From positions 1 to 64,000 of the forward strand of contig JACQCZ010000005.1 in NCBI GenBank assembly GCA_016201405.1: a DNA stretch of 64,000 bases. The letters run 5' to 3'. Below the pieces are notes generated by a model. That model was not told the DNA's origin. It saw nothing but the letters and a program-made list of their open reading frames with translations, and searched no databases. Of this stretch, positions 1 through 64,000 are shown piece by piece. The translations under genes and the position numbers were made by a program. How positions within the stretch are numbered: position 1 is the stretch's first letter; each line of letters opens with the position of its first letter. Origin of the DNA: Candidatus Acetothermia bacterium. Lineage in GTDB: Bacteria > Bipolaricaulota > Bipolaricaulia > RBG-16-55-9.

Positions 1-70
1 ACTTCTCTCCCTGATCCCCTGCTGCCAAGATCTGTACCACTTGCTGCTCGCTGAATCGGCTCTTCTTCAT
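1..70 (-). CDS. IS3-family transposase OrfA, N-terminal fragment (runs off the window)
   Basis: Read on the minus strand from the ATG at 70, the sequence encodes MKKSRFSEQQVVQILAAGDQ and runs out of the window. This is the typical beginning of the small helix-turn-helix OrfA of IS3-group insertion sequences, which binds the terminal repeats and is fused to the DDE domain of OrfB by frameshifting. Only 23 residues are visible, so it cannot be said whether the element is intact. The flanking 71-134 segment looks like its terminal repeat region. Confidence 0.75.
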   Translation of the reverse strand, partial: MKKSRFSEQQVVQILAAGDQGEK

Positions 71-134
71 CTGCTTGGCTCCTTCCTTGATCCGCCGATT
101 CTCTACTTTTGACTGGTACAGTTCTAGGGGTGCA
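71..134 (-). mobile_element. Terminal end of the IS3-type element
   Basis: Upstream of the OrfA start, the minus strand contains ACTGTACCAGTCAAAAGT, which resembles the ends of IS3-family elements. The minus-strand TG at 133-134 is a plausible terminus. The boundary is inferred because the other end lies outside the window. It abuts the gene at 149 closely enough to suggest the insertion altered that gene's 5' end. Confidence 0.5.
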
Positions 135-148
135 CGCCCTTAAAGCAG

Positions 149-1195
149 ATGTTCTTCAAATATGGCTCCACCGTTTTCGGATTAGAGATTACTCTAAGAA
201 GTGAAGAGAAGCTCATTTTCGATCTAAGGGATTCGCAGAAAGTACTGATTGCTTTATGGCGCCCATCCGAATCTGAAATTCGATTGGGACATTCTAAAGA
301 CGTTGTGTTGGCAGAAGTTTCCTCACAGTGTACGATCAGCCCTGAGAATGGAGCTATTTTCGCATGTTTGAAAGATCGAAAGGTTCCAGAAAAGGTATTA
401 GACAAAAATGCTTGGCATGAATATCTCGACTCATCTGGTCGTGTAAAAGAGGATAATGCTCTGCCTCTCGAGTTAATGCCCCTCTCCTTTCAAGAAATTT
501 CAGGTCAAGTACTTGAAGATCTAACTGATGCGATTCGCAGAACAGTCTACATATTAAGATGGAGGTCGAGTGCATCTTGTGTCCATAATCCAATTAGTAC
601 GAGAGAATTCCTTTGGTCTGACGATGGCAATCGTTGGTATTACATGCCCCGTAAATTAAGCTTAGATGTCACAGTAAGCCATCAACCAAGTATTAGTGAA
701 AGACTGCATAAGGATATCGTGGATTTATTGAAAGCTGGATTTGATGAGCCAATTGGGCGCGTTCTATTTAGAGAAGCGTGGTCCCAAAGGTATCAAAATC
801 CGCGAAGTTCCCTAGTTATTGGCATGTCAGCCGCTGAATCTGGCGTTAAGCAATGCATAAGTCAATTAGCTCCTAGCACAAAATGGTTGATTGAAAATTT
901 GCCGTCTCCGCCTATTAGTTTAATTCTAAGAAAATATTTACCGGATTTAGAAACGAGACTGAAGATCAAAGGACGTGTGTTTGTTCCAAAGTACATCATA
1001 GATCTTGTTGAAGAAGGAACAAAGTTAAGGAACAAAGTGGCTCATTTGGGTGCAAAACCCCCGCACTTTGAAAAGCTTAAAGAGATTCTTTTGTCAATAA
1101 ATGACCTCCTTTGGTTATTGGACTATTATTGTGGTTTTGAATGGACAATGGACCAGATCAGCCAAAAGACACGGCAAGAAATTGATCACTCATGA
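149..1195 (+). CDS. HEPN-like protein of unknown function, possibly 5'-truncated by the IS
   Basis: A 348-residue protein that I do not recognise as a whole. Near the C terminus, R294-N-K-V-A-H299 lies between hydrophobic helices. This matches the RX4-6H pattern, with a polar residue after Arg, that marks HEPN RNase domains in toxins and anti-phage proteins. The N-terminal two thirds look like a mixed alpha/beta domain with no motif I can name. The ATG at 149 has no good ribosome site, and the frame is open back to 128 where it meets the IS end. The original start may therefore have been lost. Assignment to HEPN rests on one motif and the predicted helices. Confidence 0.6.
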   Translation: MFFKYGSTVFGLEITLRSEEKLIFDLRDSQKVLIALWRPSESEIRLGHSKDVVLAEVSSQCTISPENGAIFACLKDRKVPEKVLDKNAWHEYLDSSGRVKEDNALPLELMPLSFQEISGQVLEDLTDAIRRTVYILRWRSSASCVHNPISTREFLWSDDGNRWYYMPRKLSLDVTVSHQPSISERLHKDIVDLLKAGFDEPIGRVLFREAWSQRYQNPRSSLVIGMSAAESGVKQCISQLAPSTKWLIENLPSPPISLILRKYLPDLETRLKIKGRVFVPKYIIDLVEEGTKLRNKVAHLGAKPPHFEKLKEILLSINDLLWLLDYYCGFEWTMDQISQKTRQEIDHS

Positions 1196-1325
1196 TCCAA
1201 GCAATCAATTTCTATAAAAATACCCCCCAAATAAATGCTCTCTGGCTAGGTGGAATCTATACAGGATCAAAGCTTCGTGAGAAGGAATTTTAGATAAAAT
1301 GAACTCGGTCTGACTTTGAACCTTC

Positions 1326-1400
1326 TGGCTCCTGGGGGTGGACTCGAACCACCAACCCTCCGGTTAACAGCCGGATGCTCTGCCATTGAGCTACCCAGGA
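1326..1400 (-). tRNA. tRNA-Asn (anticodon GUU)
   Basis: The minus strand folds into a canonical cloverleaf: acceptor TCCTGGG/CCCAGGA, D stem GCTC/GAGC, anticodon stem TCCGG/CCGGA with loop CTGTTAA, T stem GGTGG/CCACC with loop TTCGAGT, discriminator G and an encoded CCA (75 nt). It lies downstream of the 23S-5S unit on the same strand. It is separated from that unit by a terminator, so it probably uses its own promoter. Confidence 0.97.
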
Positions 1401-1414
1401 ATGTCAATCGATGA

Positions 1415-1442
1415 ATTATACTCCGACCCGCTCTAAAAACAA
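1415..1442 (-). promoter_or_regulatory. Probable sigma70 promoter of tRNA-Asn
   Basis: The minus strand carries TATAAT at 1415-1420, with TTGTTT 16 nt upstream at 1437-1442. A better -35 (TTGACT, 1442-1447) is 21 nt away, which is too far. The -10 ends 14 nt before the tRNA 5' end, which gives a short leader. Confidence 0.55.
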
Positions 1443-1503
1443 GTCAAAGCCACTTCCAGCTCGTTGAATAGAGCGAAGTAAAAATAATCGAATGGGCATC
1501 TAA

Positions 1504-1650
1504 TCAAATATCCATATGATCATCTCTGTGCCGGTTCTGCTCTGAGCTTCTCATCCGGCGATGAAAATGGCGGAATAGAAAATGGAGTATGGTGTAGACC
1601 CCCACCGCAAGAATGATCAGAACAACCATGATCCCGATAATTTTGAACAT
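1504..1650 (-). CDS. Small single-pass membrane protein (48 aa), hypothetical
   Basis: The ORF starts at ATG 1648-1650 and ends at TGA 1504-1506. It begins MFKIIGIMVVLIILAVGVYT, a strongly hydrophobic helix, followed by a basic His/Arg-rich cytoplasmic-type tail. A modest purine-rich GGGA lies about 7 nt upstream of the ATG. The hydrophobic core plus positive tail is typical of real small membrane proteins, but the ORF is short and lies between the rRNA terminator and tRNA-Asn, so it may be fortuitous. I do not recognise a family. Confidence 0.4.
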   Translation of the reverse strand: MFKIIGIMVVLIILAVGVYTILHFLFRHFHRRMRSSEQNRHRDDHMDI

Positions 1651-1695
1651 GCTTATCGTCCCTATTCTCCAGCATCAATCATTCTCAAGCAAGTC

Positions 1696-1730
1696 AAAAA
1701 GAAAGAGGAAGAGCACCGCTCTCCCTCTTC
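1696..1730 (-). terminator. Rho-independent terminator of the 23S-5S unit
   Basis: On the minus strand a 12-bp stem (1718-1729 with 1703-1714, one G-T pair) closes a 3-nt loop. A TTTCTTTTT tract follows at 1704-1696. It begins 11 nt after the 5S 3' end. Confidence 0.85.
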
Positions 1731-1741
1731 ATGAATATAGA

Positions 1742-1859
1742 CCAGGCAGCGACCTACTCTTCCAGGCCTTCGCGGACCTAGTACCATCGGCGCAGAAGGG
1801 CTTAACTGCCGGGTTCGGAATGGGACCGGGTGTTTCCCCTTCGCTATTTGGCCACCTGG
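1742..1859 (-). rRNA. rrf: 5S ribosomal RNA
   Basis: The minus strand carries the conserved 5S core, including ACCCGGTCCCATTCCGAAC and CCGAACCCGGCAGTTAAG-type segments. Its two ends pair in a 9-bp terminal helix (CCAGGTGGC with GCTGCCTGG). Length is about 118 nt. It is co-oriented with and downstream of the 23S gene and is followed at once by a terminator, so the two are almost certainly co-transcribed. Confidence 0.95.
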
Positions 1860-2042
1860 AATCTTTTCCAGTTACAGGATCAATGTTGTGAGCCGTCACA
1901 ATATTCTGTCTGTTGCCAGACTCCCAACTCTTGTAAGTATGACGTCATCCTGTAACGTGCCAAATTACTAGAAAACCCAAGCATAGAACTGACATTTCTG
2001 TCGTCCTGCCACCCACCTTGGAGTGGGCTTGGACCTTCAAAA

Positions 2043-2056
2043 GTGAATAGAGTGGA
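2043..2056 (-). repeat. 3' arm of the pre-23S processing stem
   Basis: The 14-nt segment at 2043-2056 is a perfect inverted complement of 5445-5458. The two flank the 23S sequence and would form the long helix that RNase III normally cleaves to release pre-23S rRNA. Confidence 0.8.
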
Positions 2057-2513
2057 ACGCACAAGCGTTCGATCGATTAGTACTACTTGGCTGAACGTAT
2101 TACTACGCTTACACCTGTAGCCTATCAACCTGCTTGTCTCGCAGGAATCTTATTTCAGGTATTCCGAAGAATACCTGACACGGAGACCTATTCTTGAGGT
2201 GGGCTTCGCGCTTAGATGCCTTCAGCGCTTATCCCGTCCAGACGGTAGCTACCCAGCGATGGCCTTGGCAGGCCAACTGGTACACCAGAGGTCCAGCCTT
2301 CTTGGTCCTCTCGTACTAAAGAAAGTGCCTCTCAAGTCTCCTACGCCCACAGCGGATATGGACCGACCTGTCTTGCGACGGTCTAAACCCAGCTCGCGTA
2401 CCTCTTTAACCGGCGAACAGACGGACCCTTGGGACCTGCTTCAGCCCCAGGATGAGATGGGCCGACATCGAGGTGCCGAACACTCTCGTCGATGTGGACT
2501 CTCGGAGAGTACT

Positions 2514-2544
<31 letters not shown>

Positions 2545-3258
2545 ATGATCGATGGCCCTTCCACGCGGGACCACCGGGTCACTAGGACCTGCTTTCGCAT
2601 CTGATTGGCATGTCTGCCTCTCAGTTAAGCTGGCTTGTGCCCTTGCACTCGACAGTGGATCGCCAACCCACTTGAGCCAACCTTTGTGCGCCTCCGTTAC
2701 TCTTTGGGAGGCGACCGCCCCAGTCAAACTGTCCGCTTAGCACGGTTCCTCCGCCGCTTGTCACGGCGGTCGGTTAGAGTTCTAAGACTCAAAGGGTGGT
2801 ATTTCAACGTTGCCTCCACCGAGGCTAGCGCCCCAGTTTCATAGGCTCCCACCTATCCTACACAGTGACTATCAAAACCCAATGCCAAACTCCAGTAAAG
2901 CTCCACGGGGTCTTTCCGTCCTGCTGCGGGTTGCCGGCATTTTCACCGGCACTTCAAATTCGCCGAGGTCCTCGTTAAGACAGTGCTCAAGTCGTTGTGC
3001 CATTCATGCGCGTCGGAACTTACCCGACAAGGAACTTCGCTCAGTTCTGTTACTTTCAGGCGTTGCCGCCTTACGAACCTGCAATGTCGCAGGCGGATGA
3101 AGATTTCGCTTCACCTCCTCCGGTCTCCCGGAGGCTCGGACTATATCTTCGCGTTATTTAGCGTCTGGCGTGTAGTCTCTGAGGATCCCTCAAATAGATC
3201 TTTGAGGTTTCCTGCGGATTACCCAATCTTCACCATTGTTACGGGCTGAGGACCAGGG

Positions 3259-3351
3259 AAAAAAGGGTACTCTACCAATTGAGTTACACCCCCAATATTC
3301 GACTAAATACTGGTGGAGGTGACGGGACTCGAACCCGCAACTCCCCTTTTT
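3259..3351 (-). tRNA. Circularly permuted tRNA (tRNA-like domain) at the tip of intron P5
   Basis: In transcript order the 3' half (3351-3311) comes first and ends in encoded CCA. A 17-nt linker (3310-3294) follows, then the 5' half (3293-3259). Acceptor stem: 3293-3287 with 3321-3315, 7 bp including one G-U. D stem: 3284-3281/3272-3269, with an 8-nt loop carrying G18 G19. T stem: 3338-3334/3326-3322, with loop TTCGAGT. Anticodon stem: CCCTT 3267-3263 with AAGGG 3348-3344. U8, A14, A15-U48, A21, U33, G53, U54, U55, C56, A58 and C61 are all present, and the variable loop is 5 nt. The anticodon loop is open and continues as an A/U helix into P5, so the anticodon is not fixed. UUA, UUC or UGA are possible depending on the join. 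Whether a free tRNA is made is unknown. Confidence 0.85.
3294..3310 (-). other. Linker between the permuted tRNA halves
   Basis: Seventeen bases join the encoded CCA to the first base of the 5' half. GTATT and AATAT-type arms in it pair to form a small hairpin that could stack on the acceptor stem. This pairing can extend into the CC of CCA and the first GG, so it competes with the acceptor stem. In a maturing permuted tRNA this segment would be removed by RNase P and a 3' nuclease. Confidence 0.7.
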
Positions 3352-3463
3352 CTCTGATCCCCAACTTCGTAGATGAAGCTCTAAGGACTTTCCCGCATAT
3401 AGCCAGATTTTACTAAGGCTCGCTAAAACCTTAGGACCGTTATAGTTACGGCCGGCCTTCACT

Positions 3464-3497
<34 letters not shown>

Positions 3498-5172
3498 GAC
3501 CTTCCAGCAGTGGCCAGGTTTCACTCTCTATACATCCTCTTTCGAGTTAGCAGAGAGCTGTGTTTTTACTAAACAGTCGCCTGAGCCTGGTCTCTGCGAC
3601 CCTCCTTGCGGAGGGCGCCCCTTTTCCCGAAGTTACGGGGCCAATTTGCCGAGTTCCTTAACGAGGCTTCACTCGCCCACCTGAGGCTTCTCGCCTCGCC
3701 TACCTGTGTTAGTTTGCGGTACGGTTTCTACCATGCTCCTTAGAGGTTTTTCTTGACCGCTGATCAGACTTTCTTCGGGCCCGTAGGCCCTCCGCATCAC
3801 ACCTTGACTTAGCCAGGTCCCGGATTTGCCTGAAACCTGATGTCTTGGTGCTTGCACGGGGATGTCCGTCACCCCGCTCGTCCCGACCTGCGGCGTCTCC
3901 CCATAGTCAACGCATGGCAGAAGGGCCGGAATATTAACCGGCTGTCCATCGGATACCCCTCTCGGGTTTTCCTTAGGATCGCCTAACCCTGGGAGGATAA
4001 GCCTTCCCCAGGAACCCTTAGGCATTCGGTGGCCGAGATTCTCACTCAGCTCGCGCTACTCATTCCGGCATTCTCACTTCTCCGCGGTCCACCTCGTCTT
4101 ACGAGTCGGCTTCTCTCCGCGGAGAACGCTCCCCTACCACTTGGAAAGCCCGTGAGCCTTCCAAATCCGTAGCTTCGGCGCTGGACTTAATCCCCGTTAC
4201 ATCTTCGGCGCTTCTTCACTCGAACGGTGAGCTATTACGCACTCTTTAAAGGATGGCTGCTTCTGAGCCAACCTCCCGGCTGTCTTAGCGAAAAAACATC
4301 CTTTCCAACTTAGTCCAGTCTTTGGGGCCTTAGCTGTCGGTGTGGGCCGTTTCCCTTTTGACCGTGAACGTTATCCCCCACGGTCTGACTCCCATCGATC
4401 CACCAATGGTATTCGGAGTTTGGTTGGGTTTGGCTTGCGCCGCACCCATCCAGTGCTCTACCCCCATTGATTTCTAAGATGAGGCTAGCCCTAAAGCTAT
4501 TTCGGGGAGAACCAGCTATTACCAGGGCCCGTCCGGCTTTTCACCGCTACCCACAGCTCATCCCAAGAGTTTTCCTCCTCCAAGGGTTCGGTCCTTCCTT
4601 TGATTTTACTCAAAGTTCAACCTGGCCATGGGTAGATCGCCTGGCTTCGGGTCCGTTCCCAGTGACTATCGCCCTATTAAGACTCGCTTTCGCTACGGCT
4701 CCATCCCACAAACGGGACTTAACCTTGCCACGGAGAACGACTCGCCGGATCATACTGCAAAAGGCATGTGGTCAGGCCCGCGTCCATCCGCGTCCCTCCG
4801 CCTTGCGGCATCGGGCCGTAATTGGGGTCGCAGGTCCCCTCCCACTGTCTGTAGGCAAATGGTTTCAGACTCTATTTCACTCCCCGTCAGGGGTTCTTTT
4901 CACCTTTCCCTCGCGGTACTATATCCACTATCGGTTAGCTGGGAGTCTTTAGCCTTAGAGGGTGGTCCCCCTAGATTCACGCCAGATTTCTCGGGTCCGA
5001 CGTTACTCAGGTACAGCTCGGGAGAAGAAAGCCTTTCGCCTACGGGACTATCACCGTCTCTGGTCGCCCTTTCCAGTGGCTTTGCAGGCTGTTCGGCTAG
5101 ACCTTCTTTTTGTAACTCCGCAATGAGCTGCCCTACAACCCCACAAAAGCAAGCAATTGTGGTTTAGGCTGA

Positions 5173-5203
<31 letters not shown>

Positions 5204-5444
5204 TCTTATAGATTTCTCTTCCTCTGGGTACTGAGATGCTTCACTTCCCCAGGTTCGCTTTGCAGACCTACTCAGTTCGGTCTGCAATACCGCACCTTCC
5301 GTGCGGTGGGTTGCCCCATTCGGAAATCCCCGGATCGATGCCCACTCGGCGGCTCCCCGAGGCTTATCGCAGCCTATCACGTCCTTCATCGCCTCCAGCT
5401 ACCAAGGCATCCACCATTTGCCCTTACTGAGCTTGCGCGATTAC

Positions 5445-5458
5445 TCCACTCTATTCAC
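5445..5458 (-). repeat. 5' arm of the pre-23S processing stem
   Basis: Perfect inverted complement of 2043-2056, immediately 5' of the 23S sequence on the minus strand. Confidence 0.8.
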
Positions 5459-5459
5459 A

Positions 5460-5496
5460 TTTCAAAGACCAAACCCGACCCTCAATTAAGAAGGGT
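5460..5496 (-). promoter_or_regulatory. boxB/boxA-like rRNA antitermination leader
   Basis: In transcript order a hairpin (ACCCT at 5496-5492 with AGGGT at 5482-5478) is followed by GGTCTTTGAAA at 5470-5460. This order and sequence resemble the boxB-boxA signals of rRNA leaders, which recruit NusB/S10 antitermination factors. It lies between the promoter and the 23S processing stem. Confidence 0.65.
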
Positions 5497-5516
5497 GGAT
5501 TCACTGATGAGCACCA

Positions 5517-5546
5517 ATTATAGCGTGTCACTAGTGGGGATGTCAA
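5517..5546 (-). promoter_or_regulatory. Consensus sigma70 promoter of the 23S-5S unit
   Basis: The minus strand has TTGACA (5541-5546) and TATAAT (5517-5522) separated by 18 nt, so both hexamers are perfect consensus. Transcription would start near 5510, about 50 nt before the 23S processing stem. This shows that 23S-5S is transcribed independently of any 16S gene. Confidence 0.9.
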
Positions 5547-5662
5547 GGAAGTTGCGTCTCCTTCATCACCTAAGTGGAGGATCATAACAGATGGCGTAAA
5601 GCTCTGCAAGGTTTTGTATTTATTGACTTGCTATTTGCCGGAGAAGTCTGATAGACAAAGCC

Positions 5663-6073
5663 ATGAATTCTGCGAGTAATGTGATCTGTGATTATTGTAA
5701 AGAGCCGATTGAGTCTCGCGAGGAGTTGATTGTTGCGCTGAACAGAAAGCGACAGCCCAGACCCCTCCATTCCCAATGTTATTGGGAGGCTCTGAGAAAA
5801 AATGACTTCAGATTCAGCAATATAGTCAATCGAGGGCCGTTTAAAGCAATCGCCAAGTATGGGCTGATCGTGGTGATAGGGCTTGCACTCATTGACCTCT
5901 TTATCTATCTGATGATCATGAGCGATGTGACGATTGTTGAAACTCGGATGATTATGGCTCTACTCGTGTTCCCCCCGATACTTCTGCTCTTTCTATGCTG
6001 GAAGTTCATGTATGCCAATCCTTCAGAGAAAAGCAGGACTGACTATGAGAGCAAGCTGCCGGAGAAGAAATAG
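5663..6073 (+). CDS. Zinc-ribbon-like membrane protein, hypothetical
   Basis: A 136-residue protein. Residues 9-39 contain CDYC and a later H-x-x-C, a likely zinc-binding knuckle. Two hydrophobic segments follow at about 66-87 and 95-115, then a charged C-terminal tail. I do not recognise a named family. The layout suggests a small metal-binding domain held at the inner face of the membrane. It is followed after 19 nt by the DUF4258/YgiT-type pair and may be co-transcribed with it. Confidence 0.6.
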   Translation: MNSASNVICDYCKEPIESREELIVALNRKRQPRPLHSQCYWEALRKNDFRFSNIVNRGPFKAIAKYGLIVVIGLALIDLFIYLMIMSDVTIVETRMIMALLVFPPILLLFLCWKFMYANPSEKSRTDYESKLPEKK

Positions 6074-6092
6074 ATCTGGGGTGTTTGTCTAA

Positions 6093-6488
6093 ATGAAATT
6101 GAATCCCGATCCCGACGATATTGAAGCGACATTGATTAAGATACAAGAGCAATCCTCCCAGGGAAATTTTCGCATCACGCAACATGCTCATCAAGAAATG
6201 GTTGAAGAAAATATCAGTTTGAATGACGTATTGGAAGCGATTCAAAGTGGAAGAATTTTAGAGAACTATCCGGAACATAGAAGAGGACCCTGTTGTTTGC
6301 TTTACGGAGAGACTGGATCTGAAAGTTCGTCTTCGGGGGCTGCAGTGCTTTTGACGCAGGGAGGTCTTCCAATCAGGCGACATCTGCATATTGTATGTAC
6401 AACAACTCGTGAAATGCTTATAATCATTACGGTGTATGAAGCAAAGAGTCCCAAATGGAAGACTCCGACGCAAAGGAACGGATCATGA
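6093..6488 (+). CDS. DUF4258 domain protein, putative toxin-like partner
   Basis: A 131-residue protein with the DUF4258 pattern: an N-terminal helix ending RITQHAHQEMVEENIS, then DVLEAIQSG and ILENYPEHRRGPCCLLYG, and later HIVCTTTREMLIIITVYE. DUF4258 proteins are RelE/MqsR-like small folds and are commonly encoded just before a YgiT-type zinc-finger protein, as here. The pair is usually interpreted as toxin-antitoxin-like. Toxicity is inferred from family and context only. The internal stretch around ESSSSGAAVLL is a low-complexity insertion relative to what I expect of the family. Confidence 0.75.
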   Translation: MKLNPDPDDIEATLIKIQEQSSQGNFRITQHAHQEMVEENISLNDVLEAIQSGRILENYPEHRRGPCCLLYGETGSESSSSGAAVLLTQGGLPIRRHLHIVCTTTREMLIIITVYEAKSPKWKTPTQRNGS

Positions 6489-6709
6489 GATGCACTATTG
6501 AAGGATGCCCAGGCGAGTACGAAGAAAAATTGATCGTCCACACAGTGAGATCCCACGGCAAGGTTGTGGTGATCGATCATGTTCCTGCAGAAGTCTGTGC
6601 CATTTGCGGCGATGTGCTTCTTCGCCCAGATACGATCAGAAAATTAGAAGCGATTCTGAAATCATCCAAAGAGCCGAGTGATCAGGTTCCACTTTACGAA
6701 TTCGCGTAG
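6485..6709 (+). CDS. YgiT-type zinc finger protein (MqsA N-domain-like), putative antitoxin
   Basis: A 74-residue protein with paired knuckles CTIEGC and CAICG separated by about 30 residues. This is the YgiT/MqsA N-terminal zinc-finger arrangement that binds the partner toxin. The ATG at 6485 is preferred over an earlier in-frame ATG (6455) for two reasons: it overlaps the previous stop as ATGA, and it has AAAGGA about 8 nt upstream. This implies translational coupling to the DUF4258 gene. The HTH DNA-binding half of full MqsA is absent, so autoregulation would need another factor. Confidence 0.8.
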   Translation: MRCTIEGCPGEYEEKLIVHTVRSHGKVVVIDHVPAEVCAICGDVLLRPDTIRKLEAILKSSKEPSDQVPLYEFA

Positions 6710-6823
6710 AAGACGAAGTCAATTCACCCCCGATCGCGCATCCGCGTAAAATGCAAAATCATCATGAGTCAATTGAACTTGGAGATTGACTCGTCATTCA
6801 CAGCACTACTATTATCATTCAGT

Positions 6824-7936
6824 ATGTCGCAGCAAAAGGGTAGAATCATATCTCCGAGGCTCCTGGCGCTTGCGGTCGTCGCATTGGCTCTTGCTGCCAT
6901 TTTGGTCATCGATAACTTGAAGAATGTGCTTGACCCGGTAACACGGGATTTGAACCGGTTCGCAAAGTACGAGATCGTCTATTCCTGCGTGGGGAAGCAC
7001 GTTAGCTCTGTTTATGACGTCTGCACGATCCATGGAGATGGCTCTGGAAAGAGCGAGATCCTCGCGGGCGAAACGGCAGGAAGTGTGCTTGACTCTCCAT
7101 CCATCAACGAGCTTGGGCAGATGATCTTTTCCTGCTCCGAGATGGAAATGGTCAAAAAGCATGCCAGAGTCAAAGGAGCCATTTGCTCGCGCAGCAACAT
7201 CCAAGATAAGAGCCTGATTACGCTTGAGACCGGCTCTGTTCATTACTCTAATACCGATATCAACCGGTCTGGATGGGTCGTCTTTCAGTGCGATTCTGAG
7301 CAGATCTGTCTCACATCCATCACGGCATCTGGAGCCTCAGCAAACCCAGCCCTGCAATTATCCCACGGATTCGAGCCGGCCATCAACGACCGGGGCTGGA
7401 TCGCATTTCAGTGCAATGACCCGAGTACTGTGAAAGGCATCTCTACTTACAATATCTGTGCATTACAAGTTGAGAGTAAAAGCATTCAACACCTGACCCA
7501 TGCGCCCGATGATGCTCTCTACTCAGACCCCGACATCAATGAACTTGGTCTCATCCTCTTTGCCTGCCAAGAACCTGGTGAGGCACCAAACATCTGCTCG
7601 ATCCGGCTGGATGATCCGGAGCAGAGGCATCTCACATCAGTCCAGAGCCCAAGCCACAATGCGAAGCCAAGAGTCAATGCCGATGGCCAGATTGTCTTTG
7701 AATGCTGGCTGGATGAGCAGACCTCCAATATCTGCGGCATCAATCGAGATGGCTCTCAACTGCACCAGCTAACATCGGATGGCTCCAATGATTTTGCCCC
7801 GTCGATCAATGAAGATGGAGTCGTCGCCTATGTTTGTGGACAGAACCTTTGCGTCATCAATTTTGATGGCAGCGGCCTTCAGCAGCTGACCACTCTAAAG
7901 CAGGACGGGGTTGTGAGCGATCCAGAGATTCAATGA
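6824..7936 (+). CDS. Membrane-anchored cysteine-rich TolB-like beta-propeller (paralogue 1)
   Basis: A 370-residue protein starting MSQQKG: one transmembrane segment (about residues 10-30) followed by an extracytoplasmic series of about 45-residue repeats. Repeats carry signatures such as INELGQMIFSC, NICSI and NRDGSQLHQLT. TolB/PD40-type propellers are usually scaffolds for envelope interactions. Unusually, most blades carry two cysteines (V/I-F-x-C and I-C), which suggests disulfide-braced blades. The start is chosen by alignment with the three paralogues at 9606, 10839 and 12086. An upstream in-frame ATG (6764) falls in a decayed copy of their shared leader. Function unknown. Confidence 0.8.
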   Translation: MSQQKGRIISPRLLALAVVALALAAILVIDNLKNVLDPVTRDLNRFAKYEIVYSCVGKHVSSVYDVCTIHGDGSGKSEILAGETAGSVLDSPSINELGQMIFSCSEMEMVKKHARVKGAICSRSNIQDKSLITLETGSVHYSNTDINRSGWVVFQCDSEQICLTSITASGASANPALQLSHGFEPAINDRGWIAFQCNDPSTVKGISTYNICALQVESKSIQHLTHAPDDALYSDPDINELGLILFACQEPGEAPNICSIRLDDPEQRHLTSVQSPSHNAKPRVNADGQIVFECWLDEQTSNICGINRDGSQLHQLTSDGSNDFAPSINEDGVVAYVCGQNLCVINFDGSGLQQLTTLKQDGVVSDPEIQ

Positions 7937-7957
7937 GTTGTTCTACATCACTTCAGC

Positions 7958-8971
7958 ATGCCTAACAAAGTCGGCCTGAGAAGATTTCAATTTGTGGATC
8001 AGAGTCGGCTCAATGGCAAGGGGACGGCTCCGCGCCCCATGCTCACCGATCTCTGGTATCCGGCTGAAAACTCATCTGTCGAAGAAGAGATATGGATCGG
8101 GCCACCCAAACATCCTCTCTTTAGCGCTGGCTGGGCAGCTCAGGATGCAGAAGTTAGCTCGGCCAGCGAGAGATTCCCGCTCGTTATGCTATCTCATGGG
8201 ACGGGTGGCTCATCGCGCCAGATGGGATGGCTCGCTACTCATCTTGCGAGGCATGGCTATCTTGTTGCGGGCGTCAATCATCATGGCAACACGAGTATTG
8301 AGCCTTACACAGTCGAAGGCTTTGCCAGAGTCTGGGAGCGCCCGCAAGACTTGCGCGCTGTGCTTGATCTCTTGCTGCAAGATTCTTGGATTGGACCGCG
8401 CATAAACATTGAGCAGATCGGCGTCGCAGGCTTTTCACTCGGTGGCTACACCGCTATTGCGCTTGCTGGAGGTTTGACAGATTTTCACGAGCTGAAGCGC
8501 GTTGATAAAAAATCAGGGCGACTAATTGATGAGCTGGTCCCGCCGGAGTTTCCGAACAAAGAGGCACTGGCAGCCCGTTTTCAATTCTTGATCGAGAATG
8601 ACACCACTCATAAAAAATCTTTTCGAGACAAGAGAATGAGAGCCGCCTTTGCGATTGCTCCGGTGCTGGGAGAGGCATTCACAGCTTCAGGTCTTGCGCC
8701 CATCTCGATTCCAGTCAAGATTGTGGTGGGAGAGGCCGATCAGCTCGCGCCAGCGGAGGCGAACGCGATCAAGTTTGCGCGTCATTTAAAAGACTCAGAG
8801 TTAGAGATTCTCAAAGGAAAAGTTGCCCATTACACCTTTATTGCCGAATGCACCGCACATGGTAAACAAACATTGCCATTCTTATGCATTGATGACCCAA
8901 GCGTAGATCGCAAGGCTCTTCATAACCGAGTGAGCGAGATGGCAGCCAAATTTTTTGATGCGCATTTATAA
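7958..8971 (+). CDS. Alpha/beta hydrolase (dienelactone/PAF-acetylhydrolase-like)
   Basis: A 337-residue enzyme. The N-terminal segment reads TDLWYPA, as in PAF-acetylhydrolase-like proteins. Next come the oxyanion region SHGTGGSS and the nucleophile elbow GFSLGGY (Ser in G-x-S-x-G). GEADQLAP is a probable acid-bearing turn, and a late His (VAHYTF) completes a plausible Ser-Asp-His triad. There is no signal peptide. It probably hydrolyses an ester; substrate unknown. It sits between two of the propeller paralogues on the same strand. Confidence 0.82.
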   Translation: MPNKVGLRRFQFVDQSRLNGKGTAPRPMLTDLWYPAENSSVEEEIWIGPPKHPLFSAGWAAQDAEVSSASERFPLVMLSHGTGGSSRQMGWLATHLARHGYLVAGVNHHGNTSIEPYTVEGFARVWERPQDLRAVLDLLLQDSWIGPRINIEQIGVAGFSLGGYTAIALAGGLTDFHELKRVDKKSGRLIDELVPPEFPNKEALAARFQFLIENDTTHKKSFRDKRMRAAFAIAPVLGEAFTASGLAPISIPVKIVVGEADQLAPAEANAIKFARHLKDSELEILKGKVAHYTFIAECTAHGKQTLPFLCIDDPSVDRKALHNRVSEMAAKFFDAHL

Positions 8972-8974
8972 TTA

Positions 8975-9529
8975 TCAACTCGGCCATTCTTCGTGAAGCA
9001 ACGCAAACTGGTACTCGCTCCCCCATCGCCCTTTGAACCAAATATTCTGGACAAAGTGAGCCTCGCGCCGGAAGCCTAGTCTATCCAAGAGCCGAATGGC
9101 TGAGCTATTCTCGATGTCCACAATGGCAATGACGCGATGCTTTTTCAGATCACGAAAGAGAAAATCTAACAGACGCCTGACCGCTTCTTCTGCGTAACCT
9201 TGTCCCTGATGCGCTCGTGCCTGAGTAAATCCGATCTCGACCTGTCGTGGGTCATTGGCCAGCGTGTGGACGGCGCAATCCCCGATCAACTCTCGGGTGG
9301 ATCGCAGCTCCAGAGCGATCTGGAACCAGGTGCCCGGTTTATCAATATCTTGGTTCGCCTGTTCTTGAATAAAGGCGAGGCCATCTGCGCTGGTGAAGTG
9401 AGACCAGCTCTGATATTTCGCCACTTCAGGATCAGCGCGATAGGCGACAAACTCTTTTAGATCAGACTTTGAAAATCTTCTTAGTCTGATTCGATCTGTA
9501 TCTAATTCGTTGAAGATAAAGTCGTTCAA
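8975..9529 (-). CDS. GNAT acetyltransferase, RimJ/RimL type
   Basis: A 184-residue GNAT-fold protein. RIRLRRFSKSDLKEF and PEVAKYQSW open it. IGDCAVH, VEIGFTQARAHQGQGYAEEA (acetyl-CoA pyrophosphate-binding loop Q-G-Q-G-Y-A) and NSSAIRLLDRLGF are typical of the RimJ/RimL group. These acetylate N termini or small-molecule amines with acetyl-CoA; the substrate here is unknown. It is convergent with the hydrolase (3-nt gap) and divergent from the next propeller gene. Confidence 0.88.
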   Translation of the reverse strand: MNDFIFNELDTDRIRLRRFSKSDLKEFVAYRADPEVAKYQSWSHFTSADGLAFIQEQANQDIDKPGTWFQIALELRSTRELIGDCAVHTLANDPRQVEIGFTQARAHQGQGYAEEAVRRLLDFLFRDLKKHRVIAIVDIENSSAIRLLDRLGFRREAHFVQNIWFKGRWGSEYQFALLHEEWPS

Positions 9530-9564
9530 TGCTCGCGACGATAACTCAGAAGACGCGAATCTGC

Positions 9565-9625
9565 CAATTGACCTGTCTTCCCCACTTCACATATCATCGG
9601 TGAGTATGTCACAGCCAAAATCACG
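9565..9625 (+). repeat. Duplicated leader of propeller gene, copy 1
   Basis: About 61 bp from CAATTGACCTG through the start codon at 9606 recurs almost unchanged at 10798-10858 and in more diverged form at 12045-12098. A decayed version precedes the first paralogue at about 6770-6835. It includes CACTTCACATATCATCGG and the ribosome site GGTGAG. Confidence 0.85.
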
Positions 9626-10787
9626 AACGTTGATAATTGCAGTGATTGTTCTCATCGTAGCTGGGCTTGCCATAGGTGTTTATCTCCTCGCTCAAAAACA
9701 GACGGGTCATCCGAATTTCGCCAACTATCAAATTGTCTATCTGTGCGATGGAGATCTAGCAGGCAAGATACAACAGATTTGCATCATTAACGGTGATGGT
9801 TCTGGAAAGAGAGTTCTAGTAACCGGAGAGAGCGGGAAGGATGTATTCTTCTCCCCAGCGATGAACAAAAAAGGGCAAATCGTCTATCGCTGTTCTTCCA
9901 GCGAAATGCAAAATGGGGTGCCCTCTCCAACTTTTGGCATCTGTACCGTTCGAGCAGATGGCTCTGGCAGAGGAAAACTCGATGCAACAAAAATGGGACT
10001 CGGGTTTAATTATCCCATCATCGATAATGCAGGACAAGTCTTCTTTCCTTGCCAAGATGCGATCTGTTTTATCACGCTCTTTTCAGATGGCTCTTTTTCG
10101 AAAGATGTGCAGGTAATTGTGCTCAAGACCACAATGTGGCCTTTCCCGGTAACTCGTCTATCAGTAAATGATCAAGGTCTGGGTGTCTATGTTTGCATTG
10201 ATGCAACCGGGATTGTAGAGGCGCAGAGGCAAGATCCCGATGCAGGCACGAAAGAGTTATTATCGAGGCCTAGAAATATTTGCGTTTACAATAGTAAGGA
10301 GAAGAGGGTGAAGCAGTTGACCCACGCACCTTCAGGGACTTCTTATTTTCAGGCTGCCATCAATAATGCCGGTCGCCTTGTCTTCACTTGCGGTAGTCCT
10401 GTAGTCCCTGGGTTTGGCGCGACGGGGCCAGAGGACATCTGTTCAATGAACGCAGACGGATCGGCACAGAGGCAACTGACCCAATCACAGAGCCCTAGCT
10501 ATAAATTCGACGCTGACATGAATGATCGGGGCCAGATCGTCTTTGATTGTTCAGAGAATCTGCAGGCCCTTAATATTTGCGCCATGAATTCAGATGGTTC
10601 TAATTTTAGACAGATCACTCCAGATGACAATTTTGCAGACAATCGAAATCCCTCGATCAATGATGACGGGATTATTGCCTATGTCTGTGATCTCAGCCTT
10701 TGCATCATGAATTTTGATGGGAGCAGCCGCCATCAGCTGACCGTGCTAAAGAACGATAATTCTGTCGGATATCCTCAGATTCATTAA
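9606..10787 (+). CDS. Membrane-anchored cysteine-rich TolB-like beta-propeller (paralogue 2)
   Basis: A 393-residue paralogue starting MSQPKSR, with one transmembrane helix (about 11-30). The extracytoplasmic propeller has repeats such as QICIINGDGSGK, FGICTVRADGSG and NICAMNSDGSN, again with paired cysteines. GGTGAG lies just upstream of the ATG inside the repeated leader. It is closely similar to the next gene over its whole length, including a shared segment on gene-conversion or recent-duplication scale (GHPNFANYQIVYLCDGD). The leader repeat decides this start over an ATG at 9510 that would overlap the GNAT gene. Confidence 0.82.
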   Translation: MSQPKSRTLIIAVIVLIVAGLAIGVYLLAQKQTGHPNFANYQIVYLCDGDLAGKIQQICIINGDGSGKRVLVTGESGKDVFFSPAMNKKGQIVYRCSSSEMQNGVPSPTFGICTVRADGSGRGKLDATKMGLGFNYPIIDNAGQVFFPCQDAICFITLFSDGSFSKDVQVIVLKTTMWPFPVTRLSVNDQGLGVYVCIDATGIVEAQRQDPDAGTKELLSRPRNICVYNSKEKRVKQLTHAPSGTSYFQAAINNAGRLVFTCGSPVVPGFGATGPEDICSMNADGSAQRQLTQSQSPSYKFDADMNDRGQIVFDCSENLQALNICAMNSDGSNFRQITPDDNFADNRNPSINDDGIIAYVCDLSLCIMNFDGSSRHQLTVLKNDNSVGYPQIH

Positions 10788-10797
10788 AGTTTCTCTT

Positions 10798-10858
10798 CAA
10801 TTGACCTGCCTTCCACACTTCACATATCATCGGTGAGCATGTCACACCCAAAATCACG
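10798..10858 (+). repeat. Duplicated leader of propeller gene, copy 2
   Basis: Near-identical to 9565-9625, with a handful of substitutions. It contains the ribosome site and the start at 10839. Confidence 0.85.
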
Positions 10859-12035
10859 TTCGCTCTTTGTGTTTGTCATAGTGCTTGCAGTCACTGCACT
10901 TGTCATAGGTGTCTATCTCCTCACGCAAAAACAGTCAGGTCATCCGAATTTCGCCAACTATCAAATTGTCTATCTCTGTGATGGAGATATGGCAGGCAAG
11001 ATCCAACAGATCTGCATCATCAATGGTGATGGCTCAGGCAAGAAGGTACTCATATCGGGTGAAGCCAGCAAGGATTCATTCTACTCACCCGTGATGAACA
11101 ATAAAGGGCAAATTGTCTACTTCTGTTCTTCAACTGAGAGTGCTGGTGACATTCGCTCTCTATCATTTGGCATCTGTGCCATTCGAGCCGATGGCTCTGG
11201 CAGAGGAAAACTCGATGTAACAAAAATGGAAGTCGGTTTTAATTATCCCATCATCAATAATGCAGGACAGGTATTTTTCTCATGCAAAGATGCGATCTGT
11301 TTTACCACGCTCAATCCAGATGGCTCTTTTCCAAAAGATGTGCAGAAGATACCGCTCGACCCTGCCATGACGCATTCTGAGCTATCTCATATATCCGTAA
11401 ATGATAAAGGGATTGGCGTCTATCTATGCCTTGATACAACCGGGATCGAAGAGGCGCAGCGGCAAGACCCCGATGCAGGCATGAAAGAATTATTTTCTCG
11501 GCCAAGAAATATTTGTGCATTCAACAGTGAAGATAAGAGCGTGAAGCAGTTGACTAGCTCCCCGTCAGGAACTTCATATTTTGATGCTGCCATCAATAAT
11601 TCCGGTCGTCTTGTCTTCACTTGCGGTAGTCCTGTAGTTCCTGGCTTTGGTGTGATGGGGGCTACAAGGGGTACAGACATCTGCTCGATGATTGCGGATG
11701 GCTCCGCACAGAGGCAACTGACTCGATCGCAGAGCCCTAGCTATAAATTCGGTTCTGTCATTAATGATCGAGGTCAGATTGTCTTTGATTGCTCAGAAAA
11801 CTTGCTGAATTCTAGGCTCTGCGCCATGAACTCTGATGGCTCAAATTTTAGACAGATCACGCCCAGCGATAATCTTGCGAGCAGTGGCAATCCTTCAATC
11901 AATGATGATGGAGTTGTTGCCTATATCTGCTCACTCAGCATCTGCATCATGAATTTTGATGGAAGCGATCAGCGGCAACTTACGACGTACAAGAGCGCAC
12001 AAAGCCATACCTTTGGGTCTGTGCAGATTCGGTGA
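10839..12035 (+). CDS. Membrane-anchored cysteine-rich TolB-like beta-propeller (paralogue 3)
   Basis: A 398-residue paralogue starting MSHPKSRS, with a transmembrane helix near 9-30 and then the same repeat series (NICAFNSEDKSVKQLT, DICSMIADGSAQRQLT, SICIMNFDGSDQRQLT). It is the nearest relative of paralogue 2. A GTG two codons earlier is possible, but the conserved MSxPK beginning favours the ATG. Its 3' end is separated from the next paralogue by only the repeated leader, so paralogues 2-4 are one tandem block. Confidence 0.82.
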   Translation: MSHPKSRSLFVFVIVLAVTALVIGVYLLTQKQSGHPNFANYQIVYLCDGDMAGKIQQICIINGDGSGKKVLISGEASKDSFYSPVMNNKGQIVYFCSSTESAGDIRSLSFGICAIRADGSGRGKLDVTKMEVGFNYPIINNAGQVFFSCKDAICFTTLNPDGSFPKDVQKIPLDPAMTHSELSHISVNDKGIGVYLCLDTTGIEEAQRQDPDAGMKELFSRPRNICAFNSEDKSVKQLTSSPSGTSYFDAAINNSGRLVFTCGSPVVPGFGVMGATRGTDICSMIADGSAQRQLTRSQSPSYKFGSVINDRGQIVFDCSENLLNSRLCAMNSDGSNFRQITPSDNLASSGNPSINDDGVVAYICSLSICIMNFDGSDQRQLTTYKSAQSHTFGSVQIR

Positions 12036-12044
12036 GTGTTCACT

Positions 12045-12098
12045 CAATTGACCCTAGTCCCACACTTCACATATCATCAGTGAGTATGTCACAGCCAA
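12045..12098 (+). repeat. Duplicated leader of propeller gene, copy 3
   Basis: Diverged copy of the leader, keeping CACTTCACATATCATC and AGTGAGTATGTCACAGCC around the start at 12086. Confidence 0.8.
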
Positions 12099-13159
12099 AG
12101 AAGAAAAACGCACTTCTAGCGCTATTGCCTGCCGTCATAGTCTACAGTTTCACTGCATATATTCTCATAGATAGCATGATTTCTGAACAGCGAGATCTGG
12201 CTCAGTTTGCAAAGTACGAGATTGTATATCGGTGTCGGCAAGACCACTCCGAAAGATCGGATATATGCATAATAAACGGCGACGGTACGGGAGAGAGACG
12301 AATTACAGCCAACAATTCAATCTCGGATCTGAATTCAGATCCTGTAATGAACCAGCAAGGCCAAATTCTGTACCTCTGTAATCTCCATGACAAGATTGAT
12401 TACGAAAGGCATCATCTCTGCACAATTCGAGCTGACGGGTCAGGCTCAACAGATCTCACCCCATCCGCCAAAGATATTACCAGAGGAATTGATATGAATA
12501 ATGCAGGCCAGTTTGTTTATGAATGTTATCCTGCCATCTGTTTGGGTACGATTAATTCGGATGGCTCTCTCGCCGGAGAGGTTCAAGAAATTGCCCAAGA
12601 TGGTGCCCGATACTATGCCTATCCTTCTCTCAATGACCGAGGACAGATGGCATTTGTCTGCTTTGATACGGCAGAAGGTGTCGATATCTGTGCTGAGAAT
12701 TTGGACCAGAGCAATCTTGTTCGTCTGACAAAGGTCACGGATGGATCAATCAGCATATACCCTGTCATCAATGACGACGGTCTTATCGCTTACTCTTGCG
12801 GAAGTCCAGACTTTTCTAGGGTTATTGACATCTGCGTGATTCGTGCTGACGGTACTGCCCAAAGGAATCTCACTGACACTCAAAGCCTACGTTATAACCG
12901 GGGACAAAGCATGAATAATCGCGGTCAGATGGCCTTTTCGTGCGCAACCCCCGAAGAGCGCATCAGATCCAATATCTGCGCAATGAACGTTGATGGCTCA
13001 GATTGGCATCAGCTAACGCGACACTATGGGAAGACCTATTATGGGTCACCCTCCATCAATGGCGACGGGGTCATTGTATATGTGTGTGGCGTGAATTTGT
13101 GCATCATGAATTTCGATGGTAGCAGTCAGCATCAATTGACAAACTTTGCTGGAGAATGA
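12086..13159 (+). CDS. Membrane-anchored cysteine-rich TolB-like beta-propeller (paralogue 4)
   Basis: A 357-residue, more diverged paralogue starting MSQPKKK, with a membrane segment near 9-29 and then QFAKYEIVYRC, as in paralogue 1. Repeats such as DICIINGDGTGERRIT, HLCTIRADGSG and NICAMNVDGSDWHQLT keep the cysteine pair per blade. A GTG at 12032 would add 18 residues encoded by the repeated leader, so the ATG at 12086 is preferred. Like the others, it probably faces the periplasm or exterior. Confidence 0.8.
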   Translation: MSQPKKKNALLALLPAVIVYSFTAYILIDSMISEQRDLAQFAKYEIVYRCRQDHSERSDICIINGDGTGERRITANNSISDLNSDPVMNQQGQILYLCNLHDKIDYERHHLCTIRADGSGSTDLTPSAKDITRGIDMNNAGQFVYECYPAICLGTINSDGSLAGEVQEIAQDGARYYAYPSLNDRGQMAFVCFDTAEGVDICAENLDQSNLVRLTKVTDGSISIYPVINDDGLIAYSCGSPDFSRVIDICVIRADGTAQRNLTDTQSLRYNRGQSMNNRGQMAFSCATPEERIRSNICAMNVDGSDWHQLTRHYGKTYYGSPSINGDGVIVYVCGVNLCIMNFDGSSQHQLTNFAGE

Positions 13160-13252
13160 TACGTAATGGAGGCCACATTCGCTAAAGAATAAAGACCTCC
13201 CTCCTCACCCTCCCTACCCTCCCCAACATCTTAACAATCAGGGAGTGATAGA

Positions 13253-14824
13253 TTGTCCCTTCAAGCCCTTTCAAAGTATCGCAGTAGCCCCAACTCCTCT
13301 GCCCATCAGGTCATCCAGACAGCCCAGCCCGAGCGCCTGCCCCATAACCACGAGGCCGAGATGCTCGTGCTTGGGTCCATCATCGTCGATCCGAACGGAA
13401 CTCTCAGCGAGGTGATCGCCAGACTCAAACCGGAAGACTTCTTCATCCGCGCCCACAGGATTCTCTATGAGGCCATCCTGGCGATGCACCAGCAGAATAT
13501 GCCGATTGACTCCTACACCTTGCTCAACGCCATTCGCGATGCCAATCTGCTCGGCGAGATCGGCGGCCACTCCTACATATCGCAGCTCATGGAGATCATC
13601 AAGACGACAACATCTGTCATCTATTATGCCGAGATTGTCCGCAAGAAATCGCTGCTCCGGCTCCTCATCGAAGTGGGGCAGAGAGTCATCGACCTCTCGC
13701 TCGAAGAGACTCGCACCCCCGACGAAGTGCTCGCCACCGCGCTTGGAGAGCTGGAGAGCGTCGAGTCGCTGAAGAGTCCGCTGGTCGCGCGGCCCTATGA
13801 TTATGCACAGCCGAACGTACGCCCCAAGACACAGCAAGTCGAAAATCTGCTTCGCGAGCGGGACTTGGTGCTCTGGATCGGACCCGAAAAGCAGGGCAAG
13901 ACGACGGTGCTCTATCAGCTCTGCGTCTCTCTTGCCTCTGGTAGAGAATTTTTGGGTCATAAAGTCGAGCGCCCGACGCGCGTCACCTATCTAGACTTTG
14001 AGACGGAGCCAGAAGACTTGCAGTTTAGAATCTCGCAATACGAGCGGATTCTCACGCCCTATGAGTTTTTATTGATGAAGGAAAACCTGGAAGTGATTCT
14101 GCTCCGCGAAGAATTATTAAAACTGGACGACGAGCCGAGCCTAAAGAGCGGATCGCCCGGACATCGGCTGCTGAAGCGGCTGATCACCGAGGCAAAGGGC
14201 GAAGTGCTTGTTCTTGATCCATTTCAAGAATTCGCGACTGACGTCAATGAGCTGGACAACCAGGATGTTCGCAAAGCGCTCAAAGAGATTCAGCGGCTGA
14301 CGCAGGGCAAGACCTACATTGTCGTTCATCATCTGCGCAAGGCGGATGAGCGTTCTCTACTAAAAATCAATGTCGATTTTCGGCGCTGGTCGGACCGCGT
14401 GCGTGGGGCGCAGGCTTTTAAGGGGAAGGCGGACAGCGTCTTTGGCCAGTCGCTGGTCGATGATGACGACCTCGGCTCGATTCTCTATCTGGGAGCCTTT
14501 GGCAAGCGCCTCACGCTAGACCCGATCCCGATTGTCGATTCGGAGCAGACGTGGGTCTGGAAGGAGCGGCTGAGCGATTCGAGTCTCAAGGAGGCAGAGT
14601 CCACGCTGAGCGAGAAGGACCGGGCGCTGCTCAACGCGATTCGCGAAGTTTTGAAGAGTGGCGGGCCGATGCTGCGCAGTGAAATTGCTGAGAAGCTCCC
14701 GAAAGGAGTCTCTTCAAGAGTCACGCTGTACAGGAGGATTCCCAGGTTGGTGGCTTCTGGGTTTCTAAAGGACACGGGAGATGGGAGGCTTATGTTTCGC
14801 CAGCCAGACTGGGACGAACTGTGA
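13253..14824 (+). CDS. Chimeric replication protein: DnaB N-terminal domain plus RepA-like ATPase plus winged helix
   Basis: A 523-residue protein. Residues about 28-140 match the helical N-terminal domain of DnaB (PHNHEAEMLVLGSIIVDP through YYAEIVRKKSLLR). The following ATPase is not the DnaB helicase core. It is an AAA_25/RepA-type RecA fold with Walker A GPEKQGKTT (210-218), DFETEPED and Walker B EVLVLDP (317-323). Residues about 470-520 look like a winged helix. The TTG at 13253 is chosen because AGGGAGTGA precedes it at good spacing. An array of TGATAC boxes lies just downstream. It probably acts in replication initiation of an integrated element, though a host role is possible. Confidence 0.78.
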   Translation: MSLQALSKYRSSPNSSAHQVIQTAQPERLPHNHEAEMLVLGSIIVDPNGTLSEVIARLKPEDFFIRAHRILYEAILAMHQQNMPIDSYTLLNAIRDANLLGEIGGHSYISQLMEIIKTTTSVIYYAEIVRKKSLLRLLIEVGQRVIDLSLEETRTPDEVLATALGELESVESLKSPLVARPYDYAQPNVRPKTQQVENLLRERDLVLWIGPEKQGKTTVLYQLCVSLASGREFLGHKVERPTRVTYLDFETEPEDLQFRISQYERILTPYEFLLMKENLEVILLREELLKLDDEPSLKSGSPGHRLLKRLITEAKGEVLVLDPFQEFATDVNELDNQDVRKALKEIQRLTQGKTYIVVHHLRKADERSLLKINVDFRRWSDRVRGAQAFKGKADSVFGQSLVDDDDLGSILYLGAFGKRLTLDPIPIVDSEQTWVWKERLSDSSLKEAESTLSEKDRALLNAIREVLKSGGPMLRSEIAEKLPKGVSSRVTLYRRIPRLVASGFLKDTGDGRLMFRQPDWDEL

Positions 14825-14888
14825 GGCGTGCTGATGGAGCCATCCGAATGAGATTATGAAATTCTTCTGATTAGATCAGGGTAAACAG

Positions 14889-14969
14889 ATGATACTGTCT
14901 CTGATACAGGTGTGATACCGGATGATATTCCTGGTATCAGTATCATCTTAGTATCATGGTCAGTATCAT
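14889..14969. repeat. Inverted array of eight TGATAC-type boxes (iteron or operator cluster)
   Basis: Within 81 bp, four boxes read TGATA(C/T) on the plus strand (14890, 14902, 14913, 14923). Four read (G)TATCA, the reverse complement (14934, 14940, 14951, 14963). The consensus is ATGATACT, and the two sets face each other about a centre near 14931. It lies in the 259-bp gap between the DnaB-N/RepA-like gene and the KAP gene. Such clustering suggests a replication-initiator or repressor binding site. Confidence 0.7.
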
Positions 14970-15083
14970 CGAGAAAGCCTCATAGAATCAATACAATATC
15001 ACAATTTCATCAGAGACCGCCCTGCGGGGGATGGGCAGATGTGTGTATTTATCTTTTTGAGGGAGTTTTGGTAGAGTAGGGAT

Positions 15084-17222
15084 ATGGCTGAGATTGACTT
15101 GTCCGTTGGACTAGCCCTCTTTTGGCAGAAATTAGATCATACCCATGCTTATTCGGGACCAGAACTTGCTACGCTAATTCTGTTTGAACTGCCAAATTTT
15201 CGACCCAGGCTTCAGAGCCTTGCAATAACTCAATTCAGTTCTAGGCCAGACGATCCATTTATAGTACGGAAAGATCTAACAGTTTGGCTTAATGAAGTAA
15301 GAACTCTATTCAATATAGACGCCGTCAAGGCACTTGACTTTAAACATCTCTTGATCGGATTGTGGTGGATCGATGATCGAACTCAGGGCGATATTCCACA
15401 ATCATGGATCTCTGAGATTCAAGATTCGATAGAGCCTGATTCAGCTAAGTTTGCTGAAATGCTTACAGATGAAGGCAAACGTTATTTTACAATCTCGCCG
15501 GATCCATCATCGATACCTTATGAGTCTGTCAAAAATGCAAGCGCTGACATGGATGTCGGAGTTGGTCTTAGAACTGAGATAATTGACAGAAAACGTCTTC
15601 TATCAGACCAAGTTCCTTTGCACCTTGATAACCCAGCAGAGATAGATCAGCTGAATCGAGAGGCATTCGCAGATGTACTTTCTATGAGAGTGCGTCGCTT
15701 ATTGAAAGATAGTGCTGAATTAAAGGAACGCTCTTATATGATTCACCTAGAGGGACCATGGGGATCAGGAAAGACTACGCTTCTAAATTTTCTAAAAAAA
15801 AGGCTTTCTGATCCCATTCGGGCACCTTGGGAGCGTTGGGCAGTAATCGAATTTAATGCGTGGCAACATCAGCGACACGACCACCCTTGGTGGTACCTAA
15901 TGGAGCATGTATTCAATGACTCCACAAAACAGATCAAGAAGGATGGGGAACCACAACGAGCACGATGGATTCGGCGATGGCACACCAGGTGGAGATTGTT
16001 CGTTTGCTTTTGGTCAAATTATCTTGCGGCGATCCTAATTGGGCTTGTTAGCATTATATTGTTTTTGATTGGAAAACTCTTACCAGCTTCAGAGACCGGT
16101 CCTGCTGGTAATACTCCTTTCGTAGCGTTTCTCAAGGATCTTAGCTTGTTTCTTGGCAATCTTGGAACAATTTTTGGATTCATCTTAGCTGTGATCCAAT
16201 CTCTTACTCTCAGGTCATCAGATGTAGTCAAACAGTTTTTCGAAAAAGTCGATGACCCTGTTGAAAAGGTTCGCAGGCATTTCAACAAAATGGTAGATCG
16301 AATACAAAATCCTGTCATTGTGTTTATTGATGACCTTGACAGATGCGATGCTTCTTACATCGTCAAGCTGTTGGAAAGTATTCAAACGCTCTTCCGCAAG
16401 AGGATATTTTTCATTGTTGCAGCCGATGGGCGTTGGCTCAGAGCTGCATATGAGTCCGTTTATACAGATTTCAAACAACCAGTAGAAGAATCAGGGAAAC
16501 CAATTGGAGTGCTTTTCTTAGACAAGATCTTTCAATTGTCGGTTGCTTTGCCTTCACTTAGTAAAGAATTACAGCAAGACTATTGGCAGTTATTGCTTCG
16601 CTTCAACTCGGTGAATCAAGAACTGATTGATAAGATCAGGGAATATGTGACAGATGAAGCTAATAGAAACTTGAAAGAAAAGAATAAAGAGGCAGACATA
16701 ATTGACACCTTGGGTGACACCTTGATAATGCCTAGCGTGCTAATGATTGATAATCCATTAAGTGAGAAGCAACTTAACTTACTAATAAAGCAGGGAATTA
16801 TAGGTGCAGTGGTCAGAAGATTGGCTGACGCTGACATTGAACTCGCAAGAATCAACAGATTGCAGCCTTACTTCCCGTTCTTAGAGGCAAACCCTCGTTC
16901 AATGAAGAGGTTCGTCAATGCATACGCAATGGCTCAAGCAGAAGACATCATAACAGAGCGTCAATCCGATTTAAGCGTGTTGGCCCTTTGGACAATCTTG
17001 CGCTTGAGATGGCCATTGTTAGCAGAGCATTTGAGTGATAACCCCGATCATTTGCAGAATATTCTTGATAAGAAGCCTGATACCCTAACGCTTCCAAAGG
17101 ATATTAAGAAGCTGTTCCATAGCAAAGACGTTCAAAATGTAATTAATGGGAAAGCCGAAGGCGTCAACGCTCGATTAACTGTAGAGAGTCTCAAGAAAAT
17201 CCTTGGGCTAAATCAAAATTGA
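15084..17222 (+). CDS. KAP-family P-loop NTPase with two membrane segments
   Basis: A 712-residue protein. Walker A GPWGSGKTT is at 224-232, followed by the KAP-typical EFNAWQHQRHDHPWWYL. Two hydrophobic helices (about 310-332 and 353-373) are inserted between Walker A and Walker B, as usual in this family. Walker B is VFIDDLDRCD (about 412-421). The C terminus is helical. The first 180 residues form a separate domain I do not recognise. KAP NTPases are sporadic, plasmid- and phage-linked, and several act against phage. That role here is inference from family and its mobile-looking context. Confidence 0.85.
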   Translation: MAEIDLSVGLALFWQKLDHTHAYSGPELATLILFELPNFRPRLQSLAITQFSSRPDDPFIVRKDLTVWLNEVRTLFNIDAVKALDFKHLLIGLWWIDDRTQGDIPQSWISEIQDSIEPDSAKFAEMLTDEGKRYFTISPDPSSIPYESVKNASADMDVGVGLRTEIIDRKRLLSDQVPLHLDNPAEIDQLNREAFADVLSMRVRRLLKDSAELKERSYMIHLEGPWGSGKTTLLNFLKKRLSDPIRAPWERWAVIEFNAWQHQRHDHPWWYLMEHVFNDSTKQIKKDGEPQRARWIRRWHTRWRLFVCFWSNYLAAILIGLVSIILFLIGKLLPASETGPAGNTPFVAFLKDLSLFLGNLGTIFGFILAVIQSLTLRSSDVVKQFFEKVDDPVEKVRRHFNKMVDRIQNPVIVFIDDLDRCDASYIVKLLESIQTLFRKRIFFIVAADGRWLRAAYESVYTDFKQPVEESGKPIGVLFLDKIFQLSVALPSLSKELQQDYWQLLLRFNSVNQELIDKIREYVTDEANRNLKEKNKEADIIDTLGDTLIMPSVLMIDNPLSEKQLNLLIKQGIIGAVVRRLADADIELARINRLQPYFPFLEANPRSMKRFVNAYAMAQAEDIITERQSDLSVLALWTILRLRWPLLAEHLSDNPDHLQNILDKKPDTLTLPKDIKKLFHSKDVQNVINGKAEGVNARLTVESLKKILGLNQN

Positions 17223-17304
17223 CCGCCCTGCGGAACATCGCAAGGCTGTCTCGATTCATGGCAATCTCAGCACGATTAAAGCCTCATTCTGACCAGCCTC
17301 TGCA

Positions 17305-18147
17305 TCAGTTCCCCAGCACGACTCCAGTCGTCACTGCTCCTTGCGTTGAAGTGAAGAAGTCTGTGGGCGTGCAGCCGTCAATCACACAGAAGCGAATCTT
17401 GTCTGTGCCCTCTTCGGCCCAATAGACCTTGCCGGCTCCATCGAGTGTGATCTCGGTCGGATTCAATCCCGTTTGGGTCAGAGTAGTTGGAGTGCAGCTG
17501 GCAATCTCGCAGAACCGGATCAGATTTTTGCCATAACTTGTCCAATAGATCTTGCCCTGGCCATCGAGAGCCACTCCCGCCGGCGTGATCTCTCCCGTGG
17601 TCAAGACTGTAATGACACAATTGGCGATCTCACAGAAGTCGATCTTTGCTTCTTTGTGTTGCGCCCAATAGATCTTTCCCTTTCCATCCAGAGCGATGTT
17701 GTATGGATAATCCTCTGTAGAGGTGAGATTGATCGGAGTGCAGGCGGCGATCTCACAGAAACGTATCTTCGCTCCATTCGATTCAGACCAATAGATCTTG
17801 CCTGCGCCGTCCAAGGCGATGGAGGACGGGAGTTTACCCGTTGAGGTCAGAGTAGTTGGAGTGCAGCTCGCGATCTCGCAGAAGCGGATTTTGCTGGTCG
17901 CCCACTCGGTCCAGTAAATTTTGCCATTTCCATCGAGCGCAATTCCGACGGGTGCTGTGTTGGGAATGACCGCTAGATTTATAGGTGTGCAATTCGCAAG
18001 CTCGCAAGAACGCACTTTATTGGCACCATACTCTGTCCAATAGATCTTGGTCGGAGCGGCGGGATCACCCACCAGCCCCAAGGTGATGAAGCCGGAGCAG
18101 AGCGCGGCAATCGTGATGTACTTGAAGCATCCCATCAATCTTGGCAT
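17305..18147 (-). CDS. Secreted six-bladed YWTD-type propeller with a cysteine pair in each blade
   Basis: A 280-residue protein with a signal peptide (MPRLMGCFKYITIAALCSGF). Six repeats of about 40 residues follow, each GKIYWTE-type then IRFCEIASCTP then IALDG. Six units make exactly one YWTD propeller, the LDL-receptor class B fold. Each unit carries C-x4-C, which is not typical of that fold. The start has AAGGAGAG about 6 nt upstream. TTGTCT/TAGATT spaced 17 nt, further upstream at about 18189-18217, is a possible promoter. It probably works outside the cytoplasm; ligand unknown. Confidence 0.8.
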   Translation of the reverse strand: MPRLMGCFKYITIAALCSGFITLGLVGDPAAPTKIYWTEYGANKVRSCELANCTPINLAVIPNTAPVGIALDGNGKIYWTEWATSKIRFCEIASCTPTTLTSTGKLPSSIALDGAGKIYWSESNGAKIRFCEIAACTPINLTSTEDYPYNIALDGKGKIYWAQHKEAKIDFCEIANCVITVLTTGEITPAGVALDGQGKIYWTSYGKNLIRFCEIASCTPTTLTQTGLNPTEITLDGAGKVYWAEEGTDKIRFCVIDGCTPTDFFTSTQGAVTTGVVLGN

Positions 18148-18381
18148 AGAGACTCTCCTTAATGAAGCCCCAGATGAAGTCAGGTTTTTGAGATAAAAAT
18201 CTACTCTCTTTCTTCACAAAAGACAACTCTTCAGAGGTCGTGTAGACATCGGCAAAGCATTATTCGCAGGCCGGTTGCCCTCGGCTTGATGGCGACTCAA
18301 CGTGTCTGACGCAGAAGAGAGAATGGGACGCAGAGCGTATTTCCGGGGCTTCATGAATGTTCAGCGGCTTTCGTGGCTCAT

Positions 18382-18696
18382 CTATTTTGTCGCAACGGAG
18401 CCCTTCATCTTGAAGACCTTCTTCGGTTTCCACTGGGTAAGCTCCTGCTGCGCATCAAAGAAGTCCACATTGCGCTGGGCGTTCATCCACAGCTCTGGGG
18501 TCGTATCAAAGACGGCGGCCAGCTTCATCGCCGTGACAGGCGTGATGCGCGCTTTCCCATTGACAATGTTGCTCCAGTGTTTGCTCGACAGCCCAGTCGC
18601 AAGAGCCAGAGCGCGATAGGTCACCCTTCGTGGCTTCAAATAATTCTTCTTCAGCATCTCGCCCGGGTGAGTGGGTCTTCGATTCTTGGGGATCAT
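18382..18696 (-). CDS. higA: HigA-type antitoxin (XRE family)
   Basis: A 104-residue helix-turn-helix protein. RRPTHPGEMLKKNYLKP is the HigA/VapI signature beginning, and NGKARITPVTAMKLAAVFDTTPELWMNAQRN follows. It neutralises the HigB RNase and represses the operon. The ATG at 18696 is preferred over one at 18732 because AAAGGAG lies 5 nt before it. It follows higB by 19 nt on the same strand, the usual toxin-first higBA order. Confidence 0.9.
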   Translation of the reverse strand: MIPKNRRPTHPGEMLKKNYLKPRRVTYRALALATGLSSKHWSNIVNGKARITPVTAMKLAAVFDTTPELWMNAQRNVDFFDAQQELTQWKPKKVFKMKGSVATK

Positions 18697-18715
18697 CTCG
18701 GCTCCTTTCGCATTT

Positions 18716-18994
18716 CTAGTGATAATCTTCATACGTGAGATGATAGACGTCTTCTCCGTCCCACTTAAAACAGACTCTGTAATTTCCGCTCACACTCATG
18801 GCGTACTCATCTTTTCTCACTCCGTGCAAGGAGTGAGAGTCAAACTGTCCGTTGCAATCAGAGAGTTCTCCAATCGCATTCAGGAAGTCCAGAATCTCGC
18901 AGATCTTCTTGTGATGGGCTCTCTTGATCTTGGAGGTCTTGCCCATATGGAAGAGTTCTTCAAGACCTTTTGCGTGAAAACGCCTGATCGACAC
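18716..18994 (-). CDS. higB: HigB-type toxin (RelE superfamily)
   Basis: A 92-residue RelE-fold mRNA interferase. KGLEELFHMGKTSKI, LHGVRKDEYAMSVSGNYRVCFKW and VYHLTYEDYH match HigB (R-x-C-F and the terminal Y-x-D-Y-H). It starts at GTG 18994. The only good promoter ends 7 nt before this codon, so the mRNA may be leaderless. It cleaves mRNA at the ribosome and is held in check by HigA. Confidence 0.9.
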   Translation of the reverse strand: MSIRRFHAKGLEELFHMGKTSKIKRAHHKKICEILDFLNAIGELSDCNGQFDSHSLHGVRKDEYAMSVSGNYRVCFKWDGEDVYHLTYEDYH

Positions 18995-19000
18995 AATGCG

Positions 19001-19029
19001 ATGTTACCCTAAAGGTAGCGGGATGTAAA
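19001..19029 (-). promoter_or_regulatory. higBA promoter with overlapping palindrome
   Basis: The minus strand has TTTACA (19024-19029), 17 nt, then TAACAT (19001-19006). A small palindrome TACC-N5-GGTA (19005-19017) lies over the -10 and spacer, a fitting operator for HigA autorepression. Confidence 0.6.
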
Positions 19030-19046
19030 GAGGATGTGAAACAGGC

Positions 19047-19808
19047 TCATGCCTTCAAATGATAGCCCCGGTGAAAGAGCACCAGCGCGAGCGAGACAAA
19101 GATCAGTGCCAGAATTCCTGTCAGCAAGAGCCCTGATTCAACAGAGATTTCGGTGGTGCCGATCATCGCCGCGCGCAGACCGCCAATGATCGTCGTGAAG
19201 GGATTGATCTCGGTGATCGTCTTTAGGAGCGGCGCGCTCTGCAGCATCTCCAGCGAATAAAAGACTCCACCCAGCAAAACGAGCGGATCGAGAAAGAAGA
19301 CCGTAATGACGTTGACGCCCTCCCAGCCATGTGTCCAGAGCCCAGCGATGCTCCCGAGCGCTGCAAATCCCATCGAGGCGAGGAGCAGATAGAGCAAGGT
19401 GAAGAGCGGCTCCTGCACCTGAAATCCGAGCACAAGCCAAGCCGTCAAGCTGATCAATGTGCCAACAACCAGACCGCGCAGCATGCCCGCCAGAATCACC
19501 GCCAGCGCAATCTGAGAAGTGGCCAGCGGACTGGACAAGACATCGGCAATATTGCCGTAAAGTCTGGATTGCAGAATGCTAAAGGCCGGATTGTAGAACG
19601 AATTTGTGATGACCGAGACGAGTATGAGACCGGGCATCATGAAGCGGGTGTAGCTCTGCCCTTCCACCAGCCCGAGCCGCGTCGCGAGCGCCACTCCGAA
19701 GATCATGATGTACAGAATTACCGAAGTCGCCGACGGGGCGATGGTGTTGAGCGCGTCCTGCATAAAGCGGGCCACCTCGCGCTTAAAGTAGGTGTAGAAG
19801 CCGATCAT
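19047..19808 (-). CDS. ABC-2 type transporter permease (YadH/NodJ-like)
   Basis: A 253-residue protein with six predicted membrane helices: a first at about 24-44 (after the amphipathic FYTYFKREVARFMQDA), then helices around 58, 102, 130, 168 and 226. FFLDPLVLLGGVFYSLEMLQ and INPFTTIIGGLRA match the ABC-2 exporter family. It pairs with the ATPase encoded 16 nt upstream to export a hydrophobic or polysaccharide-like substrate, or to act in drug resistance. Substrate unknown. Confidence 0.9.
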   Translation of the reverse strand: MIGFYTYFKREVARFMQDALNTIAPSATSVILYIMIFGVALATRLGLVEGQSYTRFMMPGLILVSVITNSFYNPAFSILQSRLYGNIADVLSSPLATSQIALAVILAGMLRGLVVGTLISLTAWLVLGFQVQEPLFTLLYLLLASMGFAALGSIAGLWTHGWEGVNVITVFFLDPLVLLGGVFYSLEMLQSAPLLKTITEINPFTTIIGGLRAAMIGTTEISVESGLLLTGILALIFVSLALVLFHRGYHLKA

Positions 19809-19824
19809 CTAGCTCACTCTCATT

Positions 19825-20760
19825 TCACGGATACCTCGTCTTATCTGTGCTCGTGAGTTGTAGAAAGACATCTTCGAGACGGGCTCTCTTCTGTTCGACG
19901 GAGATAATTTTATAGCTGTGTTGCACCAGACTCACTAAGGCATTCATGACCTGAGGATCGCTCAGCGAGCCTTGCAGACAGAGACAATCTTCATCCAAGT
20001 GCGGGCTAAATTTGTCCAGACCTTCCGGAATCGCTTTCAAGAGCGGATCCGTGCGGATCTCCAATTGATCGGGCAGGATCTTTGTAATCAGCTCATGCGG
20101 CGATCCGGTTGCAACCAGACCTCCATTGTGGAGGATGGCGATTCGCTTGCAGAGCTGCTCGGCCTCTTCCAGGTAATGTGTAGTAAGCAAGATCGTCTTG
20201 CCTGCTTTGTTGAGCGCCGTCATGCGCTCCCAGATGTGGTGGCGCAAGGCTACATCCACACCGGCCGTCGGCTCATCCAGAATGAGAATGGGCGGATCAT
20301 GGATGAGCGCTTTGGCCAGAATAAGACGGCGCTTCATGCCTCCGGAGAGCTCGACAACGTTGGACTTCCGCTTCTCCCAGAGGCCGAACTCCTGAAGCAG
20401 CGCATCGGCCCGTTTTGTCGCTTCCCGTGGGGCGATGCCAAAGTATCCGGCCTGATAGACAAGAATCTGCATGACATTCAGAAATGACGAATCCAAGACC
20501 TCTTCCTGTGGCGCGATGCCCACCTGCGCGTGCGCCAGGCGATACTGTTTGATGGCGTCAAAGCCATTGACGAGCACGCTGCCCGAGGTGGGGCGGACGA
20601 GTCCGGCGATGACGTTGATGCTTGTCGTTTTTCCAGCGCCGTTGAGCCCGAGCAGTCCCATAAATTCGCCGCGCTGCACATCGAGGCTGAGCCCTTTGAG
20701 GGCTTCGACATGGCCCGCATACGTTTTATGAAGGTTCTGGAAAGAGATGGCGCATTCCAT
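19825..20760 (-). CDS. ABC transporter ATP-binding protein (YadG-like)
   Basis: A 311-residue ATPase: Walker A GLNGAGKTTSIN (about 37-48), Q-loop near PQEEVLD, signature ELSGGMKRRL, Walker B ILILDEPTAGVD and H-loop LTTHYLEEAE. The roughly 80-residue C-terminal extension is usual for ABC-2 drug/polysaccharide exporters. It is first in a two-gene operon with the permease. Confidence 0.93.
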   Translation of the reverse strand: MECAISFQNLHKTYAGHVEALKGLSLDVQRGEFMGLLGLNGAGKTTSINVIAGLVRPTSGSVLVNGFDAIKQYRLAHAQVGIAPQEEVLDSSFLNVMQILVYQAGYFGIAPREATKRADALLQEFGLWEKRKSNVVELSGGMKRRLILAKALIHDPPILILDEPTAGVDVALRHHIWERMTALNKAGKTILLTTHYLEEAEQLCKRIAILHNGGLVATGSPHELITKILPDQLEIRTDPLLKAIPEGLDKFSPHLDEDCLCLQGSLSDPQVMNALVSLVQHSYKIISVEQKRARLEDVFLQLTSTDKTRYP

Positions 20761-20860
20761 GATGGCGAGCTTTGATTATATGTGCACATGGGTGCTGGCA
20801 CAAAGAGTCATGAGAATTTCAAGTGAGGCATCACTAGCTGCGTCCTATAGATACTTAGAT

Positions 20861-21105
20861 TCCTGGATTCCGGGTCTGCGCTTCGCTCCACCCGGAATGA
20901 CAACCTTGTAAACTCCAAACATCTCTGCTCGTATGTCTGTCATTCCTGCGAAAGCAGGAATCCAGTCTCTTTCTATATTTGAGCAGGATTCGCAAAGCCC
21001 TGGATTCCGGGTCTCCGCTTCGCTCCGCCCGGAATGACAACTTTATAGAAGCCTGTCATTCGTTCCTGGGATCACGCCCGGGGCAGGCTCCAACTGGAAT
21101 CCAGG
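20861..21105. repeat. Cluster of four dispersed palindromic repeats (GGATTCC...GGAATGAC type)
   Basis: The 386-bp gap between the ABC operon and the DUF6883 gene is largely filled by four imperfect copies of a mobile-looking palindrome: 20861-20902, 20938-20965, about 20999-21039 and 21054-21105. Each has ATTCC and GGAAT arms around a hairpin core; the first and third share CCGGGTCTsCGCTTCGCTCC. Such elements occur between genes in many bacteria. I see no gene in this gap. Confidence 0.8.
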
Positions 21106-21146
21106 AATTTTTGAATCACGCATGATTTCTCAGCTAAAATTAGGCT

Positions 21147-21488
21147 ATGCGTTTGCCAAACGCTGAAGATGCGATCATCCCCAAAGAGAAGATTTGTGGG
21201 TACCTGCTCTCTTCGACGCATCCGCTGGGGCGTTACAAGGCAGTCTTCTTCGAGAAATTGGGATATCATCAAGCAAATTGGAAAGAGTTTGAGAAGGACT
21301 TACGAGAGCAGCATCTGACTGAGAGTGCAGAGAAAGTTGGCATGAGTCCCGATGGAATGAAGTTTAGAATTGCTGCGCCTTTAATCGGCCCGAGTGGAAA
21401 GAGAGCTAAGCTTGTGACAATCTGGATCGTTGAGAGTAAGATGAGCCGGCCAAGATTGGTGACTGCATATCCTGGAGGTGAGCCATGA
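21147..21488 (+). CDS. DUF6883-like protein, putative toxin partner
   Basis: A 113-residue protein: LPNAEDAIIPKEKICGYLLSS near the start, then LGRYKAVFFEKLGY and a C-terminal WIVESKMSRPRLVTAYPG. This is the DUF6883 pattern (KxxxYLL..HPxGxxKAxFF). Family members are small and usually precede a DUF4926 protein, as here, in pairs that look like toxin-antitoxin modules. I know of no defined activity, so the toxin role is inference. It ends in an ATGA overlap with the next gene. Confidence 0.75.
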   Translation: MRLPNAEDAIIPKEKICGYLLSSTHPLGRYKAVFFEKLGYHQANWKEFEKDLREQHLTESAEKVGMSPDGMKFRIAAPLIGPSGKRAKLVTIWIVESKMSRPRLVTAYPGGEP

Positions 21489-21718
21489 GCTTCAAATCTC
21501 TCGAAGTTGTTGTCTTGAAGCGGGACCTGGCTGAGCACAATCTCAAAACGGGCGATCTCGGCACCATTGTCGAGGTCTATGACTCAGGGGATGTTGAGGT
21601 GGAGTTTATCACTGCCAATGGGATGACGAAGGCCATCATAACGCTGATTCATAGCGATATTCGAAATGTGAAGCCAACCGACATGCTCGCCGTTCGGTCG
21701 CTCCAACCCGCCCGCTAA
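21485..21718 (+). CDS. DUF4926 domain protein, putative antitoxin partner
   Basis: A 77-residue protein. VVVLKRDLAEHNLKTGDLGTIVEVY and VEVEFITANGMTKAIITL are the SH3-like DUF4926 signature. It is coupled to the preceding gene by ATGA and probably forms a complex with its product. It overlaps the convergent rsfS stop by 4 nt, so no separate terminator fits here. Confidence 0.8.
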   Translation: MSFKSLEVVVLKRDLAEHNLKTGDLGTIVEVYDSGDVEVEFITANGMTKAIITLIHSDIRNVKPTDMLAVRSLQPAR

Positions 21719-22050
21719 TCTTTTTTGGGCCAGAGCGGCTCGCCAAAGAGTCCTTCGAGATCATAGAAGAGGCGGGTCGCCTCCTCAAAGATGTGGATAA
21801 TAAAATCGCCGTAGTCCATCACGATCCAGGCGCTGTTGTTCGAGCCCTCCACGGCCAGAGGCTTCACCTTGAGATTCTTTTCCAGATTGCTGGCAATGGC
21901 GCGCAGCTTGCGGGCATTGTCCGCGCTGGTGAGGATGATGTAATCCACCGCGAGCGGCGACTCTTCTGCGTCATAGATTAAGGTCTTCTCGCCCTTTTTT
22001 TCTTCAATCAGTTTCAGGATCTTTTTCAAGATGGGCTTGAGCTGCGCCAC
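21715..22050 (-). CDS. rsfS: Ribosomal silencing factor RsfS
   Basis: A 111-residue Iojap/YbeB protein: PLAVDYIILTSADNARKLRAIASNLEK and AWIVMDYGDFIIHIFEEATRLFYDLEGLF are diagnostic. It binds L14 (uL14) and blocks 50S-30S joining when nutrients are short. The GTG at 22050 is taken as start, though its ribosome site is poor. The frame stays open back to the stop of the preceding LCP gene, so the true start may be slightly upstream. It lies 51 nt after the LCP gene, a common pairing. Confidence 0.93.
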   Translation of the reverse strand: MAQLKPILKKILKLIEEKKGEKTLIYDAEESPLAVDYIILTSADNARKLRAIASNLEKNLKVKPLAVEGSNNSAWIVMDYGDFIIHIFEEATRLFYDLEGLFGEPLWPKKD

Positions 22051-22101
22051 CTTGGGTTTGGTCGCCGACTTTCTCAGTTCTGCTTCATCCTCTCGTCCTT
22101 C

Positions 22102-23466
22102 TTAGTGACCACCCGTCGATCCCGTTGGCGTTGTTTGCTGCGTTGCCGGTGGAGTCGTCTTGACTCCCGCATCTTGCGCCACAGGCCCTGCGAGGGGTGT
22201 GCCAGCTCCAAGGATAAGCACCAGATCAGCCGTATTCAAGTCCACGCCCCTATCATTGGGGGGGATGCGAGTCGTCAACAGCATCTTGGCCGTCGCTTTG
22301 TAGCGATCTCCTTCTGAGAAGGTGACGCCATCGGGCGGCGGGAGCTGGGCAAATTGATCCGGCGTGACAATCTGAATATTCGGGTCTTTGAGGGCGCTGG
22401 CTAATCGCTGCGCTTTGCTGGTGTCGCCGCTGATATTGACGATGTAGCTGGTTTGATAATCATAGACTTGGTCGGGGGTATTCCAGTATGCAATTGCGTC
22501 GAAGCTTTGGGAAGTCAGATAATCAAAGCCCTTTTTGGCGAGCCCTTGTCCCCTGGTGGGATTCTTAGGATCTTTGGGATAGCCATTGAGCACAATCACT
22601 TTGACATCGCTGTTGGTCAAGATCTGCTTGTTGTTGAAAAATTCATCAATCCTCGCCGACGTCTCTAGCGGCGACTGGATGAAGTAGCTCACATTGCCAA
22701 TCATCTGAGCTTGACCCGGAATGGTCGAGAACTTCATGTTCTGCGTCGTAAATCCCTTGACTCGTCCCACCAGTCTGTAGAGATCGACCGAGCTGATATT
22801 GGTCTTGACAAATTGCAGAGCGGCTGTGACCCAATTCTTAATCTGATCGACGCCCTGATTTTGTGACAGCTTCTGGGCAAGCAGACCCAAAAATTGCTGC
22901 TGGCGCTGAATGCGTCCCAAATCCTCGTTGGTGGATGAGTCGCGGTAGCGCAGATATTGGACGGCCTGAGAGCCATTCAGCATCTGCGTTCCGGCAGCCA
23001 AGTTGATGACTAAGCTCTGACTTTTGTCCGTATAATTCATTGCTTTGGGAATTGTGACTTGCACCCCGCCGACAGAATCGACGAGCTGACTGACGCCTGC
23101 AAAATCGGCCACAATATACGAATGGACGGGCAGCCCATAGAGATCCGAGACGAGCTGTGTTGTTAATTCGGGACCGCCAGCGGCATAGGCCTCATTGATC
23201 TTGTGTGAAGTGCCATCGGCAAACTTGACTTGCAGATCGCGCGGGATGGAGAGCAATTTGAGGGACTGGTCTTCGAGCTTGGCCAGAATTATGGTATCCG
23301 TTCTGCGGACCTGATCGACCTGATCGAGCCCCATAAACAAGACGTAGTCGTTGCTGGCCAGTGTTGTTGGTCCTTGTCTGCTCTCGCCCTTGTACCACCA
23401 ATAGATGGTCAAACCGGCCAATAAAAAGACGGCTGAAATGACGCCAAGAAAAAGTTTATTCCTCAC
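22102..23466 (-). CDS. LytR-CpsA-Psr (LCP) family protein with LytR C-terminal domain
   Basis: A 454-residue protein: N-terminal membrane anchor (about 6-23), then the LCP catalytic domain. That domain includes DQVRRTDTIILAKL, SIPRDLQVKF, HKINEAYAAGGPE and YLRYRDSSTNEDLGRIQRQQQFL, which hold the Arg and Asp residues that bind the polyprenyl pyrophosphate. A LytR_C domain follows (about 300-390). LCP enzymes transfer glycopolymers from lipid carriers to peptidoglycan or protein. The GTG start has AGAGGAG 8 nt upstream. It is first in an operon with rsfS. Confidence 0.92.
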   Translation of the reverse strand: MRNKLFLGVISAVFLLAGLTIYWWYKGESRQGPTTLASNDYVLFMGLDQVDQVRRTDTIILAKLEDQSLKLLSIPRDLQVKFADGTSHKINEAYAAGGPELTTQLVSDLYGLPVHSYIVADFAGVSQLVDSVGGVQVTIPKAMNYTDKSQSLVINLAAGTQMLNGSQAVQYLRYRDSSTNEDLGRIQRQQQFLGLLAQKLSQNQGVDQIKNWVTAALQFVKTNISSVDLYRLVGRVKGFTTQNMKFSTIPGQAQMIGNVSYFIQSPLETSARIDEFFNNKQILTNSDVKVIVLNGYPKDPKNPTRGQGLAKKGFDYLTSQSFDAIAYWNTPDQVYDYQTSYIVNISGDTSKAQRLASALKDPNIQIVTPDQFAQLPPPDGVTFSEGDRYKATAKMLLTTRIPPNDRGVDLNTADLVLILGAGTPLAGPVAQDAGVKTTPPATQQTTPTGSTGGH

Positions 23467-23740
23467 GATAATCTCCTCTCACGTCTCTTTTGTAGAGTGC
23501 CTCTGAGCCCAGTGTCAAGGACAAGTGGGATGGAGGATTGGGTCGAATGTCTCTGAACTCTTCCAAAACTTTTCTACCCTCTGTCTGTAGATGATCCAGC
23601 AAGGAAGCATTGGAAATTCAGGGGACAAACGTCCCGGGAGAATGTCGCAAAGGATGCGGATAAAAGTGCCTAGTGTCAGGGTCCGAATCTCGGAAATGCC
23701 CTTTATAATGTAATTTTAAGAGTAAGCGAGGAGGATCAGG

Positions 23741-25840
23741 ATGGTGGAGAAGACACGAAAAGAGAGACTAGCACCCAACGGAGTTCCATCAGGAAACACC
23801 GTCCGCGAGATCGCGACCCGGCTCAAGCACGAGCAAGTACACGATAAGTACAGGGCCTTCCGCTTTGATGAGTACCTCGACATGGTGGCCGAGGACCCGA
23901 GACTCATCCGAAATGCCTACCAGCGGCTCTATGAAATGATTCTGAGCCACGGCACGGAGGCGCAAAAGAAGAACGGGAAGGCTGTGACGCGCTTCAAATT
24001 CTTTGACGATCCCTTCGGCACAGAAGATGCCATCTTTGGCATCGACGAGCCGCTCAAGAATCTCGTGGACATCTTTGAAGCCGCAGCCAAAGGGCTTGGC
24101 CCCGAGCACCGCGTCATTCTGTTGCATGGGCCAGTCGCCACTTCTAAATCGACTATTGGACGCCTCATCCGCAGAGGACTCGAAGAATACTCCCGCGGGG
24201 ATGAAGGGCGTCTCTATACCTTTGAGTGGGATCTGACTACGTTTGAAGATGAGCCGATCGGCATAGTGCCCTGCCCCATCTTTGAAGAGCCGCTCAGGCT
24301 CATTCCCGATGTGCAGCGCAGATCGCTCATCGAATCTGTCAATGAGATATTCCAGAAGAAATTTAAGCCTGAATACCAGATCGATGTTGAAGGGGATTTG
24401 TGCCCGAAATGCCGCTTCTACTTCAACCGCTTTATGCAGCTCTACAACGACGATCTGGAGAAGGTCTTGCAGCACATTACAGTGCGCAGACTCATTCTAA
24501 GCGAGCAAGACCGCAAGGGTATTGCGACCTTTGAGCCCAAAGACAAGAAGAACCAAGATGAAGAAGAGCTGACGGGCGGCATGAACTGGAGACTCGTTCA
24601 AGTCTATGGCTCCGATTCAGACCCGCGTGCTTTTAACTACGATGGCGAGCTCTGCGTCGCCAATCGCGGTATCTTCGATGGCGAAGAGCTTCTCAAATTA
24701 CAAGAAGAGTTCCTCTACGACTTTTTGCACGCCACGCAAGAGCATGTCATCAAGCCCAAGAAGAATCCGCGCATCAGCATTGATGCTGTTATTTTGGGAA
24801 GAACGAATAACCCGGAGTACAAGCGCGTCCGCTCCAACGAGAAGATGGAAGCCTTCAATGACAGAACGCGCAAGATTGATATTCCGTATGTGCTGAGAAA
24901 ATCTGACGAAGAGAAGATCTACACCAAATTCTTCCAGCGGCCACGAATCGGTGGAAAACACATCGCCCCGCACACGCTGGAGATGGCCTCTCTGTGGGCG
25001 ATTCTCACCCGTCTGGAAGACCCGACGGGTGATATTACACACCTGCAAAAAGCAAAACTCTACGATGGAGAATCAATACCGAACAAGACAGTCGATTTGC
25101 AGAAGATGCGCGAAGAGGCTCGCGAAGAGGGCTTCTTTGGCGTCAGCCCGCGCTATGTCATCGACATGATCAGCAAAGCGCTGGTCAATGACAAAGAGGG
25201 CTGCATCAATCCCTACCGAGTCTTGGCCATGCTCGAAGACAATCTTCGAGATCACTCGGCTGTCGATGAGAGCCGCATTGATGAATACAAAGAATTAATG
25301 GAAATGGTGCGCGACGATCTCTCTGAGATATCTCAAGAAGAGGTTCGAAGAGTCATCTCGCATGATCCTGAAGAATTGAAAGAGGTCGGGCAGAAATATC
25401 TGGATCACGTGCTCGCTTACTTGAATGACGAGCGCGTCGAAGACAAATACACCGGCGAGGCCAAAGAGCCCGATGAAGAGTTTATGCGGGCGATTGAGAA
25501 ACAGATCAATATCGCCGAGGCGCAGAAAGACGACTTCCGACAAGAGATCGCCAACTGGATCTCGGAACGCGCCCGCAAAGGCGAATCTTTCAATCCCGAA
25601 GATAATGACAGATTGCGCCGCGCCATCGAGAAGAAGCTCTGGGAAGACAAGAAGCACAACATCAACTTCTCGGCCATGGTCTCTGACAAGACCACAGATC
25701 CGGAGCACAAGAACCGCAAGAATGACTGGGTCGCGCGGCTGAAGAATGAGTTCAGCTACTGCGATGTCTGCGCTGAAAATGTCATCGACCACGCTGGGGC
25801 GGAAGTCGCCCGTGCTGAGCTGGACGGCTCCGCGCATTAA
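23741..25840 (+). CDS. prkA: PrkA family serine protein kinase / AAA+ ATPase
   Basis: A 699-residue protein, the usual PrkA length. The AAA domain carries GPVATSKSTIGRLIRRGLE near 127-145. A CPKCRFYFNRF motif (about 222-232) and the conserved PrkA C-terminal domain follow. PrkA proteins link nutrient stress to sporulation or stress survival and are always near YeaH and SpoVR, as here. TATAAT at 23704-23709 and a strong GAGGAGG ribosome site precede it. Kinase activity is described for the family, but the fold is AAA-like and the catalytic mechanism is uncertain. Confidence 0.95.
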   Translation: MVEKTRKERLAPNGVPSGNTVREIATRLKHEQVHDKYRAFRFDEYLDMVAEDPRLIRNAYQRLYEMILSHGTEAQKKNGKAVTRFKFFDDPFGTEDAIFGIDEPLKNLVDIFEAAAKGLGPEHRVILLHGPVATSKSTIGRLIRRGLEEYSRGDEGRLYTFEWDLTTFEDEPIGIVPCPIFEEPLRLIPDVQRRSLIESVNEIFQKKFKPEYQIDVEGDLCPKCRFYFNRFMQLYNDDLEKVLQHITVRRLILSEQDRKGIATFEPKDKKNQDEEELTGGMNWRLVQVYGSDSDPRAFNYDGELCVANRGIFDGEELLKLQEEFLYDFLHATQEHVIKPKKNPRISIDAVILGRTNNPEYKRVRSNEKMEAFNDRTRKIDIPYVLRKSDEEKIYTKFFQRPRIGGKHIAPHTLEMASLWAILTRLEDPTGDITHLQKAKLYDGESIPNKTVDLQKMREEAREEGFFGVSPRYVIDMISKALVNDKEGCINPYRVLAMLEDNLRDHSAVDESRIDEYKELMEMVRDDLSEISQEEVRRVISHDPEELKEVGQKYLDHVLAYLNDERVEDKYTGEAKEPDEEFMRAIEKQINIAEAQKDDFRQEIANWISERARKGESFNPEDNDRLRRAIEKKLWEDKKHNINFSAMVSDKTTDPEHKNRKNDWVARLKNEFSYCDVCAENVIDHAGAEVARAELDGSAH

Positions 25841-25860
25841 AGACTTTGTAAGGTGGTGAT

Positions 25861-27027
25861 GTGGCGGGGGCTCTGGCAGCCCAAGCCGAGCTCCTCGCCC
25901 GGAACATGCGCAAGCGAATCCGCAAAGATGTCGAGCGCTTCAAGCGGATTGTGCGGGGTGAGATCCGCCAAAATTTAAAAGACTTGATCGAGAGTGGTGA
26001 GATCGCCGGTCAGCGCGGCCGGGACGTCGTCAAGATTCCCATCAAGAGTATCAAGACACCTGAATTTCGCTATGACCCGCGAGATGCTGGCGGCATTGGA
26101 GCCGGGGATGGCGAGCTGGGTGAGCCAGTCTCCGCCGAGCCAGGCGAAGGCTTTCAGCCGGGGCAGGGACCGGGCTCTCACGCCCGCGAAGTTGAGATCG
26201 AGCTGCGCGAGCTGGCCGAGATCTTGGGTGAAGAGCTTCAGCTTCCTAAGATTGAGCCTAAAGGGCAGAAGAACCGCGTGGAGAGCGGCGATGACTTTTC
26301 GGATGTCGCCACCACGGGTCCTGAAGCGCTCCTGATGAAGCGGCGCGCCTTTCGTGAAGCTCTCAGACGGCACACGCAGATGGAGACGCAGCATCGACTG
26401 CCTGCCAAATATCACTTTGATCCTGTGGTTGTCGTTCCTATCAAACAAGATTTTAGATATCTGCACAGCGAGCCTTCGATTATTCCGGAAGCAAGCGCAG
26501 TCATTATTTATATGCGTGATGCCTCCGGCTCGATGAGCGGTGAGAAGACTGAGATCATTCGCCAAGAGAATTACTGGATCGATCTCTGGCTGCGCACCCA
26601 TTATTCGCAAGTGGAGCGGGTTTATATTTTGCATGACTACGAAGCTCAAGAAGTAAAAGAAGATGAATTCTATGAGCTCTCGACGGGAGGCGGCACGCGC
26701 ATCTCGGCTGCCTATGAGCTTTGCAGCAAGATTATCGAGCGGCGCTATCCTGCCGATCAGTGGAACATCTACCCCTTCCACTTCTCCGATGGTGAGAACT
26801 GGATTGGCGACACTGAAAATTACTGCGTTCCCATCTTGCGTGATCAGCTCCTGCCCAAGAGCAATCAGTTTGGCTATGGACAAGTCACATTGGGACGGCG
26901 CTCGGCCGGTCTGCATCTGCTCAAGCTGCAAGAGAATCTCCAAGACGAGAAATTGATCACTTCGATCATCTCAGGTCGTGAAGATATTCTCGGCTCTATT
27001 AAAGAATTCTTGGGGAAGGGGCGATGA
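25861..27027 (+). CDS. yeaH: YeaH/YhbH family protein (DUF444, VWA-like)
   Basis: A 388-residue protein. A charged N-terminal region contains a Gly/Glu-rich linker (about 80-110). The DUF444 core VIIYMRDASGSMSGEKTEI then appears, a MIDAS-like D-x-S-x-S metal site in a von Willebrand A fold. STGGGTRISAAYEL and FHFSDGENW follow. GTG start with AAGGTGG just upstream. It lies between prkA and spoVR and overlaps spoVR by 4 nt, which indicates tight co-expression and probably a shared stress pathway. Confidence 0.93.
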   Translation: MAGALAAQAELLARNMRKRIRKDVERFKRIVRGEIRQNLKDLIESGEIAGQRGRDVVKIPIKSIKTPEFRYDPRDAGGIGAGDGELGEPVSAEPGEGFQPGQGPGSHAREVEIELRELAEILGEELQLPKIEPKGQKNRVESGDDFSDVATTGPEALLMKRRAFREALRRHTQMETQHRLPAKYHFDPVVVVPIKQDFRYLHSEPSIIPEASAVIIYMRDASGSMSGEKTEIIRQENYWIDLWLRTHYSQVERVYILHDYEAQEVKEDEFYELSTGGGTRISAAYELCSKIIERRYPADQWNIYPFHFSDGENWIGDTENYCVPILRDQLLPKSNQFGYGQVTLGRRSAGLHLLKLQENLQDEKLITSIISGREDILGSIKEFLGKGR

Positions 27028-28685
27028 TGACCACGCCTCTCGCTGTGGATGAGCTGGAGCAGCTGCGCGAAGAATCGAGGAGACTGGCACTCGAAGCGGG
27101 TCTTGATCCGTGGGAAGTTGTCTTTGGCGTCGTCGATTATGACGAGCTCAACGAAGTCTCTTCCTATGATGGCTTTCCGGAGCGATATCCACACTGGCAC
27201 TTTGGCATGGCCTATGACTACTTCCGCAAGCGCGGTGCGTACTCCGGCTGGTGGACCTATGAGCTGGTGCTTAATACAAAACCTGCCATCGCATATCTGA
27301 GATCAAGCAACACACGCCTCGAAACCAAAGGCGTCATGGTTCACGTCTACGGCCACGTCGATTTCTTCAAGCACAACCGCTGGTTCTCGAAAACCAATCG
27401 CGACATGATCAAGTTGATGAAGAACCACGCCGAGCGGATTGAGAACCACATGAACCGCTACGGCATGAGCAAGGTCGAGGCCTTCATCGACTGTGCGATG
27501 AGCATTCAATACAACATCGACCCGCACGCGCCATTCATCAAGGGGCGCGGACAGGAGAGCCGAGTCAAGCGCCACAGGGTCAATCCCGAAGCCTCACAAT
27601 CTCTGCTAGCTGAAGCCGGAAAGATTCCGGTCAAGCGCGATTACATGGATCGCTACATCAACCCCAAGAATTGGGTGAGCGAGCGGCGCGAAAAGATGAT
27701 GAGCGAGCGCACGGAAAACCAGTCTCAAGATATTACAGAGCTAAAGCGCCCGCAAAAAGATATGCTCCACTTTCTGGTCAAGCATGGCCGTCTTGAAGAC
27801 TGGCAGCGGGATATCCTCTCCATGATCCGGGAAGAGTCTTATTATTTCGTCCCACAGATCCAGACCAAAGTGATGAACGAAGGCTGGGCTTCCTATTGGC
27901 AATCCAAGATCATGGCCGATTATGCCGATTCCAACGAGTTCTTAGATCATGCCGAGATGATGAGCAGAGTCTTGGGCGGTGGAATATCAAACCCATACAG
28001 ACTCGGTCTGATGATCTGGGAGAACATCAAAGAGCGCTGGGACAAAGGGCGCTTTGGCCGTGACTGGGAGCTTTGCAAAGACCGCGAAGAGCGCAAGCGC
28101 TGGGACACCGGAGCCGGACTCGGCGAGGAGAAGATCTTTGAAGTTCGCCGCAACTACAACGATATTACCTTCATCGACGAATTCTTCACTGAAGACTTAT
28201 TTGAGAAGCACAATCTCTTCACCTATGAATACATTCCGGAGACGGGAGCCTACCACATCACCTCGCGCGAATTTGAAGATGTCAAGAAAAAACTTCTGCT
28301 CCGCTACACCAATCTGGGCAAGCCGACCATTCAAGTCTCGACGGGCAACTACGACAACAAGGGCGAGTTGTTGCTGCTGCACCAGTGGAATGGCATCGGC
28401 CTCAACTGGGATGAAGCGAAGGGAGTTCTACAACGGGTCTATGAGATGTGGAAGCGTCCGGTCAATTTGAAGACCATCGTCTATCGCAAGCTGCGCGATC
28501 CCGATCCCAGTCGAAACCGCATCCAGCCTGAATTGCCATTGACTGCCGTTCAAGAAGAGCAGGGTGTCTTGTTGCGCTATGATGGCGAGACTTTCAGAGA
28601 GCTGGCGTTGAGCGATGAAGAGATTGCCGACATCCGCACGGATGATATTCGCTACAGCACCACTCCCGAAGAGTGGATTGGGTGA
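27024..28685 (+). CDS. spoVR: SpoVR family protein
   Basis: A 553-residue SpoVR homologue. GLDPWEVVFGVVDYDELNEV, PHWHFGMAYDYF, HVYGHVDFFKHNRWF and EGWASYWQSKIM are family hallmarks, with several conserved His and Glu that look like a metal site. In spore formers it is needed for cortex assembly. In non-spore-formers it belongs to the prkA-yeaH-spoVR stress operon, whose biochemical function is unclear. Start is one of two adjacent ATG codons overlapping the yeaH stop. Confidence 0.95.
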   Translation: MMTTPLAVDELEQLREESRRLALEAGLDPWEVVFGVVDYDELNEVSSYDGFPERYPHWHFGMAYDYFRKRGAYSGWWTYELVLNTKPAIAYLRSSNTRLETKGVMVHVYGHVDFFKHNRWFSKTNRDMIKLMKNHAERIENHMNRYGMSKVEAFIDCAMSIQYNIDPHAPFIKGRGQESRVKRHRVNPEASQSLLAEAGKIPVKRDYMDRYINPKNWVSERREKMMSERTENQSQDITELKRPQKDMLHFLVKHGRLEDWQRDILSMIREESYYFVPQIQTKVMNEGWASYWQSKIMADYADSNEFLDHAEMMSRVLGGGISNPYRLGLMIWENIKERWDKGRFGRDWELCKDREERKRWDTGAGLGEEKIFEVRRNYNDITFIDEFFTEDLFEKHNLFTYEYIPETGAYHITSREFEDVKKKLLLRYTNLGKPTIQVSTGNYDNKGELLLLHQWNGIGLNWDEAKGVLQRVYEMWKRPVNLKTIVYRKLRDPDPSRNRIQPELPLTAVQEEQGVLLRYDGETFRELALSDEEIADIRTDDIRYSTTPEEWIG

Positions 28686-28719
28686 AGATTTAGCATTTTT
28701 CTAAGATACAGGCAGCGGT

Positions 28720-30216
28720 TCAATCGATTAGTTTCAACCAGTCGTTGTATGATTTTTGAGCAACTTCAAGTAATCGATTTTCGATTTCGATAATAGTAAT
28801 TTCTTGTTGAACACTCCCTAGCTTGACGGTTTGGTTGTCTACAATGATAGTCTCGATCTTTGATTCCGACTTCCAAATCCGATCAACGAAAACGCAGAGA
28901 ACGACATCTAGTGTCTCTTCCTTCAGCCCGATTCCCATTCCGAAGTTAAGGTTCATCCTTTCTAAGCCTAGAATGTGTGAATTATCGAAAGTTGATTTTG
29001 ATCCAAAAAATGTGAAGAGGCGGGAATCAAATTTGTTGTTGTAGACGCTAGTATCAGGTATCGCGCCGAGGTTGAATACAACACTTTTGAGGTCGGGAGT
29101 ATCCATAGCATCCACACTTTTATTATGAGAACGAACTAATGTAAGAGAACAGACCGATGCCAACCGCTCAAACAGACGTAATCTTATCATTGTATAATTG
29201 TAATCTATCGTATTTGAACGAAGCCTCCCTCGATATTCTTGCTCGATACTTAATCTTTGATTTTTCAACTCCTGTTGTCTTTGATCAATTTCGACGGCTG
29301 AGTCTCGATATTGCAACGCTTCAACTAAATCCTTTGAAATTTCACCGCTGTTATCTTTGTGGATATTTGGCAAATTACCACCAGGAATCTGTAGCCACAG
29401 ATCTAACTCCTGAGCCAATTCTTCCATCGTTAAGCGCATCTCAGAAAAATAATTAGTTGATGCTTCTAAGATTCTATCAAGGGAATGAGCGTGTGGATGC
29501 TTCACATAGCGACTAATTGTAGCCACAGGCTGATCTACTCGATGTTCGCCTGGTGGTGGATATTTGTGACGACAAGCAATTACCCATAGAGTCTTTGCTA
29601 ATCCATAAACATCTGCCGAGTAACCGGGATACTCTTTAGGCGCATACACCATCTCGGGTGCAATATAGTGTTGTGGGCCTAAGAAACTTTCTTCAAGGAT
29701 ATCTCTACTCTTGAATTCATTGATGGCTAATCCGAAATCACCAATGATCCAATCATCATCGAGTTTAAAGAGATTCTCAGGCTTAATATCTCGATGAGCA
29801 TCTCCCTTCTCGTGGATTATCGCCAGAGTACGGGCGATACTAGCGATTGCCTGGACCACTTCCGTCAGATCAGCTTTTTTCAATACTTGCCTACAAGGTA
29901 TTGCAATGGGCATCGAGTACCATGGAGGGTCAAATTTTGTAGGTTTACTTGGGATAGACGAATCAAGAAGTGGCATGATTCCATTGAACGAAGCATATTT
30001 ATTAAGCAGGGAGACTTCCGATTTGAATCGAGAAAGAGGCTCTTCTTTTTTGATTGAGCGGAGAATCTTGATAGCAAATAGAACATCATTTGAATGTGTT
30101 TCTTGCGAAATTTCCTTGGCTTTCCACACTTCGGCATTCCCGCCTGCTCCGAGAAGGCGCAATAGTTTCCAATGACCTCCAATGATATCACCAGCTTTAT
30201 ATTTTTCTCTCTTCAT
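28720..30216 (-). CDS. Hanks-type serine/threonine protein kinase, soluble
   Basis: A 498-residue protein. The N-terminal kinase domain (about 17-275) has glycine loop GAGGNAEVWKA, Lys50 in AIK, HRDIKPEN (141-148), DFG (160-162) and APE (in YIAPEM). There is no transmembrane helix. The 200-residue C-terminal half is unfamiliar and partly coiled-coil (EIDQRQQELKNQRLSIEQEY), and may be the sensory part. All catalytic residues are present, so it should be active. It stands alone next to an IS200-type element, which fits mobile or accessory cargo. Confidence 0.88.
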   Translation of the reverse strand: MKREKYKAGDIIGGHWKLLRLLGAGGNAEVWKAKEISQETHSNDVLFAIKILRSIKKEEPLSRFKSEVSLLNKYASFNGIMPLLDSSIPSKPTKFDPPWYSMPIAIPCRQVLKKADLTEVVQAIASIARTLAIIHEKGDAHRDIKPENLFKLDDDWIIGDFGLAINEFKSRDILEESFLGPQHYIAPEMVYAPKEYPGYSADVYGLAKTLWVIACRHKYPPPGEHRVDQPVATISRYVKHPHAHSLDRILEASTNYFSEMRLTMEELAQELDLWLQIPGGNLPNIHKDNSGEISKDLVEALQYRDSAVEIDQRQQELKNQRLSIEQEYRGRLRSNTIDYNYTMIRLRLFERLASVCSLTLVRSHNKSVDAMDTPDLKSVVFNLGAIPDTSVYNNKFDSRLFTFFGSKSTFDNSHILGLERMNLNFGMGIGLKEETLDVVLCVFVDRIWKSESKIETIIVDNQTVKLGSVQQEITIIEIENRLLEVAQKSYNDWLKLID

Positions 30217-30253
30217 GCTTTCCTTTTACGAATCAAGTCCAGGGCACACAAGA

Positions 30254-30286
30254 AATAATCTCCCCGGGGTCACCGAGGAGATTATT
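30254..30286. other. Hairpin between the kinase gene and the IS200-type element
   Basis: AATAATCTCC (30254-30263) and GGAGATTATT (30277-30286) form a perfect 10-bp stem. A T-rich stretch follows at 30296-30310 on the plus strand. No plus-strand gene ends here, so a terminator role is doubtful. It may be a relic of the insertion or a 5' structure of the kinase mRNA. Confidence 0.4.
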
Positions 30287-30325
30287 CGTTAAACGTCTCT
30301 CTTTTTATTTGTAGGCGGGTGAAAA

Positions 30326-30819
30326 CTCCGGTCTTTTAAGGCCGGAGATGAAAGCCGCCCGTCCGCGACAGCGGACGCTGGTTGCTATACTCTTTAGATG
30401 CTCAAATCCACCTCGAACGCCAGCTACGACATCCAGTACCATTTCGTTTGGATTCCCAAATATCGTAAACGTGTCTTGCAGGGAGCTTTGAAAAAACGTC
30501 TGGAGGAGATGATTCATCTTTGTGTCCAGATCAATGAGTTTGAGATCATGGAGCTGGGGATTCAACCCGATCATGTGCATCTGTTTTTGTCGGCCAAGCC
30601 CCGCCATTCTCCCGCCAAGATCATGCACTTGATCAAGGGAGGAACCGCGTATCAGATTCGGCAAGAGTTTCCGGAGTTGGAAGAGGTGTTGTGGGGAGAT
30701 ATCTTCTGGGCTGATGGATACTATGTTTCCACCCATGGAAAGTGGACTGAAGCTACCGTGAGACGTTACATCCAGCATCAACATCACAACTCCTAGAAAC
30801 TGCGGACTTTAGGCCGCAG
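30326..30819 (+). mobile_element. IS200-type insertion sequence
   Basis: A single Y1 transposase gene is bracketed by a left hairpin (CTCCGG 30326-30331 with CCGGAG 30342-30347) and a right hairpin (CTGCGG 30800-30805 with CCGCAG 30814-30819). These are the subterminal structures that TnpA binds in single-strand transposition. The exact cleavage sites lie a little outside these hairpins and cannot be fixed from one copy. There is no tnpB. Confidence 0.8.
30398..30796 (+). CDS. tnpA: IS200/IS605 family transposase TnpA (Y1-HUH)
   Basis: A 132-residue HUH enzyme. YHFVWIPKYRKRVL opens it, the HUH metal site is HVHLFL, and the nucleophile is the Tyr of TVRRYIQHQ. This is the normal length for IS200-type TnpA. 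It cuts and joins single-stranded ends at the hairpins described for the element. The frame is intact, so it may still be active. ATG start without an obvious ribosome site, which is common in this family. Confidence 0.95.
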   Translation: MLKSTSNASYDIQYHFVWIPKYRKRVLQGALKKRLEEMIHLCVQINEFEIMELGIQPDHVHLFLSAKPRHSPAKIMHLIKGGTAYQIRQEFPELEEVLWGDIFWADGYYVSTHGKWTEATVRRYIQHQHHNS

Positions 30820-30842
30820 TAGTTCATTCTCAAATATTCTTC

Positions 30843-31625
30843 TTAGCGCGCTCCATTGTTCAAATATTCACAAACATCCTGAGCTTGCGTCGTGCAGATG
30901 TAAACCGGAATGTACGTGTCCTGATGGCCTACAGGGAGCTTGAACTTGCTGCCCGTGAGATGAGTGCCCATCGAGTTCTCCCCTGCTCCAGAGAATGAAT
31001 AGGTTCCGGGCTTCAGATTGAATGCGAACCGATTGTCATAGGATGCTGCCGTGGTAAATTTGGTCCCATTCGCATCATAGATGGAGATTACACCATTTCG
31101 CACGGAGGCCTGTGGCGCCTGTAGAACAACAGTCACCAAGGTCTCATCGAGCGCATGGTAAATGACTGAGATGCCTGTTACTGGAGTCGTGTTGACGATG
31201 GCCTGGCCTTTAGAGGTGTTGAAGAAGGTCACGTAGCCTGAGATGGTCGCGCCCTTGTGATCGGTTGTACTGGGTGCATTGATTGTGACGTTATAGTCCT
31301 TGCTCTCTCCGCCCCGCAACGTGCCAAGGCCGATGTAATCGGAATCGGTCGTCAAGCCGCCTGAGAGGCTGAGCAATGCATAGCCGTTGTAAGCGCTCGC
31401 CCTGCCGACGTTTGAGATGTGCAAGGTGATCGTAAAGCTGCTGCCAAAGGCGACAGAGGGCGGGCCGGAAATCGCTCCAGTAAAGGTCGTGAATGGAATA
31501 TTTCGGTGTGACTCAAGGCCAACTCGATTCGTGTTCTCTTGCGAAGCCCCCAGGAATGCCGACGTGCAGCCATTTGCCAAAAAAACCATTGCAATAAGCG
31601 GTAATAATACCCACAATCTCCTCAA
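30843..31625 (-). CDS. Lipoprotein with CARDB-like adhesion domain, hypothetical
   Basis: A 260-residue protein whose signal peptide ends in the lipobox LANGC (Cys20), so it should be lipidated. Residues about 47-150 resemble a CARDB/Ig-like beta domain (FTITLHISNVGRASAYNGYALL, GESKDYNVTINAP). The C-terminal part looks like a carboxypeptidase-regulatory-like beta domain (AFNLKPGTYSFSGAGENSM) ending with two cysteines. No enzyme motif is visible. It probably sits on the cell surface or in the periplasm. Confidence 0.72.
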   Translation of the reverse strand: MRRLWVLLPLIAMVFLANGCTSAFLGASQENTNRVGLESHRNIPFTTFTGAISGPPSVAFGSSFTITLHISNVGRASAYNGYALLSLSGGLTTDSDYIGLGTLRGGESKDYNVTINAPSTTDHKGATISGYVTFFNTSKGQAIVNTTPVTGISVIYHALDETLVTVVLQAPQASVRNGVISIYDANGTKFTTAASYDNRFAFNLKPGTYSFSGAGENSMGTHLTGSKFKLPVGHQDTYIPVYICTTQAQDVCEYLNNGAR

Positions 31626-31768
31626 GATCTACTCCCCTTTCATATTCAGCCTCGTGCAATGCTCCAAGATTGCAAAAGAATAGCGATTTTGTCAAATGGC
31701 GTACTTATTTTGCATTATATTGATTGGCCGTTCTGATCTGTGATACAAACCTGAAAGGGAGGCGAGCG

Positions 31769-32086
31769 ATGATTCAATCAATCTATCTGGCTCTTTGTGT
31801 TCTCGGGATCATTCTTCCGTATTCTCAGTTTGTGCCCTTTCTGCAAGAGAACGGCCTCAATCTGCCGCTCTTTCTCAATTCAATCTTTGCGACCCCTATT
31901 GGCGGATTTGCCTGGTGGGATGTCATCGTCTCCGCAGTTGCCCTGCTTGTCTTTATGCGAATCGAGGGGCATCGCTTGAAGATGAAAGCTCGCTGGGCTC
32001 CGGTCGTAGCACTGCTTCTCGTTGGGGTCTCGCTCGCTCTGCCCCTCTTTCTCTATCTGAGAGAGCGGGCGCTCCATCAAGCCTGA
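31769..32086 (+). CDS. DUF2834 family small membrane protein
   Basis: A 105-residue protein with three transmembrane helices: LALCVLGIILPYSQFVPFL, then WWDVIVSAVALLVFM and WAPVVALLLVGVSLALPLFLYL. The GIILPYSQFVPFL...ATPIGGFAWWDVIVSA pattern matches DUF2834. The ATG at 31769 has GGGAGG about 6 nt upstream and is preferred over 31724. Its last 10 nt overlap the convergent gene. Function unknown. Confidence 0.75.
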   Translation: MIQSIYLALCVLGIILPYSQFVPFLQENGLNLPLFLNSIFATPIGGFAWWDVIVSAVALLVFMRIEGHRLKMKARWAPVVALLLVGVSLALPLFLYLRERALHQA

Positions 32087-32856
32087 GCGGCATTCTTTGC
32101 ATCTCTGTGTGACCAGTAGAATGAAAGCCCACTGAGGCCGATGGCTGCGATAGAAGCGAGCAAATAAGTCCAACCTATAGCCAGAATCGGCAAGAGCAGA
32201 CCCACAATCAACAAAAATGTAGCTGAAGCGAGCAAGCCCATTAAGATTCCGCGCTGCAGCTTTGTCGCGGCATCGGGTCCCTGCTGATGATGTGTAAAGG
32301 CGGAGATGACCAGCCCAAAGACGGGAAAGGGTGTGAGCAGCCCACTCAGCTGCGGGCCGAGCTCATCCGCGATTGCGGTCATCGTGACGACAAAGGCGGT
32401 GGCGATGCCGATGCGCGCGGGCAGATCCCACTTCGGAGGAGCGGGTGCGATCAACGCAATTGTAGGCTTGGGCATGAGCCAGATGACCAACCCGATGACA
32501 ATTACCACAACAAAATATGCCACTAAGAGTGACCACGAGATTGAATTCCAGATGGCCGTTGCGACGAGAAAAGCCAGTGCCGATAGTGTCACGCTCATCT
32601 GCCAACCGCACTTTCGAGAAATACGACTATAAACAAAGCAAAAGACGCAGACCGAAGCCTGCCCGACGATATTTCCAATTGCCGCATGTGCCGCAAAGAT
32701 TGGCCCATACTCCAGAGCCAGGAAGAGCGAGACGGGTCCTGATGTGAGTGGCATGCCCATCAGCAGCCCGCTGACGACGGGTCCCCAGCGGCGGCCAGCC
32801 AGAGTTACAGAGCCGATCAGAAATGGGGTCAGAATGAGCTTGAGGAGGAAAATCAT
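32077..32856 (-). CDS. Integral membrane protein, hypothetical
   Basis: A 259-residue protein with about eight transmembrane helices and a repeated half structure. An N-terminal glycine-rich block RRWGPVVSGLLMGMPLTSGP is echoed in the second half by LGPQLSGLLTPFPVFGLV. This suggests two inverted or tandem membrane repeats as in small transporters. I do not recognise a characterised family. It is convergent with the DUF2834 gene and follows the LamG-like gene by 32 nt on the same strand. Confidence 0.7.
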   Translation of the reverse strand: MIFLLKLILTPFLIGSVTLAGRRWGPVVSGLLMGMPLTSGPVSLFLALEYGPIFAAHAAIGNIVGQASVCVFCFVYSRISRKCGWQMSVTLSALAFLVATAIWNSISWSLLVAYFVVVIVIGLVIWLMPKPTIALIAPAPPKWDLPARIGIATAFVVTMTAIADELGPQLSGLLTPFPVFGLVISAFTHHQQGPDAATKLQRGILMGLLASATFLLIVGLLLPILAIGWTYLLASIAAIGLSGLSFYWSHRDAKNAAQA

Positions 32857-32888
32857 AATGATTGGCCTTGATTTTGAATGAAGTCGGG

Positions 32889-33503
32889 CTATTTCACAAC
32901 AAGACTGGAAAAATGGGCATCGGTTCCTGCTCCCACCCAGAGCGCGATCTGCCCTTCAGACTCGCCAAGCTTGAGGTCATTGACAATGAGAGAGGGCTGC
33001 TTGGCATCATGAACATAGAGCTGCGCCTTCGTGCCTGAGACCGTGATTTTAATCTTCGTCCACTCGCCTGAGACGAGATCGACATAAGATTCATAGACTC
33101 CGGGATTCTCTTCGCGCAACTTGTGCCATGGATAATCAGGATAAGAGATATATTGTGTTGCGTGATTGCGGCGCAGCTGGTCATCCGCCCGCCCATTAGT
33201 GGGTCTCAAATAAAAGCATTCAAACTTCGATCCATGCAGCTGGACTCGAAAGGCGATCCCCACAAATCCGCGCATCCCTGCGGAGGCACCCGCTTGTGGA
33301 GAGCCTGCGATCTCGGTTTCGATGATGCCATCTTTGAACTTTACATTGGGGATAATGACGAGCGGATGCGTCTTGCTCGATTCTTGGTTCTGCTCGATCA
33401 CGCGCAATGCGGGCTTATCCCGATAATTGGCCAGCTCAGTCTTGACGTTGTGCGATTCCAGACCCGATAACGAGTCTAGATTAATCGTGTGGCTCGGGTT
33501 CAT
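32889..33503 (-). CDS. LamG/DUF1080-like concanavalin-fold protein
   Basis: A 204-residue all-beta protein: DGIIETEIAGSP, GFVGIAFRVQ, ECFYLRPTNGR, WTKIKITVSGTKAQLYVHD and GQIALWVGAGTDAHFSSLVV. This is the jelly-roll pattern of 3-keto-disaccharide-hydrolase/LamG-like domains. No signal peptide is seen. The ATG at 33503 has GGGAGGAAC just upstream. Longer starts would run into the divergent FAD oxidase. It may bind or act on a sugar or glycoside. Confidence 0.7.
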   Translation of the reverse strand: MNPSHTINLDSLSGLESHNVKTELANYRDKPALRVIEQNQESSKTHPLVIIPNVKFKDGIIETEIAGSPQAGASAGMRGFVGIAFRVQLHGSKFECFYLRPTNGRADDQLRRNHATQYISYPDYPWHKLREENPGVYESYVDLVSGEWTKIKITVSGTKAQLYVHDAKQPSLIVNDLKLGESEGQIALWVGAGTDAHFSSLVVK

Positions 33504-33614
33504 CTCGTTCCTCCCAGGTTTTATTAATATGGGGTGAGTCGATGCGTGGACTATAGCAGTGCTAAGAAGATTCTTGACGATGTTCTTCTGTAAAATATTT
33601 TGCACAATACGATC

Positions 33615-34796
33615 ATGACTAGCAGACTCCCAAGAAGAGCAGAGATTGTGATTATCGGCGGCGGAATTGTGGGGGCGAGCATCGCCTATCACCTCACCCA
33701 AGCCGGATGTAAAGATGTTGTAGTACTAGAGCGGGAATGTGTGCAGGGGCTTGGCTCCACAGGCCGTGCGACGGGCGGAATCCGATCGCAGTTTTCGCAT
33801 CCTCTGGATATTGCTATGTCGCTCTACTCACTGGACTTCATTCGGCACTTCAAAGATGAGACGGGTGTCGATCCCTGCTATCGCCCCAACGGCTATATCT
33901 TTCTGGCGACCACTAAAGCCCAAACGAGCGATTTAAAAGACCTTGTCGCACTACAACAAAAATCGGGTCTCAAAGAAGTGAGGCTTGTAAGCCGCGAGGA
34001 TATCAGAGAGCTTGCGCCCATTCTCAATGTTGACGACGTTCTAGGAGGCACATTCTGCTCCAGCGATGGCTTCATCGAGCCTCTTTATTTGCTGAAGGGC
34101 TTTACCGAGCGAGCCGTAGCGCGTGGATCCAAAGTTTTGTTAAATACAACCGCAACTGGAATTGAGCTTGCTGGGAGCAAAATTACAGGTGTCGTGACAA
34201 ATCAGGGCACAATCTCGACAAACATTGTCATCAACGCCGCCGGAGCCTGGGCCAAGAAGATTGCCGCAATGGCAAATGTTGTGCTTCCAGTCGAGCCACT
34301 GCGACGGCATGTAGCTGGCACACAGCCCTTTCCAGAATTGCCGGATGAGACGCCGATGATTATTGGCTTAGAGAGTGGCTTTCATTTCAGAAAAGATCAT
34401 CATGGCGGCGGCGGGGTGATGCTCCTCTGGAATAGCCATGAAGAGGTGTATGGCGAAAATCTCGAGTTTGATTATGACTGGCTCAAAAAGACTCTTGAGT
34501 TTGCAACGCATCGAGTTCCCAAGTTCGAGAGATTGCAAATCACTCCACGGCGCTGCTGGGCCGGACTCTATGAGATGACGCCCGATGCCCATCCCGTTCT
34601 CGGGAAGGTCTCTGGCATCGAAGGTCTTTATCTGGCCAATGGCTTTAGCGGACATGGCGTCATGCACTCACCGGCCACCGGAAAGCTGCTCTCTGAGCTG
34701 ATTCTCGATGGCCGGGCGAAATTAATGGACATCTCTTCCTTGAGTTTTGACCGCTTTGCCAGTGGAAAGCTCTTTGCCGAAAAGGGAGTCCTCTAG
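33615..34796 (+). CDS. FAD-dependent amine/amino-acid oxidase (DAO family)
   Basis: A 393-residue flavoenzyme. EIVIIGGGIVGASIAYHLTQAG is the Rossmann GxGxxG FAD site, GRATGGIRSQFSHP is the sarcosine-dehydrogenase/oxidase-like flavin region, and a C-terminal GLYLANGFSGHGVMHSPATGKLL closes the FAD site. The protein is soluble. Likely substrates are N-methyl or secondary amino acids (sarcosine, proline or dimethylglycine-like). The ATG at 33615 is chosen over a TTG at 33600. It is divergent from the LamG-like gene. Confidence 0.9.
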   Translation: MTSRLPRRAEIVIIGGGIVGASIAYHLTQAGCKDVVVLERECVQGLGSTGRATGGIRSQFSHPLDIAMSLYSLDFIRHFKDETGVDPCYRPNGYIFLATTKAQTSDLKDLVALQQKSGLKEVRLVSREDIRELAPILNVDDVLGGTFCSSDGFIEPLYLLKGFTERAVARGSKVLLNTTATGIELAGSKITGVVTNQGTISTNIVINAAGAWAKKIAAMANVVLPVEPLRRHVAGTQPFPELPDETPMIIGLESGFHFRKDHHGGGGVMLLWNSHEEVYGENLEFDYDWLKKTLEFATHRVPKFERLQITPRRCWAGLYEMTPDAHPVLGKVSGIEGLYLANGFSGHGVMHSPATGKLLSELILDGRAKLMDISSLSFDRFASGKLFAEKGVL

Positions 34797-34873
34797 TCAG
34801 AACGCTATGGCCAAAATGAACGGATTGACGTCGTGCAAGAGCCCTTCTCTTGCCGACAAAACGCGAATCTGCG

Positions 34874-34902
34874 TTGACAAACGAGACCCCCTCCTTTAGT
34901 AT
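34874..34902 (+). promoter_or_regulatory. Sigma70 promoter upstream of phoH
   Basis: TTGACA (34874-34879), a 17-nt spacer and TAGTAT (34897-34902). This gives a leader of about 105 nt before the phoH start. It is the only good promoter in this 219-bp gap, which is otherwise featureless. Confidence 0.65.
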
Positions 34903-35015
34903 AGCTTTTGAAAGAATGAGTTTTACATCCATGTGCAGTTCACGAGTCGTTGCGTCTTATCAGGAGGTCGCAGCCTGATCTCCTCCCTCTCTCGTAGCTC
35001 CGGGAGGTATATTCC

Positions 35016-35981
35016 TTGAGCGAACTCAAGCTATCTCAAACTGAGATCCAATTGGGAGATGCCGATCAGGCAACGGCTCTATTGGGTCCGCACAACCGCA
35101 ACCTCAAATCGATCCAGAAGCTCTTTGAGGTACGCCTTCAAACAAAAGGCGATCGCATGATTGTGCAGGGCGATGAGACCGAAGTGGAGCGCGTGGTGCG
35201 GCTCTTCGTCAAGTTGAGCGAGCTCGTTGGGCAGGGGCACATGCCTGGCGTCGCCGATGTCGAATATCTCTCTGCAGAGATCAAAGCCAATCACGATGTG
35301 GGCGAAGTGCTGCGGGAAGTGATCCAGCAGACGCACTGGGGCGAGGCGATTCGAGCCAAGACCTCAGGTCAGTCTCGCTATATCGAGACGATGAAGCGGC
35401 ACGAAGTTGTATTTGGCATAGGCCCATCCGGAACAGGCAAGACGTATTTAGCCGTGGCCATGGCCGTCAATTATCTCAAGAAGGGGCTGGTTCATAGAAT
35501 CATTTTGACCCGTCCGGCAGTCGAAGCGGGAGAAGAGCTAGGCTTTTTGCCGGGTGACATCGAAGCCAAAGTCAACCCCTATCTGCGTCCGCTCTATGAC
35601 TCACTCTTTGACATGATCCAGGGCGATGAAGTGGGGCGCTATGTCGAGAGTGGCCGCATCGAGATTGCACCGCTTGCCTTCATGCGCGGCCGCACGCTGA
35701 ATAACAGCTTTATTATTTTGGACGAAGCTCAAAACACAACTACAGGCCAGATGAAGATGTTTCTGACCCGGCTGGGAATAAACTCGCGCGCGGTCATCAC
35801 CGGCGATGTCACGCAGATTGACCTGCAGCGCGGCACATCGGGTCTGGTGCAGGTTCAAAAGATTTTGAAAGATATTGAAGAGATCGCCTTTGTCTATCTC
35901 GAAAAGAGCGATGTAGTGCGCCACCCGCTGGTCAAGAGAATTCTGGATGCTTATGAGAAAGTCGAACAAGCCAAAAAATAA
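35016..35981 (+). CDS. phoH: PhoH-like ATPase (PhoH/PhoL)
   Basis: A 321-residue protein with an N-terminal KH-like segment (about 15-70). Then comes the PhoH P-loop domain: Walker A GPSGTGKT (136-143), LTRPAVEAGEELGFLPGD, FIILDEAQNTTTGQMKMFLTR (Walker B) and GDVTQIDL. The family is implicated in ribosome/RNA metabolism near ybeY. TTG start with GGGAGG 8 nt upstream. It overlaps the next gene by up to 35 nt, so the two are coupled. Confidence 0.93.
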   Translation: MSELKLSQTEIQLGDADQATALLGPHNRNLKSIQKLFEVRLQTKGDRMIVQGDETEVERVVRLFVKLSELVGQGHMPGVADVEYLSAEIKANHDVGEVLREVIQQTHWGEAIRAKTSGQSRYIETMKRHEVVFGIGPSGTGKTYLAVAMAVNYLKKGLVHRIILTRPAVEAGEELGFLPGDIEAKVNPYLRPLYDSLFDMIQGDEVGRYVESGRIEIAPLAFMRGRTLNNSFIILDEAQNTTTGQMKMFLTRLGINSRAVITGDVTQIDLQRGTSGLVQVQKILKDIEEIAFVYLEKSDVVRHPLVKRILDAYEKVEQAKK

Positions 35982-37428
35982 TCCGAGCGATTCGCTTCTT
36001 CAGCGCGTCCGCTCGACGCGCGGCTGGCCGATGGCGATGCTCGTGGTCGTCATTCTCGCAGGGCTTCATGCCTTCCGGATCGATCTCTCTGCGGATCCTG
36101 TCGTAAGCTGGCTCGTTGGCGACCGCATCTTGGGGAATGCACTCATCGTCATTCTTCTCGTCGGGCTCTGGATCGGCTATCTCCAGCTTCGTGAGCCGCA
36201 TCTGATGGAGAATGCCCGAATGCGTCTCTTCCTGCTGGCCATTGTGGTCGCCGTAGCGGTGCTGGGAAAGTCCGTCGATCTTCTGGCTCCCTACCTCGTG
36301 CGGCCGGATCAGGCGGCCTATCTCGTCCCTGTCGCGATGGGAGCAGGTTTGGCCACCATCTTTGTCGGTGCTGAGGTTGGCCTTACGCTGGCCATCCTGC
36401 TCGCCTTTTGGGCTGGCCTGGGAGATTCCATCAACGCCGTTGCTGTGCTGGCTGCCTTTGGCAGCGGAACGGCTGCCGTCTTTCGCTGCGCTCATCTGCG
36501 GCGCCTCTCAGACTTGCCCCTGGCAGGCCTGGAGATTGGGCTCTTTGGCATGCTCCTTCATGGCGGAGCGGGACTCGTCGTTCAGGGGGTTGAGTCCTTC
36601 AATCCCTTGATGATGGTCTGGTCGGGGCTCAATGGCATTATCAGCGTCCTGGTCATGTTTGGAGCACTGCCGCTGGCCGAGATCATCACTCAACGCACAA
36701 ATCCTCTCGGTCTGGTTGAGCTGCTCAACCCGACCAGTCCGCTTCTGCTGATGCTGCGCGAACAGGCTGCGGGTACATATCACCACAGCATCATGGTGGC
36801 GGACTTGGCCGAGAGCGCTGCGCGTGCGGTGGGTGCCGATCCTCTGCTCACCAAAGTGGGTGGCTATTACCATGACATCGGAAAGATGAAGAGGCCGCAA
36901 TTCTTCATTGAAAATCAACCCGATGGGGTCAATCCACACAACGAGATCTCGCCCAGCATGAGCAAGATGATTCTGACATCGCACATCAAAGAGGGAATTG
37001 AGCTTGCTCACGAGTATGGGCTTCGCGAGGACATCACGCAGTTCATCTCGCAGCATCACGGCACGTCGGTCATTCGCTTCTTCTATCAGAAGGCCTTGAA
37101 AGAGGGTAAAGCGACAGAGCAGTCGATGAGCGATTATCGCTATGACTCAGAGCTTCCAAAGACCAAAGAGACGGCCATTGTCATGCTCGCAGATGTAGTG
37201 GAGGCGGCCTCTCATAGTCTGCAGGATCCGGCTCAGCTCAAAGAGACCGTGCGCCGGGCTATTCGCACTCCCCTTGAAGATGACCAGTTGATCGAGAGCC
37301 CGCTCACATTGCGGGATTTGGAACAGATTGAGCGGGGCTTCTTTGCCACGCTGCGCGCGATGAGGCATGACCGCAGCGGCTCCTATCCTGCGCAGCCTGA
37401 GAACAAGAAGACAAACTGGAAGTTCTGA
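35947..37428 (+). CDS. 7TM-HD phosphodiesterase (PgpH/YqfF-like) lacking the extracellular domain
   Basis: A 493-residue protein with about seven to eight transmembrane helices (first at about 28-46, the rest about 60-265). A cytoplasmic HD domain follows: HHSIMVADLAESAARAVGADP, GGYYHDIGKMKRPQFF and QHHGTSVIRFFYQKA. In PgpH this domain degrades cyclic di-AMP. Usual members are about 700 residues because a large extracellular 7TMR-HDED domain follows helix 1. Here only about 15 residues separate the first two helices, so that sensor is missing. Start is 35947 or 35953, inside phoH. The ybeY gene that often follows is absent. Confidence 0.88.
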   Translation: MLMRKSNKPKNNPSDSLLQRVRSTRGWPMAMLVVVILAGLHAFRIDLSADPVVSWLVGDRILGNALIVILLVGLWIGYLQLREPHLMENARMRLFLLAIVVAVAVLGKSVDLLAPYLVRPDQAAYLVPVAMGAGLATIFVGAEVGLTLAILLAFWAGLGDSINAVAVLAAFGSGTAAVFRCAHLRRLSDLPLAGLEIGLFGMLLHGGAGLVVQGVESFNPLMMVWSGLNGIISVLVMFGALPLAEIITQRTNPLGLVELLNPTSPLLLMLREQAAGTYHHSIMVADLAESAARAVGADPLLTKVGGYYHDIGKMKRPQFFIENQPDGVNPHNEISPSMSKMILTSHIKEGIELAHEYGLREDITQFISQHHGTSVIRFFYQKALKEGKATEQSMSDYRYDSELPKTKETAIVMLADVVEAASHSLQDPAQLKETVRRAIRTPLEDDQLIESPLTLRDLEQIERGFFATLRAMRHDRSGSYPAQPENKKTNWKF

Positions 37429-37429
37429 G

Positions 37430-37813
37430 ATGTCACGCGGAATTCTCTTGCTCGCTCTTCTAGGGGTCTTTCTTACGGGGTGCGACCTCTTCCAATCCCA
37501 TGCGACAGGGACTTTAGAAGGACGAGTGACGATCGGCCCAATCTGTCCAGTTGTGCGGCCTGGCATTCCATGTCCCGTCCCGCCTGAAGCCTATGCTGCA
37601 AGAGAGGTCTGGATCTTTCAGGACAATAAACATAGGGCCACTGCAAAACTCGATGATTCAGGCCGATATTCGATTGCGCTGAAGCCGGGAATCTATCTCG
37701 TGGACATCAATCATGCTGGCATCGATAGAAGCACCGATCTACCGAAAGAAGTCCGCATCCAGAGCGGAGAGACAACGCACTTAGATATAGAGATCGATAC
37801 CGGCATTCGCTGA
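37430..37813 (+). CDS. Lipoprotein, hypothetical
   Basis: A 127-residue protein beginning MSRGILLLALLGVFLTGC, a lipoprotein signal peptide with lipobox LTGC. The remainder (TLEGRVTIGPICPVVRPGIPC, then GRYSIALKPGIYLVDI) is a carboxypeptidase-regulatory-like beta-sandwich. It starts 2 nt after the HD gene stop, so it is probably the last gene of that operon. The earlier start at 37367 lies inside the HD gene and is rejected. Confidence 0.8.
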   Translation: MSRGILLLALLGVFLTGCDLFQSHATGTLEGRVTIGPICPVVRPGIPCPVPPEAYAAREVWIFQDNKHRATAKLDDSGRYSIALKPGIYLVDINHAGIDRSTDLPKEVRIQSGETTHLDIEIDTGIR

Positions 37814-37833
37814 CAAGAGCCATGCCGTGCGGC

Positions 37834-38598
37834 TCAGTCAACGACCATGATCTGATCGGGCGATTGAATCTCTATGGCCGGGATCATAGCTCCTGCAGGA
37901 TCTTGAAGTGAACTGACTTTCCCATGCACACAGACATTCTTTCCAACGAAGAGCTGCTCTGGAGCTGACGAAAATTTGCTGCGATTCTCCGGAGTGATCC
38001 ATGCCAGCAGGCGATTCTCTCCATCGGAGCCGATGTTTAGCAATGTGAGTGCGTTATTTGCATTGGGATCATATTGGGCAGAGATGGCGGGTCCTTTGAA
38101 GTACTCCTCAATGCCTTGGCCTGTATATTGGGGGGCGTTGGACCAGTCAAGCGCGATGGCACAGCTCCCGCCCGCGACTCTCTGAGAGCTTGGCTGACCA
38201 CTCTCTTTGAGCAGATTATCCAGCCGCTGGCTGATCGCCTGGATCACTACCTCCAGGTTGTCAAAATTTTGATGAAGCGCGCTCACTTCTGTCTGGACAT
38301 TGTCCAGAGTCTCTTTTACATTGCCTACCTGATTTGCCGTCTCCAGGCTAGAGAGGCGTCCTTGTACAGCCACGATATCTTTTCTGACTTGCTCCAAGCT
38401 AGTTTGAAGAGCAGTCAAGTCGCCGGCCACCTTCTTAGGGTCGGCCATCGTCTGCTGGCTGGCCGCGTCCAGTTTAGCGAGGACTGAGTTGATGCTAACC
38501 ATGCCCACATTGATCCTGTCGATCTGCAGAATGATGAAGAAGAAAGAGACGATCAGAAAGACAACAAAAAAGCCTACTAGCCAGCCCCTCACGTTCAT
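37834..38598 (-). CDS. Membrane-anchored coiled-coil protein with OB-like C-terminal domain
   Basis: A 254-residue protein with one N-terminal transmembrane helix (WLVGFFVVFLIVSFFFIIL). A coiled coil runs from about 25 to 140 (QTSLEQVRKDIVAVQGRLSSLE and related heptads). A small beta domain follows that ends GKNVCVHGKVSSLQDPAGAMI, resembling an OB-fold/CVH-type domain. The ATG at 38598 has AGGAGG upstream. It probably extends from the inner membrane to the outside. Function unknown. Confidence 0.72.
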   Translation of the reverse strand: MNVRGWLVGFFVVFLIVSFFFIILQIDRINVGMVSINSVLAKLDAASQQTMADPKKVAGDLTALQTSLEQVRKDIVAVQGRLSSLETANQVGNVKETLDNVQTEVSALHQNFDNLEVVIQAISQRLDNLLKESGQPSSQRVAGGSCAIALDWSNAPQYTGQGIEEYFKGPAISAQYDPNANNALTLLNIGSDGENRLLAWITPENRSKFSSAPEQLFVGKNVCVHGKVSSLQDPAGAMIPAIEIQSPDQIMVVD

Positions 38599-38696
38599 AA
38601 TGCCTCCTACGCAGGTTTGTTTTCGTCTTTGTGACCCATAATACAAATCTTAGGGTGCTTGTTCAAAATCCCGACTCGCTTTACGATGATGCATCT

Positions 38697-39470
38697 ATGA
38701 GCGAAGCTTCCAAATCAGCATCAGATTTTTGCTTCAGACTGGAATTTGTCAAGAACAGAATTCTTTTTGAGGATTCTGATTTAATGATTATTGATAAGCC
38801 TGCAGGTCTGGCTGCTCACGGAGACAAACATCACGACACAGAAGAGACCTTAATAGCGCTGGTTCGTCAACACTTGATGGATGCCAAATCTGAGCCTGCC
38901 TTTGTGCATCGCCTGGACAAAGAGACCTCGGGTCTGATGATCGTTGCGAAAACAAAAGAGGCTCTTCGCATGCTCAATCGCCAGCTGAGATTCAAAAAGA
39001 TTATTAAAACATATTTGGCTCTGCTGGACGGAGAGATCAAGCCCAAAGGCTCGATTCGCCTTGCTTTGAAGAAAGAGATGGACCGCAAGCGCTGGCTGGC
39101 CATCATGGTGCCAGCGTCTGCAGGCGGACAACACGCCCAGACCGATTATCAAAGAACGGATCTGTTTGATTATCAAGAGCGAAAATTTTCGCTGGTGGTG
39201 GCCCATCCCAAGACCGGGCGCACGCACCAGTTACGGGCCCATTTTGCGGCACTTAGATGCCCAATAGCTGGAGATGATATCTACGGGCGAGTCGAGATGA
39301 ATTCTATTCTGCGAACAGAGCTTGGCTTGCCAAGAATGCTCCTGCACGCGCAAAGGCTTCAATTCGAGCATCCGACGACTCAAGAAATTATGGATCTGGA
39401 AGCAAAGCTTCCAGCAGATTTTGATGCATTTCTCGCTCGCTTGCGGCGAAAACCATCGAGACTGGATTGA
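38697..39470 (+). CDS. RluA-family pseudouridine synthase
   Basis: A 257-residue enzyme from the ATG at 38697. LFEDSDLMIIDKPAGLAAHGD leads to the catalytic HRLDKETSGLMIVAKT, whose Asp attacks the uridine. PKTGRTHQLRAHFAALRCPIAGDDIYG then completes the RluA active site. There is no S4 domain, so it is closest to short RluA/RluC-like synthases acting on rRNA or tRNA. The exact target is not predictable. It is convergent with the subtilase gene across a shared terminator. Confidence 0.9.
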   Translation: MSEASKSASDFCFRLEFVKNRILFEDSDLMIIDKPAGLAAHGDKHHDTEETLIALVRQHLMDAKSEPAFVHRLDKETSGLMIVAKTKEALRMLNRQLRFKKIIKTYLALLDGEIKPKGSIRLALKKEMDRKRWLAIMVPASAGGQHAQTDYQRTDLFDYQERKFSLVVAHPKTGRTHQLRAHFAALRCPIAGDDIYGRVEMNSILRTELGLPRMLLHAQRLQFEHPTTQEIMDLEAKLPADFDAFLARLRRKPSRLD

Positions 39471-39475
39471 GAAAA

Positions 39476-39514
39476 GGAGAGGCCTCCGCGTCCCAAAGGA
39501 GTGCGGAGGCCTCC
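39476..39514. terminator. Bidirectional terminator between rluA-like and subtilase genes
   Basis: An 11-bp perfect G+C-rich stem (39479-39489 with 39503-39513) lies between convergent stops at 39470 and 39530. T-rich bases follow on the plus side (TGTTTC) and A-rich bases precede (GAAAAGGA), so it can serve both genes. Confidence 0.75.
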
Positions 39515-39529
39515 TGTTTCCACTAGGGG

Positions 39530-42500
39530 CTATAGTGCTACACAGTGTGTTGCGACTTGGTTACAAACGAACAGGTTCGATCTCACGAATGGGAGAAGCG
39601 TTCCATCGTTGGCGAGCAGCGAGAACTCGGTGAGCACATCACGCGGCTTCACCTGGATCTTGGTGGTGTCGATCAGCACATAGATCGGGACATTGCTCGG
39701 TCCCACTTCTCGTGTGCCATCCCCATCCACATCCAGCTCAATCGTGAACCAGACGGCCGTTGGTTTACTGACGCCTACGGTGTATAGGATCCGTCCATCT
39801 TTGACGGAGCCGGTCATCGTCGGAGTCTGGCTGCTGAATGTTGTCGTTGTCGCTGTGGCGTTCCCAGTCACTTCAGCTTTGAGCGATGTGAAGACAAAGG
39901 GGTTCGCACCGGTGATGTCCGTTCCGCGCAGCTTGATGCTGAAGGTGTGATTCGTGTTCCAGCTCGGGTCGCCCTGGACTGTGATTCTGATCTGGCTCGA
40001 TGTGCTTCCTTCAATGAAGACCCCCGGTCCTGGTGGGGGTGGAGGTGGCGTCTGGCTCACTGTGACGGTTGTTGAAGTAGAATTTGAGCTTCCTAAGTTA
40101 TCAAAGACGGTGAGTGTCACTGTGTACGTTCCAGCGCTGGCATAGCTGCTCTGGAAGAGGGAGCTGGTCGAGTCAATTGTCCCATTCCCATCAATGTCCC
40201 AGCGATAGCTTGTAATGCTTCCATCTGGGTCGCTGGAGGTCTGTCCATTGAATGTGACAGGCTGGCCGACTTGTGGTGTCGTTGTGCTGAGCACGATTCG
40301 CGCCACAGGGGGCTGATTTGCTGCAGCCTGCACAAAGAGAGTCTGTGTGCTGGAGCCAGTCGCTCCCTGATTGTCTGTGACTGTGAGAGTGATCGTATAG
40401 GTTCTGGATGTCGTGAATTGCACAGTCTGATGAGCGCCGTGCAATTGCAGCTGACTCGATCCCTGGAAGACCCAGAAGTAGTCTGTAATCGTTCCATCGG
40501 GGTCGAACGAGCTGCTGCCGTCAAAGCTGACGGATTGGTTGACAACAGGATTGGTCGGTGTGAAGGTGAATTGCGAGACTGGCGGCTGGTTCGCTGGACC
40601 CGAGGACGTCACTTGGAATGCGGCAAAGTCCAGCGCAAAGCTCGCACCAGGAATGGTGGCCTGGATGCGCTGTGTCAGGACGGCTTGGAACGTGGTCGGG
40701 TTGGTGTAGCTGCTGTTTTGCGTGCCGTTCAATCCAAAGCTGATCTGGCTCGATGTGACCACGGCATGTATGTCATCCACGCCAAGGGGACCTGTCACTT
40801 GGAGGCTGGAGCCGATTAGTGTCGAGAGGTTGTAAGTTCCTGGTGACAGGAAGCCATTGCCTCCGCCCAGCGGATACAGATTGCTGACCAGTCCGTTCGG
40901 ATTGACATCAAAGAGCTGCACATACCCGCTGCCTGTCAACGTAAATGTAATTTGAATTGTGTCACCCACATTGTAGGACGTGCGGTCTGTATTGACGTCA
41001 ATGGCCAGCTGGCTTCCAGCTCGGACAGTTATTTGCGAGCTGTTGTTGCTCTCATTGGACTCCGTTACCTGGTTGAAGGGGTCAACGACGGCGGTCAGAG
41101 TCTCTTGGGATGTCGTCAGCTGTCTCTGGAAGGCGAGCTGCACGGATGTGCCAGCCGCAAGACCATTCAGGTTCAGACGGCTGAGCCCTTGGCTGTCGCG
41201 CAGCTCGACGGAGAAGAAGCTTGCCGCGCCTGTTCCCTGGTTGGCGACTGTCACGGTGTAATTGACAGTGCTTCCGATTTGCGGGTTCTGCGGTGAGAAG
41301 CTGATTCCTGTCACCAGCAGGTCAGGCAGAGATTGCGTCTGGCTCGTGATCGTCAATTGGACGCTGTTGTTGTTCTCGTTTGATTCGCTCACTTGGTTGA
41401 ATGCGTCAACCGTCAGGGTCTCAGTCTGGCTATTGGCAACCAGTTGGCGGGTGAAGCTGACGGTGGTCGATGCTCCGGCAGCCAATGTACTGAAGCTCTG
41501 CACCAGGCTTCCAGACGAGTCCGAGAGCTGCACCGAGAATGACCCGGCCGATGCATTCCCTTGGTTGCTCACTTGGGCTGTGATAGTGACATTACTCCCA
41601 ATTTGAGGATTGCTGGGCAAATAGGTCGGGTTGCTGATCGTAAGATCTGGGCGGCTCGTAATGACACCGACTAAATTGAGCCTTCCTGAGCCAAATTGCG
41701 TTGAAGCTCCCATCGGAACAGCATCTGACCGCAGTTTGGTCTCCACTCCGCTAGCTCCCAGTGCCGGATTCTGTGAGAGAAGCAGAGCGGCAGCTCCGGC
41801 CACGTGGGGCGAAGCGGCTGATGTCCCTTGAAATGGGTTGAATTGAGCAGTCGAAACTGAGACGTTATCCGGCCCGACGATATCGGGCTTGACCCGGCCA
41901 TCGGTGGTCGGGCCTTGAGAGCTGTAGGCTTCAAGAGGTCCCGTCGTCCAGCTCAACTGACTCACCGCACCCACTGTTATGGCGCTGGACGAATCTCCAG
42001 GAGTCACAATGCTCCCGGAAGGAATGGATGGCGTAATATCTTGGTTGAGGTTGAAGATCGAAAGCTCTTTTGGCGCGTTTACAGTGAGAGGCTTTACTCG
42101 AATCTGAAATGTTCCGCCCGAGGGCGCGGTGAAAAAGATGTTTTCAGTCGGAGGCTGCGTGCCGCTCTGCAACCTTTCGGACGAAGCCAAAATTGCGCCA
42201 CTCGTCGTCGTCACAAATAGATCATAATCTTGCGAAGTCACTGGCCAGTCTCTCCATGTCAAATAGACGCTGATGGCCTGGCCTGCCTGCGCTGAAAAAT
42301 TGATGCCATCTTGACCTGAGAACTCAACCCAGCCGTTGCCATTGCCGTCCAAGGCGACGCCCTTCCAGTGGCGCTGGGCGTAGTTGCCTGCGGCGCTCAC
42401 CCAGAGGATTCCCGCTGCGCGTGCGCGCTGGACGGAAGCATCGATTGGGCCAGTCCCGTCATAATAGTTCGTATTGAACCAACCCACGGAGTGGTTGACG

Positions 42501-43294
42501 ATCTGGACTCCCTGGCTGATGGCTTGGTCAACGGCATTTTCCAGGTCGACTTCGTCCGCCACTTTCATCAGATAGATCTGGGCATCGGGAGCCATGTCAT
42601 GCACGATTTCGGTCACGGCCGTGCCGTGTGAAGTCGTGCTCTGAAGCCCGGTGCCCGAGAAATCAAACGTAATAGCGTTAGAGGGAATCTCGCCTGCTGC
42701 TTGTGCTGACGAGAGGCCAATAAATCCTAGGTCAATCACAGCCACTTTGATGCCTTGGCCGCGAAAGCCGCTGTTCTGGAATGATGCTGCACCCGTGATA
42801 TTGACCCCTTCGCTCACCGTGAGGGCTTGCGGAGCGAGGGGGGGCCGGATATAGGCGACCCCAGCGATACTGGCCAGTTGAATAAGAATGTTGAGCGGAT
42901 TATTGCTGAGCGGGATCTGCAGCTCAATGAAGCTTCTCGACTGGTTGGTGATGGTGCCGCCAGAGACTGCGCTCACAGCAGTTATCAATCCAGAGGCCGG
43001 GCTTGAGGTTTGCAGGATGACTTTGACTGAGTTTCCTGAGACCTGGATCCCTGCGCGGCTGGCTGTCTGCTGCACGGACTGGCTGCTCACACCGCCGCCC
43101 TGTTGGGCCATCTGAAGCACCTGAGCCAGGACGCTGTCAATTTTGGGACTGACGTTCGATTTCGAAGATTGCTGCGTGGTCTGGGCCATTGTTGGTTGAG
43201 CTGTATCGGTGACCAGGCCCAGCACAAAGACAAAGCTAATCAGGATGACAAGCAGCTTTGCCTTTTGATGGATGTCAGTTGTATTTACATTCAT
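39530..43294 (-). CDS. Secreted subtilisin-like protease with CARDB, DUF4384 and PKD domains
   Basis: A 1254-residue protein with a signal peptide (about 11-38). The S8 catalytic domain has Asp188 (VAVIDLG), His223 (SHGTAV) and Ser492 (GTSAASPHVAG), so the triad is intact. Two CARDB domains follow (about 545-650 and 655-760), then a DUF4384-like domain (about 765-900), two PKD domains (about 905-990 and 995-1085) and a 165-residue C-terminal domain. That last domain is shared with the protein at 44245. The ATG at 43294 has AAGGAAG nearby. It is last in the minus-strand cluster headed by an ECF sigma factor, and is probably a surface or extracellular protease. Confidence 0.9.
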   Translation of the reverse strand: MNVNTTDIHQKAKLLVILISFVFVLGLVTDTAQPTMAQTTQQSSKSNVSPKIDSVLAQVLQMAQQGGGVSSQSVQQTASRAGIQVSGNSVKVILQTSSPASGLITAVSAVSGGTITNQSRSFIELQIPLSNNPLNILIQLASIAGVAYIRPPLAPQALTVSEGVNITGAASFQNSGFRGQGIKVAVIDLGFIGLSSAQAAGEIPSNAITFDFSGTGLQSTTSHGTAVTEIVHDMAPDAQIYLMKVADEVDLENAVDQAISQGVQIVNHSVGWFNTNYYDGTGPIDASVQRARAAGILWVSAAGNYAQRHWKGVALDGNGNGWVEFSGQDGINFSAQAGQAISVYLTWRDWPVTSQDYDLFVTTTSGAILASSERLQSGTQPPTENIFFTAPSGGTFQIRVKPLTVNAPKELSIFNLNQDITPSIPSGSIVTPGDSSSAITVGAVSQLSWTTGPLEAYSSQGPTTDGRVKPDIVGPDNVSVSTAQFNPFQGTSAASPHVAGAAALLLSQNPALGASGVETKLRSDAVPMGASTQFGSGRLNLVGVITSRPDLTISNPTYLPSNPQIGSNVTITAQVSNQGNASAGSFSVQLSDSSGSLVQSFSTLAAGASTTVSFTRQLVANSQTETLTVDAFNQVSESNENNNSVQLTITSQTQSLPDLLVTGISFSPQNPQIGSTVNYTVTVANQGTGAASFFSVELRDSQGLSRLNLNGLAAGTSVQLAFQRQLTTSQETLTAVVDPFNQVTESNESNNSSQITVRAGSQLAIDVNTDRTSYNVGDTIQITFTLTGSGYVQLFDVNPNGLVSNLYPLGGGNGFLSPGTYNLSTLIGSSLQVTGPLGVDDIHAVVTSSQISFGLNGTQNSSYTNPTTFQAVLTQRIQATIPGASFALDFAAFQVTSSGPANQPPVSQFTFTPTNPVVNQSVSFDGSSSFDPDGTITDYFWVFQGSSQLQLHGAHQTVQFTTSRTYTITLTVTDNQGATGSSTQTLFVQAAANQPPVARIVLSTTTPQVGQPVTFNGQTSSDPDGSITSYRWDIDGNGTIDSTSSLFQSSYASAGTYTVTLTVFDNLGSSNSTSTTVTVSQTPPPPPPGPGVFIEGSTSSQIRITVQGDPSWNTNHTFSIKLRGTDITGANPFVFTSLKAEVTGNATATTTTFSSQTPTMTGSVKDGRILYTVGVSKPTAVWFTIELDVDGDGTREVGPSNVPIYVLIDTTKIQVKPRDVLTEFSLLANDGTLLPFVRSNLFVCNQVATHCVAL

Positions 43295-43333
43295 ATGGCA
43301 CTTCCTTTTTCGGCCATCGCGAAATCGCATCAT

Positions 43334-44167
43334 TTATGATCCTGGTGGCTGTGGGTTGTTGGGTAGCCGTACGAACTTCACGCCGGATTGGCTGGCCAGT
43401 TCTGCCAGACGATAGATCAGAGCCTGCACTCGCACAAAATTGTCCGAGCGGGACTCGATCACGAGATCCAGGCTGTCGGGCAGTTGAGCGTCTGGAGCTG
43501 CGAGCTCGACTAGAACCCTGGCCCGAAGACCGGAGAGAGCGATTCCATTCAACTGCGCATAGTCATTCCAATCCGGGGCAGAGACCAGGCCGTACAAGAC
43601 AGAGTCAATGTGAACTCCGTCGGGAGGCTGAATCTTGGCGGAGGTGATGAGTGGCTCCAGGGTCAGTGCTGTGATTGGCGTAGACAAGAAGCCAAAGGGC
43701 GCGAGGGCATCTTGAACCTTGCCAAGATCTTCAGCGCTCAGCTCTGTCTTGGGGAGCGCGGGAGAGATGATCAGCTCATATTGCAGCTGCACGGATGCGC
43801 TTTGAGGTCGCAAATGGACTTCCATGTCGCTCACTTGGATCTGAATCCAGAAGTGCTGTCCATCTACATAGAGCCGTGGCATCTGGAAGAAGCTGCTCTC
43901 TTGAGCTGGGTTGCACTGCGTGCAGGGCTCTTTGCCCTTTACATATGTGATGTCTGTGCCGGTTTGAATGCGAATCCAGTAGTCAGAGTTTTGGGCCGTA
44001 GAGATCACTTGCAGCGGGTTGACAGCGGTCAGCGTCACGGTAGCGTGAAAGTGCCGTTGCGAATCTACGAGCGCGGCACTGGCTCCATTCGTGTCTGAGA
44101 CAATGCCAACTGCGGGTGCTGCAAGCAAGAGCGTCAGCACCGCCCAGAGTGTGAACTGAGCTTTCAT
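43334..44167 (-). CDS. Secreted protein of unknown function
   Basis: A 277-residue protein with a signal peptide (MKAQFTLWAVLTLLLAAPAV). A beta-rich region contains a CTQC motif (about 82-85) in KGKEPCTQCNPAQESSF, which could bind metal or form a disulfide. The C-terminal half alternates amphipathic strands and a helix (DSLDLVIESRSDNFVRVQALIYRLAELA). No family recognised. It lies 39 nt before the subtilase and 77 nt after the PKD protein, so it is probably part of the same operon. Confidence 0.68.
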   Translation of the reverse strand: MKAQFTLWAVLTLLLAAPAVGIVSDTNGASAALVDSQRHFHATVTLTAVNPLQVISTAQNSDYWIRIQTGTDITYVKGKEPCTQCNPAQESSFFQMPRLYVDGQHFWIQIQVSDMEVHLRPQSASVQLQYELIISPALPKTELSAEDLGKVQDALAPFGFLSTPITALTLEPLITSAKIQPPDGVHIDSVLYGLVSAPDWNDYAQLNGIALSGLRARVLVELAAPDAQLPDSLDLVIESRSDNFVRVQALIYRLAELASQSGVKFVRLPNNPQPPGS

Positions 44168-44244
44168 AGTCTGCTCCTTTCGTGAGGGGGTAGGCGGGAG
44201 AGCCCGGAATGGGCTCTCCCCTGTGGTCGTTTCCTTGAGAGTGA

Positions 44245-45624
44245 TTATAGGCCTTGGAAGTTGAAGCAGAGGCTGATGAACAGCCCAGGCTGATTGACCA
44301 GCACGAGACAGACCTGGATATTGAGGAATATGTCAATCTGTCCAGGAGTCGTAAAGCTGAGAATAAACGGGTCTGATGGCGGATGCTTCAGCTCTGTACC
44401 CAAGAAGATGAAATTTCTGCTGTGCTCCATGATGCCATTGGCATCCGAGTCGAGCTGGAGATCGAACTTCACCTGGGTCGTCGTGCTGGATATTCCAATC
44501 GTGTATTCCACTTTGCCTGTGCCGACCAGACCGCTGAAATTCAGGATGTTCTGGTTGACTGGAACAGGCTGGATTCCCTGGGCTGCGGCATTTCCAGAGG
44601 CCGACTGGTTGACCGTGGTAAAGAAGCCGTTATTGGCTTCAAGATGAATCTGATAGGCTCTTGACACGAACCAGTCAGCCTGCCCTTGGATTGTGAGTTT
44701 GAAGTGGGTGCTATCCACACGAGTCACATAGTATCCGCCTTGCTGTGGGCTTGGGTTTCCACCGAAGGACAGTACCGTGATCAATTGAGCAGTGGAGCTG
44801 GCTGCTCCATGATTATCTACAGCAGTCAGTGTCACTTGATAGGTTCCGGGAAGTGCATAGATATGGAAGGTCGTTGCTCCGACAGCGGTCATGCCATCGC
44901 CAAAGTTCCAGATGTTCTGAGTGACAAAGTCACCGGCGTCTGGATCAAATGAGTTGGAGATGAACTGAATGACCTGCCCGGCGAGTGCAAACTGCGGTGA
45001 GGCTGTGAACTGTGCAATTGGAGCTTGATTGAAGGTCGGGGGTGGTGGATTGGGATTTGAGGAGGTGACGACGAAGCTGGCGAAATCAGAGGCGATTCTG
45101 CCGACAGCGATGATTCCCTGGATGGCTGCCTGCACCTGTTGCGCAAATTGTGCTGGATTGGTGCATAGAGTTGGAAATGGGTTTCCAGGAGTTGGGTTTG
45201 CATTGAATAATGTCCTCAAATCCAGCGGGTCCAAGCTGGCGAAGGCCTGAACATATTCCGTCCCAAAGGGCGGCACGACTTGGAACCGATAAAGGTTTGG
45301 CCTGTCGGATAATGAGAATTGCCCTACGGGAACGAGCGAGTTGGGCGAAAAAGCGTTCGGGAATATGAGGGAGCAGTTGCCTGCGGCATCAATATCCACT
45401 ACGTTCAGATAGACCTGCCCAACGCTGGGGGCCGTCGTGTTTATTTGGATGGTGATCTCTTCGCCGACTTGATAGGAGGCTTTTGCGAGGCTGACGTCCA
45501 CTTGAATGTTGCTGTTGCTAGGGATGGGCACAATCCCCTGTGGCGCTTGCGCCAAACCCAGCTGTCCAAAGAGACTGATTATTGCCATTACGGCGATCAT
45601 CACTGTAAATCTCTTAACGTTCAT
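44245..45624 (-). CDS. Secreted DUF4384-PKD protein sharing a C-terminal domain with the subtilase
   Basis: A 459-residue protein with a signal peptide. A DUF4384-like domain (DVSLAKASYQVGEEITIQIN and the rest, about 35-180) comes first. A PKD domain follows (NQAPIAQFTASPQFALAGQV, about 200-290). The 150-residue C-terminal domain (FKLTIQGQADWFVSRAYQIHL, KVEYTIGISSTTTQVKFDLQLD) resembles residues 1090-1254 of the subtilase. The ATG at 45624 has GAAAGGAG 6 nt upstream and is preferred over upstream in-frame starts. No catalytic residues are seen; it may be a partner or substrate anchor. Confidence 0.8.
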   Translation of the reverse strand: MNVKRFTVMIAVMAIISLFGQLGLAQAPQGIVPIPSNSNIQVDVSLAKASYQVGEEITIQINTTAPSVGQVYLNVVDIDAAGNCSLIFPNAFSPNSLVPVGQFSLSDRPNLYRFQVVPPFGTEYVQAFASLDPLDLRTLFNANPTPGNPFPTLCTNPAQFAQQVQAAIQGIIAVGRIASDFASFVVTSSNPNPPPPTFNQAPIAQFTASPQFALAGQVIQFISNSFDPDAGDFVTQNIWNFGDGMTAVGATTFHIYALPGTYQVTLTAVDNHGAASSTAQLITVLSFGGNPSPQQGGYYVTRVDSTHFKLTIQGQADWFVSRAYQIHLEANNGFFTTVNQSASGNAAAQGIQPVPVNQNILNFSGLVGTGKVEYTIGISSTTTQVKFDLQLDSDANGIMEHSRNFIFLGTELKHPPSDPFILSFTTPGQIDIFLNIQVCLVLVNQPGLFISLCFNFQGL

Positions 45625-45715
45625 TGCAGACTCCTTTCTCTTTTCTTGCGGCTGCATGGAACTTTCTCTCACTGAAAATGTCTTTGTCCCGGTCATAGCT
45701 TTTGCGTCCCCTCTC

Positions 45716-46477
45716 TTATGTAGAGCACTTCCCTCGCCTCACGCATGCATTCAACGCGATGCCTGAGAGCTCGGCTCCGGTCACATTAGACTGAATGTCG
45801 TTTACCATCTGCTGGGTCAACGTGGTCCCAATAAGATTCTTGAGTCTTCCAATGACGAAATCGTCAACAGCTTGAGCATTCCGCGCATCGCTATTGGGGT
45901 TGTTGCTGTTGGCAATGTAGTCTTCAAGAGCCTTTGAGATCTCTGTTATTGATGTATCCGAAAGTGCTTGCGAATATTTCTGGGTGCTTATTCCTTTGCT
46001 GTCCAAAAGCTTCTTGACCTCTTCCAGCGTCGCGGCGAGCGCCTGAACGTTCCCAACGATGACATCAAAAGGAGCATGGAGCAGGACTCCCTCGGCGATA
46101 TTGTCAATCAATAGCTGTACTGGAATTTTATTATTCAGAGTGTTTGTAAAAACAGTGCATATCTGCTCTTTCTGGGTCTGAGTGGCCTGGCTGTTCTCAA
46201 GTTTCTTAAGCATGTCCAGCATATCTTCCGGATTGAGCCGGCTCTGCTGGAAAGCAGGCTGCGTGGCTCCGCTCAAGGCTGTCTTGACAGGGTCAGATAC
46301 AGTCAGGCACTGGCTGATAAAGCTCTGCACATCGGAAGCCGTGGTCTTATCGCTTGGGGTCACCGTGCAGGCCGCAGCCTGGTCCAGCACGAACGATGGG
46401 CCGGCTTGAGCCTGGAAGGCCACCAAACCCAGCACTCCCGTGATTAAGATTCCAATCGCTAACCAATGTCGCATCAT
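45716..46477 (-). CDS. Secreted alpha-helical protein of unknown function
   Basis: A 253-residue protein with a signal peptide (MRHWLAIGILITGVLGLVAF...AQAG). The remainder is mostly helical, with paired cysteines (CTVT, QCLTV, QICTVF and the terminal NACVRRGKC). No family recognised. Start is one of two adjacent ATG codons after AAGGGGGTG. It lies 25 nt after the CBM48-type gene, probably in the sigma-factor operon. Confidence 0.65.
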   Translation of the reverse strand: MMRHWLAIGILITGVLGLVAFQAQAGPSFVLDQAAACTVTPSDKTTASDVQSFISQCLTVSDPVKTALSGATQPAFQQSRLNPEDMLDMLKKLENSQATQTQKEQICTVFTNTLNNKIPVQLLIDNIAEGVLLHAPFDVIVGNVQALAATLEEVKKLLDSKGISTQKYSQALSDTSITEISKALEDYIANSNNPNSDARNAQAVDDFVIGRLKNLIGTTLTQQMVNDIQSNVTGAELSGIALNACVRRGKCST

Positions 46478-46502
46478 GGATATGTACACCCCCTTTACAA
46501 AA

Positions 46503-47060
46503 TTACGAGACGAATATGACAGAATTGAGATGGTCATAACTCTTCACATACTCTTGAGCGCGCGGATCGACGACCATGCGCATTCCGTCCACAATAAACA
46601 CGTATTCATGGCGTCCTGGTGCAAGGTCCAGCTTGGTGGACCACATGCCCCGGCTGTCACGGGTCAGTGAGACGGGATCCCACTTGGTGAAGTCGCCCGC
46701 GAGCTGCACTTCCTTGGCCTCTGGATAGGCCATCACAAACAACACGCCCTGACCCGATGTGTTAAAGGCGAGCGTGCCGGTATTTTGCACGACTACCCCA
46801 GAGAGAAATCCAATCAAAAAGATGGCTATTGCTGCTGCCAATGCCCATGCCGGGCGCATCGAGGGCAGTGTTGGAAGCGCCGGGAGCCTGAGCCAAGAGA
46901 AGATGCCCTTGCGTTGGGTGCGCTTTTGCAGATGCTCCAGCACATTCTTCTCAATGCGGTCTAGTCTCGCACCATCGATTTCAACGGCGCGAGAAATTCC
47001 ATCCTTAATAAATTTTGCTACCTCTTCATCAAAAATCTCATCCCGCATCTCGTTACGCAT
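46503..47060 (-). CDS. Membrane protein with CBM48/AMPK-type glycogen-binding domain, probable anti-sigma partner
   Basis: A 185-residue protein. A charged N-terminal segment (about 1-55) may bind the sigma factor. A single membrane helix follows (WALAAAIAIFLIGFLSGVVV, about 71-92). The C-terminal domain reads VLFVMAYPEAKEVQLAGDFTKWDP and RHEYVFIVDGMRMVVDP, the early-set glycogen-binding fold. It overlaps the ECF sigma gene by 8 nt. The position and topology match anti-sigma factors, with the outer domain as a possible carbohydrate sensor. The anti-sigma role is inferred from context only. Confidence 0.78.
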   Translation of the reverse strand: MRNEMRDEIFDEEVAKFIKDGISRAVEIDGARLDRIEKNVLEHLQKRTQRKGIFSWLRLPALPTLPSMRPAWALAAAIAIFLIGFLSGVVVQNTGTLAFNTSGQGVLFVMAYPEAKEVQLAGDFTKWDPVSLTRDSRGMWSTKLDLAPGRHEYVFIVDGMRMVVDPRAQEYVKSYDHLNSVIFVS

Positions 47061-47601
47061 TTCCTTTCACTCCTCTCTCAACCATCCAACTCTTGAGAGC
47101 CTCTTTTGCTCGATGAATTCTTGTCTTCACAGTTCCTTCTGGCAGATCCAATATTTGAGCTATCTCCAGATAATCCAGTTCTCCGTAGAAGCGCAGCACC
47201 ATGGGAGAGCGGTACTTCTCATCCAGTGCGGCCAGCGCATCCTGAACCAATTCATGCCGCTCATCCCGTGCAATTATCGCTTCCGGGTCTTCTGCGTGAC
47301 CCTCGTACTGAACGGAGTCGTCCAGGCGGGTCTGGAACTTGTTGCGGCGGAGCATGTTCTTACAGAGATTGGCCGTGATGGTGAAGATCCACGTCGAGAA
47401 CTTTCTTTCCATGTCATAGCGGCGCAGGTTCTCGTACGCGCGGATAAATGCATCTTGGGCGGCATCTTCAGCATCAGCGGAGTTGCCGACGATGCCGAGC
47501 GCGATTCCGTAGACTGCACCTTTGTAGCGACGCACGATTTCACCCCATGCTTCGATATTGCCATCTAAGGCCTGTTGTATGAATCTTCCTTCCTCACCCA
47601 T
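47053..47601 (-). CDS. ECF-type RNA polymerase sigma factor
   Basis: A 182-residue sigma70 region 2 plus region 4 protein. Region 2 includes DAEDAAQDAFIRAYENLRRYD and KFSTWIFTITANLCKNMLRR. Region 4 includes LDEKYRSPMVLRFYGELDYLEIAQILDLPEGTVKTRIHRAKEALK. It directs RNA polymerase to its own regulon, likely the downstream secreted proteins and protease. AAAGGAAAC precedes the ATG. The first gene of a six-gene minus-strand run. Confidence 0.94.
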   Translation of the reverse strand: MGEEGRFIQQALDGNIEAWGEIVRRYKGAVYGIALGIVGNSADAEDAAQDAFIRAYENLRRYDMERKFSTWIFTITANLCKNMLRRNKFQTRLDDSVQYEGHAEDPEAIIARDERHELVQDALAALDEKYRSPMVLRFYGELDYLEIAQILDLPEGTVKTRIHRAKEALKSWMVERGVKGNA

Positions 47602-47820
47602 GATCGTTTCCTTTCGTAGAACATCTACTCACCGACCTCGCTCAAAGTTTCACGCCTGGGTCTCCCGCTCCGATTGGAGTCTTTTGCACATGACGGGAGT
47701 CACCCGTCCCGTAGACAAAACGGGAGAGGGGGGTCAGACTTGAGTCCTTCGATGAGAGACCGGATATATTCTACGCTAGAGCTTGAAGCACGTCATGATT
47801 CTGATTGAGGAGGGTCCAAC

Positions 47821-49161
47821 TTGATCCTAGAGGTATGGAAGAGACTGCTTGATCTTTTGACACGCCGGTATGTCTATCCTGTTCTGTTATTGGGGCTGAG
47901 CATTGTATTGGTCGGATGCCCGGCCTTTGTGAACCAGGCTCCGATTTCCATTGTGGAGGCTACGCCGCAGCAAGGCGAAGCGCCGCTCAATGTGCAGTTT
48001 GATGGCTCCCACTCCTTTGATGCAGATGGCACAATCGTACTCTATGAGTGGGATTTTGATGATGGATCACCGGAAGTCTCTGGCCAGTCTCCTTCTCACA
48101 AATTCTCTTCGGATGGAACCTTCCATGTCTTACTTACAGTTACAGATAACTTTGGCAGCAAGAATACGGGCTCCCTGGTCATCAAGGTGAGCGAATCGAA
48201 AGTCTACTTCTCTTCGGATCGCACCGGGAATGCCGAAATATTTGTCATGGATCTCAATGGAGGCAATCAGTCTGAAGTGACGAGCAATGTCAACCGAGAC
48301 ATCTTCCCCAGTCTTGTTCCGAATACACGCGATAAGCTGGCCTTTGCTTCCGATCGCACGACCCCACCCTTCTTTGACATCTTCTCGGCCAATACAGATG
48401 GCTCGCTGCCATCCAATTTGACGAATCAGACCAATCACTATTCGATTGAGCCGTCCTGGTCACCCGATGGAGAATTTCTGACATACACCACAAACCGCAA
48501 CGGTGGGAACTTTGAGATTTATATTGCGGCAAAGGATGGCACACTGCTGTCCGGTGGAAACCCGATCATCAGCGAGGCGCCCAACTGGGCGTTAGCACCC
48601 GCCTGGAAGCCAGTCTTTGTCGCAAAGACGGCCACCTCTGAGACGCATCAGCTGGCCTATGTGCGATATAACACGGGAACGACAGATAGTGACTTGATAC
48701 GGGTGCAGTTCACCATTGACTTGACTACAACACCGCCCTCGATTACGACAGTCTCGACCACCAACTTGTTGGTGGACGCTGCCAACAAAGATGGCTCGCT
48801 CGGCGGTCCGACCTTTGGGATTGCTGGCTTGCCAGGGTCATCCAGGCTCTCATGGAAGTCGGATGGCACTCGGGTGGCGTTCACGAGGCAGGTTGCCCCA
48901 GGGAATCTTGATGTCTTCACGATCGCTTCTGATGGAACATCTCTCAAGAATGTCAACGCCGAATGCTTCTCTGGAAACGCATCTCAAGCGGGCACCAATG
49001 AATTTGATCCGTACTGGATAGAGAACAACGATATTGCGTTTGTATCGGATCGAACGGGATCTGATCAGGTCTTCAAAGTAGATTGCTCCGCAGGGACGGG
49101 TCTTGTTACTCAGCTTACGACGCTGGGGACGGAGAACGTGCACCCTGCAGGACAGAAATAA
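47821..49161 (+). CDS. Lipoprotein with PKD domain and TolB/PD40 propeller
   Basis: A 446-residue protein. After a short N-terminal segment, the hydrophobic helix ends in lipobox LVGC (about residue 33). A PKD domain follows (PLNVQFDGSHSFDADGTIVLYEWDFDDGS, about 53-125). PD40-type repeats come next (VYFSSDRTGNAEIFVMDLNG, LAFASDRT, EPSWSPDGEFLTYTTNRNGG, DIAFVSDRTG). TTG start with GAGGAGG 8 nt upstream. It is divergent from the sigma operon and overlaps the convergent lnt gene by 47 nt. Confidence 0.85.
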   Translation: MILEVWKRLLDLLTRRYVYPVLLLGLSIVLVGCPAFVNQAPISIVEATPQQGEAPLNVQFDGSHSFDADGTIVLYEWDFDDGSPEVSGQSPSHKFSSDGTFHVLLTVTDNFGSKNTGSLVIKVSESKVYFSSDRTGNAEIFVMDLNGGNQSEVTSNVNRDIFPSLVPNTRDKLAFASDRTTPPFFDIFSANTDGSLPSNLTNQTNHYSIEPSWSPDGEFLTYTTNRNGGNFEIYIAAKDGTLLSGGNPIISEAPNWALAPAWKPVFVAKTATSETHQLAYVRYNTGTTDSDLIRVQFTIDLTTTPPSITTVSTTNLLVDAANKDGSLGGPTFGIAGLPGSSRLSWKSDGTRVAFTRQVAPGNLDVFTIASDGTSLKNVNAECFSGNASQAGTNEFDPYWIENNDIAFVSDRTGSDQVFKVDCSAGTGLVTQLTTLGTENVHPAGQK

Positions 49162-50623
49162 CGACGCTCATCAACAAAGCAATGAGCAACAGATAGATAA
49201 ACCAGTCGCCAAAACGGGTGAACAGGGTCTCGCCATCAAGCAGAGAGACTCTTCCGGTAGTGATAGAGCGGTTCTCGATGGAGGACCGCTCTTGAATTTT
49301 TCCGTGCGGATCGATAATTCCAGAGATGCCCGAGTTGGCCGTCTGAACAAAATAACGCCCATTCTCTACAGCCCGAAATACTCCTTTGGCAAAGTGCTGG
49401 TCGAGAGCCCAGCTATTCTTGAACCAGGCGTCGTTGGTGACGACTAGAATCAGTTCTGCGCCATTCCGGACAAACTCACGACTGACCTCTGGAAATATGG
49501 ACTCAAAACAGATTGGCGTTGCGATGAGCCCCAACTCTGTCTTGAGAGGAAAGAAGCCTCTGCCGGGTGTGAGGAGTCCAAGGCGGCTTCCGGCTGGAAT
49601 CAGAGTCGAAAGCCCCAAACTATTGAGAAGCTGAATTCCTGGGAAATACTCCGTGCTAAAGGGCACGAGCTGGACTTTGCTGTAAGTCTCTTTGGCCGGG
49701 CCATTCGGTGTAAAATAGGCGGTGCTGTTGAAAATTTCTGTGCCGCCGGAACTGGATGTGAATGTCCCAAGCACGAGATGAGTCTGTGCAGCGCTCGTCC
49801 AGTTGCTAAAGAAATCCCGGGGCGTCGGATCTTCCAAAACAAATGCAGGTAGAGAGGACTCGGGTAATACGACTAAATCTGCTTTCTGGGGCAGAGCTTT
49901 GACCTCACCAAGGAGGTCAGTATAGATGGCTAGAAACTCATTGAGTTTTGTCGGATTGCTTCGCTCGCGCTGCCCGATATTGGGTTGAACTAAAGCAAGA
50001 TTAAGGCTTGTTTCAGTAGAGACTGGTTGGTTGATTTGAGTTGAGCCCCATGCAAAAAGCCCAGCCATCATAACCAGAGCAAAAACTGGATAGGGCCATT
50101 GGCGTGCTCGTAGTCCGGTAATAATCAAATAATTGAAGAGAACGACTAGAAACGAAACGCCCCAGATTCCTGTGGCTGAAGCTACCTGGACAAATGGAAG
50201 CTGCTGAAAGAGAGCATCAGCGGCCTGCCCCCACGGGAAGCCAAAACGAGTCTGTGAGCGAATAAACTCCAAGATCACCCAAAAGGCCGGTATAGCAACG
50301 ATGAGAGCCCAGCGAGGCAGCCGGGCGCTTAGCCATGAGGCTCCTGCTCCAAATGCACCCCAGTAGAGCGCGAGATAAGCAATGAGCACAAGATATCCAG
50401 GGATGATGGCTGGGCCAGCCCATTCCCAAAGTGTGAAGAGCCAGTAGAGCAAGGCTCCAAAATAAACGATCCCGGCAATGAAGCCAATCTTAAAGGACTC
50501 TTTGGGAGTCTTATTATGCAAAGCCCAAAAGAGGGGGATGAGAGCGATCCAGGCGAGCCAGCCGAGATTGGGCCCCGGCATGCTAACCGCAAGAAGAATT
50601 CCCGAGAGAATGGGAAGAATCAT
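49115..50623 (-). CDS. lnt: Apolipoprotein N-acyltransferase Lnt
   Basis: A 502-residue inner-membrane enzyme with six or more N-terminal helices followed by a periplasmic nitrilase-like domain. The catalytic Glu is in VVLPESSLP, the Lys in TYSKVQLVPF and the Cys in ATPICFESIFPE. It N-acylates the lipid-modified cysteine of lipoproteins, which fits the several lipoproteins in this window and a diderm envelope. The ATG at 50623 overlaps the upstream stop as ATGA. The longer ORF from 50731 overlaps that gene and is rejected. Confidence 0.94.
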   Translation of the reverse strand: MILPILSGILLAVSMPGPNLGWLAWIALIPLFWALHNKTPKESFKIGFIAGIVYFGALLYWLFTLWEWAGPAIIPGYLVLIAYLALYWGAFGAGASWLSARLPRWALIVAIPAFWVILEFIRSQTRFGFPWGQAADALFQQLPFVQVASATGIWGVSFLVVLFNYLIITGLRARQWPYPVFALVMMAGLFAWGSTQINQPVSTETSLNLALVQPNIGQRERSNPTKLNEFLAIYTDLLGEVKALPQKADLVVLPESSLPAFVLEDPTPRDFFSNWTSAAQTHLVLGTFTSSSGGTEIFNSTAYFTPNGPAKETYSKVQLVPFSTEYFPGIQLLNSLGLSTLIPAGSRLGLLTPGRGFFPLKTELGLIATPICFESIFPEVSREFVRNGAELILVVTNDAWFKNSWALDQHFAKGVFRAVENGRYFVQTANSGISGIIDPHGKIQERSSIENRSITTGRVSLLDGETLFTRFGDWFIYLLLIALLMSVVISVLQGARSPSPAS

Positions 50624-51207
50624 CGTATCACCAGGAGCAGCCCGCAAGCGATCAATCCAACTCGGCCAAGCGACTCGACAAAACGAGTTTCGTCTCGAAG
50701 AAGTCTCGAAAGTGCACGGCCCATCACCCATAGAAGAAGTGAAATCACCAAGGCGATGAGCAATAGACCTGCCAAGTAGGCAATCAATTTCAGGAATCCT
50801 TCACTCTGTGTGGTAAAAGCGGTGATCCAGACTGCCGCGAAGTTAGGGCCGAAGCTTGAAAGCCCAAGACCCAAAATCCCTCCCCACAAAAATCCGGTCC
50901 AATTTGAGGTGACTCTTTGCAGTGGCAGAAACCCAGCGAGGACCAGCGATAGCATAGCAAGATAGATGGAATAGTCGAAAAACTTGACATTGGCGCCAAA
51001 CAACATAAAGAGCAGGCCCAGAACCACAATGAGCAGCAGTCCTCCGGCTAAGATCTGAGAAGAGAATGCTCTCCAATATTTCGGAAAATTTTTTGCATAA
51101 GCCAAGCCAAAAAAGAGCTGAGCGGCAATTAGCAGATAACCATTGAATTGGGTCGCGAGCGCAGCAACAGGGGCAAGGAATGCCCATTGAATCTGTGTGG
51201 TATCCAT
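50620..51207 (-). CDS. Polytopic membrane protein, hypothetical
   Basis: A 195-residue protein with five or six transmembrane helices (about 24-40, 50-72, 78-97, 107-125, 140-160, 180-194). The spacing and glycine patterns (GFLWGGILGLGLSSFGPNF) faintly recall cytochrome-c-biogenesis or LysE-type membrane proteins, but I cannot assign a family. It is translationally coupled to lnt and 4 nt downstream of the FabG-like gene, suggesting a three-gene operon. Confidence 0.68.
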   Translation of the reverse strand: MDTTQIQWAFLAPVAALATQFNGYLLIAAQLFFGLAYAKNFPKYWRAFSSQILAGGLLLIVVLGLLFMLFGANVKFFDYSIYLAMLSLVLAGFLPLQRVTSNWTGFLWGGILGLGLSSFGPNFAAVWITAFTTQSEGFLKLIAYLAGLLLIALVISLLLWVMGRALSRLLRDETRFVESLGRVGLIACGLLLVIR

Positions 51208-51211
51208 GGGC

Positions 51212-51955
51212 TTATCTCATGTAGATTCCGCCATTGACATTGATTGTCTCGCCGGTGATATACCTGGCTCGCTCAGAGCAAAGAAATGCGATGACGTCTG
51301 CAATCTCCCCCGCCTCGGCGACGTGCCTCAGCGGAATCTTGGCGCGAATCTGGTCTCCTTTTTCAATCAGAGATTTTTTGTTCATATCCGTTGCCGTGTA
51401 ACCCGGAGAGATGGCGTTTACTGTGATTTTTGGCGCAAGCTCCAGTGCGAGAGATTTTGTCAATCCGATTAGACCAGCTTTTGCGGAGGCATAGTGCGCG
51501 CCGTGCTCCGATCCGGTCATTGCCCGGAGTGAGGCGACATTGACAATTCTTCCCCAGCTGCTCTTTTTCAAGTGCGGCAGAGCAGATTTTGAGCAGTAAA
51601 ATGCAGCATTCAGCGTCACCGCGATCATCTTGTGCCACTCAGCGACCTCAAGCACATCTAGCTTGCCATGCGAAGTGTATCCCGCGTTGTTGACCAGAAT
51701 ATTCAAGCCGCCCAGTCTGTTTACAGTCTGTTCAATCAAAGACTCTACTTGTCTAAAATCTGAGACATCAGCTTGGATCGAAACTGCGCTTTGGCCTAAC
51801 GCTTTGATCTTTTTCACGACGAAAGTGGCTTGATCAGCATTGGATAAATAATTGATGGCAATATCGCAGCCCTGCTCAGCCAGCTTGATGGCAGTTGCAG
51901 CTCCAATCCCTCGGCTTGAGCCAGTCACCAACGCAACCCTCTTTATCGCAGGCAT
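51212..51955 (-). CDS. Short-chain dehydrogenase/reductase, FabG-like
   Basis: A 247-residue SDR: VALVTGSSRGIGAATAIKLAEQG (NADP site TGxxxGIG), NNAGYTSHG (NNAG), catalytic YASAK in AHYASAKAGLIGLTKSLALELAP, and a C-terminal GETINVNGG. The nucleotide-binding pattern and length fit 3-oxoacyl-ACP reductase FabG, but SDRs with other ketone substrates look alike. It is first in the operon with the membrane protein and lnt. Confidence 0.9.
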   Translation of the reverse strand: MPAIKRVALVTGSSRGIGAATAIKLAEQGCDIAINYLSNADQATFVVKKIKALGQSAVSIQADVSDFRQVESLIEQTVNRLGGLNILVNNAGYTSHGKLDVLEVAEWHKMIAVTLNAAFYCSKSALPHLKKSSWGRIVNVASLRAMTGSEHGAHYASAKAGLIGLTKSLALELAPKITVNAISPGYTATDMNKKSLIEKGDQIRAKIPLRHVAEAGEIADVIAFLCSERARYITGETINVNGGIYMR

Positions 51956-52105
51956 GGAGAATTATCGTACGAATGCAACAAACAAAGAGCAAGCGAGTTT
52001 TGTCATTGGCTCTGGTGCTCGTGATTTATTTAGAATGGCAGGTTGCTAGAATCCTGCATTCGCAGGAGTGGTGGCTGATAAATTGAAGAACTTCGAGGAG
52101 GGTTT

Positions 52106-53476
52106 GTGACCACTGCCATGAAGATCAATTGGAAAGAGTGCGGGAAAGAAGCGACCCAGATTCTCTGCGATCTGCTCAAATTCGATACGACAAATCCGCC
52201 TGGCAACGAGCAAATTGCTGCTGATTATTTGCAAGAGTTCTTCCAAAGAGAGGGAATTGCGACTGAGATTTTGGAAAAGGAGCCAGGCCGCAGCAACATC
52301 TTAGCTCGCTTGAAGGGCTCACGCCCTGGACCAAGACTGATGCTGCTCTCTCACACGGCTGTCGTTCCTGCTACAAATCCCAAGGAATGGGTACATCCTC
52401 CCTTCAGTGGCAAAGTAGCCGGTGGCTTTATCTGGGGGCGTGGCGCGCTCGATATGAAATCGATGACGGCAACTGAAGCCGTTGCATTCGCGCTTTTCAA
52501 ACGCCTCCATCTCGATTTTGCTGGCGAGTTGCTTTATCTGGCTGTAGCTGACGAAGAGAAGGGTGCAATCTATGGTGCAAGCTGGCTAGCAGAGAAACAC
52601 AAGGAGAAGATTTATGCCGATTTGGTGATCAATGAGGGCGGCGGCATGCCCCTTCAAATTGGCAGCAAGACCTTCTATACCATTGAGACTATGGAGAAGG
52701 GACTCTGGTGGGTGAAGGTCAGAATCAAGGGAACTGCAGGACATGCCTCGGTCCCGCACGATGACAACCCTTTGGTCAAGGCGGCCAGGTTCATTGATAA
52801 GATGGCCAGTCACAAATTTCCCAAGATTGTCTCGCCCTCCGTTCGTGCTCTATTTGAGTCGATTGGAGATGCACTGGGTGGAGGGCGCAAGCTTGTCGAG
52901 CTGATGCTCTCGGATAAGGAGGCCGATCTTGATCTGAGACAGGTCTTTGCTGGGACTCCGATCAATCCATTTTTAGTCAATGCCAGCATTCGCACAACCT
53001 GCTCTCCCACGATGTTGACGGCGGGCCTCAAAGAGAATGTCATTCCGGATGCCTGTGAGTTTGTTCTTGACTTCCGGCTTGTCCCAGGCTACTCCACGGA
53101 TCAGGTCCGCAAGGTGATCGAGACATACGCCAAAGAGCTGAACATCAAGATTGAAGTGGAGACGTTGCAATTTCACGAGGCATCTGAATCTTCCAAAGAT
53201 ACGGAGTTTTTCAAGATCATTGAAGAGACGATTCATCAGGAGATTCCGGGCGTCGGCGTGGTTCCGCTCTTGATGACAGGGGCGACGGACTCCCGCTTTA
53301 TGCGCGAGCTTGGCTCGGTGGCCTATGGCTTTAGCCCGCTCACGACCAAGATGAGCATGATGGACCGTGCCAGACTGATTCACAACGACAACGAGCGGAT
53401 TGACGTCGATAGCATGGAGTTGGGCGTTCGTATGCTCACCAAAATTGCAATGAAAGTGCTAAAGGTCAAAGTCTAA
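52106..53476 (+). CDS. M20-family peptidase/deacylase with a substituted catalytic Asp
   Basis: A 456-residue protein of the ArgE/DapE/aminoacylase-1 group: KFDTTNPPGNE, GRGALDMKS (Asp116 bridging metal ligand), DEEKG (Glu150/151) and GHASVPHDDNP in the dimerisation/lid domain. The first metal motif, normally H-x-D, reads H83-T-A85: the Asp that orients the general base is Ala, a one-base change (GAT to GCT). It could be inactive, altered or a sequencing error. GTG start with GAGGAGG just upstream. The next gene starts 1 nt after its stop. Confidence 0.9.
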   Translation: MTTAMKINWKECGKEATQILCDLLKFDTTNPPGNEQIAADYLQEFFQREGIATEILEKEPGRSNILARLKGSRPGPRLMLLSHTAVVPATNPKEWVHPPFSGKVAGGFIWGRGALDMKSMTATEAVAFALFKRLHLDFAGELLYLAVADEEKGAIYGASWLAEKHKEKIYADLVINEGGGMPLQIGSKTFYTIETMEKGLWWVKVRIKGTAGHASVPHDDNPLVKAARFIDKMASHKFPKIVSPSVRALFESIGDALGGGRKLVELMLSDKEADLDLRQVFAGTPINPFLVNASIRTTCSPTMLTAGLKENVIPDACEFVLDFRLVPGYSTDQVRKVIETYAKELNIKIEVETLQFHEASESSKDTEFFKIIEETIHQEIPGVGVVPLLMTGATDSRFMRELGSVAYGFSPLTTKMSMMDRARLIHNDNERIDVDSMELGVRMLTKIAMKVLKVKV

Positions 53477-53477
53477 G

Positions 53478-54188
53478 ATGTCTTATCAGAAATCAGCAAA
53501 GATCTACGATGCAGTCTATGCAGCGATCGGGAAAGACTATTTAAAAGAGTCTCAACGCGTTCGCGAGTTGATTGAGCAGTACAAGAGATCCTCTGGTAAC
53601 TCGCTACTAGACGTGGCCTGCGGCACGGGCAAACACCTCACTCATCTCAAAGAGTGGTACAAGGCTGAAGGGCTCGATCTCGAAGAGAATATGATTGCGA
53701 TTGCCAAAGAGCGACTTCCGGGAATTCCCTTCCACCACGGGGACATGATTGAGTTTGATTTGGGTAAACAGTTTGATGCAATTGTCTTCTTATTTAGCTC
53801 GATTGGCTATGCAAAGACTCCACGAAAGCTGAACAAGGCGATCTCCAATATGGCCAAGCACCTGCACTTCGGTGGAGTCTCGATTATTGAGCCCTGGTTC
53901 AAGCCTGAAGATTGGAAGCCAGGCAGCGTCCATGCCATCTTTGTGAATGAGCCTGAACTGAAGGTGGCGCGTATGAATGTGAGCGGTCGTGAAGGAATTC
54001 TGGCGATCATGGATATGCACTACGAAGTAGGCTCACCGGAAGGTGTTGAGCATTTCAGAGAGATGCACAAGATGGGACTCTTCACGCATGATGAATATCT
54101 CAACGCCTTTCGCAAGGCCAGCCTCGAAGTATCTTATGACGCTGAAGGTCTCATGAACCGAGGCTTGTATATCGGAGTGAAGCCATGA
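53478..54188 (+). CDS. SAM-dependent methyltransferase, class I
   Basis: A 236-residue protein: LLDVACGTGKHLTHLKEWY (motif I), AEGLDLEENMIAIAKERLPG, FHHGDMIEFDLGKQFDAIVFLFSSIGY (motifs II-III). The layout resembles small dTDP-sugar or small-molecule methyltransferases. The acceptor is unknown. It starts directly after the M20 gene stop, so the two are coupled. Confidence 0.9.
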   Translation: MSYQKSAKIYDAVYAAIGKDYLKESQRVRELIEQYKRSSGNSLLDVACGTGKHLTHLKEWYKAEGLDLEENMIAIAKERLPGIPFHHGDMIEFDLGKQFDAIVFLFSSIGYAKTPRKLNKAISNMAKHLHFGGVSIIEPWFKPEDWKPGSVHAIFVNEPELKVARMNVSGREGILAIMDMHYEVGSPEGVEHFREMHKMGLFTHDEYLNAFRKASLEVSYDAEGLMNRGLYIGVKP

Positions 54189-54213
54189 GTTATAATTGAA
54201 GGGGTGATCGACG

Positions 54214-54441
54214 ATGTCTGTGCGAGTCTATCGATCTTTGTCAGAGGCTGAAGCGGGAATCGTGGAATCCCTATTGAGAGCAAACAGCTTTCATCCCGAG
54301 GATATCCTGCAAAGTGTTCATGCATTTCTTGGTGGGATTGATCCAAATTACTACGTTGAAGTGCCTGAGCATGAGGCTCAAGGTGCCAGGGAGCTTCTGA
54401 AAACATTCAAAGTTGAAAATGTCATGGAATCGGACGATTAA
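54214..54441 (+). CDS. DUF2007 family putative signal-transducing protein
   Basis: A 75-residue ferredoxin-like protein: RVYRSLSEAEAGIVESLLRANSF and YYVEVPEHEAQGARELLKTF are the DUF2007 pattern, related to PII-like small domains. GGGGTGATCGACG precedes the ATG. Its last 23 nt overlap the ATL gene. Precise role unknown. Confidence 0.82.
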   Translation: MSVRVYRSLSEAEAGIVESLLRANSFHPEDILQSVHAFLGGIDPNYYVEVPEHEAQGARELLKTFKVENVMESDD

Positions 54442-54772
54442 GCACGAAGCGACTGGTGCATACAAGCGAATTTGGGCAGTCATCAAGAAGATTCCCCAGG
54501 GCCGCGTTGCCACTTATGGGCAAATTGCATTTCTCGCAGGGCTCCCCCATCACGCTCGTCAAGTCGGGTATGCATTGAACGCCCTACCTGATGAGAGCAA
54601 TCTTCCTTGGCATCGGGTCATCAACTCTCAAGGCAAGGTCAGTCTGCGAGCTGAGCCCGGCTGTGAGAAGATTCAGCAAAGATTGTTAGAAGAAGAGGGC
54701 GTAATTTTTGACTTGAATAGCAGAGTATCACTGGAAAGATTTCAGTGGAATCCGCGAGTTCTTAAGCTCTAA
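54419..54772 (+). CDS. Alkyltransferase-like protein (ATL), MGMT family
   Basis: A 117-residue protein. GRVATYGQIAFLAGLPHHARQVGYALNALP is the helix-turn-helix/Arg-finger region of O6-alkylguanine transferases. The active-site P-C-H-R is P63-W64-H65-R66. Loss of the cysteine marks ATL proteins, which bind and flip O6-alkylguanine and flag it for nucleotide excision repair rather than repairing it directly. A TTG at 54413 is a less likely start. It overlaps the DUF2007 gene. Confidence 0.92.
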   Translation: MSWNRTIKHEATGAYKRIWAVIKKIPQGRVATYGQIAFLAGLPHHARQVGYALNALPDESNLPWHRVINSQGKVSLRAEPGCEKIQQRLLEEEGVIFDLNSRVSLERFQWNPRVLKL

Positions 54773-54880
54773 TTGGGTGTTCCATTTCGATTTTCGTCAC
54801 GCGTATCTTCTGATTCGAAAATTTATGAAATTCTTCGCCTGATTCTCTAAACTTCATCCGTTTCCAAAGTGAGGTCTGCG

Positions 54881-55258
54881 ATGGAGATCGTCCGACTTGA
54901 TCATATTCAGCTTGCCATGCCTGCGAGTGAAGAGGCCAAGGCCCGCACTTTTTATGGAGAGCTGTTGGGATTGACAGAGATACCAAAGCCCGCTCCGCTT
55001 GCAAAGCGTGGCGGCTGCTGGTTCCAAGGTGCTGGTTTTCAGGTTCATCTTGGAATTGAAGAGGATTTCAGACCAGCCAAGAAAGCGCATCCGGCATTTG
55101 CTGTCTCTGATCTGGAAGAGTTGAGGAAAAACCTGGAACGTGCGGGCATTGAGATTTGGATTGATCCAGCCACACCAGACACCAAGCGCTTCCATGCTTT
55201 CGATCTCTTTGGTAACCGCCTCGAATTCATTCAAGATGGAGATAGATTATTTGCATGA
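54881..55258 (+). CDS. VOC-superfamily glyoxalase/bleomycin-resistance-like protein
   Basis: A 125-residue beta-alpha-beta-beta-beta protein: DHIQLAMPASEEAKARTFYGELLGL opens the first module, and VHLGIEEDF, HPAFAVSDLEEL and HAFDLFGNRLEFIQ form the second. Metal ligands His and Glu are plausible at the usual sites. The ATG at 54881 is chosen because GTGAGG precedes it. The ATGA overlap with the MFS gene suggests one function, for example resistance or export. Confidence 0.85.
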   Translation: MEIVRLDHIQLAMPASEEAKARTFYGELLGLTEIPKPAPLAKRGGCWFQGAGFQVHLGIEEDFRPAKKAHPAFAVSDLEELRKNLERAGIEIWIDPATPDTKRFHAFDLFGNRLEFIQDGDRLFA

Positions 55259-56514
55259 TCCCCAAAAGATTGCGGGAGGCACTTCAGACTCCCTGGAGAC
55301 GCACAGTCTATATCATCTTCTTTGCTCAATTGATGACCTCTGTGGGCTTCTCCAGCATCTTTCCATTTCTGCCTCATTATGTGCGCGAGCTTGGCTCAAG
55401 TAGCGGCCTCAGTGTTGAGCTCCTTTCAGCGCTCGTCTACTCCCTTCAGGCCTTTACGATGATGATCGCCTCTCCTTTCTGGGGAGCCTTTGCCGACCGC
55501 TACGGGCGCAAGATTATGGTCTTGCGAGCGATGTTCGGGGGCACAATTGTTCTGGCGTTGATGGCGTTTGTCCGCTCTGCAGAAGAATTGATCTTCATGC
55601 GGGCTGTTCAGGGTATCGTGACCGGAACGATCTCAGCGGCGAACGCGCTGGTTGCTGCGGAGACGCCCCGTGATCGCATCGGCTATGCCATGGGGCTGAT
55701 GCAAGTTGGGCAGGCAGGAGGAGTGGCCTTGGGGCCTGTCATCGGCGGTGTCATGGCTGACCTGATTGGGTATCGGGGAGTCTTCTACTTTACGGCGATG
55801 CTGCTGCTAATCTCAGGAATCTTAGTGTTCTATGGTGTCAAAGAGAACGTCGCGGTTGAGCCAGAAGATAAAGAGATGCGACAAGGAATATTTGAGAGAT
55901 GGAAGAGCCTCCTCCAGACGCCAGGCGTGCTGATGACATACAGCTTGCGCTTTAGCACACGGCTGGGGCATCTCATGGTGCTCCCCATGATCCCGCTCTT
56001 TCTCGCTGTGCTCACCCCTGATAATGAGTATCTGAACACACTCACCGGGTTGGTGATAGGCTCAGCCTTCATCACGAACGCGATTGCTTCTGTTTATCTA
56101 GGGAGATTGAGCGACAAGATTGGGTCACTCAAAATTCTGATTGTGAGCGCTATTGTTGCGGGTCTTCTTTACATCCCTCAAGCCTTTGTCACATCAGGGT
56201 GGCAGCTCGTCCTCTTCCAGGCTCTCTTTGGGATTACATTGGGTGGAATGACTCCGGCGCTTAGCGCACTGCTTGCGCGCTATTCGCGGGTGGGGCAGGA
56301 GGGCGTGGCCTATGGGCTCGACAACTCCATCGTTTCAGGAGCCAGAACTATTGCTCCACTCATTGGAGCGGGCGTGGCTCTCACATTGGGTCTGCGAGCC
56401 ACATTCATCGTTACTGCAATAACCTTCTTCTTATCTGCGCTTCTGGCCATACGACTCTTTCCTGCTCTACCCACAAGAAATTCGAGCGAAGAGGCGCAAG
56501 CTTCCAAATCATAA
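55255..56514 (+). CDS. MFS transporter, drug-efflux type
   Basis: A 419-residue protein with 12 predicted transmembrane helices. GAFADRYGRKIMVLRA is the loop 2-3 motif, and LGPVIGGVMADLIGYRGVFYFTA is the motif C antiporter signature in helix 5, typical of proton-coupled multidrug exporters. YLGRLSDKIGSLK is the equivalent loop in the second half. Translationally coupled to the VOC gene. Confidence 0.92.
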   Translation: MIPKRLREALQTPWRRTVYIIFFAQLMTSVGFSSIFPFLPHYVRELGSSSGLSVELLSALVYSLQAFTMMIASPFWGAFADRYGRKIMVLRAMFGGTIVLALMAFVRSAEELIFMRAVQGIVTGTISAANALVAAETPRDRIGYAMGLMQVGQAGGVALGPVIGGVMADLIGYRGVFYFTAMLLLISGILVFYGVKENVAVEPEDKEMRQGIFERWKSLLQTPGVLMTYSLRFSTRLGHLMVLPMIPLFLAVLTPDNEYLNTLTGLVIGSAFITNAIASVYLGRLSDKIGSLKILIVSAIVAGLLYIPQAFVTSGWQLVLFQALFGITLGGMTPALSALLARYSRVGQEGVAYGLDNSIVSGARTIAPLIGAGVALTLGLRATFIVTAITFFLSALLAIRLFPALPTRNSSEEAQASKS

Positions 56515-56560
56515 CTTGTCTAACACTGTGCTTGCCTGCTACCCTTCGCAGTATTGAATT

Positions 56561-57571
56561 ATGACGAGAGCCTTTGTTACGGGTGGAACTGGACTTGTAG
56601 GGTCACATCTGGTCGAGCGCCTCATTGAGCGCGGCGACTCTGTGTGTGCGCTGTGTCGCCCTTCGAGTGACTTCTCCTATATCGAAAGGCTCGGGGCGGA
56701 TGTGATAGTCGGTGATCTCAGCGACGAGGCACTTTTACGACGTGCAGTCCAAAATATGCAGATCATCTATCACTGCGCGGCACGTCCACCTCTCGGAGGA
56801 ACGTTGTATGAGTTCACCCGCGATAATGTCGATGGGACTGAGAATCTATTGAAAGCCGCTCTCCATCAGGAGATTGAGCGTTTTGTCCATGTCAGCACTG
56901 TGGATGTTTATGGCTATTCTCATCACGACGGCACAAATGAGGAGGCACCCTTAAAGCCTGATGGACCCTATTCACGATCCAAAATTGAAGCCGAAAGAAT
57001 CGTGCTCTTTTTTTACGAGCGACATCAGCTTCCAGTGACAATCTTGCGTCCCTGTCTCATCTGTGGCCCCTTTGACCGCCATCTCTTCCCCGCAGTCATC
57101 AAAATCCTCTCATTGAAGAGGTCCCCGCTCGTCAATGGAGGGCGCAGGCTGCATGATCTTGTTTATGCTCGAGACGTAGCGGAAGCCATGGTACTAGCAG
57201 CTACAAAACCAGCCGCAATCGGACAGTGCTACAACATATCGGGTGGAGTCCGAAAGAGTGCGCGTGAGATTCTGCAAGCCATCTCTGATATGGCGGGTAA
57301 AGGCTCTCAGTTTCTGCATATTCCTTATCTCCCGGCTTATGGAGCAGCTCGTCTGATTGATTTTGCCAGTAAGGTCATTCCATACCCAGTACCCTCGTTT
57401 TGTCGCTGGGAGACGATCAAGGCAATGGGGCATGACCGCCACTTCGATATTTCTAAGGCCGTTCGGGAGCTCGGTTATCAACCACGCGTCACACTCGAAG
57501 AAGGCATTCAATATTCCTGGGACTGGTATTGCGGAAAGAAGCCACAAGCCGTTCCGCTCTGGGGTCTATGA
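56561..57571 (+). CDS. NAD(P)-dependent epimerase/dehydratase (extended SDR)
   Basis: A 336-residue extended SDR: AFVTGGTGLVGSHLVERLIERG (TGxxGxxG), STVDVYGY (catalytic Ser/Thr region), YSRSKIEAERIVL (YxxxK) and LRPCLICGP. It resembles 3-beta-hydroxysteroid-dehydrogenase-like epimerases acting on nucleotide sugars or sterol-like lipids. Substrate not predictable. It precedes the rimB-rimK pair by 3 nt and is probably in the same operon. Confidence 0.9.
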   Translation: MTRAFVTGGTGLVGSHLVERLIERGDSVCALCRPSSDFSYIERLGADVIVGDLSDEALLRRAVQNMQIIYHCAARPPLGGTLYEFTRDNVDGTENLLKAALHQEIERFVHVSTVDVYGYSHHDGTNEEAPLKPDGPYSRSKIEAERIVLFFYERHQLPVTILRPCLICGPFDRHLFPAVIKILSLKRSPLVNGGRRLHDLVYARDVAEAMVLAATKPAAIGQCYNISGGVRKSAREILQAISDMAGKGSQFLHIPYLPAYGAARLIDFASKVIPYPVPSFCRWETIKAMGHDRHFDISKAVRELGYQPRVTLEEGIQYSWDWYCGKKPQAVPLWGL

Positions 57572-57574
57572 GTG

Positions 57575-58078
57575 ATGCAGAATATCATTCAGGAGCCAAA
57601 GTTGCAGATTGGCTGGCGCGAGTGGGTCTCGTTACCAGAGCTGGGAATTCCAGCCATCAAAGCCAAAATTGATACAGGAGCCAGGACATCCACCCTGCAT
57701 GCTTTTTTGGTCGAGACTTTCCAGGAGAGCGGGCGACAACGAGTCCGGTTTGGAGTCCACCCTCTTGAAAAGAGAAGCGATGTCCGAGTCTTTTGCATTG
57801 CTGATCTGATTGATAGGAGAATTGTCACAGACTCCGGTGGGCATCACGAGCAGCGCCATGTGATCTCTACCGCGATTTGTGTTGGAGAGCGTCAATGGCC
57901 GATCGAGATCACGCTCTCCAACCGCGAAGAGATGAGGTTTCGAATGTTATTAGGAAGAACGGCACTTGATGGGCTGGTCATCGATCCTGGAGCCTCGTAT
58001 TGCATGGGACGCTCGCTGGCCAAAGAATATGAAAAGCTGGACAAGTTCGAACAATCGTTCAAGAAACGAGATCTATGA
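57575..58078 (+). CDS. rimB: RimB-like retropepsin/ATP-dependent zinc protease family protein
   Basis: A 167-residue protein: [31 protein letters not shown] holds the D-T-G-A aspartic-protease-like motif. [22 protein letters not shown] matches the family C terminus. In proteobacteria RimB trims poly-glutamate tails added to ribosomal protein S6 by RimK. Its coupling to rimK by an ATGA overlap strongly supports that pairing here. Start is ATG 57575 or the adjacent GTG 57572. Confidence 0.9.
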
Positions 58079-58980
58079 AGATCGGCATTCTGTCGAGAAA
58101 ACCAGAATTGTATTCGACCCGCAGGCTTGTGGAAGCAGCCAGGCAGCGTGGTCACGAAGTTCATGTTATTGACCCGCTCAAATGCTATATGAATATCACG
58201 CCTCACCGCCCAGCCATCCACTATCGGGGCGAAAATTTAGAAGGTTTTGATGCCATCATCCCGCGCATCGGAGCATCCATCACCTATTACGGAACGGCAG
58301 TCGTGAGGCAGTTCGAGATGATGGGCGTCTTCTCGCTTAATGAATCGGTGGCTGTCACCCGAGCACGAGATAAACTGCGCAGTCTTCAGCTCCTCTCTCG
58401 CAAAGGCATTGGACTTCCAGTGACAGGTTTTGCGCACTCCACAAAGTTCAAAAATGATCTGATCGAAATGGTGAGCGGCTCTCCGCTCATCATCAAGCTG
58501 ATTGAAGGGACTCAAGGCAAAGGAGTCGTTCTTGCTGAGACGCAGAAAGCGGCAGAGAGCGTGATAGAGGCCTTTGAAAAACTGGATGCCAACTTCTTGG
58601 TGCAAGAATTCATAAAAGAGGCAGCCGGACGAGACATTCGCTGCTTTATTGTTGGCGACAAAGTCGTGGCTGCGATGATGCGAAAGAGCAAAGAGGGTGA
58701 GTTTCGCTCCAATCTTCATCGAGGTGGCGAAGCCACACCGATCAAGATCACCCCAGAAGAGCGGACCATGTCCGTTCGTGCCGCCAAGATCATCGGGCTC
58801 AATGTCTCAGGCGTCGACATCTTGCGCTCCAAGCATGGCCCGCTCGTGATGGAGGTCAATTCGTCCCCAGGTTTACAAGGAATCGAGAAAGCAACTGGCA
58901 AAGATGTCGCAGGGATGATTATTGATTTCGTCGAAAAGCATGCCAGACCTGGCAACACACGCACACGAGGCAAGGGGTAG
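58075..58980 (+). CDS. rimK: RimK-family alpha-L-glutamate ligase
   Basis: A 301-residue ATP-grasp enzyme, the length of E. coli Rim[100 protein letters not shown] and [14 protein letters not shown]. It ligates glutamates to the C terminus of ribosomal protein S6 or a related acceptor. All ATP-grasp metal residues (Asp, Glu, Asn in EVNSSPG) are visible. Coupled to rimB. Confidence 0.93.
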
Positions 58981-59117
58981 TGCTGTCATTTCATGACTGA
59001 CCCGTTTCAAATTTTCACTCCACTGGCCCGAAGGCCTCTTCGAACTTGGAAGCCATAGACAGTTCCTCATCCAACAAGATTGATAACGAGATAGATTCAG
59101 ATAAATGGCTTCCTAAC

Positions 59118-59146
59118 TTGACTTCCTCAATTCAATTTGGTATTCT
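59118..59146 (+). promoter_or_regulatory. Sigma70 promoter upstream of the 154-aa hypothetical gene
   Basis: TTGACT (59118-59123), 17 nt, TATTCT (59141-59146). It is followed by an approximately 90-nt leader to the ATG at 59242. The rest of the 58981-59241 gap shows nothing distinct. Confidence 0.55.
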
Positions 59147-59241
59147 TTTTAACAGATCAGAGTTGGTCTTACAGTCATATCACACGAATTTTGCGCTGGT
59201 TGGAAACTGAATCCGAGCAAATTAGCTAGGAGGAAAAGTCA

Positions 59242-59706
59242 ATGGCGATTGCTCTTATGATGCACAAAAATGAGCATACCCCTGATGAGTTGAGACAATT
59301 GGCGGAAGCGCCTTATTTTAGCGCGAACCTTGTTCGTGTTAGCCTTGACTTGCAAGAGAGCAGACCTAAGCGGCGTGAGTCGAGTCCAGCACCTCACTTG
59401 AAAGATATGGCCGACCGGGATTTCCTTCCTCCAGGTACACCATTGCGAAGTCACGGAATTGCTCCTAGTACACGCACAAAATTTGAAATGATCGTGAAGG
59501 CTGAATTGCCTATTGTAGATCAAGATCAACTCGATAAATTTATGAATGCGCGTCAGCTTGGCTCGCTCTTGAAAAAGCATCCCGAATTGCAGTCAGATCA
59601 ATCGGTGAGCGAGCTCTATTCGTTGCTCAAGATTGTATCGAAGCTCGGGTTCTGTGTAGGCTGGTATGAAGACCTGCAAGAGAATCGCCCTAAGGGCTGG
59701 CGCTAA
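59242..59706 (+). CDS. Hypothetical protein (154 aa)
   Basis: A soluble protein with a strong ribosome site (AGGAGG 9 nt upstream) and a good promoter. The N-terminal half is polar and proline-rich (PKRRESSPAPHLKDMADRDFLPPGTP). The C-terminal half is helical (DQLDKFMNARQLGSLLKKHPELQSDQSVSELYSLLKIVSKLG). I do not recognise a family. The expression signals argue it is a real gene. Confidence 0.65.
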   Translation: MAIALMMHKNEHTPDELRQLAEAPYFSANLVRVSLDLQESRPKRRESSPAPHLKDMADRDFLPPGTPLRSHGIAPSTRTKFEMIVKAELPIVDQDQLDKFMNARQLGSLLKKHPELQSDQSVSELYSLLKIVSKLGFCVGWYEDLQENRPKGWR

Positions 59707-59781
59707 CTTCAACCGATCTTCTAAGCTGGATTTGCTGTAACCCCAATCCAGTTGGGCATTTCAGTGATGAGGCTGCAAGTT

Positions 59782-59937
59782 TTAAGCAACTCTTTCCATT
59801 TTTCTGCGTATAGCTCCTAAGATATCTTCTGCTGAACGCAAAGAGGGCTTGACTTGCAGCCTCGAACCGCGTCCTCTGATCCACGCTCTGCCTGGGTCAA
59901 GCACTTTTCTAACTGCTCCCGACAAAATAAACTGCAT
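59782..59937 (-). CDS. Possible small ORF (51 aa) in the gap before the Lon-like gene
   Basis: On the minus strand, ATG 59935-59937 to TAA 59782-59784. The product is basic, with a coding-like tail LRSAEDILGAIRRKMERVA forming an amphipathic helix. There is a short open frame just upstream whose TGA overlaps this ATG. No clear ribosome site. It is listed because the composition looks protein-like. The remainder of the 340-bp gap shows no other feature. Confidence 0.3.
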   Translation of the reverse strand: MQFILSGAVRKVLDPGRAWIRGRGSRLQVKPSLRSAEDILGAIRRKMERVA

Positions 59938-60045
59938 CACGACTGGATCTTTCTATTCTCTGGAAGCCTCTCTTCAAATACGCTATCGTAATGGATCTGT
60001 TCCCAGAGGTGAATTACCATCACTCGCAAGCTGACCCCGAAAGAG

Positions 60046-62460
60046 TTGAAGCGACGTCTTGATCCCAGCCTTTTGCGCTTCAAAACGACTGAAGAGTGTA
60101 AGCCGCTGCATTCGATCATTGGACAGCAGCGTGCCGTCAAAGCTCTGGAGCTTGGTCTTGGCATCAAAGACTTTCGTTACAACATCTATGTGGCCGGAAG
60201 TGCTGGAACAGGCAAAGATTCGACAGTTAGCGCCTTTCTAAGAGACGTCTCAGCCAAAGAGCCTGTCCCGCCGGACCTTTGCTATGTCTATAACTTTGCG
60301 AAGCCCTACCGGCCACAGGTTCTAGAGCTGCCGCCTGGCATGGGCAAGCGGCTCCAGGTCGATATGCGCAAGCTGATCGAGCGCCTCAAGCGAGACATTC
60401 CCGCGGCATTGGAATCGGAAGATTATCAGAAGAGAAGAAGATCGATTGAGAGCGAATTTGAAGTCATTCGAAACAGGCTCTTTGAAGATCTATCAAAGCG
60501 CGCAGAAGTGCAGGGATTTGTGATCAAGCAGACCGACCAAGGGCTGGCTGGCGTCCCGCTGATCGGAGGCGAACCGCTCAGCGAAGAGAAGCTCCATGCC
60601 ATGAGCATGGAAGAGCTTCAGGCGGTTGATAAGAAGGTCGATGATGCTCAGCCTAATCTGCAAAAGATGTTTCGCGAAGCCTTTGTCCGGACTCAGCAGC
60701 TGGAAGAGCGCCGCGATGACCGAATGAAGTCGCTGGAGCAGCGGATCACAAAGCTTGTCTTGTTGCCGCTCATTGAAGACCTCTGTGAGAAATACTGCGA
60801 CCACAAAAATGCCGTCAACTATATTCTGGCTCTCAAAGATGACATTTTGGGCCATCTCACCGACTTTATTCCCAAGCCCGAGGAGAAGGGTGAAGGTGAG
60901 GACTCTGCCAACCCAGCCGCAGATGGATATGGCTTTCACGGTGAGCTCTCTGACCCGATGACGCGCTACGACGTCAACGTGGTTGTGGATCACAGCAGTA
61001 CGAGTGGCGCTCCCGTGGTCACAGTCAACAATGCAACGTATTCCAATCTCTTTGGACGTGTGGAGCGGCACATGCATTACGGCGTCATGATTTCAGACTT
61101 TACCATGATCCGCGCTGGTGCGTTGCACGAAGCGCGCGGCGGTTTTTTGGTTCTGAGCGCCGAGAATCTATTCAAGAATTGGATGAGTTGGGAGGCACTA
61201 AAATCAGCACTTCGCTGTGGCAGTATTGAGATGGAAGATCCTGGCTTTATGCAGGTCTACCCCACAGTCTCTGAAGGAGTGCGGCCTGAACCGGCTCCTA
61301 TGGATGTAAAAGTGATTATGGTCGGCAGTGAAGAGCTCTACTTGACGTTGCAGACATACGATGAAGAGTTCCGCAAGCTGTTCAATGTCAAGAGCGACTT
61401 TGACGATGTGATGGAATGGAAGAATGAGTATATTCACCAGTTTGGCCCTTTCATTCGGGCGCGGATTGACGAGAGGTCCGGGCTCAAGCACTTTGACCGA
61501 ACTGGGGTGGCGCGAGTCGTTGAATATGCTTCCGAGCTCACTGAAGATCAAGATAAGCTCTCTGCCCAATTTAGCGAATTGATGACAGTCATTCGTGAAG
61601 CGAGCTATTGGGCCAGCCAAGCCAAATCGAAGTATGTCACAGCTAAACACGTCGACAAGGCCGTTGAAGAGAAGATTTACAGACACAACCTAGTCGAAGA
61701 GAAGATTCAAGAGCTGATCTCAAAAGGGGATATTTTAGTAGACATAACAGGAAAAGTAGTGGGTCAAGTCAATGGGCTCTACGTCGTAGGCTGGGGAGAC
61801 TTTTCGTTTGGTCGGCCCGCGCGCATTACGGCGGCAGTCTATGCGGGCAAAGATGGCGTGATGAGCATCGAGCGCGAGGCGGAGCTCTCCGGAACAACGC
61901 ACACCAAGGGATTGCTCATCTTGAAGGGCTGGCTCGGGGGGCGGTTCGCCAAAAAGCGACCACTGAGTCTGACAGCCAGCATCACCTTTGAGCAGAGCTA
62001 TTCAATGGTTGATGGAGACAGCGCCTCTTCGACCGAGCTCTATGCGCTCATCTCGACGCTGGCTGATCTGCCCATTCGCCAAGGCATTGCAGTGACTGGC
62101 TCCGTCAATCAAAAGGGCGAGATTCAGCCCATTGGCGGCGTCAATGAGAAGATTGAGGGGTTTTTTGAGGTCTGCAAAGCGAAAGGCGATCTAACAGGCG
62201 ACCAGGGCGTGATGATTCCTTATCAGAATATCCGCAATCTTTCGCTCAATGAAAAGGTGGTCACTTCTATCAAGAAAGGCAAATTCCACATCTGGGCAAT
62301 CAAGACCGTCGAAGAAGGAATTGAGCTGCTTACGGGTCAAAAGGCAGGGAACTTGGGTAAGAGTGGAAAGTACACAAAAGACAGTGTTTATGCCCGCGTG
62401 GACGAGCGATTGCAGGAGTTGGAAGACAGCCTCAAACAATCGAGCGAAGCAGGCAATTAA
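60046..62460 (+). CDS. Lon-like ATP-dependent protease (AAA_32/LonP group)
   Basis: An 804-residue protein. The N-terminal part has a P-loop (AGSAGTGKDSTV, about 49-60), then the AAA_32 region. The C-terminal Lon protease domain has Ser659 (DGDSASSTE) and Lys702 (GGVNEKIEGF) as the catalytic dyad. It degrades misfolded or regulatory proteins. The first usable start is TTG 60046, but the family-like N terminus ITRKLTPKELKRRLDPS continues upstream to 60013. AGAGGTGA lies just before it and no ATG, GTG or TTG is available there. A rare AUU/AUC start is therefore possible. Confidence 0.92.
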   Translation: MKRRLDPSLLRFKTTEECKPLHSIIGQQRAVKALELGLGIKDFRYNIYVAGSAGTGKDSTVSAFLRDVSAKEPVPPDLCYVYNFAKPYRPQVLELPPGMGKRLQVDMRKLIERLKRDIPAALESEDYQKRRRSIESEFEVIRNRLFEDLSKRAEVQGFVIKQTDQGLAGVPLIGGEPLSEEKLHAMSMEELQAVDKKVDDAQPNLQKMFREAFVRTQQLEERRDDRMKSLEQRITKLVLLPLIEDLCEKYCDHKNAVNYILALKDDILGHLTDFIPKPEEKGEGEDSANPAADGYGFHGELSDPMTRYDVNVVVDHSSTSGAPVVTVNNATYSNLFGRVERHMHYGVMISDFTMIRAGALHEARGGFLVLSAENLFKNWMSWEALKSALRCGSIEMEDPGFMQVYPTVSEGVRPEPAPMDVKVIMVGSEELYLTLQTYDEEFRKLFNVKSDFDDVMEWKNEYIHQFGPFIRARIDERSGLKHFDRTGVARVVEYASELTEDQDKLSAQFSELMTVIREASYWASQAKSKYVTAKHVDKAVEEKIYRHNLVEEKIQELISKGDILVDITGKVVGQVNGLYVVGWGDFSFGRPARITAAVYAGKDGVMSIEREAELSGTTHTKGLLILKGWLGGRFAKKRPLSLTASITFEQSYSMVDGDSASSTELYALISTLADLPIRQGIAVTGSVNQKGEIQPIGGVNEKIEGFFEVCKAKGDLTGDQGVMIPYQNIRNLSLNEKVVTSIKKGKFHIWAIKTVEEGIELLTGQKAGNLGKSGKYTKDSVYARVDERLQELEDSLKQSSEAGN

Positions 62461-62464
62461 ATTA

Positions 62465-63667
62465 TTAGAGTCCCAATGATTTTGCAATGGTCTCTTTTTG
62501 AATCTCGTCAGTTCCTTCGACAATTCGCAGGACACGCGCTGTACGAAAGACCCTCTCAATTGGAAGCTCCTTCATCAATCCCATAGCGCCATGAATCTGA
62601 ACTGCGCGGTCTGCCAGACGAAAGAGCATATTGGTCGCATACCACTTGACCATTGAGCTTTCTTGAATAATTGAGTCGCCCTGATCCATCTTCCAGGCGG
62701 CATGGAGCAGCATCTGCTCCGCAGCGTAGAGCTCAGCAGCTGATTCAGCCAGCATTCCCCGGATGTGCTGATATTTGGAGATTGGCTTACCAAAGGCAGT
62801 GCGCTGTGTGGCATATTCCACGCACCTTTCGATCAGATAGTGAGCGAGGCCGATGCTCATTGAAGCGATATTGAGTCGCCCGATGCCGAGCCAGCCCATG
62901 GCGGTGTAGAATCCCGTTCCTTCTTGGCCGATCACATTCTCTGCCGGGACTCTGCAATTCTCAAAGATCAGCTCTGCCTGACCGCCATCATCAATGATGC
63001 TGCGGGTGATCTTGCCCACCTGAAATCCTGGCCGATCCCGCTCTACGATAAAGGCCGTGACACCCATATAGCCCTGTTCTTTGTAGGTCTTGGGGTCTGT
63101 GACGGCAAAGACTTGCGCAAAGTCGGCATCAGCCGCATTGGAGATGAAGGTCTTCATGCCATTGAGAACATAGCTATCGCCCTTGCGCTCGGCTTTAGTT
63201 TTCAGGTTTTTTATATCAGAGCCTGCTTCGGGTTCGGTCAATCCAAAACAGGTCGATATCTCGCCACGAATGAGCGGCTTGAGAAATTTCTCTTGTTGTG
63301 GCTGAGAGAGCTGGAGCAACATGGGGCTAGGGCCTTCTGCCCCTGACAATGTGAATACATTGAGCCCAGGGCCGTAGCGAAAGACCTCTTTGTACGCAAG
63401 CGCAATGCCGACCCGGTTGATGGCGCCTCCACCTATTTCAGCAGGCATGTGCATGGCATAGTAGCCGAGCTTTGCAGAGCTGCGCCGCACTTGTTGAATC
63501 ACTCGCTTGAATTCAGGGACGAGACTCCCATCCTCATTGAGGCGGGCGCGCTCGTCTTCCAAGTATTTTTTATTCTCTTCGTCGAGAGGCAGAACGTCTT
63601 TCTCTATAAAGGAGCGGAGCCCCTTCACGATCATCTGATGCTCTTCACTACGGTTGAAATCGGTCAT
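62465..63667 (-). CDS. Acyl-CoA dehydrogenase
   Basis: A 400-residue flavoprotein: CFGLTEPEAGSDIKNLKTKAER (FAD/substrate loop), TFISNAADADFAQVFAVTD, QEGTGFYTAMGWLGIGRLNIASMSIG, QRTAFGKPISKYQHIRGMLAE and QIHGAMGLMKELPIERVFRTARVLRIVEGTDEIQ. These are all ACAD hallmarks. It oxidises an acyl-CoA to enoyl-CoA and passes electrons to ETF. The catalytic-base position is Gly or uncertain by eye, so chain-length class is not given. It overlaps the upstream CMD gene by ATGA. Confidence 0.93.
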   Translation of the reverse strand: MTDFNRSEEHQMIVKGLRSFIEKDVLPLDEENKKYLEDERARLNEDGSLVPEFKRVIQQVRRSSAKLGYYAMHMPAEIGGGAINRVGIALAYKEVFRYGPGLNVFTLSGAEGPSPMLLQLSQPQQEKFLKPLIRGEISTCFGLTEPEAGSDIKNLKTKAERKGDSYVLNGMKTFISNAADADFAQVFAVTDPKTYKEQGYMGVTAFIVERDRPGFQVGKITRSIIDDGGQAELIFENCRVPAENVIGQEGTGFYTAMGWLGIGRLNIASMSIGLAHYLIERCVEYATQRTAFGKPISKYQHIRGMLAESAAELYAAEQMLLHAAWKMDQGDSIIQESSMVKWYATNMLFRLADRAVQIHGAMGLMKELPIERVFRTARVLRIVEGTDEIQKETIAKSLGL

Positions 63668-64000
63668 ACCTGCTTTGCAGTGTAATCATCACGATAGGTC
63701 ACTTGCAAAGCATTGTTGAACATATTGAGCAGGTTGATGAGGCCAATCAAGAAGGTCAGCTCTACGATCTCTTCGTCAGAGAAATTGGCTTTGAGCTCTG
63801 TGAAGAGGGCATCACTGACGCGATTGGAGTCCTTCATCATCGCTTCTGTATATTTAAGAGCCAGCTCTTCACGATTGGTCAGATTGCTGGGCGCCTCTAG
63901 CTGGTCAATTTGAAGCTGCGGAATCCCAATCATGCGCATGATGGCGCGGTGGGAGCTGGTGCAAAATTGGCACTGGTTCTCTTGAGAGGACTTCAGAATC
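63664..64000 (-). CDS. Carboxymuconolactone decarboxylase/AhpD-like protein (5' end outside the window)
   Basis: The visible 111 residues begin ILKSSQENQCQFCTSSHRAIM, where C-x2-C-x3-H is the AhpD-type redox/peroxidase motif. A helical CMD fold follows (LALKYTEAMMKDSNRVSDALFTELKANFSDEEIVELTFLIGLINLLNMFNN). AhpD-like proteins reduce peroxidase partners; others in the family are decarboxylases. Coupled to the ACAD gene by a 4-nt overlap. Confidence 0.88.
   Translation of the reverse strand, partial: ILKSSQENQCQFCTSSHRAIMRMIGIPQLQIDQLEAPSNLTNREELALKYTEAMMKDSNRVSDALFTELKANFSDEEIVELTFLIGLINLLNMFNNALQVTYRDDYTAKQV

Follow-up and report, generated by a model that had tools for sequence, protein, structure and literature searches.

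A predicted permuted tRNA(Ala)-like body at the tip of the P5 arm of a group I intron in a bacterial 23S rRNA gene

The 23S rRNA gene in the window (the whole stretch of 64,000 nucleotides that was analyzed) is interrupted by a 386-nt group I intron, and the tip of the intron's P5 arm carries a permuted tRNA sequence that is predicted to fold as a tRNA body with its anticodon stem merged with P5. The acceptor stem of this body has the G3·U70 pair that marks tRNA(Ala). We tentatively propose that the P5 tip is a built-in dock for alanyl-tRNA synthetase (AlaRS) or another tRNA-binding host protein, which would aid folding and splicing of the intron, a reading that we hold to be quite possible, if short of probable.

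The tRNA-Asn, 5S rRNA and 23S rRNA genes lie on the minus strand of the window. The 23S rRNA gene was located at 2057-5438(-) (Rfam LSU_rRNA_bacteria, RF02541; 2571.6 bits) and the intron at 3042-3427(-), its edges being set from the sequence. The Rfam model Intron_gpI (RF00028) matched 3117-3458(-) over its entire length (1-253) with 73.1 bits, bearing out the group I intron that a sequence-only reading of this DNA had placed in the 23S rRNA gene. The intron has helices P3, P4, P6 and P7, a P1 with the splice-site U·G and a terminal G. P1 (3413-3434(-)) pairs the 5' exon sequence CUAAGGU (3434-3428) with the guide GCCUUAG (3419-3413) at a probability of 0.95-0.96 and has U3428·G3419 as its splice-site pair, while G3042 is the final base of the intron and 3041 the first of the 3' exon, AGCGAAG. 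According to the Rfam alignment, the 5' strand of P4, UGCGGG, lies at 3392-3397(-) with its partner at 3218-3213, J5/4 and the 3' strand of P4 (AAUCCGCAG) at 3212-3220(-), and the catalytic core at 3139-3180(-). P7 was assigned by eye to 3177-3173/3143-3139, and the 3' strand of P3 (3169-3165) pairs with 3406-3402 at a probability of 0.94-0.95. The ORF list held no ORF of at least 120 amino acids inside the intron.

We take the insertion site to be L1931 (E. coli numbering). Bacterial group I introns at L1931 of 23S rRNA are known, for example, from Simkania and Thermotoga; they share both the site and the intron class with the host intron, and we know of no tRNA body in them. In the host genome, a pattern search with the L1931 5' exon gave one match, the interrupted 23S rRNA gene; the assembly comprises 19 contigs, is 90.8% complete, and a 23S copy with a variant exon would escape the pattern. 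Since the only 23S copy detected is interrupted, we infer that the intron must be spliced in the host cell. Uninterrupted L1931 sites were found in 23 of 99 other genomes, including two from the host's family (G001 and G003), and the remaining 76 gave no match. There was no Rfam match to 16S rRNA in the window, and the 23S-5S genes appear to be unlinked from 16S.

The 5' side of the P5 arm (3354-3378(-)) consists of 3378-3372, 3371-3368 and 3362-3354, which pair with 3234-3228, 3243-3240 and 3256-3248, respectively, on the 3' side (3228-3256(-)) at probabilities of 0.97-1.0. After one mismatch the arm continues into a 10-bp tip helix, the 5' strand of which (GAAAAAGGGG, 3343-3352(-)) stands at the place of the 3' strand of an anticodon stem, and the 3' strand of which (CCCUUUUUUC, 3258-3267(-)) stands at the place of the 5' strand. 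This helix, 3352-3343/3267-3258, is the favored register (0.93-0.99). It is followed by a variable loop of 4 nt, AGUU (3339-3342(-); U48 is 3339, the register being taken from the pairing probabilities), by the T arm GCGGG UUCGAGU CCCGU (3322-3338(-)) with U54, U55, C56 and A58, by the 3' strand of the acceptor stem, CACCUCC (positions 66-72; 3315-3321(-), with U70 at 3317), and by the discriminator A73 with an encoded CCA (3311-3314(-)). The acceptor end is closed by a 17-nt linker (3294-3310(-)), for which an A/U-rich hairpin is predicted, and next comes the 5' strand of the acceptor stem, GGGGGUG (positions 1-7; 3287-3293(-)), in which G3 is 3291 and faces U70. U8, A9, the D arm ACUC AAUUGGUA GAGU (with A14, A15, G18, G19 and A21) and A26 complete the body (3268-3286(-)). 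Pairing is possible at seven positions of the acceptor stem, five of the T stem and four of the D stem, and the bases of the tertiary contacts are kept, namely, U8, A14, A15-U48, G18, G19, A21, U54, U55, C56 and A58.

The sequence-only reading had described a complete tRNA with four paired stems capping P5. Its coordinates for the swapped halves, the encoded CCA and the 17-nt linker were correct, and the capping of P5 by continuous pairing held as a near-continuous arm (0.93-1.0) with the one mismatch before the tip helix. The acceptor, D and T stems also stood, but the 5-bp anticodon stem AAGGG/CCCUU had a pairing probability of only 0.02-0.03. Likewise, the T and D contact bases were among the invariant bases of tRNA as claimed, but the supposed U33 belongs to a run of U:A pairs within the helix. 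The body is therefore not a complete tRNA: the 10-bp tip helix runs on into P5, so that the anticodon arm is fused with P5 and there is no 7-nt anticodon loop with which to decode. The minimum-free-energy structure of the P5 arm was a cloverleaf on a long stem (z of -5.6; 0/200 shuffles as low). In the ensemble of the whole intron, the T stem, the D stem and the two outer acceptor pairs formed with probabilities of 0.45-0.56 and the remaining acceptor pairs with 0.79-0.85, so by energy alone the model contains a competing fold, tRNA tertiary contacts being left out of nearest-neighbor energies.

The same fold bears on whether this is a permuted tRNA gene whose halves are excised and joined at the anticodon to give a decoding tRNA, as happens in red algae and certain archaea. 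The order of the halves and the encoded CCA fit the scheme described for such genes, in which the 3' half comes first and an intervening segment adjoins the acceptor end (PMC3978253), and the host has the ligase RtcB. However, permuted tRNAs of algae and archaea are joined for decoding, whereas the body in the host intron has no anticodon loop, its would-be loop lying within the helix that enters P5, and the host already has tRNA-Ala genes with UGC, CGC and GGC anticodons. We regard this explanation as scarcely credible.

Likeness to tRNA beyond chance was indicated by ARAGORN, which called the rejoined halves a tRNA with each of five invented anticodon loops and none of 300 shuffled versions (one loop, CCA kept). 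The sequence-only reading had named a random-like score of the joined halves as telling against a tRNA, and this was not what was observed. ARAGORN called no tRNA on the intron locus as it stands (L014). The Y RNA model YrlA (RF02553) matched the permuted body over the whole model with 50.7 bits (E value of 1.3e-10), below the Rfam cut-off of 69. In YrlA RNAs, a long terminal stem is described as bearing arms that resemble the D, T and acceptor arms of tRNA (PMC8394870), and the P5 arm resembles these RNAs in its tRNA-like arms, in their permuted order (as in the Rfam alignment) and in the long terminal stem. It differs in lying within a group I intron and in that the short loop of the YrlA model gives way to the CCA and 17-nt linker. 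YrlA matches were found in 69 of 100 genomes of the class, none at the cut-off. Besides that of the intron, the loci inspected were 29, more than 100 weaker matches lying beyond them; all 29 were tandem tRNA genes, with scores of at most 44.5 bits (Lys-Lys). The match in the intron had the top score, 6 bits over the best tandem-tRNA match. Because tandem tRNA genes match too, the YrlA match alone is weak evidence of identity. Plasmid and phage BLAST matches across the permuted part were also considered as further cases, and those inspected (L141 and L142) proved to be tandem tRNA genes.

Among the 100 nearest genomes, 13 including the host had a group I match, 10 of them over the Rfam cut-off. 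The sequence-only reading had proposed related introns as a test of the insert, and the 12 others (9 over the cut-off) had neither a YrlA match at the intron nor a match to the pattern running from T arm through D arm to the 3' strand of P4; a looser form of this pattern found the host only (1/100 relatives). A strict pattern of T arm, D arm and J5/4-P4' gave 33 stretches in 84,980 species genomes and 8 in viral contigs; it demands set bases and would miss variants, and host or near-host records possibly lay outside those scans. Many of the 41 stretches were at tandem tRNA genes, and in a scripted check of the 600 bases downstream, none of them (0/41) had a narrowly defined group I core motif. 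Five of the 41 were permuted modules (L080, L088, L099, L101 and L102; acceptor complementarity 6 or 7 of 7, tRNA spacing 17 nt), and for the four of these scanned with Rfam at gathering level (L080, L088, L099 and L101) there was no intron match. L080, L099 and L101 are other permuted tRNA-like modules in records of Cohnella, Rubripirellula and Actinomadura. L088 (6313-6426(-)) is a Y RNA-like element in a Planctomycetota MAG, at 67.5 bits against the cut-off of 69, and lies directly upstream of rtcB (Pfam E value of 1.3e-127); its matched stretch is identical to that of L102, which comes from a Gemmatimonadaceae MAG. L088 can be read as a GGGGGCG/CGCCUCC acceptor with G3·U70 and without CCA, and alone it folds preferentially in another register.

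These elements raise the alternative that a YrlA-type RNA was captured by the intron, its stem becoming P5 and its tRNA-like body handling PNPase or tRNA-modifying enzymes. The full-length YrlA match exceeds that of the best tandem tRNA, the L088 element beside rtcB scores close to the cut-off and has a comparable acceptor reading, and RtcB is encoded on the same host contig, 87 kb away. On the other hand, the score of the intron is below the cut-off, the CCA and linker replace the short loop of the model, no YrlA match lies near the host rtcB, and a Ro60/TROVE protein was matched in none of 21 genomes (the host, at 90.8% completeness and with a missing contig possible, and 20 relatives). We consider capture of a Y RNA distinctly unlikely. 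Since L088 is also readable with G3·U70, this pair may belong to permuted mimics rather than reflect use by AlaRS.

The main rival to a dock is a tolerated relic, which we judge to be somewhat unlikely: a piece spanning two identical tRNA genes in tandem (3' half, spacer, 5' half) would have come to lie in the P5 loop, with the outer ends of its anticodon stems extending P5, and would do nothing beyond capping the arm. Any tandem tRNA pair yields a 3' half, a short spacer and a 5' half, and it was such pairs that accounted for every other YrlA match retrieved in the class. The peripheral loops of group I introns accommodate inserts. The CCA may simply be inherited, as most of the recovered host tRNA genes encode it, and conservation of the insert was not found among the 100 relatives. 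Against a relic, no recent source was apparent. A recent copy of a host tRNA-Ala was rejected, as the three genes were identical to the body at 42, 47 and 50 of 69 positions, and there was no close match among the other recovered host tRNAs (34 recovered, of 46 over the cut-off). Decay, moreover, should break pairs, yet no pair is broken in the acceptor, D and T stems, and the T/D contact bases are intact.

The way in which the body differs from the host tRNA-Ala genes bears on selection. Compared with tRNA-Ala(UGC), 50/69 positions are identical and 19/69 differ, and 7 of the 21 pairs are changed, all 7 on both sides and all still paired (5-68, 6-67, 10-25, 51-63 and three in the anticodon stem). 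The corresponding counts were 8 changed pairs, 7 on both sides, for tRNA-Ala(CGC) and 10 changed pairs, 9 on both sides, for tRNA-Ala(GGC); all of these counts presuppose descent from a similar tRNA-Ala. The anticodon-stem pairs were counted in the disfavored register, and P5 alone would suffice to preserve them, so that the four acceptor, D and T pairs carry the weight. On these comparisons, the base-pair-preserving divergence from host tRNA-Ala would be a sign of selection. The case for function is limited by there being a single example.

With regard to isotype, the acceptor GGGGGUG/CACCUCC-A-CCA provides G1-C72, G2-C71, G3·U70 and A73, the combination expected of a tRNA(Ala) mimic, a feature that the sequence-only reading had overlooked. 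Among 343 distinct tRNAs from the retrieved loci, 177 were usable once we had set aside those lacking a CCA end, those of doubtful isotype and those with under 6 acceptor pairs out of 7; G3·U70 was present in 11/11 tRNA-Ala and in 1/166 others, the exception being an odd tRNA-Gly call (locus L017). For the host, 46 tRNAs were over the cut-off, the loci of 30 were retrieved, 34 distinct tRNAs were recovered and 25 were usable, and the three with G3·U70 were the three tRNA-Ala. When 193 tRNAs were compared with the body, Ala was best in both mean similarity and single match, with a phage tRNA-Asp second, and a tRNA-Ala(UGC) on a Variovorax plasmid (L141) had the same acceptor stem. Matches of the T arm/acceptor part to phage comprised 13 rows, 6 annotated as tRNA-Ala and none annotated as another tRNA; the three matching phage rows for the D-arm side were tRNA-Phe. 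By another scoring of both halves, however, host tRNA-His reached 40 against 38 each for Ala and Gly, and for the 5' half alone the best host fits were His and Lys. At the level of sequence, the alanine identity pair is thus clear and the isotype by overall similarity is not clear; because overall similarity sometimes favors His, Gly or Lys, the isotype call rests mainly on G3·U70.

AlaRS recognizes its tRNAs through the acceptor stem, not the anticodon, so that the lack of an anticodon loop need not prevent the tRNA body from being an AlaRS ligand. Transplantation of G3-U70 into other tRNAs is described as conferring alanylation (PMC7373986). In the proposed docking mechanism, AlaRS or, less specifically, a tRNA-binding protein would bind the tRNA body of the P5 arm, and the bound protein would steady the neighboring P4-P6 side of the ribozyme. 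Less certainly, RNase P and a 3'-end nuclease might remove the 17-nt linker to give a two-piece intron with a free CCA, which, by analogy with two-piece tmRNA, could then be alanylated. Pairing of the leader with RCCA is described as inhibiting RNase P (PMC9433436), and cleavage may be hindered here because U-1 can pair with A73 (probability of 0.44).

The linker occupies the same position as the processed piece of the two-piece tmRNA precursor. Two-piece tmRNA genes are permuted, their precursor is probably processed by RNase P and tRNase Z, and the RNA has a G-U third pair for AlaRS (PMC3985003), a pair also present in the insert. The insert resembles two-piece tmRNA (RF04321) in the succession of T arm, acceptor strand with CCA, short intervening piece and acceptor 5' strand, and matched positions 36-96 of the 213 of this model with 34.5 bits (cut-off of 47), but it has a canonical tRNA D arm and no tag-coding part. 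Identity as tmRNA was rejected, since the host has an ordinary tmRNA elsewhere (173.8 bits), and the insert reached only 16.9 bits in the same search.

The help that fungal synthetases give to group I introns was once ascribed to tRNA mimicry, and a surface other than the tRNA site was found later to be responsible. To our knowledge, the introns aided by CYT-18 or LeuRS have no true tRNA body. CYT-18/TyrRS and LeuRS are described as splicing factors of fungal group I introns (PMC4275181, PMC7373986); because CYT-18 does not use its tRNA site but a different surface to bind introns (PMC7373986), this precedent is not one of true tRNA mimicry. In those systems a synthetase aids a group I intron, whereas in the host intron the link to AlaRS is inferred. 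No report of AlaRS acting with a group I intron was found among the papers listed from the open-licence literature, at the level of titles and the opening parts of abstracts. A literal tRNA body with a synthetase identity pair inside an intron would open the mimicry route to protein-assisted splicing to direct test, and would tie the maturation of rRNA to the tRNA machinery. A bolder version, which we think improbable, is that the host's tRNA enzymes treat the intron as a tRNA-Ala, so that the linker is cut, a two-piece ribozyme with an alanine-charged CCA in P5 results, and splicing of the 23S rRNA depends on AlaRS and senses the condition of the tRNA apparatus.

Likewise, among the papers listed from the open-licence literature, none was found to describe a group I intron of rRNA with a tRNA body, at the level of titles and the opening parts of abstracts. 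The sequence-only reading had known of no established case in a bacterial rRNA intron; this holds for the union with an rRNA intron in the literature searched, but permuted tRNA mimics have bacterial precedents in YrlA and two-piece tmRNA. What is new is the joining of a permuted tRNA body to a group I intron, together with the CCA and the linker.

Several other observations were made in passing. In the relative G008, a 23S group I intron without a tRNA (L010) lies a few bases upstream of the L1931 site, at L1917 by eye; it has a large insert on its P6 side, and G008 also has an uninterrupted L1931 site on another contig. Six further group I introns of relatives (L003-L005 and L007-L009) apparently lie within tRNA genes, judging from their flanks by eye. 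In the window itself, a DUF4258 protein is encoded at 6093-6488(+) (E value of 7.7e-18) and is followed by a small Cys-rich ORF at 6485-6709(+), which by eye resembles a YgiT/MqsA-type zinc finger and gave no Pfam match. From their sequences, these two neighboring ORFs near the rRNA genes are a possible toxin-antitoxin-like pair.
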